DNA of 64,000 nt from a virus. A program made the position numbers and the translations under genes. The notes under the pieces were generated by a model, which saw only the letters and a list, made by a program, of their open reading frames with translations, was not told the DNA's origin and searched no databases. The stretch is from the IMG/VR virus record IMGVR_UViG_3300035661_001697, positions 1 through 64,000 of that record; one strand, 5' to 3'. Below, in pieces: positions 1 through 64,000 of this stretch; positions within the stretch are counted from its first letter, which is position 1, and the number at the start of each line of letters is the position of its first letter.

Positions 1-141
1 GAAAACTCTAACATAAATGTTGTTATTACACCAGTTATGTATGACCCAGACGGATTTACACCTGTGTTAGGTGTGTTAGTAAAAAACGAAGATTCAAGTT
101 ACACTAAAAAATATACAATAACTGTTAAACCTAACAATTAA
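1..141 (+). CDS. 3' end of an unknown protein (5' truncated)
   Basis: Frame 1 is open from the first base to a TAA at 139-141 and encodes 46 C-terminal residues rich in Val, Thr, Asn and Tyr (ends in TVKPNN). The beta-strand-like composition would fit a structural or secreted protein, but nothing specific is recognisable. The next gene starts one base after its stop, so both are probably co-transcribed. Confidence 0.6.
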   Translation, partial: ENSNINVVITPVMYDPDGFTPVLGVLVKNEDSSYTKKYTITVKPNN

Positions 142-142
142 A

Positions 143-1024
143 TTGGAAAATTATTTAGAGGTGGGTCAAACACCACTTATCCCTATTGATATTGATGGAG
201 TTATTATTTGGGGTAAAGCTGAATTTATGAACCCATCTGGTTCTGTTAAAGACAGACCAATCAAAAACATTTTGACACGAGCGGTTGAGAATGGATTATT
301 ATCCAAAGGAGGTACCGTTGTTGAAGCAACCAGTGGAAACGCTGGTATTTCATTTGCCATGTATTGTGCGGAAATGGGATTTAAATGTGTTATTGTAATG
401 CCATCTAACATGAGTGAAGAACGTAAAAAAATGTTACGTCTTTATGGTGCGGAACTTATTGAAGTTGGACCTGGTGATTTTGATTCTGCAATTAAATTAA
501 GAGATGAGTTGGCAGAAAAAAATGGATGGTTTAATGGAAATCAATTTGCATCACCTTGGAATATAGAAGCTCATAAAGAGGGAACAGGTGTTGAACTAAT
601 GTATCAGGCAATTAGTAATAAAATTAGACCATCAGCATTTGTATTAGGAACTGGTACTGGTGGAACACTAATGGGGGCGGGAGAAACACTTAAAAATTTT
701 TATTATGATATGGAAATTGTTGCGGTTGAACCATCAGAGTCACCAGTAATGAGTGGAGGAGAATCAGGATTACATGGGATTCAGGGAATTGGTGATGGTT
801 CTAAGTTTATGGTTGATTTAGATTTTGTTGACCACATTATTACAATATCAACAGAAGAGGCGACTCAAATGAGTCGTAGATTATCTAAAGATTATGGAAT
901 CTTTGTTGGAATTTCTGCAGGAGCAAACGTTTTAGCTTCAGTTAAATACGGACAAAAGTTTGATAAGACAAACATTTTTACTATACTTTGTGATAGAGGA
1001 GACCGATACCTTTCAATATTATGA
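143..1024 (+). CDS. cysK: Cysteine synthase / O-acetylserine sulfhydrylase (CysK/CysM family)
   Basis: PLP enzyme that makes cysteine from O-acetylserine and sulfide. The 293 residues carry the family landmarks: SGSVKDR with the presumed PLP lysine K36, the substrate loop TSGNAG (63-68), the glycine-rich phosphate loop GTGTGGT (169-175), the GIQGIG motif (about 212-217) and Ser258 in GISAGAN near the PLP ring. Length is close to the usual 300-310. The start is a TTG, because the first in-frame ATG would remove the conserved N-terminal VGQTPL segment. The stop overlaps the next start (ATGA), so it heads the recombination-nuclease operon. CysK and CysM cannot be told apart by eye. It is an auxiliary metabolic gene, presumably raising cysteine supply during infection. 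Confidence 0.9.
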   Translation: MENYLEVGQTPLIPIDIDGVIIWGKAEFMNPSGSVKDRPIKNILTRAVENGLLSKGGTVVEATSGNAGISFAMYCAEMGFKCVIVMPSNMSEERKKMLRLYGAELIEVGPGDFDSAIKLRDELAEKNGWFNGNQFASPWNIEAHKEGTGVELMYQAISNKIRPSAFVLGTGTGGTLMGAGETLKNFYYDMEIVAVEPSESPVMSGGESGLHGIQGIGDGSKFMVDLDFVDHIITISTEEATQMSRRLSKDYGIFVGISAGANVLASVKYGQKFDKTNIFTILCDRGDRYLSIL

Positions 1025-1800
1025 TTAAAAGACTAATACATTTTTCAGACCTACACGTCAGATTGTTTAAAGACCACGAGTTATATCGTAGTATTCTTCA
1101 AACTGCGTTAAAGGAGTGGGAAACATTACAACCAGACCGTATTATTTTCACGGGAGACTTGGTACATTCAAAAAATCAAATGACACCCGAATTGGTTGAA
1201 TTCGTTGCTTGGGTTTTATCTGAATGTGCTAAAATTGCCAAAACTGTGGTTATTATTGGAAACCATGATTTCCTTGAAAACAACAACACAAGGTTAGATG
1301 CTCTCACTCCTATTATCGATTCATTAAAGAACGACCAAATTACTTATTTGAAAAATCGTGGAGTGTATGAAGACGAAAATGTGAACTGGTGTGTTTACTC
1401 TTTGATGGAACATAATATTCCACCTGATATTCAAAAGTCAGACAAGAAGAACATTGGATTATTTCACGGGCCTATCCAAGGGTTGTATACCGATGTCGGA
1501 TACAAGTTTGAAGATGGGTTTGACGTAGACAAATTTAGTGGATGTGACTTGGTGTTATGTGGTGATATTCACAAACGACAAGTGTTTGACATTCCTGGTA
1601 AAAAGAAAGCCTACATGATTGGTTCAACTATTCAACAAAACTTTGGGGAGAAAATCACTAAACATGGTTATGGTGTTTATGATATTGAGAAAGACGAGTA
1701 TGACTTTGTTGATTTACCAAACCCAAAACCATTCTTGGCTTTCCGAATTAACTCAATCAATGATTTGGTTGATGGAACAGAAAAACTGACAAACTACTAA
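1021..1800 (+). CDS. 47: Recombination endonuclease subunit, SbcD/Mre11 type (T4 gp47-like)
   Basis: Nuclease subunit of the phage Mre11-Rad50-like complex, which processes DNA ends for recombination-dependent replication and host DNA breakdown. All calcineurin-type metal motifs are visible: SDLH (D10, H12), GDLVHS (D46), GNHD (N81-D83), HG (H149) and GDIH (H184). At 259 residues it is shorter than T4 gp47 (339), so the C-terminal capping region is reduced. It overlaps cysK by 4 nt (ATGA) and the following gene by one nt (TAATG), implying translational coupling. The ATPase partner gp46 lies three genes downstream in the same operon. Confidence 0.9.
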   Translation: MIKRLIHFSDLHVRLFKDHELYRSILQTALKEWETLQPDRIIFTGDLVHSKNQMTPELVEFVAWVLSECAKIAKTVVIIGNHDFLENNNTRLDALTPIIDSLKNDQITYLKNRGVYEDENVNWCVYSLMEHNIPPDIQKSDKKNIGLFHGPIQGLYTDVGYKFEDGFDVDKFSGCDLVLCGDIHKRQVFDIPGKKKAYMIGSTIQQNFGEKITKHGYGVYDIEKDEYDFVDLPNPKPFLAFRINSINDLVDGTEKLTNY

Positions 1801-2681
1801 TGAACATCACCCTTGAACTTGATTCAAATCAGTACAAAGACTTAACCCGATATTGTGGGTTAAATAAGTTTATACCTGAGGAGATTGCCAAAAAATCTTA
1901 CTTGGAAGGGTTCACAATTGAAAAGTATGGTTTGTTGGGAAAAACACATAATAATGGTGAAAAAGACTTAAAAACGGGTGGGATTCAGGAAAAACGTGTG
2001 GAAATCGAGGTAATCCGAGAAAAACTTGTGGAAATACCTGTTGAAGTTATTAAAGAGGTTATCAAGATTGAGTATGTTGAGATTCCAGTTGAAAAACGGG
2101 TGGAAGTACCAGTTGAGAAGATAGTTGAACGAATTGTTAATGTAACTGATGATACTAAAATAAATGAACTGTTGTTAAAAATACAACAGTTGGAGAATAG
2201 ACCACCTAAAATTGTTGAAGTGGTTAAAGAGGTTCCTGTAGATAGAGTGGTTGAGAAAATAATTTATACTACTGATGATATTCAAATAAACGAACTTGGC
2301 GGAAAAATTGCCAAGTTGGAAAATGAAAGACAATTATTTTCTACTAAAACAACAGAAATGGAAAATATTTTCCACAATAAAATGTCTAAAAAGGATGAAG
2401 AATTAGATGAACTTAGACAAACTTTAGCCGAACATTTATCTAAACCACCAGTTGAAAAGATAGTGGAATTGGTCGTAGAGAAGGAAATAACGGACAATTC
2501 ATTAAAGTCTAAACTTGATGCATTACAAAATACTTTAACTAAAGTTAGACAAGAAACTTTGGAGAAAGACAAAAAAATAAAAGAATTGGAACTGACAATT
2601 CAAGAGATTCAAAAGTTCCAAGAAAATAAACAAGCCGTCTATTTAAAAGGGTCAAACCTGGACGATAAATTATACAAATAA
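1800..2681 (+). CDS. Coiled-coil protein with VEVPVEK-type repeats, between gp47 and gp46
   Basis: A 293-residue protein of unknown function. Residues 1-50 form a small globular region; residues 60-150 are degenerate repeats of the type V-E-(I/V)-P-V-E-K interspersed with K-x-V-E-R-I-V; the remainder is predicted coiled coil rich in K, E, L and Q. A T(T)DD-x-(K/Q)-I-N-E-L motif occurs twice (about residues 116-125 and 155-164), indicating an internal duplication. Such repeats are common in phage and bacterial filament-like proteins. Its place between the two nuclease subunits suggests a structural or tethering role, but that is inference. Confidence 0.7.
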   Translation: MNITLELDSNQYKDLTRYCGLNKFIPEEIAKKSYLEGFTIEKYGLLGKTHNNGEKDLKTGGIQEKRVEIEVIREKLVEIPVEVIKEVIKIEYVEIPVEKRVEVPVEKIVERIVNVTDDTKINELLLKIQQLENRPPKIVEVVKEVPVDRVVEKIIYTTDDIQINELGGKIAKLENERQLFSTKTTEMENIFHNKMSKKDEELDELRQTLAEHLSKPPVEKIVELVVEKEITDNSLKSKLDALQNTLTKVRQETLEKDKKIKELELTIQEIQKFQENKQAVYLKGSNLDDKLYK

Positions 2682-2687
2682 AAAAAT

Positions 2688-3041
2688 ATGACACAATTAA
2701 TATTATGGATGATTATTGCTTATGGATTAAGTAATATCGTTGTTTACGGTAGCATTTTTAATGGACCAAGAAATGCAATCAACCGATGGTCGGCAGATGA
2801 ATTTATACCCTTTAATGGGTTTTGGGTCTTTATATCCAATATGATTAAATGTATGATGTGTTTTGGATTTCATTGCGGATGGTTTTTATCCATTTCAATT
2901 TATTCACCAGTACACGAAATACTTGGAGTTACTCCATGGGTATCATGGTTTTTTGACGCTATGTTAGCTTCAGGTTCCGTATGGGCAATCAATGCAATAA
3001 TTGAGTGGTTTGAAATGAATCGACCATCATCTAATGAATAA
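2688..3041 (+). CDS. Small integral membrane protein
   Basis: 117 residues with an N-terminal hydrophobic helix (about 3-24), a central one around KCMMCFGFHCGWF (about 52-70) and a third near residues 84-105. The C-x-x-C-x-G-F-x-x-G pattern in the middle helix recalls DUF1360-type membrane proteins, but this is a weak resemblance. It sits within the nuclease operon, 6 nt after the previous stop. Role unknown. Confidence 0.65.
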   Translation: MTQLILWMIIAYGLSNIVVYGSIFNGPRNAINRWSADEFIPFNGFWVFISNMIKCMMCFGFHCGWFLSISIYSPVHEILGVTPWVSWFFDAMLASGSVWAINAIIEWFEMNRPSSNE

Positions 3042-3057
3042 TTAAAAACAAAAACAA

Positions 3058-3228
3058 ATGGGAAAAAAAGACAAAGAACACAGAAAAAAAATTCAAGAGA
3101 GAAATCAAAAAATGAAAGCGGCGGACAGTGCAATGCAAAAATTATTCCAAGAGTCAATGAAAAGACAAGTTGCGGAATTAACAAAACAACGTGAGACGGA
3201 AATGTCAGGAGAAACACAAAACCAATAA
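3058..3228 (+). CDS. Small basic coiled-coil protein, 56 aa
   Basis: ATG at 3058, TAA at 3226-3228. The protein starts MGKKDKEHRKKIQERN and is almost entirely charged, with Lys, Arg, Glu and Gln predicted to form one long helix. It fills the gap before gp46 and ends one base before the gp46 start, which supports it as a real gene. Small proteins with a GKK-x-K-E-H-R-K-K start recur in large phages. Function unknown; nucleic-acid binding is plausible from charge. Confidence 0.65.
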   Translation: MGKKDKEHRKKIQERNQKMKAADSAMQKLFQESMKRQVAELTKQRETEMSGETQNQ

Positions 3229-3229
3229 A

Positions 3230-5608
3230 ATGAAATGGGATTTATTCAATCCACAACCAAAATTTAATTACAAACAAATGTCGACAAAATTAGACGTAGA
3301 ATTGTTGGAGAATCCTTATATACAAGTGGTATGGGAAGACACACCAGAGAACTTCACACAAGAAAGAATCAAATCTGTCAAACAATATTTTCAAAAGAAA
3401 TATAATTCAACCAACACCAATGTCATAACGAAGGTTAAGACCACAGATAACACACAACAAACAATTGATGTATCAGTTAACATCATGGATAAGAATTACC
3501 AAAAAGAACTTATCAAGTCAATGTTGGAGTCTAAAGGTCAAGAACAATATTATGACCAAGTGATGGGAATTGATTCTGCGGTTGAAAATAGACTGACAGC
3601 CAACGATGTTGAAGTTACCGCATTTAAGAAATGGCATATCAAGAAAATTGAGTTTAGTAACTTCTTATCTTATGGTGAGAACCAAGTCATTGACTTTGAC
3701 CAATGTAGTGGTATTACAGTTGTTGAATCAGACCCACCAAATTTTGGAGGTAAAACGGTATTGACTGTGGACTTGTTATTGTTCTTATTCTTTAACACAA
3801 CAACAAAAACACAGAAAGCTGAAGAAATCTTCAATCGATTTACCGAGAAAAACACGGTAGTTGTTAAGGGTGACATTATTATTGACGGTGAAGAGTATAT
3901 CATTGCTCGTAAGATTGAAAGAAAAAAATCTAAAATTGGTGAATGGAATGTTAAAACTGAGTTGGAGTTCTTCAAGAAATTAGATGACGGACAACTTCAG
4001 AACTTTACTGGTGAACAACGTAGAGAGACCGAAAATTTCATGAAAACATCTATTGGTAGTATGGATGACTTCTTGATGACAATTGTAACAACGGCATCAA
4101 ATCTTGAAGATTTGTTGGATGCAAAACCAACTGCTCGTGGGCAGGTGTTAAGTAGGTTTTTGGGGCTTGAGTTCTTAAAAAAGAAAGAAGAGACTGGTAA
4201 AGAAATCTATTCTGAATTCTCAAAGGGTATGTTATCCAATGTGTATAATACCGAATCTTTGAAACAAGATAATGATAGCTCAACGGAACAAATCCAAAAA
4301 CTTAAAACTGAGATTGAAGAATCTGATTTAAAAATTAAAGATGTTGATTTGAGATTACAGAAAGGTCAGGATTACAAAGATAACTTGTTGAAATCAAAGT
4401 ATAGTGACATAGACCAAGAACTTATTGTCTTAAACCCACTTAAATTACAATCAGACATCACAGATTTTGAAGGTTCTTGTGAAACACTTAAAGGTCAAAT
4501 CAAAGAGGTTAAGATTGTGGAACCAAAAGATTTTTATCATGAAGACAAACATGATGAGGTTAAAGAACAATATAATGAAGTTTATAAAGAGACTATTAAA
4601 CTTGATACTGAAATTGAATCAATAAATAAATTAAAATCTGAAGTAGAGGGTGGAATTAAATGTTCTCATTGTGGAATTGAGTTAATGAATGCCGCAATCA
4701 CCAACACAAAAATTACAGAACTTGATGGTTTAATTATGCAAAAAAACACAAAAACCACACTTATGCATGTTTTATCAAGCAAAGAACAAAGTTTTGTACA
4801 ACTTAAAAAAGACTTTGATGAGTATGAAAGAAACAAACTTATTAAAGAAAAATACGAGGTTCAATTGGAATCAAGTGAATTAAAATTAGGTCAAGCAAAA
4901 GACAAACTTAAACGATACAAAGAAGTTCAAGACAAGATTAAGAAGAACAATGAGATTGATACTCAATCGGTTAAAGCCGGATTAAGAATTGATGAATTGA
5001 TTAACGAAAAACGTGGATACGAAAAAGTTCAATCCAACAATCAAAACCAAATTGAAAATTTTTATTCTCGTATTGAAAAAAACAATGGGATAATCTTAAA
5101 GATTGCCGAAGAGTTTGAACGTGAAAAGATTTACAAGATGTATGTTGAGGTATTTGGTAAGAATGGAATTACAAAGGTGATTATGAAAACCATGATGCCG
5201 TTGATTAACTCTGAACTTCAAAGACTTCTTCAGGACTCTTGTTTCTTTAACTTGGAGATTCGTATTAACGACAAGAATGAGGTTGACTTTATCATGATTG
5301 ATAACGGTACAGGGATTGAAAAACCAATGACTGCTGGTTCAGGATATGAAAAGACAATTGGAGCTCTTGCAATCCGAGCGGTATTATCAAAGGTATGTTC
5401 ACTTCCAAAACCTAACATTTCGGTTTACGATGAGACTTGGGGTAAGGTTTCTAATGAAAACTTAGAAATGGTTGGGGACTTCTTTATGAAGTTGAAGGAT
5501 TACTTTGAGAAAATCTTTGTAATATCTCATAACCCGCTTATATCAAATTGGGCGGATAATATTGTTAAAATCACAAAAACCGATAATATTTCAAAAGTTT
5601 CACAATAA
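3230..5608 (+). CDS. 46: Recombination endonuclease ATPase subunit, SbcC/Rad50 type (T4 gp46-like)
   Basis: ABC-type ATPase partner of the gp47 nuclease. From ATG 3230 it has 792 residues. Residues 1-135 are an extra domain absent from T4 gp46 (560 aa). The ATPase head begins near residue 136 (IKKIEFSNFLSYG), with a Walker A of the form N-F-G-G-K-T (about 170-175). Long coiled coils flank a zinc hook CSHC (about 477-480). The signature-like AGSGYEKT and Walker B NISVYDE (about 727-733) follow. An alternative start at 3191 would add 13 residues overlapping the 56-aa gene and is less likely. It ends the operon that begins with cysK. Confidence 0.9.
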   Translation: MKWDLFNPQPKFNYKQMSTKLDVELLENPYIQVVWEDTPENFTQERIKSVKQYFQKKYNSTNTNVITKVKTTDNTQQTIDVSVNIMDKNYQKELIKSMLESKGQEQYYDQVMGIDSAVENRLTANDVEVTAFKKWHIKKIEFSNFLSYGENQVIDFDQCSGITVVESDPPNFGGKTVLTVDLLLFLFFNTTTKTQKAEEIFNRFTEKNTVVVKGDIIIDGEEYIIARKIERKKSKIGEWNVKTELEFFKKLDDGQLQNFTGEQRRETENFMKTSIGSMDDFLMTIVTTASNLEDLLDAKPTARGQVLSRFLGLEFLKKKEETGKEIYSEFSKGMLSNVYNTESLKQDNDSSTEQIQKLKTEIEESDLKIKDVDLRLQKGQDYKDNLLKSKYSDIDQELIVLNPLKLQSDITDFEGSCETLKGQIKEVKIVEPKDFYHEDKHDEVKEQYNEVYKETIKLDTEIESINKLKSEVEGGIKCSHCGIELMNAAITNTKITELDGLIMQKNTKTTLMHVLSSKEQSFVQLKKDFDEYERNKLIKEKYEVQLESSELKLGQAKDKLKRYKEVQDKIKKNNEIDTQSVKAGLRIDELINEKRGYEKVQSNNQNQIENFYSRIEKNNGIILKIAEEFEREKIYKMYVEVFGKNGITKVIMKTMMPLINSELQRLLQDSCFFNLEIRINDKNEVDFIMIDNGTGIEKPMTAGSGYEKTIGALAIRAVLSKVCSLPKPNISVYDETWGKVSNENLEMVGDFFMKLKDYFEKIFVISHNPLISNWADNIVKITKTDNISKVSQ

Positions 5609-5633
5609 AAATATTTTTTTATTGTTTTTTCCG

Positions 5634-5641
5634 TATATTTG
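5634..5641 (+). promoter_or_regulatory. Class 1 promoter, -7 box TATATTTG
   Basis: TATATTTG matches the Bacteroidota -7 box TAnnTTTG. It follows the gp46 stop after a T-rich stretch; no TTTG is present at -33. It would drive the gene starting at 5660 and excludes an upstream TTG start at 5639, which lies inside the box. Confidence 0.6.
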
Positions 5642-5659
5642 TTGGATAACGATACTACC

Positions 5660-6127
5660 ATGACACTAAACCAAAACCAATTATTTAATGCACAAGAAAC
5701 TTTAGAAGATTTTAAAGTGTTAGTGACCCGATACAACCAAGTTAAAAATGATGAAACTAAGTTGAGAGCTTTTTTTGTTAGAAACAGAAATCCACTTTGG
5801 GATTTAACTGGTTGTAAATTTTATAAAACAGGATTATTATCTGAAGGAGCTAAAAAATTAGATAAAACAGATTTGGTTGACGACCACTATATACAAAGAA
5901 GTAAAGGTCTTAAGTTTGTCTTTGCAGAACTTGAAAAAAACCCTGAAATGAGTTTGGATATGTTCATTAATATTGTTAAAAAATATTCTTCAACGGTTAA
6001 ACTATCTAAAGAAGAACATTCAAAAGTCACTTCTTTTGCGAAAAAGAATCCAACTTATTTAAACTATGAAACTTATTTGGCGTGTGGAATTAAGGTTGAG
6101 GGATTATCTGATATCATTTTAAAATAA
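5660..6127 (+). CDS. Unknown protein, first of a two-gene unit
   Basis: 155 residues from ATG 5660 (MTLNQNQLFN). The frame extends upstream to a TTG at 5639, but this lies in the -7 box, so the ATG is chosen. The protein is mixed helical, with a conserved-looking stretch RNRNPLWDLTGCKFY and a charged C-terminal half. It ends 3 nt before the next gene, so the two are likely expressed together. No family recognised. Confidence 0.65.
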   Translation: MTLNQNQLFNAQETLEDFKVLVTRYNQVKNDETKLRAFFVRNRNPLWDLTGCKFYKTGLLSEGAKKLDKTDLVDDHYIQRSKGLKFVFAELEKNPEMSLDMFINIVKKYSSTVKLSKEEHSKVTSFAKKNPTYLNYETYLACGIKVEGLSDIILK

Positions 6128-6130
6128 CTT

Positions 6131-6658
6131 ATGAAAGAATTATGTTTTAACAAGAAGGGAGTTAACCATAAACCCCTCCAATATTGGACAACTGATAATG
6201 ATACCAAAGTCGCCATTTATCAAGGAAATCGTGGGGAGAATCCTGACCTTGATTTTATTGTAAAGTACAAAGAGAAGGGTAAAAGATTACGTACACCTTC
6301 ACATACCCATTGGATTGTTGATTTGTTGGTTAAGGCGGAATATAATAAAGTTTTAGTATCATCTTATATTGAAGATTTGATTGAGTTTTATGATAATACT
6401 AAACCATTTATTACAATCGAAGAAAGAAATAACTATGAATTAGAGATTCTTGAGTTAATGGAAGATAAATACGGAAGATTAAATGGAAGTGGATATTATA
6501 GTATTAAAACTTTAACTTCTTTGGTAGAGTTGTTCTCAAAGTGTGAAAAACAATCTACAGGGGCGTTCATGTTTAAAAATCTACTCCAATTAGTAAAAGA
6601 ATACTGTGATGGTAAAAAAGATTTTTATCAAATTATTGGATATTCTAAAAGAGTTTAA
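6131..6658 (+). CDS. Unknown protein, second of a two-gene unit
   Basis: 175 residues. The N-terminal part has KVAIYQGNRGENPDLDFIVK followed closely by KYKEKGK. The PD then E-x-(G)-K arrangement superficially resembles a nuclease core, but the spacing is short and the link is speculative. The C-terminal half is helical. Gene order with the preceding protein is tight (3 nt). Confidence 0.65.
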   Translation: MKELCFNKKGVNHKPLQYWTTDNDTKVAIYQGNRGENPDLDFIVKYKEKGKRLRTPSHTHWIVDLLVKAEYNKVLVSSYIEDLIEFYDNTKPFITIEERNNYELEILELMEDKYGRLNGSGYYSIKTLTSLVELFSKCEKQSTGAFMFKNLLQLVKEYCDGKKDFYQIIGYSKRV

Positions 6659-6675
6659 AAAAAAAATAAAAAAAT

Positions 6676-7188
6676 ATGAAAAAATATTTGTTAACTGTAT
6701 TCGGTGATTTTGAATCAAAAGATTGTGAAGAGATTGCTAATTGTTTAGAACCAATAGTTGATTCAACACATTTAAAATTTCAATACCGTAGTGGTGTTAT
6801 TATCTTTCATTTTGCATCCGAATTTGAAATATCTGATATTAATGATTTTTTAACATTACTATCTTACGATTTTTATAATTCGTTTATATTATTAGAAAAT
6901 ACTAAAGATGTTTTAGTATTCATGGAAGATGACATGAAACAACATTTATTTGACTTAGATAATGATTCAGAGTGTTCGTTTAAGATTAATATTACTCCTA
7001 ATAATAGGTTTGATACTGATTATGACGATAATGAATTTTATGACAAAGTAACAACTTTATTAAATGAAGTGAAGAAAAATTTACAAGAACCAACTTTAGA
7101 CCAATTGTTGGATAAAATTAATGAACACGGAGTTAAATTGCTTACTCCATATGAAATAGCAATATTAAATAACTATAGTAAAAAATAA
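6676..7188 (+). CDS. Unknown acidic protein with C-terminal LLDKI/LTPYE motif
   Basis: 170 residues. The first 110 look like an alpha/beta domain; a short Asp/Asn-rich linker follows (NNRFDTDYDDNEF). The last 35 residues (LDQLLDKINEHGVKLLTPYE...LNNYSK) closely resemble a short C-terminal segment seen at the end of many Bacteroidota proteins, which supports a Bacteroidota host. It is followed one base later by the sigma-factor gene. Confidence 0.65.
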   Translation: MKKYLLTVFGDFESKDCEEIANCLEPIVDSTHLKFQYRSGVIIFHFASEFEISDINDFLTLLSYDFYNSFILLENTKDVLVFMEDDMKQHLFDLDNDSECSFKINITPNNRFDTDYDDNEFYDKVTTLLNEVKKNLQEPTLDQLLDKINEHGVKLLTPYEIAILNNYSKK

Positions 7189-7189
7189 A

Positions 7190-7987
7190 ATGAAAGAAAA
7201 ATCATCAATTCCAATTAACCAAGAAGAGATTGCAGGATATCTTAAAGATATTAGACGAATTCGAGTTATGACTCCTGACAGAGAAAAAGAACTTGCAAAA
7301 AAAATCTTATCCCCTGATATAACAGAACAAGAAAAGAAAAAAATTCACAAAGAATTATTAGAAGGTAATCTTCGATTTGTAATTACGGTTAGTAAACAAT
7401 ATCAAAATCAAGGGTTAGATTTGTCTGACTTGATTGCAGAAGGAAACTACGGCCTTATGAAGGCGATTGAAAACTTTGATTGGACTAAAGGGTTAAGGTT
7501 TATCTCTTATGCTGTGTGGTGGGTTCGTCAATCTATATTACAATCTTTAAACGAAAATGCAAGAACCATTCGTCTTCCAGTTAATGTGGTTCAAGAGTTA
7601 CATAGAGCAAAAAAAGATTTGGAATCTACAGGAGCGCCATTATCTGATAAATTTGCAACTTTACCATATACAATTAACTTAGATAATCCATTAAATGAAG
7701 ATGGGGATACTTTATTGGACATATTGACTAATCCAAACGCTGAACTTGCTGACGCAGGATTATCAACTGAGGATACTTTAAAAAAGAAACTTATTGAGAT
7801 GATGGATGTTTTAGATAATCGTGAAAGAATAATTATTGAAGATTATTTTGGATTATCAGGAAATAATAGAACATTAGAAGATATCGGGACAGATTTTGGA
7901 CTTACAAAAGAAAGAGTACGTCAAATAAAAGAAAAATCATTAAGAAAATTACGAAACGAATCGTCAACATTGTTTGATTATATATAA
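7190..7987 (+). CDS. RNA polymerase sigma factor, sigma-70 RpoD-like
   Basis: 265 residues, close to the short (about 287 aa) RpoD of Bacteroidota. Region 1.2 is seen at IAGYLKDIRRI; region 2 at LLEGNLRFVITVSKQY through the RpoN-binding-like DLIAEGNYGLMKAI and the -10-reading FISYAVWWVRQSILQ; a shortened region 3; and region 4 with the helix-turn-helix EDIGTDFGLTKERVRQIKEK. The region 3 segment is unlike a cellular RpoD (LSDKFATLPYTINLDNP). It presumably binds host core polymerase and directs it to phage promoters; the recurring TATTTATA boxes in this window are candidates. It ends this plus-strand run. Confidence 0.93.
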   Translation: MKEKSSIPINQEEIAGYLKDIRRIRVMTPDREKELAKKILSPDITEQEKKKIHKELLEGNLRFVITVSKQYQNQGLDLSDLIAEGNYGLMKAIENFDWTKGLRFISYAVWWVRQSILQSLNENARTIRLPVNVVQELHRAKKDLESTGAPLSDKFATLPYTINLDNPLNEDGDTLLDILTNPNAELADAGLSTEDTLKKKLIEMMDVLDNRERIIIEDYFGLSGNNRTLEDIGTDFGLTKERVRQIKEKSLRKLRNESSTLFDYI

Positions 7988-7993
7988 AGGGTG

Positions 7994-8001
7994 TATTTAT
8001 A
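7994..8001 (+). promoter_or_regulatory. Class 2 box TATTTATA
   Basis: TATTTATA directly after the sigma-factor stop and about 50 nt before the first gene of the lysis-like block (8052). One of a recurring set in this window; the promoter role is inferred. Confidence 0.45.
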
Positions 8002-8051
8002 AAGTATATTAATTATATTTAGAGTAATAAAAAATAAAAAAATAAAGAATT

Positions 8052-8333
8052 ATGAAAAATTTTATACAAAAAAATTTTACAACTATTGTCTTGGTAATTA
8101 CATTATTGTCCTTCTTTAAAGGATGTGGGGATGGTAGAGAACTTACTAAAATTAGAAAAGAAATTCAAATAATTAAAGATTCTACTTATACCAAACAAGA
8201 AATGAATGTAGAATTAACTATTATGGGTTTAGAATCTGAAAAAAGAATGATTCAGGCTACGGACCGAAAATTATTAGATGTTCATCGTCAAACTCAAATT
8301 GACCAGGAAATTAAAAAGTTAAAGTCAAATTAA
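8052..8333 (+). CDS. Small membrane-anchored coiled-coil protein (spanin-like topology)
   Basis: 93 residues: a charged N-terminus, one hydrophobic helix (about 10-23) ending in FFKGCGD, then a helical, charged domain. The cysteine could be a weak lipobox (F-K-G-C, atypical) or the helix may be a simple anchor. Topology resembles an inner-membrane spanin. It is the first gene of a block that also holds an amidase and an overlapping spanin-like pair. Confidence 0.6.
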   Translation: MKNFIQKNFTTIVLVITLLSFFKGCGDGRELTKIRKEIQIIKDSTYTKQEMNVELTIMGLESEKRMIQATDRKLLDVHRQTQIDQEIKKLKSN

Positions 8334-8334
8334 A

Positions 8335-9042
8335 ATGAATTGGATACGAAAAAATTTTAAAAAACTAATTTATATTGCATTTTTGGTTCCAATTTTTGCC
8401 GTTGCAATAGTTTCAATATCTCACGTAACTAAATGGTATGGATTATCAAATCCTTTAAGTTGGGCAATATATCTATCAATTGGTGTGGAGTTTGCGGCAT
8501 TATCCGCAGTTGCTGCCATATCGGCAAAGATGGGTAAAAAAGTTTATATACCATTTGGAATTGTGACTTTAATTCAGTTTATCGGTAATGTTTTTTTTGC
8601 ATATCAATACATTGACGTTGATTTACAAGAGTTTAAAGATTGGGTTGAATTAGTTGACCCAGTTGTTAGTTATCTTGGTGTAGAATCAGGAGATTTAATT
8701 GGTCATAAAAGATTTTTGGCTTTATTTGGGGGAGGAATGTTACCAATAATTTCGTTATCTTTTTTACATATGTTAGTTAAGTTTGAAGAAGAAGAAAAAA
8801 TTGAAGTTAATAACACCAACGTAAATGTTGATGAATTAAGTATTGAGGCAGGTAAAAAAGAAGCTGAAATTGAAAAAGAAAATGAAAACAAAAAATTTAC
8901 ACCAACACAAGAACAGTTGGAAATGATTGAAAAAATATTAACAGATAAATCTGAAAAACAACAAATTGAAAATATCTCACAAGAAGAATTAACGGAAGAC
9001 CCTGAAATTAAAAGATTGAGTTACACAAGGAGAAATGTTTGA
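8335..9042 (+). CDS. Polytopic membrane protein with acidic tail
   Basis: 235 residues with four predicted transmembrane helices (about 11-32, 41-63, 70-92 and 119-143) and a long hydrophilic C-terminal tail rich in Glu, Lys and Asn. It starts one base after the previous stop and overlaps the amidase start by 8 nt. A holin or antiholin role is possible from position, but there is no sequence signature for it. Confidence 0.6.
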   Translation: MNWIRKNFKKLIYIAFLVPIFAVAIVSISHVTKWYGLSNPLSWAIYLSIGVEFAALSAVAAISAKMGKKVYIPFGIVTLIQFIGNVFFAYQYIDVDLQEFKDWVELVDPVVSYLGVESGDLIGHKRFLALFGGGMLPIISLSFLHMLVKFEEEEKIEVNNTNVNVDELSIEAGKKEAEIEKENENKKFTPTQEQLEMIEKILTDKSEKQQIENISQEELTEDPEIKRLSYTRRNV

Positions 9043-9643
9043 TATTGAAAAATACGGAAATTTTAAAATAACAGGTAAACAAAAAAAGAAAAAACAAATA
9101 ATTTTATGCCATACATCAAGGGAGATTGAGGAATACTTAGTCTCCCTTAAATTTAGATACAATTCTAAGTATGATAAAATACCTAACTACGTAATTGCCA
9201 AAAACGGTAAAATCATTAAGTTACTTCCTGACGAAGGACACACAAATTTTTTCACAAAAGACAATATTAATCGAAACTCAATTATTGTTTGTTTAGAAAA
9301 TTTAGGTTGGTTAGAAAAGAAACCATTAACTAACTATCACATTAACTGGAAAGGAAGTATTTATAAACAGGAAGTTTATGAAAAAAAATGGAGAGATTTC
9401 TTTTTTTGGGAACCGTACTCTGAGGAACAAGTTAAATCTGCCGCAGAATTATGTTTACATTTAACAGAAACATTCAAGATTAAAAGGAATTGTATAGGTC
9501 ATAATACTAAGTTTGAAGGAACTGAACATTTTGAGGGGATTGTCTCAAAAAGTAATTTTGACGGAAAGTACACAGATTTAAATCCATCTTTTGATTTTAA
9601 AAACTTTATTAAATTAATAGAAAATGGGAAATATACACAATGA
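9035..9643 (+). CDS. N-acetylmuramoyl-L-alanine amidase-like endolysin (Amidase_2/PGRP fold)
   Basis: 202 residues. The pattern follows Amidase_2: a first zinc-ligand region IILCHTS (about residues 22-28), the Y-V-I-A-K-N-G-K-I strand, the segment NRNSIIVCLENLG corresponding to the family's N-x-x-S-I-G-I-E, then a helix and the second histidine in CIGHNTKFEG, with a final D-x-N-P-x-F-D-F that parallels D-P-G-P-x-F-x-W. Ligand spacing is acceptable, though several family residues differ. It would cut the peptide from the glycan in host peptidoglycan at lysis. No signal peptide, so release needs a holin. It overlaps genes on both sides. Confidence 0.72.
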   Translation: MFDIEKYGNFKITGKQKKKKQIILCHTSREIEEYLVSLKFRYNSKYDKIPNYVIAKNGKIIKLLPDEGHTNFFTKDNINRNSIIVCLENLGWLEKKPLTNYHINWKGSIYKQEVYEKKWRDFFFWEPYSEEQVKSAAELCLHLTETFKIKRNCIGHNTKFEGTEHFEGIVSKSNFDGKYTDLNPSFDFKNFIKLIENGKYTQ

Positions 9644-10181
9644 TAGATATGACGAGATTAAATCGTTATTAAAAAAATCAAGAATTTTACTTGAACAAGA
9701 GACTCAAGATAATATTGGCGCGAGTATTGAAAACAGAATTTCTCAAGACCAAGAATACGAAACTGCTATTAGTGATGGCGAAGATGGAGAAACAACACCA
9801 AAAGATAAAACACAGAAGTATAGAATTTCTGGTGGTATCTTATCATTACACGGTAAAAATAAAGATGAATTAGGTATTACCTCTGACGAAAAAATAGCGT
9901 TCCAAGAAAGTATGGACGAGTTTGTTAATGAGGTTTCTGATTTAGTTGATTTTGGAATATTAAATGTTTATCAAAACAATGTTGATTGGTCAGGTAAAAT
10001 TATTGACCAAGATATTGAATTTACATTTAACATTGGAGAGGATAGTGGAATTTATATAAATGGTACTATGGTTAAGGTTGATGAAGATTTTTTGAGTATG
10101 ATTAATAAATTACAACAGTTCTACCAAAAATTTAAATCCAAGTGGGGTAAAGTTATTGCAAGTAGAAAAAAAACAAAATAA
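9624..10181 (+). CDS. Unknown phage protein, 185 aa
   Basis: Overlaps the amidase 3' end by 20 nt; no later in-frame ATG exists near the start. A helical N-terminus with an acidic low-complexity segment (SDGEDGETTPKDKT) precedes a compact domain beginning YRISGGILSLHGK and containing DEFVNEVSDLVDF. The C-terminus is basic (KVIASRKKTK). Function unknown. Confidence 0.65.
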   Translation: MGNIHNDRYDEIKSLLKKSRILLEQETQDNIGASIENRISQDQEYETAISDGEDGETTPKDKTQKYRISGGILSLHGKNKDELGITSDEKIAFQESMDEFVNEVSDLVDFGILNVYQNNVDWSGKIIDQDIEFTFNIGEDSGIYINGTMVKVDEDFLSMINKLQQFYQKFKSKWGKVIASRKKTK

Positions 10182-10194
10182 TTACGAAATTAAT

Positions 10195-10560
10195 ATGATA
10201 ACTACAGTTAAAAATTTTTTTGTTAAATATTATAAAATAATTCTTGCGGGTTTATTTGGATTGTTTTTATTGTATTGGTTTATTTTTATTCTTACACCTA
10301 ATAACACAATGTTGCGTGAAGACAGAAAACAAATTAAATTTTTAAATAATAAGATTGAGGAAATAAATAAAGAACAAAATAGTTTAGAACTCCAAATTAT
10401 TGAACTTAATAAACAGGTCACACAAATTGAAACAAAAGTTATCAGAATAAAAAAAGATAAAATTAAAGTAGCAAAAAAATATCATGAAGAAATTAAACGT
10501 GTTGATAACTATACTGAGCTTGAACTCGATAGTTTTTTCGCAAATAGGTACAAAAAATGA
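10195..10560 (+). CDS. Inner-membrane spanin-like protein
   Basis: 121 residues from ATG 10195; the open frame runs further upstream, but only into the preceding gene. One N-terminal transmembrane helix (about 14-36) is followed by a long coiled coil (ENNKIEEINKEQNS-type heptads) and a short tail LDSFFANRYKK. This is the topology of an Rz-like i-spanin. Its last 77 nt overlap the next gene in another frame, as in Rz/Rz1 pairs. Confidence 0.6.
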   Translation: MITTVKNFFVKYYKIILAGLFGLFLLYWFIFILTPNNTMLREDRKQIKFLNNKIEEINKEQNSLELQIIELNKQVTQIETKVIRIKKDKIKVAKKYHEEIKRVDNYTELELDSFFANRYKK

Positions 10561-10897
10561 ACCAGTTAAATGTTTTCCAATAACAGTTGTAAAACAAATT
10601 GCAAAAGATTTATTGAGTGGGGACTCAGCTAAAATTCAATTAGAATTAACTGAGAAACAACTTATTGAAACCGAAAAAATTGTTGATAAGAAAGACAGTA
10701 TAATTTCTATAATGAGTATTCAGGAGACAAACTATAAAACAATTATTAATAGTGAGAATGAAAAATATTCAATTTTAGGGTCACACACAAAACAACTTGA
10801 ATGGGATTTAAAAAAGTTGAAAGTTAAAAATAAATTTACTTCAATAATATCCGGCACTGCCGTAATAGTATTAAGTACACTTTTAATTATAAAATAA
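10484..10897 (+). CDS. Secreted coiled-coil protein with C-terminal membrane helix, overlapping partner
   Basis: 137 residues. Signal peptide MKKLNVLITILSLNSIVFSQ, a small region with PVKCFPITVVKQIAKDLL, a long coiled coil, then a hydrophobic C-terminal helix (about 118-136). It begins inside the i-spanin-like gene in a different frame. It is not a lipoprotein, so if it is the outer spanin partner its anchoring is unusual; alternatively it spans the inner membrane with its coil in the periplasm. Confidence 0.6.
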   Translation: MKKLNVLITILSLNSIVFSQIGTKNEPVKCFPITVVKQIAKDLLSGDSAKIQLELTEKQLIETEKIVDKKDSIISIMSIQETNYKTIINSENEKYSILGSHTKQLEWDLKKLKVKNKFTSIISGTAVIVLSTLLIIK

Positions 10898-11142
10898 TGG
10901 CACTTACAGTAACAGACAAAAAAGAAATTGAAACGATGATTCGTAAGGAAATTAGAAGCTTTATGGATAATAATACTCTTAAACAATTCGAAGAAAAATT
11001 AATGGATAGAATTTCAAAAGAAATTAAAAGAGGAACACTTCAAGGAGATGTTAAAGATATAACATTGAGAATGTTCCGAGAATTTTATCAATTTATGTGG
11101 ATGAATCGTAGTTATTGGGAACCAAGACTTAGAAACGCATAA
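10897..11142 (+). CDS. Small helical phage protein, 81 aa
   Basis: Starts on the last base of the previous stop (TAATG). Mostly charged helices followed by an aromatic C-terminus (FREFYQFMWMNRSYWEP). Not recognised at family level; the aromatic tail looks like a protein-protein interface. Confidence 0.6.
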   Translation: MALTVTDKKEIETMIRKEIRSFMDNNTLKQFEEKLMDRISKEIKRGTLQGDVKDITLRMFREFYQFMWMNRSYWEPRLRNA

Positions 11143-11144
11143 TT

Positions 11145-12062
11145 ATGGAAACCTCATCACAAATATTTAAATCTGCAATTGATAAAGCATATAGCACTCA
11201 ACCTAATGTTAAATTAAACAAAAATACTATGGGAGACGCTTTAAAATATAAATCAAGTTTTACTGAAGAAAAAGGTGATAATTTTTCTAAAAATAATCAA
11301 AAAGAAATGGTTGACGGTATTGTTAACATTGTTAAAAAAGTTAAAGACATTAACAATCGAATGTCAATTGCTAAGGACATGATTAACAAATTTAAACGGG
11401 AAAACATTAAAACTGATTATAATAAATTTATGAAGGATTGCGGACTTAGTGATACCAAAAAGATAGAAACAAAAGAAGTTAATGACAATCAGTATAAATA
11501 TGAAACTTTCTTAGAAAAAAATAAAAAATCAAATAGTGGGATAGGTAAAAAAAAAGAAACAAAGGAAGCCACAGGTTCAGGTTCTTCAGGAGCATATTCA
11601 GGACCAGTATTTGGAGGTAATGATGAGTTTTGGCAAAGAAGTAAATCTGAAACACCTAACTTAAAAGAGAGTGTTTGTGCTATTTGTGGTATGAAAAAAT
11701 GTGACTGTAAAGATAAAAAACACGGTAATGCACCAATAAAAACAGAGACAAAAGAAGCAACCACTTCAGGTTCTGTTGGTGCATACGAAACACCTGCAAT
11801 GTGGGCTAAATCAACTAATAAAAAAGATTGGGGGCCAAGTAGAAAAACCCAATACCCTGGCGGAGGTTTTGTTAAAATTAAAAATAAATGTAACAAGTTT
11901 CCATATTGTAATCAAGGAGATATTAATAATTTAACAATTGTTAAAAATAAAACAGTTAAAGAATCAATTATAAATGTCGCTAAAAAAATGGGGATAAATC
12001 CCAATGTTGTAATAACAATTTTAGAACATGAGTACGAAACATTAAATAAAAGAATAAAATAG
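11145..12062 (+). CDS. Low-complexity protein with duplicated EAT-SGS-GAY motif and a Cys-rich centre
   Basis: 305 residues. A helical N-terminal third precedes two copies of the motif T-K-E-A-T-x-S-G-S-x-G-A-Y (about residues 138-151 and 203-215), each followed by an aromatic/Pro segment (SGPVFGGNDEFW; ETPAMWAKS). Between them is a Cys/His cluster CAICGMKKCDCKDKKH that could bind zinc. A basic, Cys-containing segment and a C-terminal helix follow. It has no clear enzymatic motif; a virion or scaffold role is inferred. Confidence 0.65.
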   Translation: METSSQIFKSAIDKAYSTQPNVKLNKNTMGDALKYKSSFTEEKGDNFSKNNQKEMVDGIVNIVKKVKDINNRMSIAKDMINKFKRENIKTDYNKFMKDCGLSDTKKIETKEVNDNQYKYETFLEKNKKSNSGIGKKKETKEATGSGSSGAYSGPVFGGNDEFWQRSKSETPNLKESVCAICGMKKCDCKDKKHGNAPIKTETKEATTSGSVGAYETPAMWAKSTNKKDWGPSRKTQYPGGGFVKIKNKCNKFPYCNQGDINNLTIVKNKTVKESIINVAKKMGINPNVVITILEHEYETLNKRIK

Positions 12063-12064
12063 TA

Positions 12065-12072
12065 TATTTATA
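12065..12072 (+). promoter_or_regulatory. Class 2 box TATTTATA
   Basis: TATTTATA 13 nt upstream of the start at 12086; the full context is TATATTTATATT. Immediately after the previous stop codon. Confidence 0.5.
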
Positions 12073-12085
12073 TTAAAAACGTAAT

Positions 12086-13357
12086 ATGAAAACTTTTCAA
12101 ACCAACATTGATAAATTAGTTTCAAAAATTCTTAATGAAGAAATTGATTCTAAATTTGAAGAAAAATTTAATAATAAAAGTGAAAATTTTGAAGAACTTA
12201 TTGGTAATCAATCTAAAATTGACGTTGCTGACCCTAAAGGTAAAATTACTGCGGCTGATTTTAAAAAGTTAAGAAATTCAAAATATAATAAAAAAGAAGT
12301 TGAAGAGTATTTTGATAATGAAGATGACTTTGATTATGAAGATGATAATGATGACTATGATGACTTTGATGATGAAGATGATACTAGAATTGATTATAGT
12401 ATGGGTAAAACTGGAGATAACCAGATGCCAAAACCACCAAAATATATAAAACTTGATATTGATAATGAATATGAAGACAACAATGAGGATGATTATGAAA
12501 ATAATGATAGTGAATTTGATGAACTTGATTTAGATGACGAAACGGATTGGACTCAATTAAAAGAAAGAAAATTGACAGGTAATGATAATATTTTGTCATT
12601 AGGAGAAAATGAATTAATTGACATGATTGAAAAAATTGTACTTGAACAAAAAGTTAAAGATAGAGCAGAAACTTCAAATATTGCTAAAAAAGAAGCTGAA
12701 GGTCTTAAAAAAACTAATAAGGTTTTAGAGTTAGACAAGAAAGAGAATGATGATTACGCAAAAGAAGTAGTTATAAAAATGAAAGATTATATGAAGGATA
12801 TGTTTATGGGTGGTAAAGGATATGATGAAAATCCTGACGATTTTCCTCAAAGTAATTACGACATGGAAAAAGACCACAATGAAATGAAGAAGTACAATCC
12901 ATCAGACGCTGTTGACGAATATATTGAAGCTTTCTCATACCCTGGTATGACAAACTTAGTATACGATGAAATTAAACCTGATGATGAAATGATTTCAAAT
13001 CAAATTAAGGGTAATTCTAAAAATGGTAATGCGGTCACAAGTAAAGATGGTAAAGCATTAGGGAATGTTTCTAAAAGAAGTGAAAAAACTGGAGATAGAT
13101 TCAAGAAGAATTTTGACGAGAACTTATATGGTGCAGAACAAATGAATGTTTCTTATAATAGACAATCACAACCAGTTGATATTGCGGGGTCTAAAACACA
13201 AAAGGGTTCCCTTAAAAGTATTAAATCAAACTCAACAGATAAAGCAGAAAACATATTAAATCAATTAGAATCTTCTGAAGTTAAAACAACAAAAATAATT
13301 AATGAGGATTTACAAAAAATGAAAGATTTAATTTCTTACAATAGAAAAACTCAATAA
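12086..13357 (+). CDS. Very acidic low-complexity protein, 423 aa
   Basis: The N-terminus MKTFQTNIDKLVSKILNEE is amphipathic and contains L-N-E, resembling other N-terminal tags in this window. Residues about 75-150 are dominated by Asp, Glu, Asn and Tyr (clusters such as EDDNDDYDDFDDEDD). The rest is helical, with a more normal middle segment (YIEAFSYPGMTNLVYDEIKPDDE). Highly acidic phage proteins of this kind are often scaffold or internal virion components, but this is inference. Confidence 0.65.
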   Translation: MKTFQTNIDKLVSKILNEEIDSKFEEKFNNKSENFEELIGNQSKIDVADPKGKITAADFKKLRNSKYNKKEVEEYFDNEDDFDYEDDNDDYDDFDDEDDTRIDYSMGKTGDNQMPKPPKYIKLDIDNEYEDNNEDDYENNDSEFDELDLDDETDWTQLKERKLTGNDNILSLGENELIDMIEKIVLEQKVKDRAETSNIAKKEAEGLKKTNKVLELDKKENDDYAKEVVIKMKDYMKDMFMGGKGYDENPDDFPQSNYDMEKDHNEMKKYNPSDAVDEYIEAFSYPGMTNLVYDEIKPDDEMISNQIKGNSKNGNAVTSKDGKALGNVSKRSEKTGDRFKKNFDENLYGAEQMNVSYNRQSQPVDIAGSKTQKGSLKSIKSNSTDKAENILNQLESSEVKTTKIINEDLQKMKDLISYNRKTQ

Positions 13358-13385
13358 AAATTCACATTTATTAAAATTGTGTTAC

Positions 13386-13422
13386 ATTCTCCATAGATTT
13401 ATACTTTATGGAGAATTTTTTT
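13386..13422 (+). terminator. Terminator-like hairpin that contains the next start codon
   Basis: A perfect 10-bp stem, ATTCTCCATA (13386-13395) with TATGGAGAAT (13407-13416), 11-nt loop, then seven Ts. The ATG of the next gene (13408-13410) lies in the 3' arm, so terminator and start overlap. Confidence 0.75.
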
Positions 13423-13866
13423 AATTGGATGGCAAAACCTTTACCTAAAGATGAAATAATAATATGGCTCAATATTCATAACATGACTTATGAAAAGATT
13501 GAGTTATATGGTGATTTTTTTAAATCATTAAATCAAACTATTATAGACACCTATTTAGGTGATAATACTTCAGAAACTAAAATATTATTATCACTTAACG
13601 ACAATCTTTCTCATTTTGAATGGTGTTGGAATAAAACAATCGAAAATTTTAAAAAAGAAAATATTATAATTAATTCTAATGGGGTACATAAGGATTATTT
13701 CAAATCTTTTTTTATGGATACTTTTTATAACCAAAAAGAAACTGATATTAAAAAATCAATCACAAAATTTTTAAAAGATATTTTTGATATTGGTATAACT
13801 TATTATAAATCTGATTTAGATTTACTTACAGAACTTTATAAATTAATTGAAAAAAACTCAGAATAA
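13408..13866 (+). CDS. Unknown helical protein, 152 aa
   Basis: Starts MENFFNWMAKPLPKDEIIIW. Rich in aromatic and charged residues, mostly helical, with no recognised motif. Its start codon is inside the 3' arm of a strong hairpin, so read-through mRNA from upstream would hide the start; a transcript starting at or near the ATG would not. No SD-like sequence is seen. Confidence 0.65.
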   Translation: MENFFNWMAKPLPKDEIIIWLNIHNMTYEKIELYGDFFKSLNQTIIDTYLGDNTSETKILLSLNDNLSHFEWCWNKTIENFKKENIIINSNGVHKDYFKSFFMDTFYNQKETDIKKSITKFLKDIFDIGITYYKSDLDLLTELYKLIEKNSE

Positions 13867-13912
13867 ATGTTGATTCTATTTACACCAAAATAGAAAACCT
13901 TATTATTTTGAT

Positions 13913-13920
13913 TATAAATA
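13913..13920 (+). promoter_or_regulatory. T4-late-like box TATAAATA
   Basis: TATAAATA, identical to the T4 late promoter core, 19 nt upstream of the Hc1-like gene at 13940. It is the reverse complement of the class 2 box, so the orientation is ambiguous. Confidence 0.4.
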
Positions 13921-13939
13921 AACTATTATACATTAAAAA

Positions 13940-14122
13940 ATGGAAACATTAGAACAAATTAAAGTATTGGCTGAGTTATTATCGGTTGATACAACAAAAT
14001 TTTTTGGAGGAAATAAAAGCGCTGGTACCAGAGCAAGAAAATCCGCACAAGAGTTAAAAGCTTTGACTCAAAAGTTAAGAGTCGAAATTTTAGAACATAA
14101 TAAGTTAGATAAGAATGCATAA
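13940..14122 (+). CDS. Histone H1-like Hc1 nucleoid protein
   Basis: 60 residues. The pattern FFGGNKSAGTRARKSAQELK followed by a basic helix matches the small Hc1-like proteins of Bacteroidota, which carry NKAAG-(A/T)-R-x-RK and are annotated as histone H1-like. It would bind DNA through the Arg/Lys-rich helices. In a phage it may compact progeny DNA or compete with the host nucleoid protein. The next gene overlaps by 8 nt. Confidence 0.75.
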   Translation: METLEQIKVLAELLSVDTTKFFGGNKSAGTRARKSAQELKALTQKLRVEILEHNKLDKNA

Positions 14123-14303
14123 TATTAATACAATATATTTTTTTATATTTGTTTTTACAATATTAGTGACATTATCTAATGTCTTAAAATTTTTAAGAGC
14201 CCTGTTACAAAAAGAACCAAAACCATTAGTTCTTAGTAACAGGGAACTCTTACTCTTAGGAGTATCAATTAGTTATTTTATAACATATATCATACAAAAA
14301 TGA
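14115..14303 (+). CDS. Small two-helix membrane protein
   Basis: 62 residues with two hydrophobic helices (about 6-26 and 42-60) joined by a basic/proline loop (RALLQKEPKP). Overlaps the Hc1 gene by 8 nt and the next gene by 4 nt (ATGA). Role unknown. Confidence 0.6.
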   Translation: MHNINTIYFFIFVFTILVTLSNVLKFLRALLQKEPKPLVLSNRELLLLGVSISYFITYIIQK

Positions 14304-14749
14304 GTTTTTATAAAGAAATAGAGCCATTCGTTGAATACATTCATTCAATTAGAAAATTAGAAACATATCTAAGTTTTGATATGAAATTTCAAAAAAAGTG
14401 GTCAATACCAAAAAATATTATTGACGAAGGAAAAGTTATTGGATTTGAGGTTGAGGACCAAAATATGAAAGGAGTTACTTTTGTTTGTGAAATAAATGAA
14501 AAAGAGGTTTCATTAATCATGGTTAAAATTGGTAAGATTATTAACTTGAATAAAGAAAGAGAATTAAAAGAAAAATTATTTAAACAAACTGTTGAACAGT
14601 TAAAACAAACTTTTGAAAAAACTGATTTGGATAAATTACAAAATCTTTATTTTGATTTTGATATGGAGGAAATTTCTAGTGAGTTAGAAAGTGAAATAAA
14701 TTTAGATGATGAATACGGAGAAGAGTCAAAAGTTACTGAATTGGTTTAA
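14300..14749 (+). CDS. Unknown protein, 149 aa
   Basis: A small alpha/beta N-terminal domain (IGFEVEDQNMKGVTFVCEIN, KIGKIINLNK) and an acidic helical C-terminus (EEISSELESEINLDDEYG). ATGA overlap upstream and a 44-nt overlap with the next gene: part of a tightly coupled set of five genes (13940-15097). Confidence 0.65.
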   Translation: MSFYKEIEPFVEYIHSIRKLETYLSFDMKFQKKWSIPKNIIDEGKVIGFEVEDQNMKGVTFVCEINEKEVSLIMVKIGKIINLNKERELKEKLFKQTVEQLKQTFEKTDLDKLQNLYFDFDMEEISSELESEINLDDEYGEESKVTELV

Positions 14750-14897
14750 TGGTGAAAAATTAAAAGACCAAAACGAACTTAAAAATAGTAAAGACAAGTT
14801 GATTACAGAAATTAAAAAACTTGATAAGGAAAGTTTATTTCCCAAACCTAAAAAAATAAGTATATGGAAGAAAATCAAGATAGTTCTATTAGGATAA
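14706..14897 (+). CDS. Small basic protein, 63 aa
   Basis: Charged helix followed by a basic hydrophobic tail (WKKIKIVLLG). Overlaps the previous gene by 44 nt and the next by 34 nt in different frames; start at 14706 or the adjacent ATG at 14709. It could be membrane-associated through the tail. No family recognised. Confidence 0.55.
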   Translation: MMNTEKSQKLLNWFNGEKLKDQNELKNSKDKLITEIKKLDKESLFPKPKKISIWKKIKIVLLG

Positions 14898-15097
14898 TCG
14901 AGAAACTAGCATTGATTGCCGAATCGGTTCAAACTTTATTTAGCGGAAAAGGCACAATTATATTTGAATTACCTAAAGGAGAATATAACAGCGTAATTAA
15001 TCATTTTAGAGAAGTTGATAGACAACACAAACAATTTACAATAGACATATCAGGGACGGATTTCCATTTTATTTTAGACGAGAAGGATAAGTTGTAA
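14864..15097 (+). CDS. Small unknown protein, 77 aa
   Basis: A helix (IRIIEKLALIAESVQTLF), then alternating strands ([29 protein letters not shown]). Last of the overlapping plus-strand group; its 3' end overlaps the convergent gene by 29 nt, so the opposite transcripts share complementary ends. Confidence 0.6.
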   Translation: MEENQDSSIRIIEKLALIAESVQTLFSGKGTIIFELPKGEYNSVINHFREVDRQHKQFTIDISGTDFHFILDEKDKL

Positions 15098-15716
15098 ACT
15101 TTCTATAAAGTATTTTTTTATCAAATCCATTAGATTCCAATAAACTATACAAATATTTTCTTTGAGGTGATGAATAGTCTTTAATGAAAAGACAATCGCT
15201 ACGGTTTATTTTAAAAAAATATAAAGACAGACAATCTATAAATCTGGAAGACTCCTTTTCATTTTTTAAAGAAAATAATTTAATATCTTCATCTTTTTGT
15301 AGTACAATTTTATTGTTCAAAACTGATATCATTTTTAACCCATCACTCTTAAGATAAGTTTTAATTAAATCTTTTGTTGTTATTTTTTTCTTCTTTTGAA
15401 TATCAAAAATCAATTCTTCTTCACGATAAGGTTTTATTTTTAAAATTGACATACCACTATCTTCTAACTTAACTCTAACATTTCTACCATACTCATCCGT
15501 AATGTAAACTGGTGATGATTGATTGGTGGATAACTCAACTAAACTTAACTCTAATTTACAATCTTTTGTGTTTTTAACAAGAACATTAAATATTACCTCA
15601 TCTGATTCACTGATTAACGTATTAAAAAACGATTCTGCACGAGATAAAGTGATAAACTTCTTTATTATTCGTTTTCTTTTTTTATTTTTGAACAAGACTA
15701 CTAAATAGTTTTCCAT
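15069..15716 (-). CDS. Unknown protein, 215 aa
   Basis: Begins [20 protein letters not shown]. Basic, beta-rich N-terminal half with a conserved-looking [14 protein letters not shown] segment, then Lys-rich helices. No family recognised. Its start codon is 2 nt from that of the divergent dnaJ, so each gene's promoter must lie within the other's 5' coding sequence. Confidence 0.65.
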
Positions 15717-15718
15717 AT

Positions 15719-16642
15719 ATGAATAATTATTACGAAACTTTAGGCGTAAGTAAAGATGCCACTCAAGATGAAATCAAAAAAGCCTACAGGAAATTAAGCA
15801 AACAGTACCATCCTGATGTAAATCCTAATGAAGGAGAGAAGTTTAAAGAAATTTCAGTGGCATATGACATTGTTGGAAATGAAACTAAAAGGGCTCAATA
15901 TAATAATAAATTAAATAACCCATTCAATGGTAGTAATCCAACATCATATGAGGATTTGTTTAATCAAATGTTTGCTTCCCAAAGAAATGGACAAAGACAA
16001 AAAACTGCTCCTGATAAAATAATAAAAGTTCAAGTTACTCCAATCGAATCGTTTAATGGTGTTGATAAGACGATTCATTATATGAGAGACAATCACTGCA
16101 ATATTTGTTCTGGTGCTGGAGGAGAACAACAATCCTGTGGAACTTGTGGGGGTTCTGGGTTCCAAATTAAAACATTTGGTACTGGATTCATGGTTCAACA
16201 GATTAGAACCGCTTGTGAGACTTGTGCGGGTAAAGGATATAATTTAACACACAGATGTTATCATTGTGACGGTAAAGGGGTCAAATCACAAACTCATGAA
16301 GTTAGCGTTAAATTACCAATTGGTGTTGATAATGGTCAATATCTTAAGGTTGGTAATTTAGGTGACTTTAAAAATGGGTCTTATGGAGATTTAGTAATTC
16401 AAATTGAGTTAGTTAATCAAGATGGATATGAAAAAATAAATAATGATTTAATTTATAATTTATTTTTAAATTTAGAAGAAATACAAAAAGATAGGTTTAC
16501 TGTTCCACATCCTAATGGTGAATTAGTTTTAAATGCCCTACCAATATTTGACACATTTAAACCTTTAAGATTAAAAGGGAAGGGTTATTTAGGTGGTGAT
16601 ATGTATGTTAAACTAAATGTTAGGTTTAATAGACATGTTTAA
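15719..16642 (+). CDS. dnaJ: DnaJ (Hsp40) co-chaperone
   Basis: 307 residues; cellular DnaJ is about 370. J-domain at residues 1-65 with the HPD motif (H31-P32-D33) needed to stimulate DnaK. The Gly/Phe region is short and Asn/Ser-rich. A complete zinc domain follows with four C-x-x-C-x-G-x-G-type repeats ([32 protein letters not shown]), then two beta-barrel client-binding domains and a shortened C-terminus. It probably recruits host DnaK to phage assembly or replication complexes. Confidence 0.95.
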
Positions 16643-16847
16643 AATATGATATTATATCTTTAATAAGTTCGACTGTTCCATATATTGCGGAGATTAATAT
16701 ATATAAGCCTAAAATTACTGAACCTTTTTGAAAATTAGTTAATCCTGATTGTTTACATGTTTTACATTCTTTTTTTGGTTGTTCGGGGGTTTTTGGTCCA
16801 TTAATAATGTCCTTTTCTTCGATAATTTGTCCTTCAACTGTTTTCAT
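16626..16847 (-). CDS. Small single-helix membrane protein with CKTC motif
   Basis: 73 residues: a charged Pro-rich N-terminus, CKTCKQSG, then one hydrophobic helix (about 43-64) and a basic tail. It is convergent with dnaJ and overlaps it by 17 nt. Unknown role; the C-x-x-C could bind metal or be redox active. Confidence 0.6.
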
Positions 16848-16918
16848 AGTATTAAATTTAAAATAAATATAGTAAAAATTATGTAATTGTAAAACTGTTT
16901 TTATACAACCTTATACTA

Positions 16919-16926
16919 TATTTATA
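16919..16926 (+). promoter_or_regulatory. Class 2 box TATTTATA, 3 nt from ATG
   Basis: TATTTATA then AGT then ATG (16930). If this is a -10 type element, the mRNA would start at or after the ATG, predicting a leaderless transcript. Confidence 0.55.
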
Positions 16927-16929
16927 AGT

Positions 16930-17094
16930 ATGTTAAGTGAACAAATTCGTAGAATTCTTTATATGTACCTTGATGAAAAGGAACAAAAAAAACCTCGTAA
17001 ATATAGTAAGTCATATTGTGAATCTACTTCATGTAAAGATATGGGGTTCACTCAGAAGGCATCTTGCCGACCTTACAAAAATTGTTACAAATAA
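16930..17094 (+). CDS. Small Cys-rich tagged protein, 54 aa
   Basis: Starts MLSEQIRRILYMYLDEKEQKK, a tag-like amphipathic helix, followed by a compact Cys-rich end: SYCESTSCKDMGFTQK and SCRPYKNCYK (five cysteines in 27 residues). The C-terminal module is the sort seen at the ends of short proteins in large phages. Likely a metal-binding or disulfide-stabilised structural piece; unproven. Confidence 0.65.
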   Translation: MLSEQIRRILYMYLDEKEQKKPRKYSKSYCESTSCKDMGFTQKASCRPYKNCYK

Positions 17095-17140
17095 TTTTCT
17101 TTTTGATATTTTTTTCCTATAATTATTTAAAAGGAAAATT

Positions 17141-17980
17141 ATGCTATCATACATTGGAGGTAAAAGTAAAATTGGAAAGTGGATTGTCCCTTTCTATGAT
17201 AAAGATATGGAGACTTATGTTGAGGCTTTTAGCGGAATGTTTTGGTGTTTCTTTAACATGGACTTAAAACAATTTCCCAACCTAAAGAAAGTTGTTTACA
17301 ACGACTTTAATCCGTTAAATTATAACCTATTTAAGTGTATTCAAAACCCAACGGAGTTATTGAAGGTAATCAACTCAATTGATTGTCAACAATTTGGTGA
17401 AGAAATCACACCACCATTATATAAAGAACAATTTATCAGGTTCCAAGCTGAAATATTTGCTGAAGGTTTCAGCGTAGAACCTGGCGATTACGAAGTTGCT
17501 GCAAAATACGTTTATGTTTTAACCCAAGTGTTCAGTGGGTCAAAACCTGAAACAAGTTCATTTATTGACCTTAAAGGTAAGTACAAATCAAAATATTTAA
17601 CATTTAGAGACAAACTATCAAAACCGGATTGGATAGAACATTTCTTAAAGATAACTCACGTTGAGAATATGGATTTTGCTGACGTACTTGCAAAGTATGA
17701 CTCACCAACAACATACATCTATTTGGACCCACCTTACTGGAAAACGGAAAATTATTACAATAACCATGACTTTGACAGAGAAGACCATGAAAGACTTGCA
17801 AATGTTTTACATGGTATTCAAGGTAAATTCAGTTTATCTTATTACGATTTTGAGTTATTACATGAATGGTTTCCTGAAACACAATACAGATGGGAAAAAA
17901 AATTATTTGCAAAAGCTGCCGCGGCTAAAAAAGGTAAGACCCAAAACATGGGGGAAGAACTTTTAATTATGAATTATTAA
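17141..17980 (+). CDS. dam: DNA adenine N6-methyltransferase, D12 (Dam) class
   Basis: 279 residues. The N-terminal YIGGKSKIGKWIVP plus YVEAFSGMFWCF give the AdoMet-binding part (F-x-G-x-F variant); TYIYLDPPYW supplies the catalytic DPPY motif near residue 194. The order and spacing match the class alpha D12 family. There is no restriction partner nearby, so it is a solitary modification enzyme, probably protecting phage DNA from host restriction or marking it for replication or packaging. Confidence 0.9.
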   Translation: MLSYIGGKSKIGKWIVPFYDKDMETYVEAFSGMFWCFFNMDLKQFPNLKKVVYNDFNPLNYNLFKCIQNPTELLKVINSIDCQQFGEEITPPLYKEQFIRFQAEIFAEGFSVEPGDYEVAAKYVYVLTQVFSGSKPETSSFIDLKGKYKSKYLTFRDKLSKPDWIEHFLKITHVENMDFADVLAKYDSPTTYIYLDPPYWKTENYYNNHDFDREDHERLANVLHGIQGKFSLSYYDFELLHEWFPETQYRWEKKLFAKAAAAKKGKTQNMGEELLIMNY

Positions 17981-18000
17981 AATATTTAATACATATAATA

Positions 18001-18008
18001 TATTTATA
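18001..18008 (+). promoter_or_regulatory. Class 2 box TATTTATA
   Basis: TATTTATA 17 nt before the start at 18026, just after the methylase gene. Confidence 0.5.
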
Positions 18009-18025
18009 GTAATAAAATAACATAA

Positions 18026-19345
18026 ATGAAATTTACTTCGATATTAAAAAAAGTCATTTTAGAAGATTCAAGATTTGAGTTATTATCTGATGCACTTACT
18101 AAACCATTTAAAAATAAAGATGGTAAACCCGTAAAGGCTCAACTAACTAAAAACGAGTTTAATGCATTAGTTGCCGCTGACCCAACAACAAGGTTAAATG
18201 ATGTAGACTTAAACAATGCCAAACCAAACGATTTAAGTAAGGTTAAAGCCGGTAAATATGTCCAATGGTTAATTAAACAATATCTAAAAGTACCTACAGA
18301 AATTCAACCTGGTGAAAATGGTTATGACCGTGAATTAGCACAAGTAAAAGGTACATTTATTGAAGATTTATATAAAGTTAAAGAAGACCTTCTTAAATAC
18401 GAAAAGTTTAAAGGAAGACTTAGTCAAGACATGAGGGATATTAATAAATTAACTACCGACTCATTATATGATGCAGTTAAAGATTTTGATTTAACTTTAG
18501 CGACAACCACAAAATCAGAAAGAAAAACTTCGTCTGTTCACCCTGGAGCAAAATTAGCATTTGATGGTCCAACGTGGAAAGTAATTGAAATTGAAAACAA
18601 AGGGGCTATTGGAAAAGAAGCCGCTTGTTTTTACGGTGGTAATAACAAAGAGACAAGATGGTGTACATCAACACCTGGCACTGACCAATGGTTCAATAGA
18701 TATATTAAAGATGGTTCTTTATACGTTGTTTACAAACAAAACGATACTGATGTTTCACCTGAAACAGGATTACCAAAAGAAAGATACCAGTTTCACTTTC
18801 AGTCAAATCAATTTATGGATAAGGATGACCGTCAACAAGATTTGGTTAAATTATTGAACGGACCAATGAGTGAGTTAAAAGATTTTTTCAAACCTGAATT
18901 TGCTAAAGGTTTAACAGTAAATGGTGAAAAATTAGTTATTGATAGTTTTAGTACTGGAGTGATTGGAAAATTTATTGGATTATATGGGTTAGAAGATTTA
19001 ATTGGTAGTTTACCTGACACATTAAAAGAGTTCCAAATTCAAAATAAAGATAAAAATAATGTGACTATCCAAATTCCTAATGAAATTGGAAGATTTAAAG
19101 ATTTGACAATGATATTATTTGATAATTGTATTGAAAATGTTCCTGAATCAATTTGTGATTTACCTAAATTAAGGTTTTTAGCGTTACTTAACAACGAAAA
19201 ACTAACACAAATTCCTGAATGTATTGTAAATTTACCTAGTTTATATTTTTTAAATCTTAAGGGTAGTACAAACGTACAAGTACCTGAAGTAATAAAAAAT
19301 AGAGGAACTGATATGGGTGGAGGAATGTGGGACCTTCAAGATTAA
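18026..19345 (+). CDS. WCTS-motif protein with C-terminal leucine-rich repeats
   Basis: 439 residues. N-terminus MKFTSILKKVILED is tag-like. Residues about 30-150 are helical. A central domain contains the motif T-R-W-C-T-S (about 208-213) followed by WFNRYIKDGSLYVVYKQN. The C-terminal third has at least three leucine-rich repeats (LTMILFDNCIENVPESICDLP, LRFLALLNNEKLTQIPECI, LYFLNLKGSTNVQVP). The W-C-T-S block and its F-x-x-Y-x-x-(D/E)-G-x-L-(Y/F) follow-up recur in the gene at 23453, so it is a shared domain. Function unknown; LRRs suggest a binding role. Confidence 0.7.
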   Translation: MKFTSILKKVILEDSRFELLSDALTKPFKNKDGKPVKAQLTKNEFNALVAADPTTRLNDVDLNNAKPNDLSKVKAGKYVQWLIKQYLKVPTEIQPGENGYDRELAQVKGTFIEDLYKVKEDLLKYEKFKGRLSQDMRDINKLTTDSLYDAVKDFDLTLATTTKSERKTSSVHPGAKLAFDGPTWKVIEIENKGAIGKEAACFYGGNNKETRWCTSTPGTDQWFNRYIKDGSLYVVYKQNDTDVSPETGLPKERYQFHFQSNQFMDKDDRQQDLVKLLNGPMSELKDFFKPEFAKGLTVNGEKLVIDSFSTGVIGKFIGLYGLEDLIGSLPDTLKEFQIQNKDKNNVTIQIPNEIGRFKDLTMILFDNCIENVPESICDLPKLRFLALLNNEKLTQIPECIVNLPSLYFLNLKGSTNVQVPEVIKNRGTDMGGGMWDLQD

Positions 19346-19370
19346 TTATTGTACCTTTAAACCTTATATA

Positions 19371-19658
19371 ATGAATGTTGATGTTGAAATATACTTAAAT
19401 GGTGTTATTAAATTTTTTAAAAGTAACCCCAAAGACCTTTTTACTCTAATTCCTGAAGGAAAAGAACTTGATTTTTATGATAAAATTAGGGAGGTATCAC
19501 TCATTAATCTTGATAAAGGTGATGATGTATCTTTAACTCAAAAACAAATTCTTGAAATCTGTTTAATATTAAACGGTAAAGACCCAAATACACCTAAAAT
19601 TAAACCCGCCGATAATTATATTTTTGAAACAAAATTTGGGACAATTTTTTTAAATTAA
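19371..19658 (+). CDS. Unknown protein, 95 aa
   Basis: ATG 19371 is preferred over an ATG at 19317 inside the previous gene. Helical, with the motif V-S-L-T-Q-K-Q-I-L-E-I and a C-terminal strand FETKFGTIFLN. Likely conserved among related phages by its compact look, but no function is known. Confidence 0.6.
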   Translation: MNVDVEIYLNGVIKFFKSNPKDLFTLIPEGKELDFYDKIREVSLINLDKGDDVSLTQKQILEICLILNGKDPNTPKIKPADNYIFETKFGTIFLN

Positions 19659-19693
19659 TTAGTATAAATAACTTTACCATTTTTTTTATATTA

Positions 19694-19724
19694 TTTGATT
19701 ATTACAAGCAATTTATTATCTTTG
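19694..19724 (+). promoter_or_regulatory. Class 1 promoter TTTG-N19-TATCTTTG
   Basis: TTTG at 19694-19697 and TATCTTTG at 19717-19724, 19 nt apart: a consensus Bacteroidota promoter. The start codon at 19729 is only 4 nt past the -7 box, predicting a leaderless mRNA. Confidence 0.85.
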
Positions 19725-19728
19725 TAAT

Positions 19729-21405
19729 ATGAGAGAGGTGTTATTTAAAAAAGAGTTTGTGAAGTATGAAACTATTGAACACGAACTATTCAGTCCATAT
19801 AAGGTAGAACAAACTGATACTGTATCCTCCATTTTTGGTAGTGATAATTTTATTTTATCTCCACCAACAAAAAAACATCCATTATTTATAAAAAAACAAA
19901 TTTATGTAACAGAAGAAGAATTTGTCGATAAATTTGCTAATCAAATGTATTCAGTTAAAAGAGACAATACTACTATAGTTGTTGAGAAGTATGACGACAA
20001 GGTTGCTATTAAATTTTTTACAAGTCATAAAAGTAGAAGACCTGGAGTTGTATGGTTTAAGACTGTAAAAAATGTTGAGTTTATTAGTGTAAACTTAAAA
20101 ACTGGTGATGTCTATAATGGGTCCATTCTTGGGTATAATTTAAAAAAAAATGCAATCAAGTTTATTAGAAGAAATATGTTTTGTAGTAGTCCTTTGAGTT
20201 CATTGGTTGCAAAAATTAAAAATAACATTGACATCATTTCAAATAATAAATTAGACTCCAATTTTATTCAGGAAATGTTAAAAATATTTACTGAAACAAT
20301 CGACAACTTTAATAGTTTTGATAATTTAACGTCTAGCCAAAAGTTATTTAAATTTTATTTAAATAAACGTGGAGTAAAGTTTCCAAATAATTTTTACGTT
20401 TATAAAGGTTATTGGGTTGGTAAAGAAATTAAAAAATCCGTTAAAAAGAATGATAATCGAATGGTTGATGCGTTTATGAGTTTACATCAGTTATATGGTA
20501 AACAAATTAAGAAAGCGTTACACAACTGTGAAAATTTAAACATTGACATACTTAAATGGGCTTATGATACTTTTGATTCTGAATGGGTTAATCAAGACTA
20601 TAAATTAATCTTGGGATGTTTAAATTTTAATACTTCATCTTATCCTCCACTAAATGAAAACTTTAATCAACATATTACAACCCAAGAATTAAGACGAGTT
20701 TTTAATTTATTCAAACAAGTTATTATTGATGGTACATTGGACTATTATACATTCTTTGACCACATAAGATTTTATTGTGATTTAAAATTGTATGAACCAA
20801 ATATTAAATGGATTTCATCTGACGATAATAAAAATAAATTCAGAGAGGAACACTTGGATTGGGCAGATAAAATACAATCATACAAGGAAGGTACTTACTA
20901 TCGAGAGTACCCAAAATATAGTTATGAATTTATATCTGAACCAATTGAAGATAATGAAGATATTTATTATCCACAGTTATTAGATAATAGTGCGAATTAT
21001 AATGAAGAAAGTTATGTTCAATCTAATTGTGTTAAAACTTATGTTAATTATTGTGACTCAATTATTATTTCTTTACGTAGGGGTGGTGATAATTCAAATG
21101 ATAGGGCGACCATCCAATATAAATTAACTAAAAATTTAACAAATAAAAGTATTTCTATTAATAGAGTTCAAACATTAGGTAGATTTAATAAACAATTATC
21201 GGAAAAATGGAATAATGTTTTATTTAAATTAGACCAACGTATGTTATATTATATACAGAATGAAAAATTTGATACAGTTAAACTTAAAACAGTTTATAAA
21301 TCCGGATTAGAACTTGAATCTAATTCCATTTGGGAAAATAATGGTTATTTGACATGGGAAAACTTAATAAATAAAAAATGCGAATCAAACCTGAATTTAT
21401 TTTAA
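19729..21405 (+). CDS. PcfJ-like domain protein
   Basis: 558 residues. The C-terminal region has SNCVKTYVNYCDSIIISLRR (about 430-450) followed by ATIQYKL and a V-Q-x-L-G-R-F-N segment; this matches the PcfJ-like pattern (H/N-C-V-x-x-Y, then R, T-I-E, and Q-x-x-G-x-x-N). PcfJ-like proteins occur on plasmids and phages and have no settled function. The rest is helical, with no recognised motif. The start is fixed by the promoter directly upstream: the next Met is about 70 residues in. Confidence 0.7.
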   Translation: MREVLFKKEFVKYETIEHELFSPYKVEQTDTVSSIFGSDNFILSPPTKKHPLFIKKQIYVTEEEFVDKFANQMYSVKRDNTTIVVEKYDDKVAIKFFTSHKSRRPGVVWFKTVKNVEFISVNLKTGDVYNGSILGYNLKKNAIKFIRRNMFCSSPLSSLVAKIKNNIDIISNNKLDSNFIQEMLKIFTETIDNFNSFDNLTSSQKLFKFYLNKRGVKFPNNFYVYKGYWVGKEIKKSVKKNDNRMVDAFMSLHQLYGKQIKKALHNCENLNIDILKWAYDTFDSEWVNQDYKLILGCLNFNTSSYPPLNENFNQHITTQELRRVFNLFKQVIIDGTLDYYTFFDHIRFYCDLKLYEPNIKWISSDDNKNKFREEHLDWADKIQSYKEGTYYREYPKYSYEFISEPIEDNEDIYYPQLLDNSANYNEESYVQSNCVKTYVNYCDSIIISLRRGGDNSNDRATIQYKLTKNLTNKSISINRVQTLGRFNKQLSEKWNNVLFKLDQRMLYYIQNEKFDTVKLKTVYKSGLELESNSIWENNGYLTWENLINKKCESNLNLF

Positions 21406-21701
21406 AATTTGAAAAAGATGGTATTTTTTCTACTATGGAGATTGTTGTGCCAAAAAAATTTGATAATTTTTTAAAACAAAGTTCATTATTATTAGTTTTT
21501 AGTGAAACTTATTTAGATTTTGATAATGGGGAAATATGTTATAAATCTAAAATTTATTCTAGTAAACAACCTTTTTATTTATATTTATTAATGAATAAAG
21601 ATAATGATACCTTAGTCATATATTTTAAACAGGAACAATTAAACGAGTTAACTATGTTCATTCAACAATTGTTAAAAACATTTAAAAAAAAAATAGATTA
21701 A
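21378..21701 (+). CDS. Unknown protein, 107 aa
   Basis: Overlaps the PcfJ-like gene by 28 nt. Alternating strands and a C-terminal helix (LNELTMFIQQLLKTFKKK). No motif recognised; co-transcribed with the thioredoxin gene 10 nt downstream. Confidence 0.6.
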   Translation: MRIKPEFILKFEKDGIFSTMEIVVPKKFDNFLKQSSLLLVFSETYLDFDNGEICYKSKIYSSKQPFYLYLLMNKDNDTLVIYFKQEQLNELTMFIQQLLKTFKKKID

Positions 21702-21711
21702 AATAAAACTT

Positions 21712-22029
21712 ATGGAAATTACAAGTGTAGAATTAGAACAAAAAATTAAGAATGGTGAAAAAGTATTGGTTGATTTTTTTACAAATTGGTGTGCACCTTG
21801 TAAAGTTATGAAACCTATGTTTGAAGAAGCTTCAAAAAAACTTATAGATGAAAATTCTGATATTAAACTCTACACTATGAATATAGAGAAAAATACTGAT
21901 TACGCTATTGATGTACTGAAAATTAAAAATGTCCCAACTATTAAAGGATTTTTTGGAGGTAAGGAAGTTTACCACAGTACGGGAATACTTAAAACAGAGC
22001 AAATAATTCAAGTTGCAAAAAAATTATAA
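21712..22029 (+). CDS. trxA: Thioredoxin
   Basis: 105 residues, standard length. Active site W-C-A-P-C-K (about residues 23-28; the usual proline/glycine pair is A-P here), the cis-Pro segment VPTIKGFFGG and a C-terminal helix. It reduces disulfides, for example in a ribonucleotide reductase or as a polymerase processivity partner. Glutaredoxin follows one base later. Confidence 0.92.
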   Translation: MEITSVELEQKIKNGEKVLVDFFTNWCAPCKVMKPMFEEASKKLIDENSDIKLYTMNIEKNTDYAIDVLKIKNVPTIKGFFGGKEVYHSTGILKTEQIIQVAKKL

Positions 22030-22030
22030 T

Positions 22031-22330
22031 ATGGAAAGTTTAAGTATTGTTGTTTATACTATGAAGGGATGTCCTTTTTGTACTGACTTTAAAGAAATAT
22101 TAACTAATGAGGGAATTGAATTTTTTGACCGAGATATTGAAGAGTATAAGGATGAATATGATATTTTTGTTGAGGTAACAGAAAATGATATGATACCGGC
22201 AATGTTAATTATTGAGGGAGATAATAAAAAACATAAATCTTTTTTATATGCGCCAGAAAGAAATTATAACGAATTAACTGAGGCGGTCACCATCATACAA
22301 GGACACCAAAAAAAACTTGGTTTAATTTAA
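22031..22330 (+). CDS. Glutaredoxin
   Basis: 99 residues from ATG 22031. Active site C-P-F-C in YTMKGCPFCTDF near residue 10, a cis-Pro-like DMIPAMLI and a modified C-terminus. The glutathione-binding residues are partly unusual, so substrate use is uncertain. With thioredoxin it forms a redox pair, often tied to nucleotide reduction in phages. Its 3' end overlaps the convergent gene by 4 nt. Confidence 0.85.
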   Translation: MESLSIVVYTMKGCPFCTDFKEILTNEGIEFFDRDIEEYKDEYDIFVEVTENDMIPAMLIIEGDNKKHKSFLYAPERNYNELTEAVTIIQGHQKKLGLI

Positions 22331-23088
22331 AAAATTACAAAATCTTTTACTTTATTTTTAAGAAAATCATATTCTTGAAGTGGGTTGGTTAATTCAACAG
22401 ACCAATCTGTTTTTTTCATTTCTGTTTCTAACCAAGACATATCAAAATCAAATACATCTAATATTGCCGACGTTAATGTTTCATCCTCTTTTTGGTTGGA
22501 GTTCTTAACTGAGAACTTGTTATCACCAAATTCGTCTTTTTTCACTGATATTTTAAATGTTAAAGTTGAATATGGATAATCATGTGGAATGTTATATAAA
22601 ATATGTTTACCATAATAATACATTAGTCTTCCTTGCTTTAATGAATAACCATGAGGAAACTCAGAACAAAATATTAAATTGTTATCTTCCAAAATTGGTT
22701 TTACATGAAAAGTATAGTCGTAAGATTTAGTATTATCTGTCAAATATTCATTACATTGGTTTTTATGATATGAACAATTACTTGAGTTGTTATGATATGA
22801 AAAAGTTATTTCATCGGATGGGGTTAATTTTGAATTATAATCAATCAAATCAATCGTATGGGTCAATTTTAAGTCAAATAGTTGTTCTTTAAACTTTAAT
22901 GTAAATTCATCTTTTATTTTTGCGATGTCTAAAGTTTCTTCATACGTTGTTTTACCTTTAATAACATAAAAGTTCATACAATCAACAACTTGTATAATAC
23001 TTTCCTCGTCCTTTGGAATTTTATTTAAAATATAATCCGCTAATAAATTAACTATTGATAGTTTACTTGTTGGTGATTTTAATATCAT
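22327..23088 (-). CDS. Unknown protein, 253 aa
   Basis: Begins MILKSPTSKLSIVNLLADYI; residues 1-60 loosely recall the N-terminus of AdoMet synthetases (helix, then VVDCMNFYVIKGKT), but the catalytic motifs are not evident and the rest differs. It has a Cys/His-containing middle part (NNSSNCSYHKNQC) and a beta-rich C-terminal half. Function unknown. Confidence 0.6.
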   Translation of the reverse strand: MILKSPTSKLSIVNLLADYILNKIPKDEESIIQVVDCMNFYVIKGKTTYEETLDIAKIKDEFTLKFKEQLFDLKLTHTIDLIDYNSKLTPSDEITFSYHNNSSNCSYHKNQCNEYLTDNTKSYDYTFHVKPILEDNNLIFCSEFPHGYSLKQGRLMYYYGKHILYNIPHDYPYSTLTFKISVKKDEFGDNKFSVKNSNQKEDETLTSAILDVFDFDMSWLETEMKKTDWSVELTNPLQEYDFLKNKVKDFVIF

Positions 23089-23145
23089 TGGTTTTTATTT
23101 GAATAAATTTAATTTTGTTTAATTATAAACAATTTAATTCATAAA

Positions 23146-23169
23146 AAAGGACAATTTTCATTGTCCTTT
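23146..23169 (-). terminator. Rho-independent terminator (minus strand)
   Basis: Stem AAAGGACAAT / ATTGTCCTTT with a 4-nt loop, followed on the minus strand by a T run. Terminates the small gene at 23195-23356. Confidence 0.75.
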
Positions 23170-23194
23170 ATTTAATTTTTTAAAATATGTTAAA

Positions 23195-23356
23195 TTACTT
23201 ATTCGTTTTGTTAACGTTGTAGTACTTCTCAACGGTTTTTTTAATCGCCGATTTAACACTTTCGTTTGTTTGTTGTTTTTGAGCAGCAGCCTGTTGAACC
23301 TGTTGAGGTGAAGGCTGTTGTGATTGGTTTCCGTTATTTTTGCATCCGCATCCCAT
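23195..23356 (-). CDS. Small Cys- and Gln-rich protein, 53 aa
   Basis: Starts MGCGCKNNGNQSQQPSPQQV, continues with an Ala/Gln stretch and ends in a basic helix IKKTVEKYYNVNKTNK. The MGCGCK start might bind metal or be lipid modified; neither is proven. It is a monocistronic unit with its own terminator, which supports it as a real gene despite its size. Confidence 0.65.
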   Translation of the reverse strand: MGCGCKNNGNQSQQPSPQQVQQAAAQKQQTNESVKSAIKKTVEKYYNVNKTNK

Positions 23357-23452
23357 GGTGTTGTATTTTAGTTAGTTTATTTGTTTACTGATAATAAATA
23401 CTATCTTTATGGAAATATAAGAGTAAAAGAATATTTATCAATTAAAGATATA

Positions 23453-25225
23453 ATGGATTTTTTAAAATTAATACAAGAAGGACGAGTTGACGACTTTAAG
23501 GCCAAGTACTCACAAAAGTTTGGCACTGATAATGCAAATAAAATTATTGTGGCGGTACCACAGAAATATTTGGATTGGGCAGGTAAACATTTAGATATGG
23601 TTAATTTTGAGGAAAACCTTTCAAAGGTTGCTCAAGCACTACAAAAGTTTGAAAAAATATCAAGTAATCTTCCAATCACTGATTTATTTCAATATAAAAA
23701 TATAGGACAATTGTTATCCGCATTATCGGAATATTATAACCGACAAAGACGAGTTGTTAATAAAGTTGAAGGTGGCAATGTTGTTTATGATGACGGTAGA
23801 TACTTCGTTGTTAATCCATTAACACATGATTCGTCTTGTTATTATGGTAAGGGTACTAAATGGTGTACAAGTGCAGATACTGACCATCAGTTTAAAAAAT
23901 ATAATGAAGACGGTAAGTTATTTTACATCTTAGATAAGAATGCAACAACTAATGACAAGTTTTATAAAGTTGCTCTTCTTCAAAAATTTGATGGAGACAG
24001 AACATATTATGATGCTTTGGATGAAACCGTAAAAAATGGTTGGATTTTAAATACCAACAAATTAAATCAGATATTATCATCGGTTGATGAATACATTAAA
24101 TTGGAATACCCTGAACAGGTTAAAATATATACTGATAAGGAGTTGGCAAAAAAAGAAAAACAACGACTTGCTAATTTAAGAATTCAACAAATATTAAAAG
24201 AAAGACAAGACGAAGCTCAAGAGAGAAGGTTGGATGGTGAGTGGACTTTAGATGACAATTGCCCTGAGATTGGATTAAAGGCTCATGCTCTACTTATTAA
24301 TTTGTCTGAAAATTTTGATGTAGATATAATAACCAATCAAGACATAGGTGAAATTGCAAGAATTCAAAATGAGATTGACAGACTTCAATTAGAATATGAT
24401 AATGATGAAGAGGTAAGAGGTGATTTACTGGATGAGATAAGTGAGTTGGAGGACGAGATAACAGAATTTGAAAACAAAATAGATGTTTATAATATAATCC
24501 CAACCGGAAGTTTTTATGCCACATCTCAGTTTGAGGTAATTGGAGTTCCTAACTTAGAAGACCGTACATATGCTGTTGGTGATGAAACTGAGATGCAGAG
24601 AAGTGCTTATGAATATGTTGACCAATTAATTGACGACATTGGATATCGAGGATTTAATCCTACATTTGCCAAAGAGTTTATTGATGAGAAAGCAATAATT
24701 TCATATGCTGAGGATTTATTTAACGATGATGTTTATAATAATACTGAAAATTATCTGGATATTTCAGAAAAAAATTTATCTGACGAACAAGAAGAAAAAA
24801 TTGGTATTTTAAATAGTAAAATAGAAAAATATAAAAGTTTAATTTCAAGTTTTGAAGATGAGATAGATAACGATGAAATGGAAAGTGAAAATAATGATGA
24901 AATTATAGAAAAAATTGATGAGTTAAATGATGAGATTACTGAAATGGAAACAGAAATTCAGGACGAAATAGAAAACCCTGAAGGTTCTTTCCCTGATGAC
25001 TTAATTGAAGATATAATTGAAAAACAACTTAAAGAAGTAAGATATGATGTTACTTCTTTCATGGATGAATGGGGACTTGATTGGGAAGAATATGTTGACA
25101 AAGACGAATTTATTAATGGAGTTGTAGATGCCGATGGTTATGGTCATACCTTGAATGGATACGATGGTACCGCAGAAGAAATAACAGTTTTAGGTGATTT
25201 ATATTATGTGATGAGAATTGATTAA
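23453..25225 (+). CDS. WCTS-motif protein with long acidic coiled coil
   Basis: 590 residues from ATG 23453 (MDFLKLIQEGRVDDFKAKY); an open extension to 23381 lacks an ATG and crosses a promoter-like TATCTTTA. The domain around K-W-C-T-S (about 134-138) with HQFKKYNEDGKLFYI parallels the gene at 18026. Residues about 310-500 are acidic coiled coil. The last 60 residues form a small acidic domain ending in YYVMRID. The shared WCTS domain links the two genes; function unknown. Confidence 0.7.
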   Translation: MDFLKLIQEGRVDDFKAKYSQKFGTDNANKIIVAVPQKYLDWAGKHLDMVNFEENLSKVAQALQKFEKISSNLPITDLFQYKNIGQLLSALSEYYNRQRRVVNKVEGGNVVYDDGRYFVVNPLTHDSSCYYGKGTKWCTSADTDHQFKKYNEDGKLFYILDKNATTNDKFYKVALLQKFDGDRTYYDALDETVKNGWILNTNKLNQILSSVDEYIKLEYPEQVKIYTDKELAKKEKQRLANLRIQQILKERQDEAQERRLDGEWTLDDNCPEIGLKAHALLINLSENFDVDIITNQDIGEIARIQNEIDRLQLEYDNDEEVRGDLLDEISELEDEITEFENKIDVYNIIPTGSFYATSQFEVIGVPNLEDRTYAVGDETEMQRSAYEYVDQLIDDIGYRGFNPTFAKEFIDEKAIISYAEDLFNDDVYNNTENYLDISEKNLSDEQEEKIGILNSKIEKYKSLISSFEDEIDNDEMESENNDEIIEKIDELNDEITEMETEIQDEIENPEGSFPDDLIEDIIEKQLKEVRYDVTSFMDEWGLDWEEYVDKDEFINGVVDADGYGHTLNGYDGTAEEITVLGDLYYVMRID

Positions 25226-25239
25226 GATTTTTATTTAGT

Positions 25240-25247
25240 TATAATTG
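25240..25247 (+). promoter_or_regulatory. Class 1-like -7 box TATAATTG, 4 nt from ATG
   Basis: TATAATTG, one mismatch from TAnnTTTG, with ATTG 19 nt upstream (25217-25220). The ATG at 25252 is 4 nt past the box. Confidence 0.6.
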
Positions 25248-25251
25248 TTGT

Positions 25252-26031
25252 ATGGGAAGAAAAAAAAAATTGGAGTTTAAGTTAAACCCCGAGTGGATGT
25301 TGAAAGAACCTTTAGATTTTGAATACAACAAATATACTCTGTTAAATTACATTCAAAAATGTGAAGAAAGATTAAATAAGTTTGAAATTTATCCTGATTT
25401 TGTTGAGTTATCTTTGCACATGGCAAATATTCAATCATTATCTAATGAAAACATTTTACTTTTAACTAATAAAAAATTTAATTCATGTGATGATGAAATT
25501 GTGTTAAAAGATTTATATCCAAAAACCCCAAGAGAATTATCGGACGAAGAAAAAAATGAGTTAAATAAAACAATCTTGTATTCAAATGATAAATTATTTG
25601 ACACATTTAATACCGCCAAATCAATTTGGAATATTGTTTTTGATAGTATCGATGTTTCCGTAAAAAAAAATAAAAAAAATTTAGGTTCAGTTTATGGGTA
25701 TATTTTTTACTATAAAAAGTTAGAAAATAAAATTTATGTTTGGGAATATAAAATAAAAAAAGAACGGGACAGTAAAAATAACACTCAAACACAGATAACC
25801 AAAATATATGAAAATGAGGCGGATAGTACCACACTATTATCAATTATTGAGACTTATTCAAAATTCAATAAAACGGAGTATTATAAAGATTTCCCGGTTT
25901 TTGAAATAACTTGTGAACAAGATTTTCCAATAGAACAATCTATTGTTCCAATTATGAAAAGAAAAATAATGTCATATATTTTTCAAACATTTAACATTGA
26001 AAAATTAAAAATAATTGACAATAAAATATAA
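25252..26031 (+). CDS. Unknown protein, 259 aa
   Basis: Basic start MGRKKKLEFKLNPEWML, a helical N-terminal domain containing KTPRELSDEEKNELNK, then a strand-rich domain (VYGYIFYYKKLENKIYVWEYK) and a C-terminal helix. Probably leaderless given its promoter. No family recognised. Confidence 0.65.
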   Translation: MGRKKKLEFKLNPEWMLKEPLDFEYNKYTLLNYIQKCEERLNKFEIYPDFVELSLHMANIQSLSNENILLLTNKKFNSCDDEIVLKDLYPKTPRELSDEEKNELNKTILYSNDKLFDTFNTAKSIWNIVFDSIDVSVKKNKKNLGSVYGYIFYYKKLENKIYVWEYKIKKERDSKNNTQTQITKIYENEADSTTLLSIIETYSKFNKTEYYKDFPVFEITCEQDFPIEQSIVPIMKRKIMSYIFQTFNIEKLKIIDNKI

Positions 26032-26086
26032 ATAAATTATATTTTATCGTACGTTTTATTAATTCTAAAATAAAAAAAAATAATAT

Positions 26087-27265
26087 ATGAAAGTTCGATT
26101 AGAATATGTGTGGTTAGATGGATATACTCCAGAACCAAATCTTAGAAGTAAAATAAAAATCGTTGATTATCCAATAAATTTTATTAAAGACATACCTGAA
26201 TGGGGGTTTGACGGGTCCTCAACAAAACAAGCTGAAGGATATTCTTCTGATTGTTATCTCAAACCAGTTAGACTGTATAAATCATATGATAGAATCTATG
26301 TTTTTTGTGAAGTCATGGATAATAAAAATAATGCACATGAAACAAATGATAGGGCAAAGTTAGGTAAAGAAGACGAATCTTTTTGGGTTGGGTTTGAACA
26401 AGAATATTTTATACGTTCAGCTCATAACCAAAACATTTTAGGTTTTGATTCAGGTACAATGATTGACCCGCAAGGAAAATATTATTGTGGTGTTGGAGGA
26501 CAAATTGTTGGAAGAAATATTGTTGAAGAACATTTGGATATGTGTTTAGAATGTGGGATTGGTATTGAAGGAATCAATGCTGAGGTTGCATTAGGACAAT
26601 GGGAGTATCAAATATTTGCAAAAGGTAAATTATTGGCTGCGGATGATTTGTGGATGTCTCGTTACTTTCTTTACAAAATTGCTGAGAAATACGGATATCA
26701 GATTGAATTACACCCAAAACCATTAGTTATTGGTGAATGGAACGGTTCAGGACTACATACAAATTTTTCAAATAAAATAATGAGAGAAGTTGGTGGAGAA
26801 CAATATTTTAAATCAATTTTTAATGTTTTTGAATCAAGAAAAAACGTACATATGAAAAATTACGGTTCAGATAATGAACTTAGATTAACTGGAAAATATG
26901 AAACACAATCAATTAATAAATTTAGTTGGGGTATTAGTGATAGAGGAGCTTCTATCCGAGTACCTATGTCAACCGCAAAGGAATGGAAAGGATATGTTGA
27001 GGATAGACGACCAGCGTCAAATGCAAATCCATATAAAATACTTAATGTTATTTGTGAATCATTAGTGTCCGCAAAACAATTGGAATCAACGTTAAGTATT
27101 ATGTATGAAGATATTGATACCGATAAGTTAAGTGAAAAATACGGAACAATGTCTAATGATGATTTGTTGAAAGAATATCGAAATGATGATGATTATGAAT
27201 TATCTGAAAAAATAATGGAGTCTGAAGAAAATGTTAAACCAGAGTTTATTAATAACAAGAACTAA
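26087..27265 (+). CDS. glnII: Glutamine synthetase, type II (GSII)
   Basis: 392 residues. Characteristic GSII motifs in order: EWGFDGSSTKQAEGYSSD, the metal site FEQEYF, NAEVALGQWEYQI, HPKP, NGSGLHTNFS, ELRLTGKYETQS and SDRGASIRVP. GSII is the shorter, eukaryote-like family that also occurs in some bacteria. It joins ammonia to glutamate using ATP. As a phage gene it would raise glutamine for nucleotide synthesis. The C-terminal 60 residues are acidic and unusual. It stands alone, 55 nt from the previous stop, and the next gene follows closely. Confidence 0.93.
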   Translation: MKVRLEYVWLDGYTPEPNLRSKIKIVDYPINFIKDIPEWGFDGSSTKQAEGYSSDCYLKPVRLYKSYDRIYVFCEVMDNKNNAHETNDRAKLGKEDESFWVGFEQEYFIRSAHNQNILGFDSGTMIDPQGKYYCGVGGQIVGRNIVEEHLDMCLECGIGIEGINAEVALGQWEYQIFAKGKLLAADDLWMSRYFLYKIAEKYGYQIELHPKPLVIGEWNGSGLHTNFSNKIMREVGGEQYFKSIFNVFESRKNVHMKNYGSDNELRLTGKYETQSINKFSWGISDRGASIRVPMSTAKEWKGYVEDRRPASNANPYKILNVICESLVSAKQLESTLSIMYEDIDTDKLSEKYGTMSNDDLLKEYRNDDDYELSEKIMESEENVKPEFINNKN

Positions 27266-27273
27266 TAAGATAA

Positions 27274-27573
27274 ATGAAAGATAATTGTGCGTGTAACCCA
27301 ATAAATGGGGGAGATGGTAATTGCCAGTGTGTAAATTCGTCTAAGGTTAACATAGAAAAAGAAATGGTAAATCATCCTGACCATTACCAATTTGGTAAAA
27401 ATAATGAATATGAAGCAATCAAGGTAATTGACGCTTGGGATTTAGGGTTTAGTTTAGGAAATGCAATAAAATATATTAGTCGTGCAGGAAAAAAAAGAAA
27501 AGACACAGAACTTGAAGACCTCAGAAAAGCCCTTTGGTACCTCCAACACCACATCGAAAACATCGAAAAATAA
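27274..27573 (+). CDS. DUF3310 family protein
   Basis: 99 residues. The DUF3310 core is clear: V-N-H-P-D-H-Y, YEAIKVIDAWDLGFSLGNAI, KYISRAGKK and LEDLRKALWYLQHHI. The first 30 residues carry an unusual Cys cluster (CACNPINGGDGNCQC). DUF3310 is widespread in phages and is linked to nucleotide metabolism by neighbourhood only. The next frame overlaps its 3' end. Confidence 0.85.
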   Translation: MKDNCACNPINGGDGNCQCVNSSKVNIEKEMVNHPDHYQFGKNNEYEAIKVIDAWDLGFSLGNAIKYISRAGKKRKDTELEDLRKALWYLQHHIENIEK

Positions 27574-27877
27574 AACAGGACTTAGTAAAGAAATTTCAGT
27601 TTTAGATGCAATCACAACACCAAGTGAATTACTACGAGAAACTTTTATAAATTTTATGTGGGGGTTTTTAGGTAATTCTATTGTTGTGTTTGTTGCAAAA
27701 GAATTGGACTTTTTAGTTTTAATAAATTATATTTTGTATTACGTTTTAATTTCGTACATTGTCAACAGAAAAAAATATGACACAATTTTAGGTAAGTTTA
27801 TAGTCCTCCCTGGTTCAGCCGCGGGAGGAGCATTTGCGGGATATAAATTAGCTCAAATAATTACAGAAATAGTTTAA
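27482..27877 (+). CDS. Small membrane protein overlapping DUF3310
   Basis: Two or three hydrophobic helices (WGFLGNSIVVFVAKELDF, YILYYVLISYIV, VLPGSAAGGAFAGYKLA). The only upstream in-frame ATG (27482) gives a 92-nt overlap and a low-complexity Ser/Thr/Lys N-terminus that looks like an off-frame reading of the DUF3310 gene. The real protein may begin near ISVLDAI with a non-ATG start, or arise by frameshift. Confidence 0.55.
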   Translation: MQEKKEKTQNLKTSEKPFGTSNTTSKTSKNKTGLSKEISVLDAITTPSELLRETFINFMWGFLGNSIVVFVAKELDFLVLINYILYYVLISYIVNRKKYDTILGKFIVLPGSAAGGAFAGYKLAQIITEIV

Positions 27878-27894
27878 TTAAAAAAAAATAAGAT

Positions 27895-27966
27895 ATGATA
27901 GGTAGTTTAGTGTATGTAAGTTTGTTATTGAATGTAGTATTAATTTTAAAATTGATAAGTAAATGA
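27895..27966 (+). CDS. Hydrophobic micropeptide, 23 aa
   Basis: MIGSLVYVSLLLNVVLILKL plus ISK: a single membrane helix with a basic end. Its stop overlaps the next ATG (ATGA), as in coupled pairs. Could be a toxin, holin regulator or chance ORF. Confidence 0.4.
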   Translation: MIGSLVYVSLLLNVVLILKLISK

Positions 27967-28034
27967 TGATAGTAATGGGAATTTTAATTAGTGTGACAAT
28001 AGTGTTAACGTCCGATGATAAACAATCGTTTTAA
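27963..28034 (+). CDS. Hydrophobic micropeptide, 23 aa
   Basis: Starts MMIVMGILISVTIVL, ends DDKQSF: a second membrane helix coupled to the first. The 3' end enters an inverted repeat (GATAAACAA / TTGTTTATC, 28016-28048) that may form a hairpin. Confidence 0.4.
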   Translation: MMIVMGILISVTIVLTSDDKQSF

Positions 28035-28128
28035 TGTTGTTTATCATTTGTTATAACCAGTACGGTTAATTTAAGATAAAACTTGATTAATTGGAATATA
28101 ATTAGTAAATTTATAAAAAAAATAGATT

Positions 28129-28281
28129 ATGGAAACTAAAATGGAGATTATTATTACGGATAAAGAAGGTCTTAGACAAGTAGCTTCTTTTTCAGAAAAC
28201 AAAATTAAACATATAACTGAAACCAATCAATGGGAATATGTTATTAAAGAAATACTAAAACATATAAATAATAATCACTGA
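28129..28281 (+). CDS. Small unknown protein, 50 aa
   Basis: METKMEIIITDKEGLRQVAS and a C-terminal helix rich in Lys/Asn. A TTTATA-like element lies 10-20 nt upstream (28109-28118). The I-I-I-T-D start resembles the I-I-T-E tag but lacks the Glu. Confidence 0.5.
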   Translation: METKMEIIITDKEGLRQVASFSENKIKHITETNQWEYVIKEILKHINNNH

Positions 28282-28315
28282 TATTAATACTTTCATACCA
28301 TCATTTGGTGATTTT

Positions 28316-28486
28316 ATGAGTTATTGTAGTGAAAGTGATATTGAAAAAGAGTTATTTCAAGAAATTCTTTTTGAGTTTTTGGATAACCCAAAAAAATACA
28401 ATAATTCAGAAATAATAAAAAAATATTTATCTGAAAAACTACCGATTAACTCATATGTCCAATTAATCAATAAAATAAATTTATAA
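28316..28486 (+). CDS. Small helical protein, 56 aa
   Basis: MSYCSESDIEKELFQEILFE and a Lys-rich second half ending INKINL. Ends 3 nt before the next ATG, so likely coupled. Unknown function. Confidence 0.55.
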   Translation: MSYCSESDIEKELFQEILFEFLDNPKKYNNSEIIKKYLSEKLPINSYVQLINKINL

Positions 28487-28489
28487 AAT

Positions 28490-28855
28490 ATGGAAAACAA
28501 ATACAAAGAATTTATTGTAAGTAGATTATATGGATTAATGGAAGGTTCCCCACAATCAATAGAATCCATGATAAAAGATGATTTTAAAGTCATATTCAAA
28601 CACGAAATATGTTCAGTTAACGTAACATCAACCAATAGGGTTATTGAAGATGAATATATGAAAGGTATGTGGATTGGCACCATGACAGTTACTTTAATTG
28701 TTAACAATGAGGTGTATTCATTAACAAGAGATTTTGGTGAAGAATACGATAACGACAAAACAGATTCAAATTTTAAAACTGATGATTGGTTTTATGAGGG
28801 TGAAGATTGCTTTTCTTTTAAGAAATCTCAAGAAATTTTAAAAAGTTTTAACTAA
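28490..28855 (+). CDS. Unknown protein, 121 aa
   Basis: Alpha/beta composition: an N-terminal helix (SRLYGLMEGSPQSIESMIK), strands VNVTSTNRVIEDEY, MWIGTMTVTLIV and a Cys/Phe C-terminus. A small globular domain of unknown role. Confidence 0.6.
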   Translation: MENKYKEFIVSRLYGLMEGSPQSIESMIKDDFKVIFKHEICSVNVTSTNRVIEDEYMKGMWIGTMTVTLIVNNEVYSLTRDFGEEYDNDKTDSNFKTDDWFYEGEDCFSFKKSQEILKSFN

Positions 28856-28913
28856 AAATACTTTTCAAATCAAAATAGATTGTATAAGAAATTAAAAAAT
28901 AAAAAAGTAGAAT

Positions 28914-29189
28914 ATGAAAACACTATTAGTAAAATTACAATTTAAATTAGCAAGTTGGTTATATAATAAAGGTATTATAGCACCACAATTATTAGAACAT
29001 AAAAAAATTAGAATTATGAATGACGAAGATATGGAAGATAGACAAAAGGCGTTAAATTTTTGGGATGGGTTATCAATGGATATGAAATTAGAATATTTAA
29101 CATCTATGAAAAAAAATGGTGCATTTGATGTGACACCAAAAAATATTACTGACGAACAAATTATCCAATTATGGATTTATGCGGTGTGA
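28914..29189 (+). CDS. Small unknown protein, 91 aa
   Basis: Basic amphipathic N-terminal helix (LVKLQFKLASWLYNKGI), an acidic middle (MNDEDMEDRQKALNFW) and a C-terminal helix-turn (NITDEQIIQLWIYAV). Not recognised. Confidence 0.6.
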   Translation: MKTLLVKLQFKLASWLYNKGIIAPQLLEHKKIRIMNDEDMEDRQKALNFWDGLSMDMKLEYLTSMKKNGAFDVTPKNITDEQIIQLWIYAV

Positions 29190-29251
29190 TAGATAAAAAT
29201 ATTGTGTATAACAACTGTGTTAGTGATGGACATTTTAATTGATATAATAAT

Positions 29252-29782
29252 ATGAAATACTACAAAATAATTTTGGCAGGTAAAGGAGCAGAACTTTACC
29301 CATTTGAATTAAACACAAAACAATACGAAACTTTTCGTGATAACGGGGTAGAACAAGATGAGATGGAATGCGATGATATATGTGAAATATTAGAAGTTGA
29401 AAGTTTCCTTGATTCGACAAACGAATCTATTATGGGGCCTTTTGCTGATTCATTTATTTTAAGAGTTGAAGATGAGGATGGTAAAGTTGTTTATGAAACA
29501 GAATTTTTGGATATAGAAAAAATTGATTACGAAGAAAAATATTGTAGTAATAAAGCTTTTTTAATTGTTGAAAACTATTGTAAAGGTGAACAAGTAATTT
29601 ATGATATACCACTTGAAGAAGATTTTGATATTGATAAATTAAGATTAAAGGTTTATGATGTTGGTTGTAGAGTCGAAGTAGTAAACGAAATTATATATGA
29701 TGAAAAATCATATGAAATTTATAAATCATACGGTGATACAACCAGTAAAGGATTTAGTTATCATTTAACGGCAGGAATTTAA
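29252..29782 (+). CDS. Unknown acidic protein, 176 aa
   Basis: Beta-rich, with CDDICEILEVESFLDST and a repeated E-D-x-D-I-D-K-L-R pattern. It may have two similar halves (lines of strands around residues 4-95 and 96-176). It ends 5 nt before the DNA methyltransferase, suggesting co-transcription; a partner role is unproven. Confidence 0.6.
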   Translation: MKYYKIILAGKGAELYPFELNTKQYETFRDNGVEQDEMECDDICEILEVESFLDSTNESIMGPFADSFILRVEDEDGKVVYETEFLDIEKIDYEEKYCSNKAFLIVENYCKGEQVIYDIPLEEDFDIDKLRLKVYDVGCRVEVVNEIIYDEKSYEIYKSYGDTTSKGFSYHLTAGI

Positions 29783-29787
29783 AAATT

Positions 29788-30636
29788 ATGGAAACAGGAA
29801 AAATAATAAATGGTGATTGTATCAAGGTAATGAAAACATTATCTGAAGGGTGTATTGATTTGGTGGTTACAAGTCCTCCATATAATTGCGGAATTAAATA
29901 TGATACCCACATAGATAACTTACCTATGGATGAATATTGGAGTTGGACAAGAGAATGGTTAACAGAAACTTACCGATTGATTAAAGATGACGGTAGAGTT
30001 TCAATTAACATTCCTTACGAAGTGAATGTTCAAGATAGAGGAGGTAGAGTATTTTTTGTTTCAGAATTTTATCAAATAATGAAAGAGGTTGGATTTAAAT
30101 TCTTTGGAATTGTGGATTTAGAAGAAGATTCTCCCCACAGAAGTAAGACAACCGCATGGGGTTCTTGGATGAGTCCCAGTTCTCCATATATTTATAATCC
30201 AAAAGAATGTGTAATATTAGCATATAAAAAACAACACATTAAAAAAGTTAAAGGTGAACCAGAGTGGAAAGGAGTCCCAACTGATATTGAACAGGAAGAC
30301 GGGACATTAAAGAAAAAAATTGTATATGAGGAAAAAGATAAGAAAGAGTTTATGGAACTTGTATTTGGTCAGTGGAATTACTTTGCAGATACTAAATCAC
30401 TCACCAAGGCAACTTTCTCAATGGACATACCAACAAAGGCGATTAAGATATTGTCCTACAAAAACGATGTAGTTCTTGACCCATTTGCGGGTTCAGGTAC
30501 TAGTTTGGTAGCGGCAGAGATATTAGATAGAAGATGGTTAGGTATAGAATTAAGTGAAAATTATACTAAAGTTGCTCAAAAAAGAGTACAAGACTTTGTT
30601 GACCGAAAAAAACAAATTAAAATAGAATTCAAATAA
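29788..30636 (+). CDS. DNA methyltransferase, TSPPY type (N4-cytosine or N6-adenine)
   Basis: 282 residues. The catalytic motif TSPPYN (residues about 31-36) precedes the AdoMet-binding motif DPFAGSGTS (about 231-239): class beta circular order. TSPPY favours N4-cytosine or some N6-adenine enzymes; the target cannot be read. A target-recognition segment of about 190 residues lies between them. There is no restriction endonuclease beside it. It is the second methylase in the window, complementing the Dam-type one at 17141. Confidence 0.9.
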   Translation: METGKIINGDCIKVMKTLSEGCIDLVVTSPPYNCGIKYDTHIDNLPMDEYWSWTREWLTETYRLIKDDGRVSINIPYEVNVQDRGGRVFFVSEFYQIMKEVGFKFFGIVDLEEDSPHRSKTTAWGSWMSPSSPYIYNPKECVILAYKKQHIKKVKGEPEWKGVPTDIEQEDGTLKKKIVYEEKDKKEFMELVFGQWNYFADTKSLTKATFSMDIPTKAIKILSYKNDVVLDPFAGSGTSLVAAEILDRRWLGIELSENYTKVAQKRVQDFVDRKKQIKIEFK

Positions 30637-30671
30637 AAAAGTTATTACGACCTTTTTATTTGTTTTATAGA

Positions 30672-30679
30672 TATTTATT
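30672..30679 (+). promoter_or_regulatory. Class 2 box TATTTATT
   Basis: TATTTATT 14 nt upstream of the tagged gene at 30694. Confidence 0.5.
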
Positions 30680-30693
30680 AATAAAATAAAAAA

Positions 30694-31728
30694 ATGGTTA
30701 ACATCTTAATAACTGAAAGACAACTTGCTTTAATTACTAAAAACCAATCATTAAAAAATATTGATTATATTAACGAAGCAACAGGATGGAATACTGCACT
30801 CGATTTTATTGGTATTGTTGACCCCTCAGGTATTTCAGATTTTGTTAATGCGATGTCTTATTTTTATCAGGGAGACCGTTTATTTGGAATGTTGAGTTTA
30901 ATATCCGCCATCCCATATGCTGGTGATGTTGTGGCTAAACCTGTAATGGGAGCTTTAAAAATGGGTAGTACTGCCACTAAAGAATTAAAAGGGGCTATGA
31001 GATTAGCGGACTTAGGAAAAACCGCTGAAGCAAGTGTTGTTTTAGCTAAATTAGCGGAAAAACCTGGAGTTGTTGGTACATTTTTACAAAAAGCTCAAAA
31101 TTGGGCGCCAAAAGTGGCTTCTAAAGTTAACATGTTACCAGGAGGATTACTTAAAGGATTTAAAGAAACAATATTAGATTATTTAAAATTATTTGAAAAC
31201 GCTGCGGTTAAAAGTACTAAATTTCAAAAAACGGCAGGACATTTAGCCGCAAATTTATCTAAAGTTGCAAAACCTGCGGAAAGTATTAAAGCGTTAAAAG
31301 ACATATTAAAAAACGAAAAAATTTTAAAATCATTACCTAAGAAAGGCCTTTTGGCTCGAGTCTTTATAGGCGGAGCGTGGCGATTACAAAATAATATGGC
31401 TGGTAGAATTTTAATGAGAAGAACAAAGTGGTGGTTAGGTTTATTAGATTATATGGGTTTTGGAAATTTTGTTGGACCTGAAGAACTTGAAAATTTAGTT
31501 GGTAGTGAAACATTAATGAGACAAATGAATGAATATAATCAAACCGACGCAGCTATACAAAATGCTGAATACGATTTTCCTGGAAATGTTGAACAAGTAC
31601 AAACACAACCAACCGTTACTAATCCAAGTGTGGGAATGTTAACCCCATCAACTGGAGACCCAATACAAGGATGGTTATCAAGTATATTTAGCTCAAATGT
31701 TGGTAAAGCCGCATTATTGGCTATTTAA
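30694..31728 (+). CDS. Tagged protein with hydrophobic Gly/Pro-rich domain
   Basis: 344 residues. The N-terminus MVNILITERQLALIT is the I-T-E-x-Q tag. Residues about 30-90 form a hydrophobic region DFIGIVDPSGISDFVNAMSY through LSLISAIPYAGDVVAKPVMG; the D-P-S-G and I-P-Y-A-G-D pattern resembles linker domains found before toxin domains in polymorphic toxins. The middle is helical and Ala/Lys-rich. It ends with an Asn/Pro linker and a hydrophobic tail. It may be a virion-carried membrane-acting or internal protein. Confidence 0.65.
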   Translation: MVNILITERQLALITKNQSLKNIDYINEATGWNTALDFIGIVDPSGISDFVNAMSYFYQGDRLFGMLSLISAIPYAGDVVAKPVMGALKMGSTATKELKGAMRLADLGKTAEASVVLAKLAEKPGVVGTFLQKAQNWAPKVASKVNMLPGGLLKGFKETILDYLKLFENAAVKSTKFQKTAGHLAANLSKVAKPAESIKALKDILKNEKILKSLPKKGLLARVFIGGAWRLQNNMAGRILMRRTKWWLGLLDYMGFGNFVGPEELENLVGSETLMRQMNEYNQTDAAIQNAEYDFPGNVEQVQTQPTVTNPSVGMLTPSTGDPIQGWLSSIFSSNVGKAALLAI

Positions 31729-31738
31729 TCTATAACAT

Positions 31739-32110
31739 ATGAAAGAAGAAATAATATTAAAATTAGTCCAAATACAAAATCAATTTAGATTTTTACACTG
31801 GCAAACATTTGGTGATGCCAAACATAGGTCATATGGTAAAATATACGATTTATTAGGTGACCTAACGGACAATTTTGTTGAATCCATGATGGGTAAATAT
31901 GGTAGACCTGAATTTGAATCAGAGTTTTCTATAATGTTTCAGGATATTAAAACGATTAACATTCAAAATTTTTTAGATGGTATAACAGAGTTTTTGGTTG
32001 ATATGACAGACCAATTAGATTCAAAATACGATACAGATTTATTAAATTTAAGAGATGAAATGTTAGCTAAAATTAACCAATTAAAATATTTGTTAACATT
32101 AAAGTCATAA
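31739..32110 (+). CDS. Ferritin/Dps-like helical protein (DUF5856-like)
   Basis: 123 residues in four helices. The segment QIQNQFRFLHWQTFGDAKHR and LLGDLTDNFVESMMGKY recalls Dps-like and DUF5856 proteins of phages, which have a four-helix fold. The Dps ferroxidase residues are only partly present, so iron binding is uncertain. It may be a DNA- or virion-associated protein. It follows the tagged gene by 10 nt. Confidence 0.65.
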   Translation: MKEEIILKLVQIQNQFRFLHWQTFGDAKHRSYGKIYDLLGDLTDNFVESMMGKYGRPEFESEFSIMFQDIKTINIQNFLDGITEFLVDMTDQLDSKYDTDLLNLRDEMLAKINQLKYLLTLKS

Positions 32111-32111
32111 C

Positions 32112-32228
32112 ATGGAACAAAAAGTTATGAGATTAACAGAATCATATTTAACTAAAATTGTTAAATTAGTAATCACAAAACAAGAGGATGGTAAGTATCA
32201 TAAATCAACTCAATTTGAGATTAATTAA
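32112..32228 (+). CDS. 38-aa peptide consisting mostly of the LTE tag
   Basis: MEQKVMRLTESYLTKIVKLV followed by a short hydrophilic tail. It has the R-L-T-E tag and essentially nothing else. An internal ATG at 32127 gives MRLTESYL. It begins one base after the previous stop and ends 2 nt before the DHH gene. Confidence 0.55.
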   Translation: MEQKVMRLTESYLTKIVKLVITKQEDGKYHKSTQFEIN

Positions 32229-32230
32229 GT

Positions 32231-33628
32231 ATGAAAAATTTACTCAAAGAGACAGGATTACAAGACATTAACAATTTAGCTAAAAGATATCCAAAATCTG
32301 AAATATATTTTCATCAAGATTTGGATGGAGTGACAACCGCAATTGCAATGAAAAAATACCTTGAAGACAATGGTATTGATGTGGTAGGGGCTCACATAAT
32401 CCAATACGGTGACAAAGAATTCGCAGTTAAAAAGAACGACGCACAGGGAGATGTGATGCCGGTTCTTGTGGACTTTGCTCACGGTAAGCCAATGTTTGTA
32501 ATTCATACGGACCACCACGATAAACAAGTTGGGGTTGAAAAAAACACATCAACACAATTTAGAGGGGCTCGTTCAAATGTAGAAACAATATCTCAAGTAG
32601 TGTCTCCAAAAGACTTGTTTCCGTCTTCAGATATCTTATTAATTAATACTGTTGACTCAGCAGATTACGCTAAATATAATATCACACCTGATGAAGTTGT
32701 TAATTATATTTACCGTTTGGATAAAGAAAAACCACTCCAACAAAACAAAATGTTATTAGGATTGGTTATTAATAAATTGTTGTTAGCGTTTAAAAACAAA
32801 CCAGGTTTTTTAGAAGGATTGGTTATGGATTCTGAACCATCTTTAATGTCTATTTTAAATAACATTAAAAATTGGATGAAAAAAACAAATGCCGCAAATC
32901 CAGAAGAATTACAAAAAAATGCTGAGGGATATAAAGATAATATGAAAAACTTTCCAAGAGTTAGTGATAGTATTATTTTTCAATATGGTGGTGGTAGTAT
33001 GTTTAAACCTGGTTCTTATGATAGATACACACCATTTAGAAATAATCCTGACGCCGACTTTTTAATTATGGCTTGGCCTATGGGATTGGTTCAAGCTTCT
33101 TGTAACCCTTTTAAGAAAGACAGAGAACTTAAAGGTGTTAATCTTGGTGAAATAGCTCAAGAAGTATTATCAAAATGGGAGGGACAACTAAAACAAAGAA
33201 CAATTCCTTTATCAACTATTAAATGGGTTAGTGAAACTTCTGTAGGTCCTGAAAGTATTGGATTTACATTCAACGATTTTGAAGCACTATATGGCGATAA
33301 ATTTACAACTATGGAAGGTGGTGAAAAAGTTTTAGACCATATTCAAGATATGATGGAAACATCATTCAAAGATTTAACCGAAGAACATAAAGATATGTTA
33401 GATAAAATTGGAATCAACGCTTGGGATTTAATTCAATCAAATTCAGGTGGACACAAATGTATTACAAACATTTCTGGTTTAAATTATTTAGGTAGAGGTA
33501 AAAGACCACCTCAAGGACAATATAAGTATGATTCTGAGAAAGATGATTCACCTTCAGTTAAGTTTACAAAGATGATTGCGAATGAGTTTGAAAGAAAACT
33601 TAAAGAAAAAATCGCAGAATCAAAGTAA
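32231..33628 (+). CDS. DHH-family phosphoesterase
   Basis: 465 residues. The catalytic layout of the DHH superfamily is visible: FHQDLDGVTTAIAMKKYL (D-x-D), PVLVDFAHGKPMFVIHTDHHD (DHH motif), then LLINTVDSADY. Family members include RecJ exonuclease and oligoribonuclease/nanoRNase enzymes. The C-terminal half is not obviously a DHHA1 domain, so substrate is unknown; a nuclease role in phage DNA or nanoRNA turnover is likely. The N-terminus MKNLLKETG has an L-K-E. It converges with a DUF192 gene and overlaps it by 9 nt. Confidence 0.8.
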   Translation: MKNLLKETGLQDINNLAKRYPKSEIYFHQDLDGVTTAIAMKKYLEDNGIDVVGAHIIQYGDKEFAVKKNDAQGDVMPVLVDFAHGKPMFVIHTDHHDKQVGVEKNTSTQFRGARSNVETISQVVSPKDLFPSSDILLINTVDSADYAKYNITPDEVVNYIYRLDKEKPLQQNKMLLGLVINKLLLAFKNKPGFLEGLVMDSEPSLMSILNNIKNWMKKTNAANPEELQKNAEGYKDNMKNFPRVSDSIIFQYGGGSMFKPGSYDRYTPFRNNPDADFLIMAWPMGLVQASCNPFKKDRELKGVNLGEIAQEVLSKWEGQLKQRTIPLSTIKWVSETSVGPESIGFTFNDFEALYGDKFTTMEGGEKVLDHIQDMMETSFKDLTEEHKDMLDKIGINAWDLIQSNSGGHKCITNISGLNYLGRGKRPPQGQYKYDSEKDDSPSVKFTKMIANEFERKLKEKIAESK

Positions 33629-33967
33629 GTATTCAACGGTATCACCTGGTTCAATATTCAAATATTCACAGGTTCCACCTTCAAGTTCCAAAACAATATT
33701 TCCGTTTCCACCATAACTAGGACATTTATTTCCACGACACGGAGGACAATCATGGTGTATATTAACGATTACGTTATTACGGATAATGATAATGTCTAAG
33801 TTAATTATACAATTCTTCATCCAAAAAGATTGTTTGTCTCCACCGATTAAAAATAATAGACCGTCAAAAGTATTATCAAATGTTCTACCCATCATTCCAA
33901 TAGATTGAGATTCTTTATCTACCAAAGTTTTAACATTAAAAATATTGTCGTTGATTCTAACTTCCAT
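33620..33967 (-). CDS. DUF192 family protein
   Basis: 115 residues. DUF192 signature: G-M-M-G-R-T-F in place of G-L-M-x-R, then GLLFLIGGDKQSFWMKNC and LDIIIIRNNVIV, finishing with VLELEGGTCEYLNIEPGD. Family members are small beta proteins of unknown function found in bacteria, archaea and phages. The region PPCRGNKCPSYGGNG adds two cysteines. Its promoter box lies 3 nt from the start. Confidence 0.85.
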   Translation of the reverse strand: MEVRINDNIFNVKTLVDKESQSIGMMGRTFDNTFDGLLFLIGGDKQSFWMKNCIINLDIIIIRNNVIVNIHHDCPPCRGNKCPSYGGNGNIVLELEGGTCEYLNIEPGDTVEYLL

Positions 33968-33970
33968 ACA

Positions 33971-33978
33971 TATAAATA
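33971..33978 (-). promoter_or_regulatory. Class 2 box TATTTATA (minus strand), 3 nt from ATG
   Basis: On the minus strand TATTTATA, TGT, ATG. Same spacing as other class 2 boxes. Predicts a leaderless DUF192 mRNA. Confidence 0.5.
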
Positions 33979-34025
33979 CAAATAATTGTGGAAGATATGT
34001 TAATTTGAACTTTTTTTGAAAAAAA

Positions 34026-34057
34026 TTTGACTTTTATGTATAAATGTAGTACTTTTG
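34026..34057 (+). promoter_or_regulatory. Class 1 promoter P1 TTTG-N20-TACTTTTG
   Basis: TTTG at 34026-34029 and TACTTTTG at 34050-34057. First of four equal-spaced promoters before the large RNA. A TATTTATA (34071-34078) lies just downstream. Confidence 0.7.
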
Positions 34058-34126
34058 AAATTGTTGGGCATATTTATAGTTTCCGTGAGAAATGACGGAC
34101 ATCCCCAAAACGTTTCACAATATATA

Positions 34127-34158
34127 TTTGGCAAAATGAGAATTTTGTTTTAACTTTG
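34127..34158 (+). promoter_or_regulatory. Class 1 promoter P2 TTTG-N20-TAACTTTG
   Basis: TTTG at 34127-34130, TAACTTTG at 34151-34158. Followed by TGAAACAATTGAG, similar to the sequence after P4. Confidence 0.8.
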
Positions 34159-34206
34159 TGAAACAATTGAGATGAGAGTCTCGAAAAAAAAAATGTCCCA
34201 TAGGCA

Positions 34207-34238
34207 TTTGATTATTTGAAAAAATAATTTTATCTTTG
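34207..34238 (+). promoter_or_regulatory. Class 1 promoter P3 TTTG-N20-TATCTTTG
   Basis: TTTG at 34207-34210, TATCTTTG at 34231-34238. Upstream of a boxA-like site and the tRNA-like element. Confidence 0.85.
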
Positions 34239-34256
34239 TGGGACATTACTTTAAAA

Positions 34257-34267
34257 GTTCTTTAAAC
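34257..34267 (+). promoter_or_regulatory. boxA-like site GTTCTTTAAAC
   Basis: Resembles the boxA antitermination element of rRNA leaders (E. coli consensus TGCTCTTTAACA). It is 19 nt after the P3 -7 box and is repeated after P4, as in leaders of stable RNAs. Confidence 0.5.
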
Positions 34268-34275
34268 TAATATAT

Positions 34276-34342
34276 TGTAGGGTAGAAGATTGGTGGTTCA
34301 TATGTATAACTATAAGTCTGAGGTTCAAATTCTCCCTTTGTA
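34276..34342 (+). tRNA. tRNA-like element, atypical
   Basis: About 67 nt. A typical T-loop GGTTCAAATTC and a D-arm with GAA-GATTGGTGG-TTC (conserved GG) are present, and 7 acceptor pairs can be drawn (34276-34282 with 34336-34342), though four are G-U. The anticodon arm is too short, about 3 bp with an 8-nt loop, so the element is probably degenerate or a tRNA mimic; no anticodon is assigned. Confidence 0.35.
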
Positions 34343-34371
34343 AATAAAGAAAAAAAAAAGTTTAAAAAAGA

Positions 34372-34403
34372 TTTGGAAAATTGAAAAAGTCTACTTATCT
34401 TTG
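34372..34403 (+). promoter_or_regulatory. Class 1 promoter P4 TTTG-N20-TATCTTTG
   Basis: TTTG at 34372-34375, TATCTTTG at 34396-34403, the closest promoter to the structured RNA; transcription would begin near 34409. Confidence 0.85.
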
Positions 34404-34421
34404 TGAAACAATTAAGAAAAC

Positions 34422-34432
34422 GTTCTTTGAAT
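34422..34432 (+). promoter_or_regulatory. boxA-like site GTTCTTTGAAT
   Basis: Second copy of the boxA-like sequence, 18 nt after the P4 -7 box, at the 5' end of the large RNA. Suggests antitermination control of a long untranslated transcript. Confidence 0.5.
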
Positions 34433-35250
34433 TAAAGATATTGGGCGGTCTATAGTCCATAAAATAAACCATGAAAGTGGTATAAAGTGAATCATTTGGT
34501 TAAGTGGTTTGCGGCTTCCGAAAGGGAGCTCGAGTAGACAAGCGAGATATCGTTAGACCTTGAGTACCGAGGGTGACACTGTAGGGAAACTGGTTTAATG
34601 ACCAAGCGATGTGGGTCGTTTGGTTGAGGTGGGAACACCAATAAGAATAACTCGTAGAATTATTGTAAGACACATGGTTATCCAACCATACTATTGCGTG
34701 ATTCAATATTAGAGTAGGTTTAAAACCGAAAGGTAAGAAGTCGTACAGGTGGTGCTGGTGATTCCTTCTTAAAATTTCTACCAAGAAATTTAAGATGAAA
34801 CAAACTTGAAATATGAAGATAGGGATATCTTAGGGAGTAGTTAAGTATCGTGTTGTTCAAAAAATGACATGGCTTGGTCGGCGAACCGCTACTTTCATCA
34901 TCCACAACCGCAAACTTTGTTAATTAAGGTTTATAAACAACTAAAAGACAAGGAAAAGCGTTCGCCAGTCGTGATTGACAGGTCACTACATAGTCATGAA
35001 ATGTTCATGGCCGTAAAGGGTCCCAAACCCAATACGATTGTTGTGAAAGTTCTCTAAGTTCGCAAGACATAATCAGGGTGGCAACCTTGAAGAGCAACGA
35101 GTAAAAACAGAGTAGATTACGACTTAAGGATTGGTTAATCTAATTGACCGTGACTGAGAGGTACTTTTCAAAAGAAAGTGGAAATCGGAGGAAAAAATAA
35201 TCTCCTGTAAAGTCTCTCGTAAGAAGGTGTATTCTCAACCTGAAGCCAAG

Positions 35251-35280
35251 AACCCCGACAAGAAATTGTTGGGGTTTTTT
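35251..35280 (+). terminator. Strong rho-independent terminator of the large RNA
   Basis: AACCCCGACAA / TTGTTGGGGTT, 11 pairs including one G-U, GAAA loop, followed by a T run. Clearly defines the RNA 3' end. Confidence 0.9.
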
Positions 35281-35291
35281 GTTTTATCATA

Positions 35292-35299
35292 TATTTATT
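35292..35299 (+). promoter_or_regulatory. Class 2 box TATTTATT, 3 nt from ATG
   Basis: TATTTATT, AAT, ATG (35303). Begins immediately after the RNA terminator. Confidence 0.55.
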
Positions 35300-35302
35300 A
35301 AT

Positions 35303-35869
35303 ATGAAAATAGTAATAACTGAACAACAATTCAAAAACATATTTGAGAATAATTCAAAAGAACAACTGACAGAAAAATGTTGGAGCGGTTATAAGCAAAA
35401 AGGAATGAAGACAATGTTTGGTAAGCGATATCCAAATTGTGTTAAGAATGAATCTGAAGAAACAAATGAGGCTTCAAGTCCAGCACAACAAGCAGCAATT
35501 GCCATCAATATGAAGAAGAAGGGTATTGCACCCAAAAATAAAACTTTACATGAAGATGAATATGGTTCAGTTGAGGAGACCAACTTTGTTGTTGGTGATT
35601 TATTAACCGAAGCTGAATATCAGGGAAGGAAAGTTCAGTTAGGTAAGATAATGCAAGGTGACATTAAAAAGTCCAAAGTATATGTTAAAAATGATAAAGG
35701 TAAGGTTGTTAAGGTAAACTTTGGTTTTGGTGGAAAATCGGCCAAAGGTAAAATAATGAGGATTAAGAAGAATAATCCTGAAAGAAGAAAATCATTTAGA
35801 GCAAGACACAATTGTGATACTCCTGGTCCAAGATGGAAACCAAAATATTGGGCATGTCGAACATGGTAA
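35303..35869 (+). CDS. Tagged basic protein with Cys-rich segments
   Basis: 188 residues from ATG 35303. Starts with the tag MKIVITEQQFKNI. A KCWSGYKQKGMKTMFGKRYP-N-C segment follows, then a Ser/Ala linker, a second TEAEYQGRKVQLGKIMQGD domain with KVYVKNDKGKVVKVNFG, and a basic C-terminus ending in RHNCDTPGPRWKPKYWACR. The terminal Cys/His/Trp cluster could bind zinc or nucleic acid. Probably a late, virion-associated protein; inference. Confidence 0.7.
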   Translation: MKIVITEQQFKNIFENNSKEQLTEKCWSGYKQKGMKTMFGKRYPNCVKNESEETNEASSPAQQAAIAINMKKKGIAPKNKTLHEDEYGSVEETNFVVGDLLTEAEYQGRKVQLGKIMQGDIKKSKVYVKNDKGKVVKVNFGFGGKSAKGKIMRIKKNNPERRKSFRARHNCDTPGPRWKPKYWACRTW

Positions 35870-35876
35870 TGTTAAT

Positions 35877-35902
35877 CCCTCACAGAAATGTGGGGGTTTT
35901 TT
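35877..35902 (+). terminator. Rho-independent terminator
   Basis: CCCTCACA-GAAA-TGTGGGGG with T6; ends the gene at 35303-35869. Confidence 0.85.
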
Positions 35903-35945
35903 ATATTTAAACATTAAAATAATTTTTTAAATATATATTTTTTAC

Positions 35946-35953
35946 TATCTTTG
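35946..35953 (+). promoter_or_regulatory. Class 1 promoter, -7 box TATCTTTG
   Basis: TATCTTTG in an AT-rich run; the -33 TTTG is replaced by T-rich sequence. Drives the operon 35978-36818. Confidence 0.65.
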
Positions 35954-35977
35954 TATTCTAAATCAAAGGATATGAAC

Positions 35978-36253
35978 ATGGCATCACACAACATCAAGAT
36001 TCAACACGAGACTTTTGGACTATTATTGAACGAGACATTTGTTAACAATACCCAATTCAAGTTATTCTTGAAGATGGTACAAGGATGTATTGAGTTAAAG
36101 AATGATTTGACATTTTTCAACGGAATGGATTTCCTTGTTCATATTCCTCACAAACACTTGGTGAGTTCAATTATTACAACTAACGTGGATGCTTATACAT
36201 TGGCAGAGCATTTGGTTGCCAAATCTAAATTGGAGGCACTAGAAACAAAATGA
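35978..36253 (+). CDS. Unknown protein, 91 aa
   Basis: ATG 35978 is preferred over 35972 because an AAAGGA lies 7 nt upstream. Beginning MASHNIKIQHETFGLLLNE. Alpha/beta, with DFLVHIPHKHLVSSI. First of three genes joined by ATGA overlaps. Confidence 0.6.
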   Translation: MASHNIKIQHETFGLLLNETFVNNTQFKLFLKMVQGCIELKNDLTFFNGMDFLVHIPHKHLVSSIITTNVDAYTLAEHLVAKSKLEALETK

Positions 36254-36507
36254 GTTTATTAGTTAAATTAATAAAAATTGCAATTGGAGTTGGAGTAGTA
36301 TATGCTGCATACAAGATTGGTGAAAGTGATGGTAAAAACAAAGAAAAAGACAATTTGGCTGAGGTTAAAACTGATTTGGATGTGGAAATTAATTTCATTG
36401 AGGGGTTAATTGAAGAATATCAGGTTATGCCAAATAAAACTCAGAAAGAGTGGGATAATAAACAAATGTTAGAAATTAAATTGGAGCAGTTAAAACGAAA
36501 GTTATGA
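36250..36507 (+). CDS. Small membrane-anchored protein, 85 aa
   Basis: An N-terminal hydrophobic helix (LIKIAIGVGVVYAAYKIG) with glycine pattern, then a charged helical domain. ATGA overlaps at both ends. Confidence 0.6.
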   Translation: MSLLVKLIKIAIGVGVVYAAYKIGESDGKNKEKDNLAEVKTDLDVEINFIEGLIEEYQVMPNKTQKEWDNKQMLEIKLEQLKRKL

Positions 36508-36818
36508 TAACTATTGACGACATAAAGAAATGGGCAAAACCACACCCAAACACAAAGTTTAGTGGTGGTACTGGTAAACAAACTCGATTTGGTAACAACA
36601 AAGTTGAATTTTCTATTGTAGGCGGGGATACTAGACTTTATGGTAATTTTGAGAATACTTTTGAGGTCGCAATTTTTGATGTTGAGTCAAGAGATTTTAT
36701 TACCCGATTTTTTTATCCTGAAGCAAGTGATGATGTAATTGGGTGGATGTCGAGTGAAGAAGTTGAAAAACTAGTTAACTCGGTAATTAAAAGAGAAGAC
36801 CTTAGTATTGAGGTATAG
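36504..36818 (+). CDS. Unknown protein, 104 aa
   Basis: MITIDDIKKWAKPHPNTKF, then strands with a GGTGKQTRFG stretch that superficially resembles a P-loop but lacks the right spacing. Ends in an acidic helix (SSEEVEKLVNSVIKRED). Confidence 0.6.
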   Translation: MITIDDIKKWAKPHPNTKFSGGTGKQTRFGNNKVEFSIVGGDTRLYGNFENTFEVAIFDVESRDFITRFFYPEASDDVIGWMSSEEVEKLVNSVIKREDLSIEV

Positions 36819-36872
36819 TTTACTTGTTTAGAAAAACAAGGTGGTGGAAGTCTGACATATCCTGTCGGTCCC

Positions 36873-36898
36873 AAAAGAGAGGCTTCGGTCTCTCTTTT
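36873..36898. terminator. Bidirectional terminator between convergent operons
   Basis: AAAAGAGAGGC-TTCG-GTCTCTCTTTT: 11 pairs, UUCG loop, A run on one side and T run on the other. Serves 36504-36818 (+) and 36899-37420 (-). Two further hairpins precede it (CTTGTTT-AGAA-AAACAAG, 36823-36840; GACA-TATCC-TGTC, about 36853-36865). Confidence 0.85.
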
Positions 36899-37420
36899 TT
36901 ATTGTTCGGAGTCAAAGTATATCATAAAACCAGTTTGTTTGTATACTTCTAATTTGACATCATCTTGAATTAAATCTATTAACTCATCCCATTCACCTAT
37001 TTCACCTAAACCTACTTCGTCATATGCGTCTTCAATAGTAATACGTTCATTATCCTCACCCCAAACTATTCCACTATCACCCCAACTATAATCTACCTCA
37101 ACAGACCATGGTAATCTGTATGGATTTCTAAAAGAATTCTTATCAAATTCAACAATATCAAACGAATTTATTATCAGGTAAACATAATCACCATTTCCAT
37201 AATTTAACATAACTTTAAATCCTGGACTTGACATCAGACCCAATTTAGAAAAAGTTTGTTGAATAAAATTGGTGGTACCAGATACTCCCAAGTTTAATAC
37301 TAAATCCTTTTGAAACTCGTGAGGTGTGTAATCAACATACTTGGACACACTCAATAAGTTTTCTGTTTGATTTGGATAATCAATTGATTTAAGAAATTTC
37401 AAATATTGTTTAAACTCCAT
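36899..37420 (-). CDS. Unknown protein, 173 aa
   Basis: Starts MEFKQYLKFLKSIDYPNQTE. Beta-rich middle (VYLIINSFDIVEFDKN) and an acidic C-terminal part (GDSGIVWGEDNERITIED). Third gene of a three-gene minus-strand operon, 2 nt from its neighbour. Confidence 0.6.
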   Translation of the reverse strand: MEFKQYLKFLKSIDYPNQTENLLSVSKYVDYTPHEFQKDLVLNLGVSGTTNFIQQTFSKLGLMSSPGFKVMLNYGNGDYVYLIINSFDIVEFDKNSFRNPYRLPWSVEVDYSWGDSGIVWGEDNERITIEDAYDEVGLGEIGEWDELIDLIQDDVKLEVYKQTGFMIYFDSEQ

Positions 37421-37422
37421 AA

Positions 37423-38211
37423 TTAAAGTTTATAAGATAAAAAATCTTCATAATCTGACCAATATATATTTAAAGATGAGCTGTCAGATACTATTAGGTT
37501 TATTTCATTTAAATAGGAAATACAATAAACTTGATTAATCTCAACAAAATTTCTTAATTCGGAGTTATTTTCTGTACTCATTAAAACAATATATTCATCA
37601 CCTAAACGGTCAAAGTCATATTCAGACATTGCCGGTTCATTTGTTTTTTCATTTAATTTAAATTGAGTTTTTACTTCGTTGTCCCAAGTACAAATGTAAT
37701 GGTGTATATATGTTAATTCGTCTGTTTCGAATTCACCATCACCATCACATTCACTACATTCTACCTCACCAACACCATTACATTCACCACATGTTTCTGT
37801 TCCATTACCACTACATCTACGGCAAGTATTACCATCAATACCTTCACCATCACCACCACAGCCATCACAATCTTCATAACCATTACTATCACATTTCCCA
37901 CAACCCTCAATTCCACTTCCCTCACAAAAGTCACATTCAATATTTGTATAATATCCTGTAGTGTAAAATACAGATGCGAATGATAATTTATTTATCATAT
38001 CATCACCCATTTTGAAATCACCAGTTTTTTTAAGTGAAAAAATGTATAGGACTATTTTAATTATTGAATCACCACCAAGAGCATTAAAATATGCTTGTTG
38101 GGATTTATATATTTGTGAGTTAAATATATCAAATACCTGTTGAGGACTTCTTACCTTATTTGAAAATAATTCAGATACGTTCTTGGATAACCTTTTTAAT
38201 TTATCGTTCAT
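37423..38211 (-). CDS. DnaJ-type zinc-finger protein lacking a J-domain
   Basis: 262 residues. Central C-x-x-C-x-G-x-G repeats: CDFCEGSG, CGKCDSNG, CDGCGGDG, CRRCSGNG, CGECNGVG and CSECDGDG (six, versus four in DnaJ). There is no HPD J-domain. N- and C-terminal regions are helical and acidic. Zinc binding by the repeats is predicted; it may act as a client-holding domain or work with the dnaJ at 15719. It overlaps the 38648 gene by one base. Confidence 0.8.
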   Translation of the reverse strand: MNDKLKRLSKNVSELFSNKVRSPQQVFDIFNSQIYKSQQAYFNALGGDSIIKIVLYIFSLKKTGDFKMGDDMINKLSFASVFYTTGYYTNIECDFCEGSGIEGCGKCDSNGYEDCDGCGGDGEGIDGNTCRRCSGNGTETCGECNGVGEVECSECDGDGEFETDELTYIHHYICTWDNEVKTQFKLNEKTNEPAMSEYDFDRLGDEYIVLMSTENNSELRNFVEINQVYCISYLNEINLIVSDSSSLNIYWSDYEDFLSYKL

Positions 38212-38648
38212 TAGTCAGGATATGTAATAAATGTTGCCAATGATAAAGTGTGTGTGTCCTCATAAACATAGTTCATTCTATAAATAAATGGGTCTGAAAC
38301 ATAACAATGTGAGTCACCTGAAACAATTTTACCTTCTTGGGTTGGGGTATATTGTTTGATTACAGAAATAAATTCATTACACATAATCTTTAAGTCACGG
38401 GTAAAGGTATATACATCATCCCCATCAAGAGCTCCTTCGTATTCAAAATCCACTTGGATATTAACTCTTTCAATAATCCACACACCATCTGTATTTTTCA
38501 TTTTTTCCAACTCAATGTCTATATCACTGGAAATAAACCCTTTTTGTTCAAACTCCATTTTGTATAAGTATTTCAACTTATCCGTCAAACGTTCTAATTT
38601 ACTTAAAAAATCCGTCAAAATTTCTAATTTATTTTCATTATCTCTCAT
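38211..38648 (-). CDS. Unknown protein, 145 aa
   Basis: Begins MRDNENKLEILTDFLSKLER. A helix, then a long strand-rich part with YEGALDGDDVYTF and YVSDPFIYRMNYV. First gene of the minus-strand operon; its class 2 box is 3 nt upstream of the ATG. Confidence 0.6.
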   Translation of the reverse strand: MRDNENKLEILTDFLSKLERLTDKLKYLYKMEFEQKGFISSDIDIELEKMKNTDGVWIIERVNIQVDFEYEGALDGDDVYTFTRDLKIMCNEFISVIKQYTPTQEGKIVSGDSHCYVSDPFIYRMNYVYEDTHTLSLATFITYPD

Positions 38649-38651
38649 AAC

Positions 38652-38659
38652 AATAAATA
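38652..38659 (-). promoter_or_regulatory. Class 2 box TATTTATT (minus strand), 3 nt from ATG
   Basis: On the minus strand TATTTATT, GTT, ATG; divergent from the plus-strand box at 38687. Confidence 0.5.
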
Positions 38660-38686
38660 GGTTTATTTTTTAAAAATTAACTATTA

Positions 38687-38694
38687 TATTTATA
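38687..38694 (+). promoter_or_regulatory. Class 2 box TATTTATA
   Basis: TATTTATA 19 nt upstream of the 51-aa gene at 38714. Confidence 0.5.
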
Positions 38695-38713
38695 ATATAA
38701 AAAAACTATTATT

Positions 38714-38869
38714 ATGTCTGAATATATTATAATTGAAAAACAAGAAATTTTAGATAATCCAAATGATTCTGAATTGGGTAAACTTATTAGATTAAAATAC
38801 CTTAAATCAGCTAAAAACGAAGAATGTCCAATATGTGGGGAAGAAAAAAAATGTTGTGATAATAAATAA
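38714..38869 (+). CDS. Small Cys-containing protein, 51 aa
   Basis: MSEYIIIEKQEILDNPNDSE, then a C-terminal metal-binding-like CPICGEEKKCC. Fills the gap before the 460-aa gene; good promoter box upstream. Confidence 0.6.
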   Translation: MSEYIIIEKQEILDNPNDSELGKLIRLKYLKSAKNEECPICGEEKKCCDNK

Positions 38870-38930
38870 AAATGTTTTAAATTTTATAATAAACACAATT
38901 ATAAACTAATTATATATAAAATATAACACA

Positions 38931-40313
38931 ATGGGATATAAAAGATTATTATTAAACGAATTAGAAAAAAAAGAAATCCGAGGAATGTACGGGTTATTAA
39001 CTGAACAAAGATTATTAACAGAACAAAGATTTGTTGCTGGAAAGGGAGGTAGTGTAAGAATACCATGTTTATATGGACCTGGATATCAGTCATTAAAACA
39101 TACAGATAAATCGGGGAAGGAATATGATAACGAAATTTTATTAAATCCTGTTATTGAAGAGGCTGCGGAATTTTTAAGAAATAACGTAGGATGGATTCCT
39201 AAAGTTACTGTTACTTCGGGAGAATCTATTATCCCTAATTATGACTCAGAATACCAAACCGGGTCTAAACCCTCCGGATGGTTAAGTGAGGCAAGAAAAA
39301 ACAAAATTAAAGCTTATGTTGACCGTCAATTAAAAACTTTAAAAGTTAGTAAACCTGCTCAAGTTGTGTATTTTTTTCAAGAAGCCAAACTACTTAAAGA
39401 ACCAAGTGGAGGTTGGCCGGACTATAGTAAATGGAAAAAATCAACTCAAGAAGAAAAAAATGTAAATCCAAAAAACAGAGAATATACTAATTTAAAAATG
39501 GGATATGACAAAGACCAATTTACTGAGGTAAATTTTAGTGTTGTTCCCGATTTAGGACCTTATCAATGTACACTTAATGTTAGAATTGGTGTTCATTATG
39601 ACGATATAAGAATACGTCATACCTGCGATGACGCAAGATTTCAAATATTAGCAAATGGGATTCCATTAAAGACATCCCAAGGAACAACTTGTGGCGCTGG
39701 GTTAGGTTACGCCGATATGAATAATGGTGGAGGTCAGTTAGATTGTAAAGGAAATAAAGATAGTGGTGGTTTAAGATTTAATTATTTCAAGTTAGATAAT
39801 AAATCATTAATTGATTCAATCATGGCTGCGGATAAGACTAAGCTGGGGCATATAAGACTAACCACTAAATGTATTCCTAATACTGTTAATAATAGTAAAG
39901 GTGGGGGATGTCACACAGATGTCCCACATATCACAGTTAATGACACCGATGGTAAACTAACGGTTGACACATATCCAAAGGCAAACGACGCATATTTAGT
40001 TACATTAGATAAGTGTGGTAAATTGATTTCTGGTGGTGGTGGTAGTGTAAAAGTAAGTGATGATGTTAAGGGTAAACCCACAGAAACAAACAAATCTGTA
40101 GGCCGAAAACTTCCTTTTGCCGCAGCAAAAACAGGAACTTTAACTACAGACCAATCTATTAATAATTTGGTTAATAATGGTAGTATACAAAAAAATAAAG
40201 ATGGTACTTATACGGTATTAAAAACTTTTGGGGTAAGTCCAAACATTTATAAACCAAATGACATCATTGCAAAGATATTACCAAAAGGTAGTGAAATAAT
40301 CTTTCCAAGTTAG
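38931..40313 (+). CDS. Large tagged protein with duplicated LLTEQR
   Basis: 460 residues. The N-terminus MGYKRLLLNELEKKEIRGMY is followed by LLTEQR twice, i.e. two (L)-T-E tag sites. Residues about 65-140 (FLRNNVGWIPKVTVTSGESI, LSEARKNKIKAYVDRQL) faintly resemble an OmpA-like peptidoglycan-binding domain; not secure. The middle contains Cys- and Gly-rich segments (TTCGAGLGYADMNNGGGQLD). The C-terminal end is a Gly/Ser linker and a compact domain (KDGTYTVLKTFGVSP). Virion association is inferred from the tag. Confidence 0.65.
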   Translation: MGYKRLLLNELEKKEIRGMYGLLTEQRLLTEQRFVAGKGGSVRIPCLYGPGYQSLKHTDKSGKEYDNEILLNPVIEEAAEFLRNNVGWIPKVTVTSGESIIPNYDSEYQTGSKPSGWLSEARKNKIKAYVDRQLKTLKVSKPAQVVYFFQEAKLLKEPSGGWPDYSKWKKSTQEEKNVNPKNREYTNLKMGYDKDQFTEVNFSVVPDLGPYQCTLNVRIGVHYDDIRIRHTCDDARFQILANGIPLKTSQGTTCGAGLGYADMNNGGGQLDCKGNKDSGGLRFNYFKLDNKSLIDSIMAADKTKLGHIRLTTKCIPNTVNNSKGGGCHTDVPHITVNDTDGKLTVDTYPKANDAYLVTLDKCGKLISGGGGSVKVSDDVKGKPTETNKSVGRKLPFAAAKTGTLTTDQSINNLVNNGSIQKNKDGTYTVLKTFGVSPNIYKPNDIIAKILPKGSEIIFPS

Positions 40314-40325
40314 TAGAAAATAAAA

Positions 40326-40344
40326 TGGGGGTTAATGACCCCCA
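40326..40344. terminator. Bidirectional hairpin TGGGGGT / ACCCCCA
   Basis: Perfect 7-bp GC-rich stem with a 5-nt loop, followed by A/T-rich DNA both ways. Between convergent genes 38931-40313 and 40349-40744. Confidence 0.7.
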
Positions 40345-40348
40345 ATTC

Positions 40349-40744
40349 CTATTCAATATCACCATAATAGTGGTAAGAATCTTTATCATCATCAACAATA
40401 ATTGTAATTGATGTGTTATCTATACACGGTGATGTAAAGTAAGTTACGACATATGTTTTATTAGATTTCAATTCCATAGAGTAAAAAGAATTTATACCAG
40501 GGTTTGACTCTTTTGAACCTAAGAATTTGTACACCATCTCAGTACCTTCACTTTTAATTATTAAAGAATCTCCACCAATTAAAACGGTTGGTGAACTTAA
40601 CAACACTGGATAAACCCATGTTGATGTGCTATCAGTGACTGAGTGGCCAATACCCAAATATTTAACTTTTATTTTATAGGTGTCTTGAGACAAACAAAAT
40701 ATTGTTGTTAAAGACAATAACGAGGTAATAATTAGTTTTTTCAT
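40349..40744 (-). CDS. Secreted protein, 131 aa
   Basis: Signal peptide MKKLIITSLLSLTTIFCLSQ, followed by a beta-rich mature domain ending in acidic residues (IIVDDDKDSYHYYGDIE). Either periplasmic or an outer-surface protein expressed from the phage genome during infection. No family recognised. Confidence 0.65.
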   Translation of the reverse strand: MKKLIITSLLSLTTIFCLSQDTYKIKVKYLGIGHSVTDSTSTWVYPVLLSSPTVLIGGDSLIIKSEGTEMVYKFLGSKESNPGINSFYSMELKSNKTYVVTYFTSPCIDNTSITIIVDDDKDSYHYYGDIE

Positions 40745-40762
40745 AATGTTTTTATTTTAATA

Positions 40763-40770
40763 CAAATATA
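40763..40770 (-). promoter_or_regulatory. Class 1 -7 box TATATTTG (minus strand)
   Basis: TATATTTG 18 nt before the start of 40349-40744 on the minus strand. Confidence 0.55.
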
Positions 40771-40801
40771 AAATAAAGTTTGGTATAAAAAAAATAAAAT
40801 C

Positions 40802-40809
40802 TATTTATA
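40802..40809 (+). promoter_or_regulatory. Class 2 box TATTTATA
   Basis: TATTTATA 66 nt before the RmlB-like gene; weaker positional support. Confidence 0.35.
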
Positions 40810-40875
40810 ATTTAAAATATTTTAAATATATTTAGTTTTAAGTTAAAAATAAAAATAACTGAGTAAAATATTAAT

Positions 40876-41778
40876 ATGGAAGTAATAGTTACGGGGGCTT
40901 ATGGATTTATAGGTTCTCATTTTGTGAATAAGTTAAAAGAGTTAAACCCTGAGTGTAAGGTAACAATAATTGATAAGTTAACATACGCGGCAAATATTGA
41001 AAACATTAAATGTGATGTCAACTTTATCCACGAAGATATTTGGGATATTAAGTATCTTCATGATTGTGATTATATTGTACATTTTGCGGCTGAAACGCAT
41101 GTAGATAATTCTATTAAAGACGGACGACCATTTATAAAAACAAATGTTGAAGGAACTTTTAATTTAGTTGAGTTGGCAAAAAATTTAAAAAGATTAAAAA
41201 AATTCATTCACGTATCAACTGATGAGGTTTATGGAGACCGGTTAATTGATAGAAAAATGATATTAGCAACAGAAGAATCCAATCTTCACGGAAGTTCTTA
41301 TTATTCATCTTCAAAAATTGGTTCTGATATGATTGTTGAAGCCGCAGGAAAAACATTTGGATTACCGTATATTATAACAAGAACATGTAATAACTTTGGA
41401 GAGAACCAACACCCTGAGAAAATGTTATCAAAAATTATTCAATGTGTTAAGAACGGAGAAACAATCCCTGTTTATGGTGATGGAGAACAAGTAAGAGAAT
41501 GGATTCATGCGGATGACAATTCAGTGGCAATTTATAATTTGTTAATGTCTGATGTAAAAAATGAAGTGTTTAATATAGGGAGTGGTTATAGAATTACAAA
41601 CAACCAACTTATTGCAAAAGTTGGGGAGGTGATTGGAAAAACTCCTGAATACAAATATGTGACGGATAGATTGGGGCACGACAAGATGTACGGATTACAT
41701 TGTGAGAAGTACATTGAAAAATTTGGACCAATTAAAACCATCGCATTAGAAGAGTGGTTAAAAAAAATGTTAAAATAA
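40876..41778 (+). CDS. rfbB: dTDP-glucose 4,6-dehydratase-like SDR enzyme (RmlB family)
   Basis: 300 residues. NAD-binding G-A-Y-G-F-I-G-S-H, HFAAETHVDNSI, the STDEVYG catalytic segment and the YSSSKIGSD (Y-x-x-x-K) motif are all present; RNPEKM-like residues appear as QHPEKMLSK and REWIHADD. Cellular RmlB is about 340-355, so the C-terminus is shorter. It converts dTDP-glucose to dTDP-4-keto-6-deoxyglucose, an early step to deoxy sugars for glycans or DNA modification. It may supply the GT2 encoded at 45170. Confidence 0.85.
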   Translation: MEVIVTGAYGFIGSHFVNKLKELNPECKVTIIDKLTYAANIENIKCDVNFIHEDIWDIKYLHDCDYIVHFAAETHVDNSIKDGRPFIKTNVEGTFNLVELAKNLKRLKKFIHVSTDEVYGDRLIDRKMILATEESNLHGSSYYSSSKIGSDMIVEAAGKTFGLPYIITRTCNNFGENQHPEKMLSKIIQCVKNGETIPVYGDGEQVREWIHADDNSVAIYNLLMSDVKNEVFNIGSGYRITNNQLIAKVGEVIGKTPEYKYVTDRLGHDKMYGLHCEKYIEKFGPIKTIALEEWLKKMLK

Positions 41779-41789
41779 TTTTAAAATGT

Positions 41790-41820
41790 TTTGGCAATAC
41801 TAATATATTAATTATCTTTG
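41790..41820 (+). promoter_or_regulatory. Class 1 promoter TTTG-N19-TATCTTTG
   Basis: TTTG at 41790-41793 and TATCTTTG at 41813-41820, consensus spacing. Drives the gene starting 41844. Confidence 0.85.
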
Positions 41821-41843
41821 TATGAACAAAACCACTACAACAT

Positions 41844-42422
41844 ATGACAACTACAACCACCACAATCGAAAAAGTACAGAATTACAAAGGAACAAACTCT
41901 TTCATTATCAAAATGAAAGATACAATCAAAAAGTATAACAGATTAACACCAAAACAAGAAGAAGTTGTTCTTGGTATCTTTCAAAAAGAACATAATGAAA
42001 GAACCATTGAGATGAATTGGAGAACTCCTGGAGAAACTTTAATTATTGGTCGTAATATTGGTCAAAAATTAAAAGAAACTTACGGATTGGAGTTCAATCC
42101 TACATTGATTGACATCACTCGATTATTAAGTGTTAGTCCAAAGGCGGTTAAGTTTTCTGGTAAAATGACAATCAAGAGAGGTAAAGTTTGTACATCTTGT
42201 ATGAGAGATTTGACTGACGAGTTTTCAATGTTAACAGGTATGGGTAAGACATGTGCAAAACATATGAAAGTAGAATACATTAAAGACGCTTCAGAAGCTA
42301 CTCGTTTCCGTGAGGACTACTTAAAAAGAGTTGATGAAATTGGAGAAATGACTTTTTGGATACCAAAAAAACAAATCAAAAAATGGGAAGGTATGACAGA
42401 GTCTATTGTGAAAACAATGTAA
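41844..42422 (+). CDS. Zinc-finger protein, DUF6011-like
   Basis: 192 residues. Thr-rich start (MTTTTTTIEK), a helical N-terminal region (RNIGQKLKETYGLEFNPT) and a C-terminal CTSCMRDLTDEFSMLTGMGK-TCAKH that fits the DUF6011 pattern C-x-x-C-x-x-x-L-(T/D)-x-E-x-S...G-x-G-x-x-C. Probably zinc and nucleic-acid binding; role unknown. Confidence 0.7.
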   Translation: MTTTTTTIEKVQNYKGTNSFIIKMKDTIKKYNRLTPKQEEVVLGIFQKEHNERTIEMNWRTPGETLIIGRNIGQKLKETYGLEFNPTLIDITRLLSVSPKAVKFSGKMTIKRGKVCTSCMRDLTDEFSMLTGMGKTCAKHMKVEYIKDASEATRFREDYLKRVDEIGEMTFWIPKKQIKKWEGMTESIVKTM

Positions 42423-42425
42423 ATT

Positions 42426-42450
42426 AAAAGGGAGTTTAACTCCCTTTTTT
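42426..42450 (+). terminator. Rho-independent terminator
   Basis: AAAAGGGAGT-TTA-ACTCCCTTTT plus Ts; ends the zinc-finger gene. Confidence 0.85.
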
Positions 42451-42536
42451 TATTTTATCAATTACCAAACCTATATATTGGTGTATTTACTATTAAGAAT
42501 CTCTTGGGTTAAATATTCAGAGTAAATTTAATAATT

Positions 42537-42935
42537 ATGAAAGCATACTTTAAAGGTCTTAATAAATTTTCAAAACCTAAACAAATTCAAGCTGTTAAAG
42601 ATTTTGTAAAATATTTACAAACTGAATTACCCCTTAAAGATAACGTTTACATTACATTTAAAGGCGGTAGAGATATTAAAATGACCACAGGGGTCAGAAG
42701 ACCTGGAAGTCAAATATTTGTTTTAGCAGATAAAAGATTAATGATAGATATTTTAAGAACCGTATCACATGAGTGGGTTCATGAATTCCAACATCAAAAG
42801 ATGGGACTTAAAGGAAAAGTTCAAAATATTGGAGGTCCTGTTGAAAATATGGCAAATGTTTTATCAGGAATATTTATGAAAAAGTTTGATAAAATTTTTC
42901 CACATTATTCTCCAGTTATTTACGAAGAAGAATAA
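42537..42935 (+). CDS. Zincin metalloprotease-like protein, HExxH
   Basis: 132 residues. The HExxH motif is in SHEWVHEFQHQKMG (about 80-93), with a third ligand candidate further on, as in SprT-like or similar small zinc peptidases. There is no signal peptide. Could cleave prohead or host proteins. Another HExxH protein lies at 59989. Confidence 0.72.
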   Translation: MKAYFKGLNKFSKPKQIQAVKDFVKYLQTELPLKDNVYITFKGGRDIKMTTGVRRPGSQIFVLADKRLMIDILRTVSHEWVHEFQHQKMGLKGKVQNIGGPVENMANVLSGIFMKKFDKIFPHYSPVIYEEE

Positions 42936-42937
42936 AA

Positions 42938-42971
42938 TTTTGAGAGAGGGACATCAATGTCCCTCTCAAAA
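42938..42971. terminator. Terminator-like hairpin GAGAGGGACAT
   Basis: TTTTGAGAGAGGGACAT / ATGTCCCTCTCAAAA, 2-nt bulge and 2-nt loop. Near-copy of the element at 62727. Between convergent genes. Confidence 0.75.
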
Positions 42972-42974
42972 GTA

Positions 42975-43193
42975 TTACAACATATTTGTGTCTTCCTCTT
43001 CGTAACTTTCTATTGTGTTTTTAACGTATTCACGTATTTTGAACATACTAGATAAAAACTCCAATCTTAATTTGTGGAATTCTTCATCTTTGATTTCTTC
43101 GAATCGACTATAGTGCTCAAAACAATAATCAATTCCTTCGTTTCTCATTCGGTAATCAACCGCTTGCCAATTTTCTAATTCTTCTTCAGTCAT
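42975..43193 (-). CDS. Small acidic phage protein, 72 aa
   Basis: MTEEELENWQAVDYRMRNEG, then YCFEHYSRFEEIKDEEFHKL and an acidic end. All helical. Its compact, charge-patterned look suggests a conserved phage protein; function unknown. Confidence 0.6.
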   Translation of the reverse strand: MTEEELENWQAVDYRMRNEGIDYCFEHYSRFEEIKDEEFHKLRLEFLSSMFKIREYVKNTIESYEEEDTNML

Positions 43194-43322
43194 ATTTTTA
43201 ATTTTTATAAAGATAAGTATAAATATGGATATTACAAAAAAAACAAAAATATTTATTTTTAATGAACAACCAAACCACTAAAATTTTTTGAGGTTTTCAA
43301 TTTATGTTATATAAAAAGATAA

Positions 43323-43350
43323 ATCCTAACAGAAATGTGGGGGGTTTTTT
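43323..43350 (+). terminator. Terminator-like hairpin before a class 2 box
   Basis: CCTAACA-GAAA-TGTGGGG with one mismatch, then T6. Resembles the terminator at 35877 and lies 11 nt before the class 2 box of the next gene. Confidence 0.55.
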
Positions 43351-43360
43351 ATTATACTTA

Positions 43361-43368
43361 TATTTATA
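43361..43368 (+). promoter_or_regulatory. Class 2 box TATTTATA, 4 nt from ATG
   Basis: TATTTATA, AGTT, ATG (43373). Preceded by a hairpin terminator, so a new transcript starts here. Confidence 0.6.
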
Positions 43369-43372
43369 AGTT

Positions 43373-43945
43373 ATGAGAATAATAATCACAGAAGAACAAT
43401 TCAACAGATTCAACAGAAGTAGCAATGTTTTACAGAATGGGATTATTAAATATCTAAACCTTTATATTTCAGAGGGTAAAAGAACTTTCAGAACAAAAAA
43501 CAATAATTTTGGGAATCTTAGTGAAGATTGGTGTGTTGATAATGTTCATTCAATAACCGCAATTTATTACTTTGAAGACGGCAAGTTTGATTCGGGACAT
43601 TTAATTGTAACTAACAATTTTGTTAATAAAATTAGTGAAATATTCAGTGTTAAAAAATCATATGTTTTACATGTTATTGAAGAATGGTATGATGAGGTTA
43701 TGGTTCCAAAATTTGAAGAGTTGGTTAATGAATCGGGGTTAAATATTGATGAAATTGGTTCTGTTGAAAAAGAATCCGGTTGTATACCTGAATTTGTTAA
43801 ACCTGAGGGAATAACAGATGACGAAATGATTGATTATATTGCTGACCACACTTTATTCAAAAGACAAGATGTAATAAAACAAATTGAGGGTGGTAGAGAC
43901 CTTGATATTTTTTATTTTGATATTAAACGTAGGGAAAACAATTGA
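43373..43945 (+). CDS. Tagged unknown protein, 190 aa
   Basis: N-terminal tag MRIIITEEQFNRFN. A mixed alpha/beta domain follows with acidic stretches (EEWYDEVMVPKFEELVNESG). C-terminal DDEMIDYIADHTLFKRQDVI looks like a small helical end. Three nt from the next tagged gene. Confidence 0.65.
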   Translation: MRIIITEEQFNRFNRSSNVLQNGIIKYLNLYISEGKRTFRTKNNNFGNLSEDWCVDNVHSITAIYYFEDGKFDSGHLIVTNNFVNKISEIFSVKKSYVLHVIEEWYDEVMVPKFEELVNESGLNIDEIGSVEKESGCIPEFVKPEGITDDEMIDYIADHTLFKRQDVIKQIEGGRDLDIFYFDIKRRENN

Positions 43946-43947
43946 TA

Positions 43948-44697
43948 ATGAAATACATTATAACTGAAGAACAATTAAAAACTACGATTAAAAAATTCAA
44001 TAAAATAAATTTTGATAGTAGTCAGTTTGGTAAAATTATTGAAGAACTTGTTTTAAATTTTTTTAAAAGTCCTGTTTGTGATGTTGCAGCAATAAAAATA
44101 CCTGAATTAGATGAATATATTGTGTTAGTTTTAACACCTACTTATCATAGTAATCTAACCGAACATAAACTTGCCAACTATATTAAAAACTTCATTGGGG
44201 TTAAATTAACGGTTTTACTTAACCAATCCGACAACTGTACAGAAAATATCGTAGAACAACAATACGGAAAATTATTAGAAATGATTAAACTTGACATCAA
44301 GGTTGGAGATACAATCATGGGGGGTAAGTTTAAAAATAAGAAAGTTGTTGTTAAAACTATTGGTAAAAATGATAAGGGTGATATTACAATTAATGGTAAA
44401 CCATTATTACGATTTAGAATATTAAAAGAAAATAATATTCATTTGAAAAGAAGAGAATATATAATGAAAAAAAAATTGGATTCAATAATTCAAAATAATT
44501 TTAATGATGAAGAACTTAAATTTACTCCTTTTGAACATTTTAGATTACATATATCTGATTATGTTGGTACCGAAATGGCAAACGAACTTAATTTAACAGG
44601 AGACAAAAAAGTTACATTTAGAAATCAAATAATCCAATATGTTCGTAATTATTTTTATGAATATTTAAAAGAAGTTTGGGAATCAAAACAAAATTAA
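43948..44697 (+). CDS. Tagged protein with GGKFKNK domain, 249 aa
   Basis: From ATG 43948: MKYIITEEQLKTTIKKFNK. A helical part and strand-rich middle precede a conserved-looking segment VGDTIMGGKFKNKKVVVK and TINGKPLLRFRI (about residues 116-160), which reads like a small SH3-like domain, then a helical end. Late or virion-associated role inferred from the tag. Confidence 0.65.
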   Translation: MKYIITEEQLKTTIKKFNKINFDSSQFGKIIEELVLNFFKSPVCDVAAIKIPELDEYIVLVLTPTYHSNLTEHKLANYIKNFIGVKLTVLLNQSDNCTENIVEQQYGKLLEMIKLDIKVGDTIMGGKFKNKKVVVKTIGKNDKGDITINGKPLLRFRILKENNIHLKRREYIMKKKLDSIIQNNFNDEELKFTPFEHFRLHISDYVGTEMANELNLTGDKKVTFRNQIIQYVRNYFYEYLKEVWESKQN

Positions 44698-44756
44698 TTG
44701 ATAAATAAACTATTATTTCTTATTTTTATAAAATAATAATCGTAAAAAATTTAAAT

Positions 44757-45152
44757 ATGAAAATAGGAATAACAGCCAGTTCTTGCGATTTGTTGCATGC
44801 TGGACATATTTTAATGTTAAAGGAGGCCAAATCTGTTTGTGATTATCTTATTGTTGCATTACAGATTGACCCAACTTTAGACAGACCTGATAAGAATATG
44901 CCAATCCAATCATTCTATGAAAGATGGACACAGTTGTCCGCTGTGAAATATGTTGATAAGATAATTCCATATTCGACTGAGATGGAACTTATGACCATCC
45001 TTCAAAATAACAGTATTGACATTAGAATACTTGGAGATGAATATAAAAACAAAGTATTCACAGGATGTGATTTAGAAATGGAATATTATTTCAATAAAAG
45101 AACACACAAATATAGTTCAACAGAGTTACGAAAACGTATCGGAGGTATTTAA
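44757..45152 (+). CDS. Cytidylyltransferase-like nucleotidyltransferase (TagD/GCT family)
   Basis: 131 residues. H-A-G-H in DLLHAGHILMLKEAK gives the HxGH motif; YSSTELRKRI matches the family's terminal (T/S)-S-x-x-L-K-x-R-I. This family activates sugars or glycerol phosphate with CTP. It is the first of a three-gene envelope-type cluster with a GT2 and an LpxH-like enzyme. Confidence 0.85.
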   Translation: MKIGITASSCDLLHAGHILMLKEAKSVCDYLIVALQIDPTLDRPDKNMPIQSFYERWTQLSAVKYVDKIIPYSTEMELMTILQNNSIDIRILGDEYKNKVFTGCDLEMEYYFNKRTHKYSSTELRKRIGGI

Positions 45153-45169
45153 TTATAAAAGAATAATAT

Positions 45170-45892
45170 ATGGATTTAAGTGATTTATTAACAATTGTTA
45201 TTCCTTGTAAAAATGAAAAAAACATTATATCTAAGACATTAGATTTATTAAACCATCAAACAAATATTCACGGAGTTAAAGTTGTTGTGTGCGATTCGTC
45301 AAATGATGGGATGACTAAATTATCGTTATTGAATAGATTAGAATATAATTTGATTACAGATAATTTCAACTTAAATTTGATTGAAGGCGGATTACCTGCA
45401 ACTGCAAGAAATAACGGTTTTAAATTAGTTTCTACACCATATGTTTTATTCATGGATGCCGATATATTCCTATTGGACAGTGAATTGTTAAATAATGCTG
45501 TTTTAAAAATACAAAACGAAAACTTAGATTTGGTTAGTGTTAGGTTCAGAACTGACAACGGAGACTATAATTATGTCTATAAGGTTTTTGATGTTCTACA
45601 AAAACTCTCAAGGTTAATATCACCATTCTGTTTGGGTGGATTTATGTTAACAAAGACATCAAAGTTTAAAGAAATTGGCGGGTTTGATGAAGAAGTTAAA
45701 GTTGCTGAAGATTATGTTTATTCCAAACAAATAAAAAGGAATATGTTTAAAATACATAATGCTTTTGTGTATACACCACCAAGAAGATTCCACAACAAAG
45801 GTTTATGGTACATGACTAAATTAATGATTGGGTCGGTCCTAAATAAAAACAATAAAGAATATTTTAAAGACAGTAAAAGTTATTGGTCATGA
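45170..45892 (+). CDS. Glycosyltransferase family 2
   Basis: 240 residues, GT-A fold: LTIVIPCKNEKNIISKTLDLL start, GGLPATARNNG and the metal-binding FMDADIFLLD (D-x-D). A conserved later GGFDEEVKVAEDYVYSKQ supplies the acceptor side. It transfers an activated sugar; the acceptor is not evident. ATGA overlap with the next gene. Confidence 0.88.
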   Translation: MDLSDLLTIVIPCKNEKNIISKTLDLLNHQTNIHGVKVVVCDSSNDGMTKLSLLNRLEYNLITDNFNLNLIEGGLPATARNNGFKLVSTPYVLFMDADIFLLDSELLNNAVLKIQNENLDLVSVRFRTDNGDYNYVYKVFDVLQKLSRLISPFCLGGFMLTKTSKFKEIGGFDEEVKVAEDYVYSKQIKRNMFKIHNAFVYTPPRRFHNKGLWYMTKLMIGSVLNKNNKEYFKDSKSYWS

Positions 45893-46605
45893 AAACATGG
45901 AGAACAATAATAATGAGTGATTTACATCTTGGTGCAAGACAATCACAAACAGACAATATTATTAAATTCTTGGAAGAGAATGAGTCTTTAATATTAATTT
46001 TAAATGGTGACATCATTGATGGATGGGCACTTAAAAGCGGGGGGAAATGGAAAAAAGAATGTTCCAAGATATTCCGAAGATTTATGAAAAGAAGTGAGAC
46101 AGGAACAAAAGTGGTTTATATCAGAGGCAATCATGACGATTTCTTAAAACCATTCGTACCTTTCTTTATGAATAACATTCAAATCGTTAGGAAGTATATA
46201 CACATTGGGGCTGATGGTAGAAAGTATTATTGTTTTCATGGTGATGTTCTTGACTTTGTTATTATGAAAGTAAGATGGTTGGCAGTACTTGGAGGTATAT
46301 CTTATGACTTAGTAATCAAATTGAATACGTTATATAATTTGATTAGGAGAAAGTTTAATCTACCTTATTATTCATTGGCGAATCATATCAAACAAAGTGT
46401 AAAGGGAGCAATCAATTTTGTGTCTGACTTTGAAGAAAACGCCAAAGGATTAACAAAAAGTAAAGATTGTGATGTTGCAGTATGTGGACATATCCACCAA
46501 CCAAAATTAACTGAAGACTATATGAATTCAGGTGATTTTTGTGAGAATTCAACTTGTTTAGTTGAAGACTTTAACGGTAAGTGGTCAATAATTAATATGG
46601 GTTAA
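45889..46605 (+). CDS. LpxH-like metallophosphoesterase (UDP-2,3-diacylglucosamine hydrolase type)
   Basis: 238 residues from ATG 45889. MSDLHLGARQSQTDN, GDIIDGWAL, IRGNHDD, CFHGDVLDF and VCGHIHQPKLT are the metal-site motifs in the LpxH order. Cellular enzymes act on lipid A precursors. A longer C-terminal region may bind membrane. Its place after a nucleotidyltransferase and GT2 suggests lipid- or sugar-phosphate chemistry. Confidence 0.8.
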   Translation: MKTWRTIIMSDLHLGARQSQTDNIIKFLEENESLILILNGDIIDGWALKSGGKWKKECSKIFRRFMKRSETGTKVVYIRGNHDDFLKPFVPFFMNNIQIVRKYIHIGADGRKYYCFHGDVLDFVIMKVRWLAVLGGISYDLVIKLNTLYNLIRRKFNLPYYSLANHIKQSVKGAINFVSDFEENAKGLTKSKDCDVAVCGHIHQPKLTEDYMNSGDFCENSTCLVEDFNGKWSIINMG

Positions 46606-46662
46606 TGTTTGTACCCGTATTCAGTACTAAAAACAAATACCCATATTATGAATACTATTCAA

Positions 46663-46926
46663 TCACACTATTTCTCGAATTTTGAGTTTATACATTTTAC
46701 TAAACCAAGCATTTACTACCGTCAACATAATTTTCTCTATAAATTCTTCACCAAACTTTTGATTTAAAGTTGATTTAACCTCATCACCAACATACATGGT
46801 TGATGTTTTTATATCAAACAGAAAAAACTCATTTGCCCACGTCTGTTCTACTTTATTATAATAAAGATATGGAAAACTAAATTTATCCTCAATAAATTTT
46901 GATATATATTCTTCGAGTTTTGACAT
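46663..46926 (-). CDS. Unknown protein, 87 aa
   Basis: MSKLEEYISKFIEDKFSFPY, with central VKSTLNQKFGEEFIEKIM and a basic C-terminus. No motif recognised. Confidence 0.55.
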   Translation of the reverse strand: MSKLEEYISKFIEDKFSFPYLYYNKVEQTWANEFFLFDIKTSTMYVGDEVKSTLNQKFGEEFIEKIMLTVVNAWFSKMYKLKIREIV

Positions 46927-46956
46927 TAATTTAAATATAACAAATATTTACATAAT

Positions 46957-48162
46957 ATGAACCTACAAGAAGAAATATTAAGAATAAAATCAATGATAAT
47001 TGTTGCTGAAGAAATGGATTTAAATTCAGACAAAAACCAAAAAATGATTGAATTAGTGGATGTTTTTAATGAAGGTGAATTTGAAACTAAAATCAAGCCA
47101 TATTTTAATGACACAATGACTTTTTTAAAAGTTATTAATAATTACGGTCTTTTATATGAACTTGATATAAATAATATTCCTTCTAATGATATTAGTAATG
47201 AAGTGTTTGATTATTTGGACAATAATGGTATAATATCTAATTTTGATTATGATTCTATTCCTGAGGCGTTTAAAAACAATTATCTAATACATGGTTTAGA
47301 ACATAACTACGAAGATACTATTAAGTATATTACAAGCGACCTTTTACAAGATGTTAAAATTAGACCTGATGGGTTCTATTTATATTTAGGTAATGATAGA
47401 GATGAATTGGCTTCTTTTTTCTGCGGTTCCTCCCGTCGTGACGTTTCTCCTGAAGATGTTGCAAAACAAGTATTTAGCGAAGAGGGTTTAGGTAACGATT
47501 GGTATTTTGATGTTGGTACAACACCATCTGAAGTTATTGACGATTTAAACGAAAACAATACCATTCATTTAAAAGATGTTATTTTTAAAGAAATTGGTAA
47601 TGTTGAATTATCTTTAGAAGATTATGATTCTGATTTTTTTGAAAGTTTATCACAAGAACAGGGAACTGAAGGTTATTTTAAAATTGAACCTGAAGACTTA
47701 AATGAATTAATTAAAGATTCCGACGCAATCAACGAACTATGTAAAAAAGATTTAAGTGAGTTAGGTCAAGAATTACAAAGTGTTTATTGGAATGCTTATA
47801 ATACGGCATATGAAGATGAAATATATAAATTAGTATATGATGGTTTAGATGATTACTTTGAAGGAAAAATTGATGAAGTCCCAAAAGAAATTATCAAATC
47901 GGATGGTAAAAAAGAAACCAGATATGTAAATTATATTAAAATTAGGGATTTTGTTGGAGACATTACAAAATTTTTAGAAATGAATAAAGGTCAAAATACA
48001 TATTCAGATTCATATTTAGAATATTTTGGTGGTTATATGACTTTGATGAAAGAACTAATTAACAATGGTGATTTTGAATGTATAGATTTTAGAATTTCAG
48101 ATTATCCAGATTGGTCTACTATTCAAAAATATACAAACGAAATGTTTAATGATTATATTTAA
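46957..48162 (+). CDS. Large acidic protein, 401 aa
   Basis: N-terminus MNLQEEILRIKSMIIVAEEM has an amphipathic helix like other tag-type starts. The protein is acidic throughout, with strings of helices and a DLNELIKDSDAINELCKKDL segment. No enzyme motif seen. It could be an internal virion or scaffold-like protein. Confidence 0.6.
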   Translation: MNLQEEILRIKSMIIVAEEMDLNSDKNQKMIELVDVFNEGEFETKIKPYFNDTMTFLKVINNYGLLYELDINNIPSNDISNEVFDYLDNNGIISNFDYDSIPEAFKNNYLIHGLEHNYEDTIKYITSDLLQDVKIRPDGFYLYLGNDRDELASFFCGSSRRDVSPEDVAKQVFSEEGLGNDWYFDVGTTPSEVIDDLNENNTIHLKDVIFKEIGNVELSLEDYDSDFFESLSQEQGTEGYFKIEPEDLNELIKDSDAINELCKKDLSELGQELQSVYWNAYNTAYEDEIYKLVYDGLDDYFEGKIDEVPKEIIKSDGKKETRYVNYIKIRDFVGDITKFLEMNKGQNTYSDSYLEYFGGYMTLMKELINNGDFECIDFRISDYPDWSTIQKYTNEMFNDYI

Positions 48163-48199
48163 ATAAATTGTGTCACAATTATTCACATATCTATTTGTT

Positions 48200-48478
48200 T
48201 TATTTGTTTAAATCTTCATACTCCAACATGATACCTTTTCTTAACATCATATTATCTGATTCTAAAAATTTTACATATTCATTACATTGTTGTAACTCTA
48301 CAACTTTACCGTCTAATTTAATCTGTAGTGAATCTATTGTATAAGTGTAATCGATATGTTCCTGAGTTATCACATTACTTTTATATTCTGTATCACAAGA
48401 AAATAAAATATATCCTAACGTAATTCCCGCTAGTAAGTGTAAAATTGAGTAATAAATTATTTTGTTCATATTTTTCAT
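48200..48478 (-). CDS. Membrane-anchored or lipoprotein coiled-coil protein
   Basis: 92 residues. N-terminal hydrophobic helix ending in LGYILFSCD, where Cys may be a lipobox (I-L-F-S-C). The rest is coiled coil. Follows the thymidylate synthase gene on the minus strand by 14 nt. Confidence 0.6.
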   Translation of the reverse strand: MKNMNKIIYYSILHLLAGITLGYILFSCDTEYKSNVITQEHIDYTYTIDSLQIKLDGKVVELQQCNEYVKFLESDNMMLRKGIMLEYEDLNK

Positions 48479-48492
48479 TGGTTTTATAAATT

Positions 48493-49665
48493 TTAATTTG
48501 ATAATTGCATTTTTATTGTCGGGTGACTTTGATAATTCTCTAAAATAATATCATCCAAAGTATATTCCGAAATGTCATTAACAACACTATTAGATATTTT
48601 TACTGTTGGTAATTCATATGGTTCTCTTGTTAATTGTTCTTTAATTGGTTCAATGTGATTAAGATATAAATGAACGTCTCCTCCATTGTAAATCAATTCT
48701 TCAGGAACCATATTAACTTGTTTAGCAATCATCATCAATAATAATCCGTATGATGATAAATTGAAACTCAACCCCAATCCTACGTCGGTACTTCGCATAT
48801 TAAACATTAAAGAGATTGCTCTGGTTGGTACCCCATGAGTATCTAAATGAACATTAGGGTCAAATTGATTTTTTTGTTCTTCATTTGTAAATCCAAACTT
48901 GATATTCCATACTTGCAATCTTTCCTCTAAACTCAACTCTCTTGTATAAACTTGAAATCCATAATGACAGGGTGGAAGAACCATTTGGTCTAATTCAGAT
49001 GGGTTCCACGCTGACAAGAGTAGCCTGCGACTATCAGGATTTTCTTTGAGTTGTTTAATCAAATCCGATATTTGGTCTATGTTGTCGTTCCAACTTCTCC
49101 ATTGCTTTCCATACACAGGTCCAAGGTCACCCCACTTCTTAGCAAACTCATCATCTGTTTTGATTTTGTTGATGAAGTCTTCTTGTGATAAGTGTCGGGT
49201 TGGGTGTGGAGATACCATAGAACGCCCATTCAACATACACCAACCTTTATCTCTATTTTGATAAAGAATATTTGTATGATGGTCGTGTATTGTTGCTAAT
49301 GGATAATTTGTGTAGTTCTTATACGCATCTCCGTTCCAAATATGACAATTATTATCAACAAGGAACTTGATGTTTGTATCACCTCGTAAAAACCATAATA
49401 ATTCAACTACCATAGTTTTCCATGCCATCTTCTTAGTTGTAAGTAATGGAAACCCCTCACTCATTTTATGTCTAATCTGTCTACCAAAAACACTGATGGT
49501 ACCAGTTCCTGTTCTATCTTTTTTTGATACACCATTATCAAGGATGTCTTGTAAGAGTGATTGGTATTGTTTATCCAAGGTATTATTTTTTATATCTATA
49601 TCTTTCATTAGTTCTTTACGTTTTTCAGGATGTCTCCACTTGCCATAGTTAGACCATTTGTTCAT
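48493..49665 (-). CDS. thyA: Thymidylate synthase with insertions
   Basis: 390 residues from ATG 49665; standard enzyme about 264. Motifs present: DRTGTGT, WELLWFLRGDTN-like VVELLWFLRGDTN, GDLGPVYGKQWRSW, DSRRLLLSAWNP, catalytic Cys in LPPCHYGFQ, and the folate-site GLGLSFNLSSYGLLL and GGDVHLYLNH. Two insertions are visible: about 45 residues before GDLGPVYG and about 35 after PPCHYGF. Makes dTMP from dUMP; typical for large phages. Confidence 0.93.
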   Translation of the reverse strand: MNKWSNYGKWRHPEKRKELMKDIDIKNNTLDKQYQSLLQDILDNGVSKKDRTGTGTISVFGRQIRHKMSEGFPLLTTKKMAWKTMVVELLWFLRGDTNIKFLVDNNCHIWNGDAYKNYTNYPLATIHDHHTNILYQNRDKGWCMLNGRSMVSPHPTRHLSQEDFINKIKTDDEFAKKWGDLGPVYGKQWRSWNDNIDQISDLIKQLKENPDSRRLLLSAWNPSELDQMVLPPCHYGFQVYTRELSLEERLQVWNIKFGFTNEEQKNQFDPNVHLDTHGVPTRAISLMFNMRSTDVGLGLSFNLSSYGLLLMMIAKQVNMVPEELIYNGGDVHLYLNHIEPIKEQLTREPYELPTVKISNSVVNDISEYTLDDIILENYQSHPTIKMQLSN

Positions 49666-49867
49666 AACTTTCCAATTGATTTTCGTTGAAGATGTGTAAT
49701 AGTCCATATTCGTCCATTTCACCTATCACTCGGATTTCACCACCGATTGTTTCAAATACACCTACGATTGTGCAAGGAAATTTATAACCTTTTGGTTTGT
49801 GTGCCTTATCACCAACCTTAAATTTTGGTTCTGTTTTAAAAATATTGTTTGTTTTTTCTTGTGTCAT
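49649..49867 (-). CDS. Small SH3/KOW-like protein, 72 aa
   Basis: FKVGDKAHKPKGYKFPCTIV, FETIGGEIRVIGEMDEYG, LHIFNENQLESY: a five-strand pattern. Possibly a nucleic-acid or protein-binding SH3-like fold. Overlaps the thyA start by 17 nt and the next gene by 4 nt. Confidence 0.65.
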   Translation of the reverse strand: MTQEKTNNIFKTEPKFKVGDKAHKPKGYKFPCTIVGVFETIGGEIRVIGEMDEYGLLHIFNENQLESYEQMV

Positions 49868-50112
49868 GATTCTAAGTTTAAATTATAATCATTTAATATA
49901 TTTCTGATTTCATTACGTATTTTTTCTGCAACGGCAAACTCTTCGTCAGTTGCTTCTTTTGATTTATCAAGCATACTTGTTCCATGCTTTGTTGTGCCTC
50001 TAAGCAATTGGTCTAAGTCCCACATAGCTAACTTCCATTTATATCCATCTAATGATACTCTTGCGTCATCTTGTTCTTCTACTGAGTCAAACTCTAATAT
50101 TATTTTTCCCAT
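49864..50112 (-). CDS. Small helical protein, 82 aa
   Basis: IILEFDSVEEQDDARVSLDG and LAMWDLDQLLRG, with a C-terminal helix ending DYNLNLES. Conserved-looking small phage protein; function unknown. Confidence 0.6.
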   Translation of the reverse strand: MGKIILEFDSVEEQDDARVSLDGYKWKLAMWDLDQLLRGTTKHGTSMLDKSKEATDEEFAVAEKIRNEIRNILNDYNLNLES

Positions 50113-50114
50113 TT

Positions 50115-50357
50115 TTATTGTTCTTTAAATTTTTCATATAACCATTCTTCATAAGTGGTGGCATCAGATATTTCATAGCATCCACACTCCATTGTTTTTT
50201 GTCCTGCTTTATATGCCTCTTTTGCTGATTGGTTTAACGCCAAAAATATCTGTTTTTTTTCCATTTCTTTAGCCGCTTCAAGCATTGCATACCAAGTTAC
50301 TTCATCCTTGTCTGTATTCCATAGCCTTTCAAATAATAATTCTACCGCTGTTTTCAT
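50115..50357 (-). CDS. Small unknown protein, 80 aa
   Basis: MKTAVELLFERLWN then ATWYAMLEAAKEMEKKQI-type helices, a CGCYE motif and an acidic tail. The M-K-T-A-V-E start recurs in phages of Bacteroidota. Confidence 0.6.
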   Translation of the reverse strand: MKTAVELLFERLWNTDKDEVTWYAMLEAAKEMEKKQIFLALNQSAKEAYKAGQKTMECGCYEISDATTYEEWLYEKFKEQ

Positions 50358-50366
50358 TCTTCTGAT

Positions 50367-50447
50367 TTAAAATCCTCGTTGACAATATGTCATTGCATTT
50401 ATTTTTTCTTTTTGTAACCATAATAGGTATCTGAATAGTTTTTTCAT
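50367..50447 (-). CDS. Very small protein, 26 aa
   Basis: Starts MKKLFRYLLWLQKEK, ends CQRGF. Overlaps the previous stop in ATGA style, consistent with translational coupling. Confidence 0.45.
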   Translation of the reverse strand: MKKLFRYLLWLQKEKINAMTYCQRGF

Positions 50448-50617
50448 GGGCTCTCTATTGTGTAATTTTCGTATTGAAATATTAAATCTTTAAGTAATTT
50501 GTTTTCTTGAATAACTCCTTCACATTGTTTATTGTCCCTAAACATTGTTATACCTATAAAAATCCCAATAACAAATCCTATAAGTAACCCTATTACTAAT
50601 TTATCTGTTGTTTTCAT
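50444..50617 (-). CDS. Small membrane protein, 57 aa
   Basis: MKTTDKLVIGLLIGFVIGIF plus a second half with KQCEGVIQENKLL: one glycine-patterned transmembrane helix. ATGA overlaps on both sides; part of a run of coupled small genes. Confidence 0.6.
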   Translation of the reverse strand: MKTTDKLVIGLLIGFVIGIFIGITMFRDNKQCEGVIQENKLLKDLIFQYENYTIESP

Positions 50618-50844
50618 TCTTCTAATTTATTTTTTAATAATTCTGTTGCTCCATGCCATAATGGAGCCATATAATGATACACGTTTTCAATTATCTCTTC
50701 TTCTAAAAAAGTTTCAAGTTCTTTAATTCTTGCATCTTTCTTTTTTTCAATTTGTTTAGATTCTTCAATAATTTCTTTAATACCTAACATATTTTGGTTG
50801 TAATCTAAGCTATCTAATAAACACTCTACTGCTGTCTGTTTCAT
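50614..50844 (-). CDS. Small helical protein, 76 aa
   Basis: MKQTAVECLLDSLDYNQNML then a charged helix and LWHGATELLKNKLEE. Similar start to the 80-aa protein at 50115 (M-K-x-A-V-E). Coupled to the following membrane protein. Confidence 0.6.
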   Translation of the reverse strand: MKQTAVECLLDSLDYNQNMLGIKEIIEESKQIEKKKDARIKELETFLEEEIIENVYHYMAPLWHGATELLKNKLEE

Positions 50845-50921
50845 ATCATTTTTATTTTATTAATTTGTCCCATATATTAGTTAGATTTGGGACGAATAGT
50901 TGTAAATTGCTAATATATTAG

Positions 50922-51299
50922 TTATATTCCTCTTGCTATCATGTTTAATATTTCTAATCTCTCTTCATCTGTTAGTTTTTTGGGTAGTTCATACTCTTTC
51001 GTATTCTCCAACCTACATTTCTCCACCTCTTCCCACAAAGACTTATCATCATAACAAATTGCATTACCATCTTTGTCTGTTGCTTGGTATTGGTCACCAT
51101 CTTTATCTCTCTCCCATAGATACCAATAAATCCAATCTGCTCCTTCCTTACCATAGTAAACCTCTAATAAAATATTAATTACTGAGGTATAGTCATCTGA
51201 AAAATTAACAAGGTCTATTTCTAATTTATACAATGCATCCTGCTTGTCTGACTGTTTCCTAATTTTATTAAGGATTTCTGTAAATACTTCTAATTTCAT
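50922..51299 (-). CDS. Unknown phage protein, 125 aa
   Basis: LLEVYYGKEGADWIYWYLWE followed by DKDGNAICYDDKSLWEEVEK. This YYGKEG-x-D-W and DGN-x-I-CYD pattern is common in phage genomes of this kind, without known function. Two nt from the next gene. Confidence 0.65.
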   Translation of the reverse strand: MKLEVFTEILNKIRKQSDKQDALYKLEIDLVNFSDDYTSVINILLEVYYGKEGADWIYWYLWERDKDGDQYQATDKDGNAICYDDKSLWEEVEKCRLENTKEYELPKKLTDEERLEILNMIARGI

Positions 51300-51300
51300 A

Positions 51301-51654
51301 TTATTTTTTTAGTTTCCATAACTCGTAATTACTATTTTTTGTCTTAAATTTAATATAGTCATCTTGCTCCTCAACAATTTCGGTTATTGGAGTTGTTTGC
51401 CAAGTAAAGAATTGATTAAATGGAGACATAATTAATGAAAGACCAACAGCTGGTTTATCATGTCTTGATTTAAACCTACCTTCCTCATTCCATTCCAACC
51501 ACCTTACTTCTTTAGATTGATTAGTTAATCCATCATGTTCACGAAGCATTTTCCAATTGAATTCGTTTTCAATTACTCCTTGCTCAACAGCAACCTTTAA
51601 TACATTATCTTCTGTTAATGTCATTGGTATTTTATTTTGTTTAATCTTGTTCAT
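51301..51654 (-). CDS. Unknown protein, 117 aa
   Basis: Helical start, then strand-rich part with LSLIMSPFNQFFTWQTTPIT. Not recognised. The 13-nt gap to the next gene suggests one operon. Confidence 0.6.
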   Translation of the reverse strand: MNKIKQNKIPMTLTEDNVLKVAVEQGVIENEFNWKMLREHDGLTNQSKEVRWLEWNEEGRFKSRHDKPAVGLSLIMSPFNQFFTWQTTPITEIVEEQDDYIKFKTKNSNYELWKLKK

Positions 51655-51666
51655 TTTCTAATTTAT

Positions 51667-52407
51667 CTAATTGTTTTTGTAATCTATTGTACGACCATTT
51701 TGAATGTCAGCTTCACTCATTTCAAGCATCAACTTTTGCTCTTTGGTCAATTCAATTTTATTTTCCTGAACCGCACTATTATCAACCAAACTTAACAAAT
51801 TCTGATTATTTTCTAATTCATCTAATTGTTTTTGTAATCTATCTATACTACCTAAAATAATACTAGCGTTTGGGTCTATTACTTTAATTTGTTCAACTAA
51901 CTCTTCTTGTCGTCCTTTATCATAAAATCCTTGTTCAATCCAATCAGCCAAGTCCTGTATGTGCTTTGGTGCATGAACACTAATTCGTAAGTCATACGAT
52001 TCCCATTTAGTTTTCCAATCAATGAAAGCGATTCCCTTAGTTAATTTCCTAAGTAGATTATGTAGAGTCCAATTACGAACTCGAACAATTGAACGGTCAC
52101 TACCAAATACATCTAAAAAACGTAAAAACCATCTTGGGCACCATTTTGGTTTTGCTTCATAGTCCATTGCCAATACTAATGGGTAAAGGGATTTAAAATA
52201 AACACCATCTTCATTCCATAGTTGTGTACCTAAATAACCATACTTTTCAAATCCTTTAGGAAAAAATATGTAACGAAAATCATCCAACTCAATATTACGA
52301 GTTTGTATCATACCTTTCTTACGACCTTTCCAAAACAGGATGGAATACTTAAGACTGTCCATACGTTCTTTAAACGTTGGTGCTTTATAAAATTTACTTC
52401 TTTTCAT
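51667..52407 (-). CDS. Unknown basic protein, 246 aa
   Basis: MKRSKFYKAPTFKERMDSLK start, an aromatic domain (RYIFFPKGFEKYGYLGTQLW) and a coiled-coil-like C-terminus. Its promoter shows it opens the minus-strand operon 52407 to about 48200. No function known. Confidence 0.6.
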   Translation of the reverse strand: MKRSKFYKAPTFKERMDSLKYSILFWKGRKKGMIQTRNIELDDFRYIFFPKGFEKYGYLGTQLWNEDGVYFKSLYPLVLAMDYEAKPKWCPRWFLRFLDVFGSDRSIVRVRNWTLHNLLRKLTKGIAFIDWKTKWESYDLRISVHAPKHIQDLADWIEQGFYDKGRQEELVEQIKVIDPNASIILGSIDRLQKQLDELENNQNLLSLVDNSAVQENKIELTKEQKLMLEMSEADIQNGRTIDYKNN

Positions 52408-52411
52408 AGTA

Positions 52412-52444
52412 CAAATATAATAATTTTTTTTTTATAATAACAAA
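52412..52444 (-). promoter_or_regulatory. Class 1 promoter TTTG-N21-TATATTTG (minus strand)
   Basis: -7 box TATATTTG (52412-52419), TTTG at 52441-52444. ATG is 4 nt past the box: predicted leaderless. Confidence 0.75.
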
Positions 52445-52470
52445 TAAATTTTAATATAGTTACGCAATAT

Positions 52471-53172
52471 CTATAACCATTTTATGTCATTTGTTATTGA
52501 ATCCCATTCAATACTAACAGGTAGATTAGTATATAGGTATTGTTCATTTAATATTGAAGCATTAATAAAGTGGGTGTGTCCATTATAATAATATCCTGAA
52601 CTTCCATGTATATGTCCAAATACATGAATCTTTGGTTTGATTTCATCTACTCGATGACGTAACATTTCACATCCTACTCGTATACTTTGTCCACCTGGAA
52701 TATCTAAATGCCCAAATGGTGGTCCGTGTGTGATAAGTATATCAGTGTCTTTAGGTATTGCATCCCATTTTGTCTTCATTTCCTCACCATTTCGTGGTAA
52801 ATTAAAGGCCCAATTAAAGAACTCAGGTTGCCAAGGTGAACCATATAACTTAACCGAAGAGTCATCCTCCATATCATAAATAGAGAAACCTTCATCTTGA
52901 AGATAAATTAGATTGTTATAATCTTTTATAGTTAATGAACTCCAAGTAGGGTCATTCTCTAAAATACGGTCGTGATTTCCCGCAATAAAAATTTTCTTAT
53001 CATAACCTTTTATTGCACTAAACCAATTAAGGAATTCAATTACTTCTTTTTTATGATATCCACTGTTCATAAAATCACCAGCATGTATTAGTATATCACC
53101 ACCTGGTAAATCATTTTCACAATATTGGTGTTTTGAGTGAGTATCGCTAATAAATGTTATTATTTTTTTCAT
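52471..53172 (-). CDS. Calcineurin-like metallophosphoesterase (MPPED-like)
   Basis: 233 residues. SDTHSKH, HAGDFMNSGYH, FIAGNHDRI, LITHGPPFGHLD and FGHIHGSSGYYY form the full metal site. THGPP is typical of the MPPED type. Substrate unknown; acts on phosphodiesters or phosphomonoesters. Monocistronic with its own promoter. Confidence 0.88.
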   Translation of the reverse strand: MKKIITFISDTHSKHQYCENDLPGGDILIHAGDFMNSGYHKKEVIEFLNWFSAIKGYDKKIFIAGNHDRILENDPTWSSLTIKDYNNLIYLQDEGFSIYDMEDDSSVKLYGSPWQPEFFNWAFNLPRNGEEMKTKWDAIPKDTDILITHGPPFGHLDIPGGQSIRVGCEMLRHRVDEIKPKIHVFGHIHGSSGYYYNGHTHFINASILNEQYLYTNLPVSIEWDSITNDIKWL

Positions 53173-53176
53173 CTAA

Positions 53177-53184
53177 CAAATATA
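53177..53184 (-). promoter_or_regulatory. Class 1 -7 box TATATTTG (minus strand), 4 nt from ATG
   Basis: TATATTTG, TTAG, ATG on the minus strand. Repeats the N4 spacing seen at 52407 and four plus-strand genes. Confidence 0.65.
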
Positions 53185-53238
53185 AGAAAAATAATTTAAA
53201 CTTTAAAATAAAAGTACAAGAGTTTTTAACGGATTAGT

Positions 53239-53622
53239 TTATTCTTTAATTAATGGTTTTCTGCTTGGTAAGGTGCCTTGCAATACTACTTTATCTATTC
53301 TTGAATCAATATATGATTTTGTTTGTGTAATTTCCTTTTCAATTTCATCTTCTTTCCTGTGATGAAAATCATCCACATGTCTAACTTGATTCATTATTGT
53401 TTGTTCAACCATATTAATATCACGACGGGTAGATTGAAGTAATTCTTCCGTATGTCTTCTTTCGTGGTCAATTGATTGATATACTTCATCAATCATTTTT
53501 TTAATTTTTATTATTTGTTTTTCTAATTTGATTATCTTAACCATACCTATAACTAAAGCAATTAATAATAATATTGCTGAAATCGTAAGCATACCTAAAA
53601 CATATGATGTTATTTCTATCAT
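53239..53622 (-). CDS. Membrane-anchored coiled-coil protein
   Basis: 127 residues: one N-terminal transmembrane helix (about 8-31), then a coiled coil (VYQSIDHERRHTEELLQSTR) and a basic tail. Spanin-like topology but not near the lysis block; could be an anchored scaffold. Confidence 0.6.
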   Translation of the reverse strand: MIEITSYVLGMLTISAILLLIALVIGMVKIIKLEKQIIKIKKMIDEVYQSIDHERRHTEELLQSTRRDINMVEQTIMNQVRHVDDFHHRKEDEIEKEITQTKSYIDSRIDKVVLQGTLPSRKPLIKE

Positions 53623-53727
53623 GTTTTTTAAATTTTATTTATTTTTATGTCAAAGAACTCTTGTACTGTACCCATGTAGAATTTTAAATCTATATGGGTC
53701 TTAATAATTTTTATAGTTTTAATTTAG

Positions 53728-54060
53728 TTATTCTATTATTTTTTCAACATAAGTTGATGTCTCTCCTTCAGTAAATCCTTTTTCAATTAATAATGGTAAT
53801 GAACCTGGTTTACACCAAGCATATACTGTATACCCACTGTAACGAGTTTTAACATATTCCCATCTAGTGTCCCATAACTTTCTAAAAATACCTTTTAGTC
53901 TATGTTCTTCATGTACCCAAGCGTCTAAGAATTTTATTTTATTACTTTCTTCTCGTTCCATATATATGTGTCCTACAATCTCACCATTTAACATAGCAAT
54001 CCATGTTTCAAGTTGTTGAGCATTACTCTTAAGGTGGATAACTTTAATATCTTCAATCAT
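53728..54060 (-). CDS. GNAT-family acetyltransferase
   Basis: 110 residues. The acetyl-CoA loop region is in DAWVHEEHRLKGIFRKLWD (V-x-x-x-x-R-x-K-G). Strands GEIVGHIYMERE and TVYAWCKPGSLP and a final GFTEGETSTYVEK complete a small GNAT fold. Substrate unknown. A phage GNAT could modify host proteins. Confidence 0.75.
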   Translation of the reverse strand: MIEDIKVIHLKSNAQQLETWIAMLNGEIVGHIYMEREESNKIKFLDAWVHEEHRLKGIFRKLWDTRWEYVKTRYSGYTVYAWCKPGSLPLLIEKGFTEGETSTYVEKIIE

Positions 54061-54155
54061 TTTTACATTGTTTATATAAAATAATAGTAAGAATTTATAA
54101 CTTAAACAATGTATTATTCATAATAATAATAAAAAATGTTTTTTCTTTTAACTGG

Positions 54156-54163
54156 TATTTATT
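54156..54163 (+). promoter_or_regulatory. Class 2 box TATTTATT, 5 nt from ATG
   Basis: TATTTATT, ATTAT, ATG (54169). Favours the 54169 start over a longer reading from 54136. Confidence 0.5.
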
Positions 54164-54168
54164 ATTAT

Positions 54169-56082
54169 ATGTCAGAGGAACACAAATTATCACCATTCTT
54201 TAAAAGAAGGATTGACCATCATAAGTTTGAAAAACTGATGAGGAAAGGTATTATCTATATATATAATGAATCAAATTCTCTTGAAGAATTTAAATTTAAG
54301 TTAGTTAAAGCAACATTGAAAAATTATATTCATTATAAATATAATATTAATATTGAAGATTTACCTCACGATAATGTGGATAATTTTATTGATTATATGG
54401 TTGATACTTATGAGCCCTTACTTAAGACGTATTATTATAATGAAAGAAAAAATAGTGGTAATATAAATGAAAATTATAGTCCAGCTGGTAAAGAAATAAT
54501 TCCAAACGAAATTGTTATACATAAATCTAATCCTAAGTTTAGAGACAAGATTATAGAACAAGGATTAAAAGTTCGTGCTGGTGAATGTTATAAAATATAT
54601 GCAGGATATGGAACAAAATGTAAACCTGCAATATTTGCAACCAACTCAACAAATAAGAGGTCGTGGTTTGATTCTACTTATGATGATGATGTTTGGGAAA
54701 TTGATACAACAATGATGCCCGAAATCAAATGGTATAAGGATAGACACTACGAATCAAGTAAAAAACATATAGTAACCTTTCAAGACATACCTAAAGAGGC
54801 AATCAAACTTATTTATGAAGGTTCAGGTAAAGATGGGGGAATAATGGAATCAGTTGACAAATCTGAAGACAAAAAACTTAAGTTGTTAACAAAAATGATT
54901 CATCAGTTTTTTGATGATGTTAGTTTTATTGTTATTAAAAAATATGAAAATAAACCAATGATAATAGTTTATTTTGATAACGATGAAGCAGGTAGGCAAG
55001 GAGAGACTTATTTTGCGGAACAAATACAACGTAAAATATATGAATATACAGGTATTAAACTTATTCCGTATTGGCACACTATTCAGTATAACACTGATGC
55101 AGATTTTCGTTTAGATGCCATTAAACTAAAGAATATGGATTTGATACCTCAGTACGAAAATGAAAGAAATGATATAAACGAATCTGAAGACAAAAAACTT
55201 AAATTGTTGACAAAAATTATGGACAATATTATTTTTCCTGAATATAAAAATATTATTTGTGGTTATGATGTAAAAAATGATGAGGCTTTTAATGAACCTG
55301 TAGTTAATGTTACTTTTATTGGTGGGTATGGAACAAAACTTTGGCCTACCACACAAGGAATTAAAAAAATGTATAGTGATGTTTTAAATAAAATTTGGAA
55401 TACTATTTACAATTACATTAATGTTCCAGTTGGCGTTACTATGGAAACAACACCCAAATGTGATGAACAAGAAAACATTTATCTTAGAGAATCAGTTGAC
55501 AAATCTGAAGACAAAAAACTTAAGTTTGTGACAAAAATGATTCATGAGTTTTTTGATGAGGTTAGTTTTATTAAAATTAAAAAATATGGAAATAAACCAT
55601 TGATAAGAGTTTATTTTGATAACGATGAAGAAGCGGCTAATGAAGAGACTTATTTTGCAGAACAAATACAAGATAAAATTTATAAATATACAGGTATTAA
55701 ACTTATCCCGTATTGGCACATGATTCAGTATAACACTGATGCAGATTTTCGTTTGGACGCCATTAAACTAAAATACGATAACTTGGGAAATGTTATAAAC
55801 GAATCAGAAGAAAAACAACCTAAGTATCTTAACGCAATAAAAAATCTTATTGAATCATTCAAAGACAAAGATTGTGTTTGCGATATTGACGTGTTGTTTG
55901 AAGACGATACGTATTGTATTTATTTGAAATTTGGTGTTGAAGACTTAAATGATAAATTTCTTAGTAATGGCGCACATCATTATGTGTCAAAATTAAAAAA
56001 TAATGTTAAAGACACCATTAAAAATTATCTATCAATAGATAATTTATATGTTGGGTCTTACGGAACAAAAAGATGCGGTTAA
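54169..56082 (+). CDS. Multi-domain repeat protein with ART-like N-terminal domain
   Basis: 637 residues from ATG 54169. Residues about 110-220 (EIVIHKSNPKFRDKIIEQGL, CYKIYAGYGTK, PAIFATNSTNKRSW) resemble the fold of ADP-ribosyltransferase/KptA-type proteins (H-K-S, then Y and aromatic positions); this is tentative. Residues about 225-637 are four tandem repeats beginning with S-E-D-K-K-L-K-(L/F) or S-E-E-K-Q-P-K-Y. Repeats 1 and 3 are nearly identical. Each carries FIVIKKYENKPMIIVYFDND and an ending such as YNTDADFRLDAIKLK. Unusual architecture; role unknown. Confidence 0.7.
   Translation: MSEEHKLSPFFKRRIDHHKFEKLMRKGIIYIYNESNSLEEFKFKLVKATLKNYIHYKYNINIEDLPHDNVDNFIDYMVDTYEPLLKTYYYNERKNSGNINENYSPAGKEIIPNEIVIHKSNPKFRDKIIEQGLKVRAGECYKIYAGYGTKCKPAIFATNSTNKRSWFDSTYDDDVWEIDTTMMPEIKWYKDRHYESSKKHIVTFQDIPKEAIKLIYEGSGKDGGIMESVDKSEDKKLKLLTKMIHQFFDDVSFIVIKKYENKPMIIVYFDNDEAGRQGETYFAEQIQRKIYEYTGIKLIPYWHTIQYNTDADFRLDAIKLKNMDLIPQYENERNDINESEDKKLKLLTKIMDNIIFPEYKNIICGYDVKNDEAFNEPVVNVTFIGGYGTKLWPTTQGIKKMYSDVLNKIWNTIYNYINVPVGVTMETTPKCDEQENIYLRESVDKSEDKKLKFVTKMIHEFFDEVSFIKIKKYGNKPLIRVYFDNDEEAANEETYFAEQIQDKIYKYTGIKLIPYWHMIQYNTDADFRLDAIKLKYDNLGNVINESEEKQPKYLNAIKNLIESFKDKDCVCDIDVLFEDDTYCIYLKFGVEDLNDKFLSNGAHHYVSKLKNNVKDTIKNYLSIDNLYVGSYGTKRCG
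54844..56076 (+). repeat. Four tandem internal protein repeats
   Basis: Copy A about 54844-55136, copy B 55177-55484, copy C 55485-55780, copy D 55798-56076. A and C are near identical at DNA level (long matching blocks such as AACTTAAGTT and GATGCAGATTTTCG), indicating a recent duplication; B and D are diverged. Confidence 0.75.
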
Positions 56083-56131
56083 ACAACAAATTAAAATAAC
56101 GTTTTACAACATTAATTAAAACTCTACAACA

Positions 56132-56139
56132 TATTTATA
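56132..56139 (+). promoter_or_regulatory. Class 2 box TATTTATA
   Basis: TATTTATA 71 nt before the VanY-like gene; further away than other copies, but no other promoter is evident. Confidence 0.35.
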
Positions 56140-56210
56140 ATAATATGTTTTATATAGACAAATAAAAAAACAAAGTATTTTAATTTATGGTATTAATTTA
56201 AAAAATTTAT

Positions 56211-56933
56211 ATGAAAAAAATAATAAGATTAACTGAACAAGATTTGGCAACATTACTTAAAGGTATTGTTAATTTGGCAACAGGTATGGCGACAAACAAC
56301 ACTAATAAAAAAGAAACAACTTCTAATGATAAGTCAACAAATACTACGTCAACAAATACTACGTCAACAAATACTACTTCAACAAATAGTGATTCAAAAG
56401 AAACTAAAAATACGGGTAAAAAATTACCCCCAAATATTCAAAAATTAATTGATAAATTAAAAACATCTTATGGGATTAACATTACTCAACAACATATTAA
56501 CAAAGAATATGAACAAGAAGGAGATATTCGATTAGATGCTGGCGGCGTTAATTCAGAAGCCCTAAAACAAATAAAAAAATTAATAGAAGATTGTAAAAAA
56601 GCAAACCTTAAAGTTCGGTTTCCCAATGGTATTGTTTCTGATTATAGAAGTTATAACACCCAAGTAGATAATTTTGGAACCAAAGCTAAAACAAGAGGTA
56701 TTGATGATACACAAGCTTACAACACCCTACCTGGATTTTCTCAACATCATACAGGTAAGGCTTTTGATATATTTAGTACTGAGACTGATTGGTGGAATAC
56801 AAACTCAGGGGTCAAAACTTGGGTGGCCAACAATTGTGGAAAATATGGGTTTGATGTAACTTATAAAACTAAGGGAAAAGTAAGACAGGCAGAACCTTGG
56901 CATTTATTTTTTAAGGGAGGCCAGACTAAATAA
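56211..56933 (+). CDS. Tagged D-Ala-D-Ala carboxypeptidase (VanY/M15)
   Basis: 240 residues. N-terminal tag MKKIIRLTEQDLATLLKGIV, then a Thr/Asn/Ser linker with the 15-nt repeat, then a VanY-type domain: SDYRSYNTQ, FSQHHTGKAFDI (S-x-H-x-x-G-x-A-x-D) and AEPWHLF. It would cut stem peptides in host peptidoglycan. There is no signal peptide, so activity outside the cell requires packaging or lysis. Confidence 0.85.
   Translation: MKKIIRLTEQDLATLLKGIVNLATGMATNNTNKKETTSNDKSTNTTSTNTTSTNTTSTNSDSKETKNTGKKLPPNIQKLIDKLKTSYGINITQQHINKEYEQEGDIRLDAGGVNSEALKQIKKLIEDCKKANLKVRFPNGIVSDYRSYNTQVDNFGTKAKTRGIDDTQAYNTLPGFSQHHTGKAFDIFSTETDWWNTNSGVKTWVANNCGKYGFDVTYKTKGKVRQAEPWHLFFKGGQTK
56334..56389 (+). repeat. 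15-bp tandem repeat in the linker
   Basis: Unit TCAACAAATACTACG repeated 3.7 times in frame, coding for S-T-N-T-T. An easily expanding or contracting linker. Confidence 0.85.
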
Positions 56934-56948
56934 TACTATACACATAAA

Positions 56949-57908
56949 ATGACAAACAAATTAGGTGAACCCGATAGTAAAATAATCATTAAATTGTTTA
57001 AATTATTAAATGAGGAGAAAAAAAAGAATAAAACAAGAGAATCCCTTTTAAATGCAATAAGAAATCTTTCAATATATTTGAGTATTCCTAAAGACCACGA
57101 ACGATATCTTTTGGAGTTATATGTTTTAAACTTTAAAGAAGACGGAGACTACTCAAATTTAACAAAAGATAATTTTATTGACCCTAGACATCAAAAAGGT
57201 AAAGTTATTTCTAATTCAAATGCCCGTTTATATACCATAGCACAATTACCATTTAAGGGTTCAAATTTAACCGCATATTGGACCATAGACCCAAAAGGTG
57301 TTCCATACTATAAAGTATCATCATACGAATGGTACCCTATATACATATACAAAAATGATAAGTGGTATCAGTCAACAAATTCTTATTCTAGTTCTACAGG
57401 TAGACAAATTAGTAATTCTAATCCCGTTGATTGGAATAATGATTTAGAAACTGTATATACGTTGACCGCGGATGAAATGAAGATGATAGAAAGAGGAAAT
57501 AGTCATGAAGAAGTTATGAAGAATAAACGGTCTAAATTAAAAAGTATTGAGCCTGATTTGACAAAAAGACAAAAAACCGCAAAGATTGGTAATGCGTATC
57601 ACGACAGAAATCTAACACCCACAAATATAAAATTTAAGGTTAATTCAATAGATATAGACGGTGATAAATCTATTGTAAATGTCGATGTATACGACGTAGT
57701 TAAAAGACAATCTGGTAGACAACAAGATACTCCCGAAAACTATTTAAATAATGAGATACCTAACCTTACAACAACTAATGTGGAAGACGCAATTAAAATT
57801 AAAATGAGACGAGAATTAATGGATTATATTGGTACAAGATTTAAAGATAATCTTGAAAATCCTGTAGGTGCAAAAATAGAGTTTAAATTTAACCATTTAA
57901 AAAAATAG
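56949..57908 (+). CDS. Unknown protein, 319 aa
   Basis: Charged N-terminal helices, a central aromatic stretch (TAYWTIDPKGVPYYKVSSYE), EVMKNKRSKLKSIEPDLTKR basic helices and a strand-rich end (IKFKVNSIDIDGDKSIVNVD). It follows the VanY-like gene by 15 nt. Function unknown. Confidence 0.6.
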   Translation: MTNKLGEPDSKIIIKLFKLLNEEKKKNKTRESLLNAIRNLSIYLSIPKDHERYLLELYVLNFKEDGDYSNLTKDNFIDPRHQKGKVISNSNARLYTIAQLPFKGSNLTAYWTIDPKGVPYYKVSSYEWYPIYIYKNDKWYQSTNSYSSSTGRQISNSNPVDWNNDLETVYTLTADEMKMIERGNSHEEVMKNKRSKLKSIEPDLTKRQKTAKIGNAYHDRNLTPTNIKFKVNSIDIDGDKSIVNVDVYDVVKRQSGRQQDTPENYLNNEIPNLTTTNVEDAIKIKMRRELMDYIGTRFKDNLENPVGAKIEFKFNHLKK

Positions 57909-57943
57909 GTTATTGATTGAACAAATACACAAAATTTTTTTTG

Positions 57944-57951
57944 TATATTTG
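57944..57951 (+). promoter_or_regulatory. Class 1 -7 box TATATTTG, 4 nt from ATG
   Basis: TATATTTG, TGTT, ATG (57956). The start is fixed by this arrangement; no good -33 element is visible. Confidence 0.6.
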
Positions 57952-57955
57952 TGTT

Positions 57956-58252
57956 ATGAAAAAACTACTAACATCTTTATTTTTACAAATGGTTTTTAAA
58001 AATGTTAACACTACTAAAAAACTTATGGACATTATATTTGATGAAACAAAATCGCCTAAAGTAGTTAAAACTAAAATCGTTAAAACTCCTGTAAAATTTA
58101 AAAAAGAATTTGTAATAAATCAAACTGAACCTGTTAATAGTAAAAAACAAGAATTAATAGACGCAATACAATTTCTTAAAAATAAAACTACCAAAACAAA
58201 AGTTGATAAAGATAAAATTCAAATGTTAGAGGTAATTCTTAAATCAGTGTAG
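57956..58252 (+). CDS. Small basic protein, 98 aa
   Basis: MKKLLTSLFLQMVFKNVNTT, then Lys/Val-rich repeats (KVVKTKIVKTPVKFK) and a helical end. Charged and low complexity; unknown function. Confidence 0.55.
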   Translation: MKKLLTSLFLQMVFKNVNTTKKLMDIIFDETKSPKVVKTKIVKTPVKFKKEFVINQTEPVNSKKQELIDAIQFLKNKTTKTKVDKDKIQMLEVILKSV

Positions 58253-58291
58253 AGGAATTGAACTTTAATATAATGTTTTAGTTTTATTTTA

Positions 58292-58299
58292 TATTTATT
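58292..58299 (+). promoter_or_regulatory. Class 2 box TATTTATT
   Basis: 12 nt before the tagged gene at 58312. Confidence 0.5.
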
Positions 58300-58311
58300 A
58301 TAAAATTGTTT

Positions 58312-59058
58312 ATGAAAAGAATTGTAAGGTTAACTGAACAAGACTTAACTGGGTTACTTAAAGGGATTGTTGACTTGGCTTTAGGTGGTACTGCTAATAG
58401 TAATAAAAAAGAACCAACTTCTAATGATGACTCAAAAGAACCAACTGATAACAATGACCCAAAAAAAGATGAAAAAGAAACTGAAAAAGATGTTAAGGAA
58501 CTAACTGATAAAGTTACAAACGATAAGGAATATTCAATTATTAAGTCAGACACTTATAAAGGTAAAAATGTTCATGTATTATTTGGTGGGTCACATACTT
58601 CAGACTATAGCAAAATTAAAAATTATGTTAAATATTTAGAACCATACAGTAGTAAAGCAATAATTGTTATTACGCATCATAAGAACACACTTGAAAACGT
58701 TAGTAAGTACGTTAAAGATAAGTTTGGTGGAGTTGTGACCTCAATCGCAGGATTTTCTCAAGGAGGTAAAGAAACTTGGAAACACGCCGGTAATTCATCA
58801 TTAAAATTAGTTGGATTAATTGACCCATCAACTTATAAAACTGATGTAACATTTGGGGCAAACACCTATTTAGTTTGTGACCCTAATAATTGGGGGTCTA
58901 GCGGGTTTTATGGTCAAGTTAAGGATAAACTAAAATGGTATTGTAGTAAAAAAAATGAATCAAAGTATTCAGGGCATGTTGAATGTACAAAAGGTAAAGC
59001 TCACATGAATTTAGACATATTAAAATATTTTTATTTACAATATGGAAATAAAATTTAA
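58312..59058 (+). CDS. Tagged alpha/beta-hydrolase-like protein
   Basis: 248 residues. Tag MKRIVRLTEQDLTGLLKGIV, then a charged low-complexity linker (residues about 30-75), then a domain with the nucleophile elbow G-F-S-Q-G-G (near residue 152), LIDPS as a possible acid site and a final KAHMNLD as a candidate histidine. It fits an alpha/beta hydrolase, probably an esterase or amidase; substrate unknown. The tag DNA is nearly identical to that of the GH19 gene at 59091. Confidence 0.75.
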   Translation: MKRIVRLTEQDLTGLLKGIVDLALGGTANSNKKEPTSNDDSKEPTDNNDPKKDEKETEKDVKELTDKVTNDKEYSIIKSDTYKGKNVHVLFGGSHTSDYSKIKNYVKYLEPYSSKAIIVITHHKNTLENVSKYVKDKFGGVVTSIAGFSQGGKETWKHAGNSSLKLVGLIDPSTYKTDVTFGANTYLVCDPNNWGSSGFYGQVKDKLKWYCSKKNESKYSGHVECTKGKAHMNLDILKYFYLQYGNKI

Positions 59059-59063
59059 CATGA

Positions 59064-59071
59064 TATTTATA
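59064..59071 (+). promoter_or_regulatory. Class 2 box TATTTATA
   Basis: 19 nt before the GH19-like gene. Confidence 0.5.
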
Positions 59072-59090
59072 GTTTAATAATGTTTTTATT

Positions 59091-59915
59091 ATGAAAAGAA
59101 TTGTAAGGTTAACTGAACAAGACTTAACTGGGTTACTTAAAGGGATTGTTGACTTGGTTTTAGGTGGTACTGATAATAATAAAAAAGAACCAACTTCTAC
59201 TGATGAAAAAGAACCAACATCTAAAGATGAAAAAAAAACAACTTCTACTGATGATAAAAAATTGGATACTCCTAACTATAATGGAGATACAGGTAAAGTT
59301 TTTTTAAAGGGTAATTTTGACTCAACACAAAAAGCTAATATTGAGTTAATGATTAAATACATGAATAAATCAGGAATCAAAGACCCATTGGCTCAAATTG
59401 GCGTTTTATCTGTAATATCTAAAGAATCAAATTTTAGACCAAAATCTGAAGTATCTTATGCCAATACATCAAATTCAAGAATTAGAAAAATTTTTGGGTC
59501 TAGAGTTTCAAAATATTCAGATAGTGAAATGGACTCTCTTAAAAAAAACCCTGAAAAATTCTTCAACGTAGTGTATGCAAAGACAGTTGGAAACCAAGGT
59601 GGTGGTGATGGATGGAAATACCGAGGTAGAGGATTTAACCAACTAACAGGTAAAAAAAATTACGAAAAATATGGTAATATGATTGGTAGAAACTTAGTAG
59701 GAAATCCTGACTTAGTTAACGACCCAACAGTTGCTGCGGAAATTGCTGTTGCATTTTTTACTAAAGGTAAACCAGGTAATACATTTCCTAAATTTAAAAA
59801 TAAAACTGAAGCCGCTACTCATTTTGCTGATATAAATGCTGGTGGAGGAGTTAGTTCTCATAGGGCAAATGCGATTGCGGCAGTTGACAAATTTGACATT
59901 AAAGATATTACTTAG
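59091..59915 (+). CDS. Tagged GH19 chitinase/lysozyme-like enzyme
   Basis: 274 residues. The tag is almost identical to that of 58312, followed by a Thr/Lys/Glu linker with EPTS-type repeats. GH19 landmarks: catalytic Glu in VISKESNFRP, KYRGRGFNQLTGKKNYEKYG and a Trp/Gly-rich core (NQGGGDGWKY). GH19 enzymes cut chitin or peptidoglycan glycan; in phages they usually act on murein. With 56211 and 58312 it forms a trio of tagged wall enzymes. Confidence 0.88.
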   Translation: MKRIVRLTEQDLTGLLKGIVDLVLGGTDNNKKEPTSTDEKEPTSKDEKKTTSTDDKKLDTPNYNGDTGKVFLKGNFDSTQKANIELMIKYMNKSGIKDPLAQIGVLSVISKESNFRPKSEVSYANTSNSRIRKIFGSRVSKYSDSEMDSLKKNPEKFFNVVYAKTVGNQGGGDGWKYRGRGFNQLTGKKNYEKYGNMIGRNLVGNPDLVNDPTVAAEIAVAFFTKGKPGNTFPKFKNKTEAATHFADINAGGGVSSHRANAIAAVDKFDIKDIT

Positions 59916-59976
59916 ATTATCATTTAATAAAAAATTAAAAATAACCAAAAAGTTTTTTATAACATAATAAAATTCA

Positions 59977-59984
59977 TATCTTTG
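59977..59984 (+). promoter_or_regulatory. Class 1 promoter, -7 box TATCTTTG, 4 nt from ATG
   Basis: TATCTTTG, TGGT, ATG (59989); T-rich -33 region. Predicts a leaderless mRNA. Confidence 0.75.
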
Positions 59985-59988
59985 TGGT

Positions 59989-60441
59989 ATGAAAGTTTTT
60001 GATATTATATGGGACTCAATGTGGGATTTCTTTTTTGGAAACCAAATTACCGTTCACACACCTTTAAGGAGAATTAATGATTTTGAACTTCAAAAAATTT
60101 TAAAATTAACAAAAAAATGGTGTATTAAAAACTTTGGTATTAGTCATAATAATCCAAAAGTTAAAATTTATATGACCAAACAAATTTATGGTCAAGTTTG
60201 TTACGGAGAATATAATCCCGATAGTAATATTATTTACATTTACAGTAATAATTGTGAAGATATAAAATGTTTGATTAAAACATTTATTCACGAATATGTT
60301 CACCACTTACAACCTATCAAAAATTCATATAAAAAACTTTTAGAAAGTCATGGTTATAAAAAACACCCAATGGAAATTGAAGCAAGAAACATGGAAAGTT
60401 ATTACATTGATGTTTGGGAAGATATAAAAAATAAATTATGA
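59989..60441 (+). CDS. Zincin metalloprotease-like protein, HExxH
   Basis: 150 residues. FIHEYVHHLQP contains H-E-Y-V-H with a further His; HPMEIEARNMESYY supplies a Glu for the third ligand. Short-type zinc peptidase, with a nearly hydrophobic start. ATGA overlap with a 26-residue membrane peptide gene. Confidence 0.75.
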   Translation: MKVFDIIWDSMWDFFFGNQITVHTPLRRINDFELQKILKLTKKWCIKNFGISHNNPKVKIYMTKQIYGQVCYGEYNPDSNIIYIYSNNCEDIKCLIKTFIHEYVHHLQPIKNSYKKLLESHGYKKHPMEIEARNMESYYIDVWEDIKNKL

Positions 60442-60518
60442 GAAAGTTTTTATTATTTGGATTTTTAGTGTTTATATTAATTTGGATATTTAATATGGTG
60501 TTTAACGATAAAGATTAA
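60438..60518 (+). CDS. Membrane micropeptide, 26 aa
   Basis: Starts MRKFLLFGFLVFILIWIF, ends NDKD: a single helix. Coupled by ATGA to the zincin gene. Confidence 0.5.
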   Translation: MRKFLLFGFLVFILIWIFNMVFNDKD

Positions 60519-60522
60519 ACAA

Positions 60523-60552
60523 AAAACCTCCACCTAAAATGGGGGTTTTTTA
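60523..60552 (+). terminator. Rho-independent terminator
   Basis: AAAACCTCCA / TGGGGGTTTT (one G-U), 7-nt loop, T run. Confidence 0.8.
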
Positions 60553-60561
60553 TTATTAAAG

Positions 60562-60569
60562 TATTTATT
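60562..60569 (+). promoter_or_regulatory. Class 2 box TATTTATT, 3 nt from GTG
   Basis: TATTTATT, AAT, GTG (60573). An ATG at 60571 leads straight to a stop, so the GTG start is used. Confidence 0.55.
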
Positions 60570-60572
60570 AAT

Positions 60573-60911
60573 GTGAAAGAACTAATTAGGAATATATTAA
60601 AAGAAGAAACAGAAGAAAATGAACAAAAAGTTATGAATTTTCTTTTACGAAGATATCGTACTTCTGAAAGAGATTTTGGCGAAGAAGGACACCCAAGGAT
60701 GTTTAAACAAATTACATTTGAAATTGATGAGGACTTCTACGTTATTAATAATTTTCAAAACAAAACAGAACAAGTCCATAAAATATTTAATATGTTAGTC
60801 GATAACGATGTTATTAAAAAACCAATAGAGTTTTATGGAACAACTCTTGACCCATATAGACAAAAAGTTATTAGAACAATAAGGAAATTTTTAAATGACA
60901 AAATATCATAA
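60573..60911 (+). CDS. Tag-type protein, 112 aa
   Basis: GTG start; MKELIRNILKEETEENEQ: an I-L-K-E-E start typical of a second tag form. Basic RRYRTSERDF and a strand-rich end. Function unknown. Confidence 0.6.
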   Translation: MKELIRNILKEETEENEQKVMNFLLRRYRTSERDFGEEGHPRMFKQITFEIDEDFYVINNFQNKTEQVHKIFNMLVDNDVIKKPIEFYGTTLDPYRQKVIRTIRKFLNDKIS

Positions 60912-60917
60912 TTTACT

Positions 60918-61223
60918 ATGGATTATATTATTACACCTGAACAGTTAGACAAAATCACTAAACCTTTTTTTGATAAAGAATTTAAAGACGCTAAGTGGGG
61001 TGAACATGCCCAAGGGACAGATGATGTATGGTATGGGCTTATTAATCAGGACGATGTTCTGTTAGTTGGTCATCCCTCCTTTAATGTTGATAATTACTAC
61101 ACTAATGGTCACCACTTTGAAAACATGTGGCATTATTTTAGTGTTAACCCTCAACAGTTTAATCAATCAATTGGTAGATACATTAAGAAAAAATATGGTT
61201 GTGAATTTAAACAGATATACTAA
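60918..61223 (+). CDS. Tag-like protein, 101 aa
   Basis: MDYIITPEQLDKITKPFFDK has the tag pattern with T-P in place of T-E. Then an aromatic beta domain (WYGLINQDDVLLVGHPSFNV). 6 nt from the previous gene. Confidence 0.6.
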   Translation: MDYIITPEQLDKITKPFFDKEFKDAKWGEHAQGTDDVWYGLINQDDVLLVGHPSFNVDNYYTNGHHFENMWHYFSVNPQQFNQSIGRYIKKKYGCEFKQIY

Positions 61224-61311
61224 AAAAAAAAATACCCAAATATAAAATAAAACAATGTATATGGGTACTTATAATGTACATTAAATACTAAACCATATAA
61301 ATTAAAAAAAA

Positions 61312-61920
61312 ATGAGTATTAAAGAACAAAGATTACAAGAATTAACTAACGTTGCTCCAACAGTATCAGTCAAAATGGATATGGAGTGGTTGAGTTCAAC
61401 AACAAACACCGCAGACTTCCAAATTCGATTAACAAACACTGGTACATCAGTAATTAAATTAAATGCTTTGATTATTCGTGGAGTTCATTCCCCAAAGATA
61501 ACAACAGGAACTATAACATGGAAAGCATTAAATGACAATACTATTCCAGAATGGTTAGGTTGGCCTAATAAAGGAACAACTAACTTACCATATATTTCAG
61601 GACAAAGGAAATTAAATTTCTCTTCAGCAACAAATATTTTTACCAATGAAACATCTCCTATTATACCAAATGGAACAGGAGTAGTAGTTGGAACTTTTAG
61701 GGTTTCTACATCAACAACATGGAACCCAAATAGTAACTTTGGTTTTGTATGGGAAATGACAACAGGTGGAGTAGTTGGTTATGTAAATTTTGAAACACAG
61801 TCTTCAACTACATCACTACCAGTTGGTTTTATGCATTACGGACCAACAACAAATACAACGATAGGTAAATGTTTAACAGTAACCGCTCCAAGTGTACAAC
61901 TATTAAACCCAAAGATATAA
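61312..61920 (+). CDS. Beta-rich unknown protein, 202 aa
   Basis: MSIKEQRLQELTNVAPTVSV followed by a long beta region with repeated T-G/N-T segments (FQIRLTNTGTSVIKLNALII, NIFTNETSPIIPNGTGVVVG). Looks like a jelly-roll or Ig-like decoration or surface protein; no signal peptide. Confidence 0.6.
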   Translation: MSIKEQRLQELTNVAPTVSVKMDMEWLSSTTNTADFQIRLTNTGTSVIKLNALIIRGVHSPKITTGTITWKALNDNTIPEWLGWPNKGTTNLPYISGQRKLNFSSATNIFTNETSPIIPNGTGVVVGTFRVSTSTTWNPNSNFGFVWEMTTGGVVGYVNFETQSSTTSLPVGFMHYGPTTNTTIGKCLTVTAPSVQLLNPKI

Positions 61921-61928
61921 CAAGAATA

Positions 61929-62246
61929 TTAATCGGCTCCAAAGTCAGAATTATAGGATACAACATCAATACCAATTTTGGTTTCAACCCAATCAGATAT
62001 AATACTAAGGGCATTATCAGGATGAAGGGAAAACAAAGAACATACATCACCAGCCAAAATGGAACTAATAAAACAATCTCCATCCATATCACATGATATT
62101 AGGAATTGACGACTACCAACATCTGAAACTAAAGGGTGGATATAAAAATTATAAGCGACAGAAGTCTTTAATAATTTTAGACCTTTCATATCAAGATACT
62201 TGTATATGAACGACTCTAATTGTGATTCGGAGATAATGATTTTCAT
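61929..62246 (-). CDS. Tagged protein, 105 aa
   Basis: MKIIISESQLESFIYKYLDM: the tag with I-S-E-x-Q. A small alpha/beta domain with SRQFLISCDMDGDCFISS and DNALSIISDWVETKIG. Similar in plan to the two genes upstream of it (62249 and 62777). Located last in their minus-strand run. Confidence 0.6.
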   Translation of the reverse strand: MKIIISESQLESFIYKYLDMKGLKLLKTSVAYNFYIHPLVSDVGSRQFLISCDMDGDCFISSILAGDVCSLFSLHPDNALSIISDWVETKIGIDVVSYNSDFGAD

Positions 62247-62248
62247 AT

Positions 62249-62563
62249 TTAATTAGTCACGTATTTTATTTTAACATTATACATATTCTCAAACCAATTC
62301 TTAATGAATTCTTTAATTTGTTCCATATCAAGGGGAAACCAAATGGAAAACTTATCCAAGAAATTTTTATCAATATACAATCTACCATTATTACTATCAT
62401 ATTCCATAACAATATCATCTATTGAATAAGGGTCAGGTATAGGATTATTATAGTCAATAACAATAAGCCTATCAATTTCAATAACATTAAACTGATTAAG
62501 TAAATCATTAAGATATTCAGTCATAAACTTACGTAACTGAGGATGAGTAACAAGGTAATTCAT
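62249..62563 (-). CDS. Tag-like protein, paralog 1
   Basis: MNYLVTHPQLRKFMTEYLND with T-H-P-Q instead of T-E-x-Q. Domain DIVMEYDSNNGRLYIDKNFL, then KFSIWFPLDMEQ. 104 residues; paralog of 62777-63091 by near-identical sequence. Confidence 0.65.
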   Translation of the reverse strand: MNYLVTHPQLRKFMTEYLNDLLNQFNVIEIDRLIVIDYNNPIPDPYSIDDIVMEYDSNNGRLYIDKNFLDKFSIWFPLDMEQIKEFIKNWFENMYNVKIKYVTN

Positions 62564-62566
62564 ATT

Positions 62567-62574
62567 AATAAATA
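62567..62574 (-). promoter_or_regulatory. Class 2 box TATTTATT (minus strand), 3 nt from ATG
   Basis: TATTTATT, AAT, ATG on the minus strand; identical context upstream of the paralog at 63095. Confidence 0.6.
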
Positions 62575-62726
62575 TAAGGTTTTAGATTATAAGGTAATGT
62601 CGATTTTTTTATATTTTTTCGACACACATTAATCCTCTGTCGATTGTTTAAATATACAATTAGACAAATACCTGATTAAACTTTTATGTGGATTTTGCCA
62701 TAGTGCTTAAATCAAATGTTTTACAA

Positions 62727-62760
62727 TTTGAGAGAGGGACATGGATGTCCCTCTTTCAAA
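62727..62760. terminator. Terminator-like hairpin, second copy
   Basis: TTTGAGAGAGGGACAT / ATGTCCCTCTTTCAAA, 15 of 16 pairs, near-identical to 42938-42971. Lies after the 3' end of the 62777-63091 gene. Confidence 0.75.
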
Positions 62761-62776
62761 TTCATTTCTTTCTTAC

Positions 62777-63091
62777 TTAATTATCAACGTATTTTATTTT
62801 AACGTTATATACACTCTCAAACCAATCCTTAATGAATAATTTTGATTGTTCCATATCAAGGGGAAACCAAATGGAAAACTTATCCAAGAAATTTTTATCA
62901 ATATATAATCTACCATCATCACTATCATATTCCATAGCAACATCATCAATTGAATACTCGTCAGGTTCATCGTAGTTATAGTTAATAACAATAAAACTAT
63001 CAGGGTCACTAACACTACAATTATTAAGAAAATCATTAAGATATTCAATCATAAACTTACGTAACTGAGGATGAGTAACAAGGTAATTCAT
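62777..63091 (-). CDS. Tag-like protein, paralog 2
   Basis: MNYLVTHPQLRKFMIEYLND; differs from paralog 1 mainly in residues 22-50. Domain DVAMEYDSDDGRLYIDKNFL. 104 residues. Confidence 0.65.
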   Translation of the reverse strand: MNYLVTHPQLRKFMIEYLNDFLNNCSVSDPDSFIVINYNYDEPDEYSIDDVAMEYDSDDGRLYIDKNFLDKFSIWFPLDMEQSKLFIKDWFESVYNVKIKYVDN

Positions 63092-63094
63092 ATT

Positions 63095-63102
63095 AATAAA
63101 TA
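63095..63102 (-). promoter_or_regulatory. Class 2 box TATTTATT (minus strand), 3 nt from ATG
   Basis: Same TATTTATT, AAT, ATG layout as paralog 1. Confidence 0.6.
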
Positions 63103-63176
63103 TAAGGTTTTAGATTATAAGGTAATATTGATTTTACAGAAGTTATTATGTATTATTATTAAAAAATATAAAACTT

Positions 63177-64000
63177 ATGAAAAAACTAAAACTATTATTA
63201 CTTACGTTACTAAGCGTATTATCTTTTAACTTGTTCTCACAGACACAAGTATACACAACAAACACAACGGGACCAAACATTTGTGATGGTACTGCGGTAT
63301 TGGACACAACCAATATTAATATGACATCAATCTATTGGCAAGGAATGGGGATGATTATTAATCAGGGAAGTTACATTGTAACAAACCTTTGTCCTGGCAC
63401 ATACGGTGTTACATTCATCAGTAACGGAACTTCGGTTACATTAACGTTTATCGTCATGGCAGGAAACTTTAATCCATGTTTAAACTTCGGTGGGTTTATA
63501 ACACCAACAAACTCTGTTGACTCCACAACTTGTGATGGTATTGTAACGGCAACAGTAACAGGAGGACAAGCACCATACACATATCTATGGAGTAATGGTA
63601 ATATGCTTCAGACAATCGATAACTTATGTCCTGGCACATATTGTTGTTATGTTTCAGATATGAATGGATGTTGGGCAAATATATGTGATACAATAGGAGT
63701 TCAATCTTCAAACTACGGAGATACATTATATATAACAAATGCGGGGATGTGCAATCTTCCTATTGGTACATTAGTTTCAACAATAGAAGATTGTAAATTA
63801 AATTATAATTCTATTGGTGGTGCATTTATTTCAGATGTCACACCAATATCAGATACTCTTAATATTGTAATGGTTACTTGGATACTTGTAGATACTAATG
63901 GTTTTAATGTGTCTACACCTCAGTATCAAACATATACATATATTCCTACAGTAGGATGTTATAACTTACAATTGATTATATTTTGTTATCAAAAATCTAT
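63177..64000 (+). CDS. Secreted SprB-repeat protein, 3' truncated by the window
   Basis: Signal peptide MKKLKLLLLTLLSVLSFNLF-SQ; then repeats with T-C-D-G-(T/I), APYTYLWSNGNM and LCPGTYCCYVSDMNGC, which is the SprB repeat pattern of Bacteroidota adhesins. The frame is open to position 64000 (274 residues). SprB-type proteins act in gliding or surface adhesion. Here it may be a phage-borne surface protein or a receptor mimic. Confidence 0.75.
   Translation, partial: MKKLKLLLLTLLSVLSFNLFSQTQVYTTNTTGPNICDGTAVLDTTNINMTSIYWQGMGMIINQGSYIVTNLCPGTYGVTFISNGTSVTLTFIVMAGNFNPCLNFGGFITPTNSVDSTTCDGIVTATVTGGQAPYTYLWSNGNMLQTIDNLCPGTYCCYVSDMNGCWANICDTIGVQSSNYGDTLYITNAGMCNLPIGTLVSTIEDCKLNYNSIGGAFISDVTPISDTLNIVMVTWILVDTNGFNVSTPQYQTYTYIPTVGCYNLQLIIFCYQKS

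Follow-up and report, generated by a model that had tools for sequence, protein, structure and literature searches.

A shared N-terminal tag on three wall-active or esterase-type phage enzymes as a putative head-targeting propeptide with exchangeable cargo

What does an N-terminus do when three proteins with unrelated catalytic domains have it in common? The question arises in a linear virus fragment of 66.5 kb (IMG/VR record IMGVR_UViG_3300035661_001697), of which positions 1 to 64,000 were analyzed and are called the window here. Three genes on its plus strand encode such proteins. The gene at 56211..56933 encodes a VanY/M15 protein of 240 aa, with a tag at residues 1-25, a linker to about residue 70, and a VanY domain at residues 113-236 (Pfam E=3.2e-21). 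Its metal-ligand-type residues H180, D186, E228, and H231 are invariant among relatives, and the nearest structures to the body are 4d0y (DacB) and 4ox5 (LdcB). The gene at 59091..59915 encodes a 274-aa protein with a tag at residues 1-25, a linker to about residue 60, and a GH19 domain at about residues 67-270 (Pfam E=2.8e-9); the catalytic-type residues Glu112 and Glu120 are invariant in 10 sequences, and the nearest solved structure is the endolysin 4ok7. Between them, the gene at 58312..59058 has its true ATG at 58312, with a TTG at 58306, and encodes 248 aa, with a tag at residues 1-25, a linker to about residue 60, and a domain at about residues 66-248. No Pfam family scored above the cutoff for this protein. 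Its classification as an alpha/beta hydrolase rests on a GFSQGG motif, conserved Asp and His residues, and a moderate AlphaFold2 model (mean pLDDT 69) that matches the alpha/beta-hydrolase fold. The candidate catalytic set is Ser149 in GFSQGG, Asp171 or Asp190, and His231, and the motif, the Asp, and the His are invariant in 5 sequences. Because active-site-type residues are invariant across relatives, all three enzymes look functional.

The initial annotation had described a common start of about 20 residues plus a linker, followed by different catalytic domains. This was confirmed: the shared N-terminus spans about 25 residues, with the consensus MK(K/R)I(I/V)RLTEQDL..LLKGIV(N/D)L, a low-complexity linker rich in Thr, Ser, Asn, and Lys follows in all three proteins, and the catalytic domains are mutually unrelated. 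The individual tags read MKKIIRLTE↓QDLATLLKGIVNLATG in the VanY protein (56211..56285, plus strand), MKRIVRLTE↓QDLTGLLKGIVDLALG in the alpha/beta hydrolase (58312..58386, plus strand), and MKRIVRLTE↓QDLTGLLKGIVDLVLG in the GH19 protein (59091..59165, plus strand), the arrow here and below standing after a motif match. As also observed before, the tag DNA of the last two genes is nearly identical (74/75 nt over the first 75 nt), while the VanY tag matches them at 58/75 and 57/75 positions, respectively. A 143-nt repeat at the tagged genes extends about 27 nt upstream of the tag as well. Searching all 66.5 kb of the record with the tag returned exactly these three carriers.

Comparison with related contigs showed exchange in both directions. 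The sister contig L124 is about 94 to 97% identical to the window beside the exchanged pieces. It has no counterpart of the VanY cassette at 56147..56929 (plus strand), the flanks of which are 94 to 96% identical, or of the alpha/beta body at 58468..59065 (plus strand), and the upstream flank of its sole GH19 gene is that of the alpha/beta gene in the window. The alpha/beta body (58491-59070) is 93% identical to positions 4000-4579 of L193, and in that contig it forms a fusion with a protein similar to the product of the 32231 ORF of the window. The GH19 body (59244..59937, plus strand) matches positions 6157-6851 of L134 at 98.6% identity along 695 nt; in L134 an unrelated tag stands in front, and the junction falls within the linker. 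L134 also repeats the window pattern independently, with two adjacent genes that share one tag and linker and carry GH19 versus phosphatase-like domains. The GH19 domains of L126-L129 lie behind a third tag, MKKLIINESEKREIRSLYNLFE↓. The DNA junctions with L124, L134, and L193 bear out the earlier proposal of recent domain swaps behind a fixed tag, and the word modular, used there for the set, is strongly supported by these relatives, in which bodies change behind tags and tags change in front of bodies. VanY relatives were reached through those of the alpha/beta hydrolase, as the pattern scan gave none, and a distant nucleotide search of this region against phage records found no match.

The tag is not confined to such enzymes. 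We searched with degenerate DNA for the first 12 tag residues, residues 13-22 being outside the pattern. At least 120 stretches in IMG/VR matched, compared with 1 match in 257 Gb of prokaryote genomes; tblastn against cultured phages gave no match at E<=10, and no paper was found for the exact tag strings. By these searches, the family appears essentially phage-only. Its general form is MKKIIRLTESDLxRIVKRVIxE↓, and the 175 carriers collected fall into 128 unrelated clusters when their bodies are clustered. Conservation is about 3 bits per column up to residue 22 and below 0.4 from residue 24. An [IL]xE motif closes the tag at residue 22 in 148 of 174 proteins and in 17 more in a variant longer by four residues, so that the strict end is found in 165/174; the rest are mostly V-x-E or T/M-containing variants. 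The 148 strict tags are encoded by 146 distinct 66-nt sequences. As synonymous codons vary while the residues stay the same, the peptide itself is under selection. Only four Pfam families were found among the body representatives, namely, PG_binding_1 (twice), DUF6576, UPF0227, and abhydrolase, and the PHROG endolysin matches in the tagged set fit peptidoglycan-binding domains. A tagged 445-aa protein (L047, G013) was considered as an endolysin and rejected, its own sequence giving no support. Nearly all of the 128 body clusters lack a recognized wall domain, which argues against the tag as a feature of wall enzymes. Hence the original observation of a tag was real, but its scope was drawn too narrowly, and the tag as the mark of a wall-active set did not hold. 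Most likely, it marks head cargo in general, with wall enzymes as one cargo class. A role at the capsule, also suggested, found no support, and no capsule depolymerase is present.

The abrupt end of the tag coincides with [IL]-x-E, the motif at which the prohead protease of T4 cleaves. Of the 21 tag-bearing contigs examined, 17 encode the S77 prohead protease (gp21), among them 5/5 of the nearest relatives, and 16 encode gp23. The four contigs without the S77 protease (G007, G009, G015, and G016) have no gp23, portal, or terminase either, and no S78 protease was found in them; as the head module is missing too, we regard them as fragments rather than counterexamples. No head genes were found on the window fragment, and the protease of its phage is therefore predicted from the relatives. 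In the tag-bearing phages, gp23 carries FLINE↓A or HLINE↓A, and [IL]xE↓S is mostly present in the N-terminus of the S77 protease itself (LIRE↓S, FIME↓S, and ILKE↓S). The T4 control sites match the motif (gp23, FLTE↓A; ipII/ipIII, MKTYQEFIAE↓A). Proteins adjoining gp23 and terminase differ in their N-termini between phages and keep the same boundary: a body starting RYMFFSNLEQM follows KVLSE↓Q, RVLNE↓Q, or QVLKE↓Q in different phages, and API(D/G)YEGPERM or similar follows IKE↓, LKE↓, LSE↓, or LNE↓. Among pairs with the same body and different N-termini, [ILV]xE stood at both boundaries in 29/136, compared with 5.8±2.2 after shuffling, the pairs not being independent.

In relatives, wall enzymes are encoded among head genes. 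VanY, peptidoglycan-binding, and alpha/beta-hydrolase domains form a single 531-aa protein, which lies between terminase and portal in L194 and L195 and beside gp23 in L196. M23, peptidoglycan-binding, and GH19 domains are combined just upstream of the terminase neighborhood in L130-L133 and L135. The N-termini of the relatives' wall enzymes mostly end in [IL]xE, L130 being an exception. Homologues with the same domains, untagged and made early as cytoplasmic enzymes, would have spoken against the initial annotation; judged by sequence, none was seen among the close homologues, most of which carry another tag, and the untagged fusions lie just upstream of the terminase neighborhood.

We consider it fairly probable that the N-terminus common to the three proteins acts as a capsid-targeting-like propeptide for a T4-type head with exchangeable cargo, of which peptidoglycan hydrolases are one class. 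Packaging, cleavage, ejection, and a role in entry are the steps that we infer, on the model of T4 and of the giant phages. The tag, a short hydrophobic stretch plus a basic amphipathic helix, would direct the attached protein into the prohead core during assembly. In the general family, the S77 protease would cut after [IL]-x-E at the tag end and free the cargo, which would leave the head together with the DNA when the next cell is infected; recombination in tag and linker would exchange cargo bodies. In the window phage, the cargo would be three peptidoglycan-active or esterase-type enzymes, likely carried in the virion, that open or remodel the wall locally when delivered with the genome. 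The window tags have lost the terminal [IL]xE and read V-D-L at residues 20-22, with LTE9 as the sole remaining match, and they may be cleaved solely after LTE9 or may target without cleavage. The T-E-x-D at LTE9 may, however, be only a helix cap. A tag that is no longer cut could still target, since T4 IPIII is targeted but left unprocessed when it has Asp at position 10 (PMC9026906).

The closest parallel is T4, in which one conserved capsid-targeting sequence (CTS) loads diverse internal proteins (PMC3012670). The CTS of IPI, IPII, IPIII, and Alt is likewise a short N-terminal propeptide on unrelated proteins, with an [IL]-x-E end, in gp21/gp23-type heads (PMC9026906, PMC3012670). The tag differs in being about 22 residues long (10 to 19 in the CTS), in its dissimilar sequence, in often having two [IL]xE sites, in more than 100 body types with wall enzymes among the cargo, and in its packaging role being a prediction. 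As no homology to T4 MKTYQEFIAE was found beyond the motif, the tag would work like the CTS rather than belong to it by descent. The head ejection proteins of the giant phages SPN3US and phiKZ also have N-termini processed by a prohead protease, and in SPN3US the first 15 residues of gp53 and gp54 are identical, with diverged bodies behind them (PMC5694885). Those proteins are few, with an AXE/SXE-type motif and mostly much longer propeptides. The GH19 and M15 phage endolysins have the same catalytic domains as the window enzymes, which differ from them in being tagged, mutually exchangeable cargo with relatives among head genes. In T7, a muralytic domain is stored in the head in gp16, a protein of the podovirus internal core, and is ejected with the DNA. 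A wall-degrading activity in the head, as proposed here, is thus shared, whereas the T7 protein is unrelated and has no targeting tag.

The three proteins could instead be an endolysin set that is synthesized late and works from within as infection ends, the N-terminal helix being regulatory or membrane-associating. Such a role would agree with the strong match of the GH19 protein to PHROG endolysins (phrog_181, E=1.5e-36), with the common occurrence of M15 and GH19 in endolysins, and with a basic, amphipathic tag and no apparent signal peptide. We regard it as unlikely, as the same tag stands on more than 120 bodies, most of them other than wall enzymes, the enzymes lie among head genes in relatives, and no holin was recognized adjoining the three tagged genes. 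An untagged Amidase_2 protein (9035..9643, plus strand, E=4.2e-12) is also on hand and could be an alternative lysis enzyme.

The tag might also dock the proteins to a baseplate, tail, inner membrane, or other assembly without being a protease substrate, [IL]xE then being a helix pattern. The missing terminal [IL]xE of the window variants would fit this, as would the apparent layout of the tag, a strand followed by a helix cap and an amphipathic helix (helix at residues 9-23 in a model of very low confidence). Yet conservation stops abruptly at E22, unrelated tags share the boundary, the spacing of paired sites described below points to cutting, and the tag co-occurs with the S77 protease; docking is thus rather improbable. 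Very improbable, and largely refuted, is a mere recombination hot spot, in which homologous 5' ends spread genes and the peptide has no function. Tag and linker DNA does serve as homology in the window (74/75 nt, and cassettes bounded by tags), but the near absence of repeated 66-nt sequences among the strict tags, all encoding the same residues, argues against it.

A wider pattern was also seen. Among 1,430 proteins outside the tag family, selected by a strict N-terminal filter that left a few late-start or variant members, paired [IL]xE motifs within the first 33 residues occurred 55 times at spacing 8 (7.9 shuffled), 40 times at spacing 13 (5.9), and 23 times at spacing 14 (5.6), with z=17.6 at spacing 8 and z=13.3 at 13-14. 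The same signal was absent from residues 41-72. Dissimilar tags share this architecture, for example, MNLQE↓NIQRIRSMMGVISE↓, MNLQE↓HIRRVLRE↓, MKKLIINE↓SEKREIRSLYNLFE↓, and MKIIISE↓SQHKRLFE↓. A crAss-like phage control had no N-terminal [IL]xE enrichment, and the LR756508 and immuto controls had some. In Flavobacterium phage immuto the head is T4-type and N-terminal [IL]xE pairs of its own occur, but there is no tag of the MKKIIRLTESDLxRIVKRVIxE family. Mel-JY01, also with a T4-type head, has no such tags and no significant double-site enrichment, and the two-site grammar is therefore not universal in T4-headed phages.

We tentatively propose, as a generalization just short of probable, that a large group of uncultured T4-headed phages uses a general head-loading code, in which several families of short N-terminal propeptides, built with an amphipathic helix between two [IL]xE sites, mark up to a fifth of a phage's genes. 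The mature virion would take dozens of exchangeable cargo proteins into the host, including peptidoglycan hydrolases, an esterase-like hydrolase, and possible phosphatases. In G013, 37 of the 178 predicted genes have such N-terminal tags. If the proposal is correct, hundreds of orphan phage proteins could be assigned as head-loaded and host-injected from their first ~22 residues, the T4 CTS, so far a matter of a few internal proteins, would be widened into a broad system of cargo that includes wall-degrading enzymes, and natural tags would be available for loading proteins into phage heads.

For the window as a whole, N-terminal [IL]xE motifs are not significantly enriched (z=1.0). Weaker relatives of the tag occur elsewhere in it, at 30694, ~35303, 43373, ~43948, 60573, and 61929 (minus strand). 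Short tag types begin the ORFs at 43373..43945 (plus strand; MRIIITE↓EQF) and 61929..62246 (minus strand; MKIIISE↓SQLESFIYKYLD). Another tag type, MKELIRNILKE↓E, begins with a GTG start in the ORF at 60573..60911 (plus strand), which has tandem relatives in L193.

In L134, a relative of the window with exchanged enzyme bodies, two genes lie side by side (5911-7711) and have a tag and linker of ~70 residues in common, but the domains behind it differ, GH19 in one and phosphatase-like (DSPc/PTP) in the other. In another such relative, L193, this phosphatase-like domain recurs at the end of an M23-PG-binding protein. There, four genes in succession (6969-8566) start with M(K/R)xLIRHILKEE, cleavage being predicted between the two glutamates; judged from sequence, they form a tandem array of a tag type other than that of the window's enzymes.

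In the window, short ORFs near one another (62249-62563 and 62777-63091 on the minus strand, and 60918-61223) start with MNYLVTHPQL or MDYIITPEQL. Both starts look like decayed versions of the short tag MKYIITESQL, with the glutamate gone.

The cultured Flavobacterium phage immuto (L201) has common N-termini of its own (1675-2139 and 7631-8931), with paired [IL]xE motifs, adjoining its head genes. They read MADNFNLRSFLTE then NKLTKNAQLLKE, and MENFDLKKFLVE then NKLTTNSKILKE, each segment followed by a predicted cleavage point. Immuto is a possible laboratory model.

Upstream of the VanY gene, a 648-aa ORF (54136-56082) consists of internal repeats of ~321 bp and 642 bp, and its 284-nt repeat copies share 89% identity. 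Because the length of the ORF differs among sister contigs (648, 534, and 304 aa; the comparison covers the window, L124, and L125), its repeat number must change quickly. The window (1-64000) also carries numerous host-like metabolic genes (for a PLP-dependent enzyme, glutamine synthetase, sugar epimerase, DnaJ, thioredoxin, and glutaredoxin), and encodes DNA methyltransferases.
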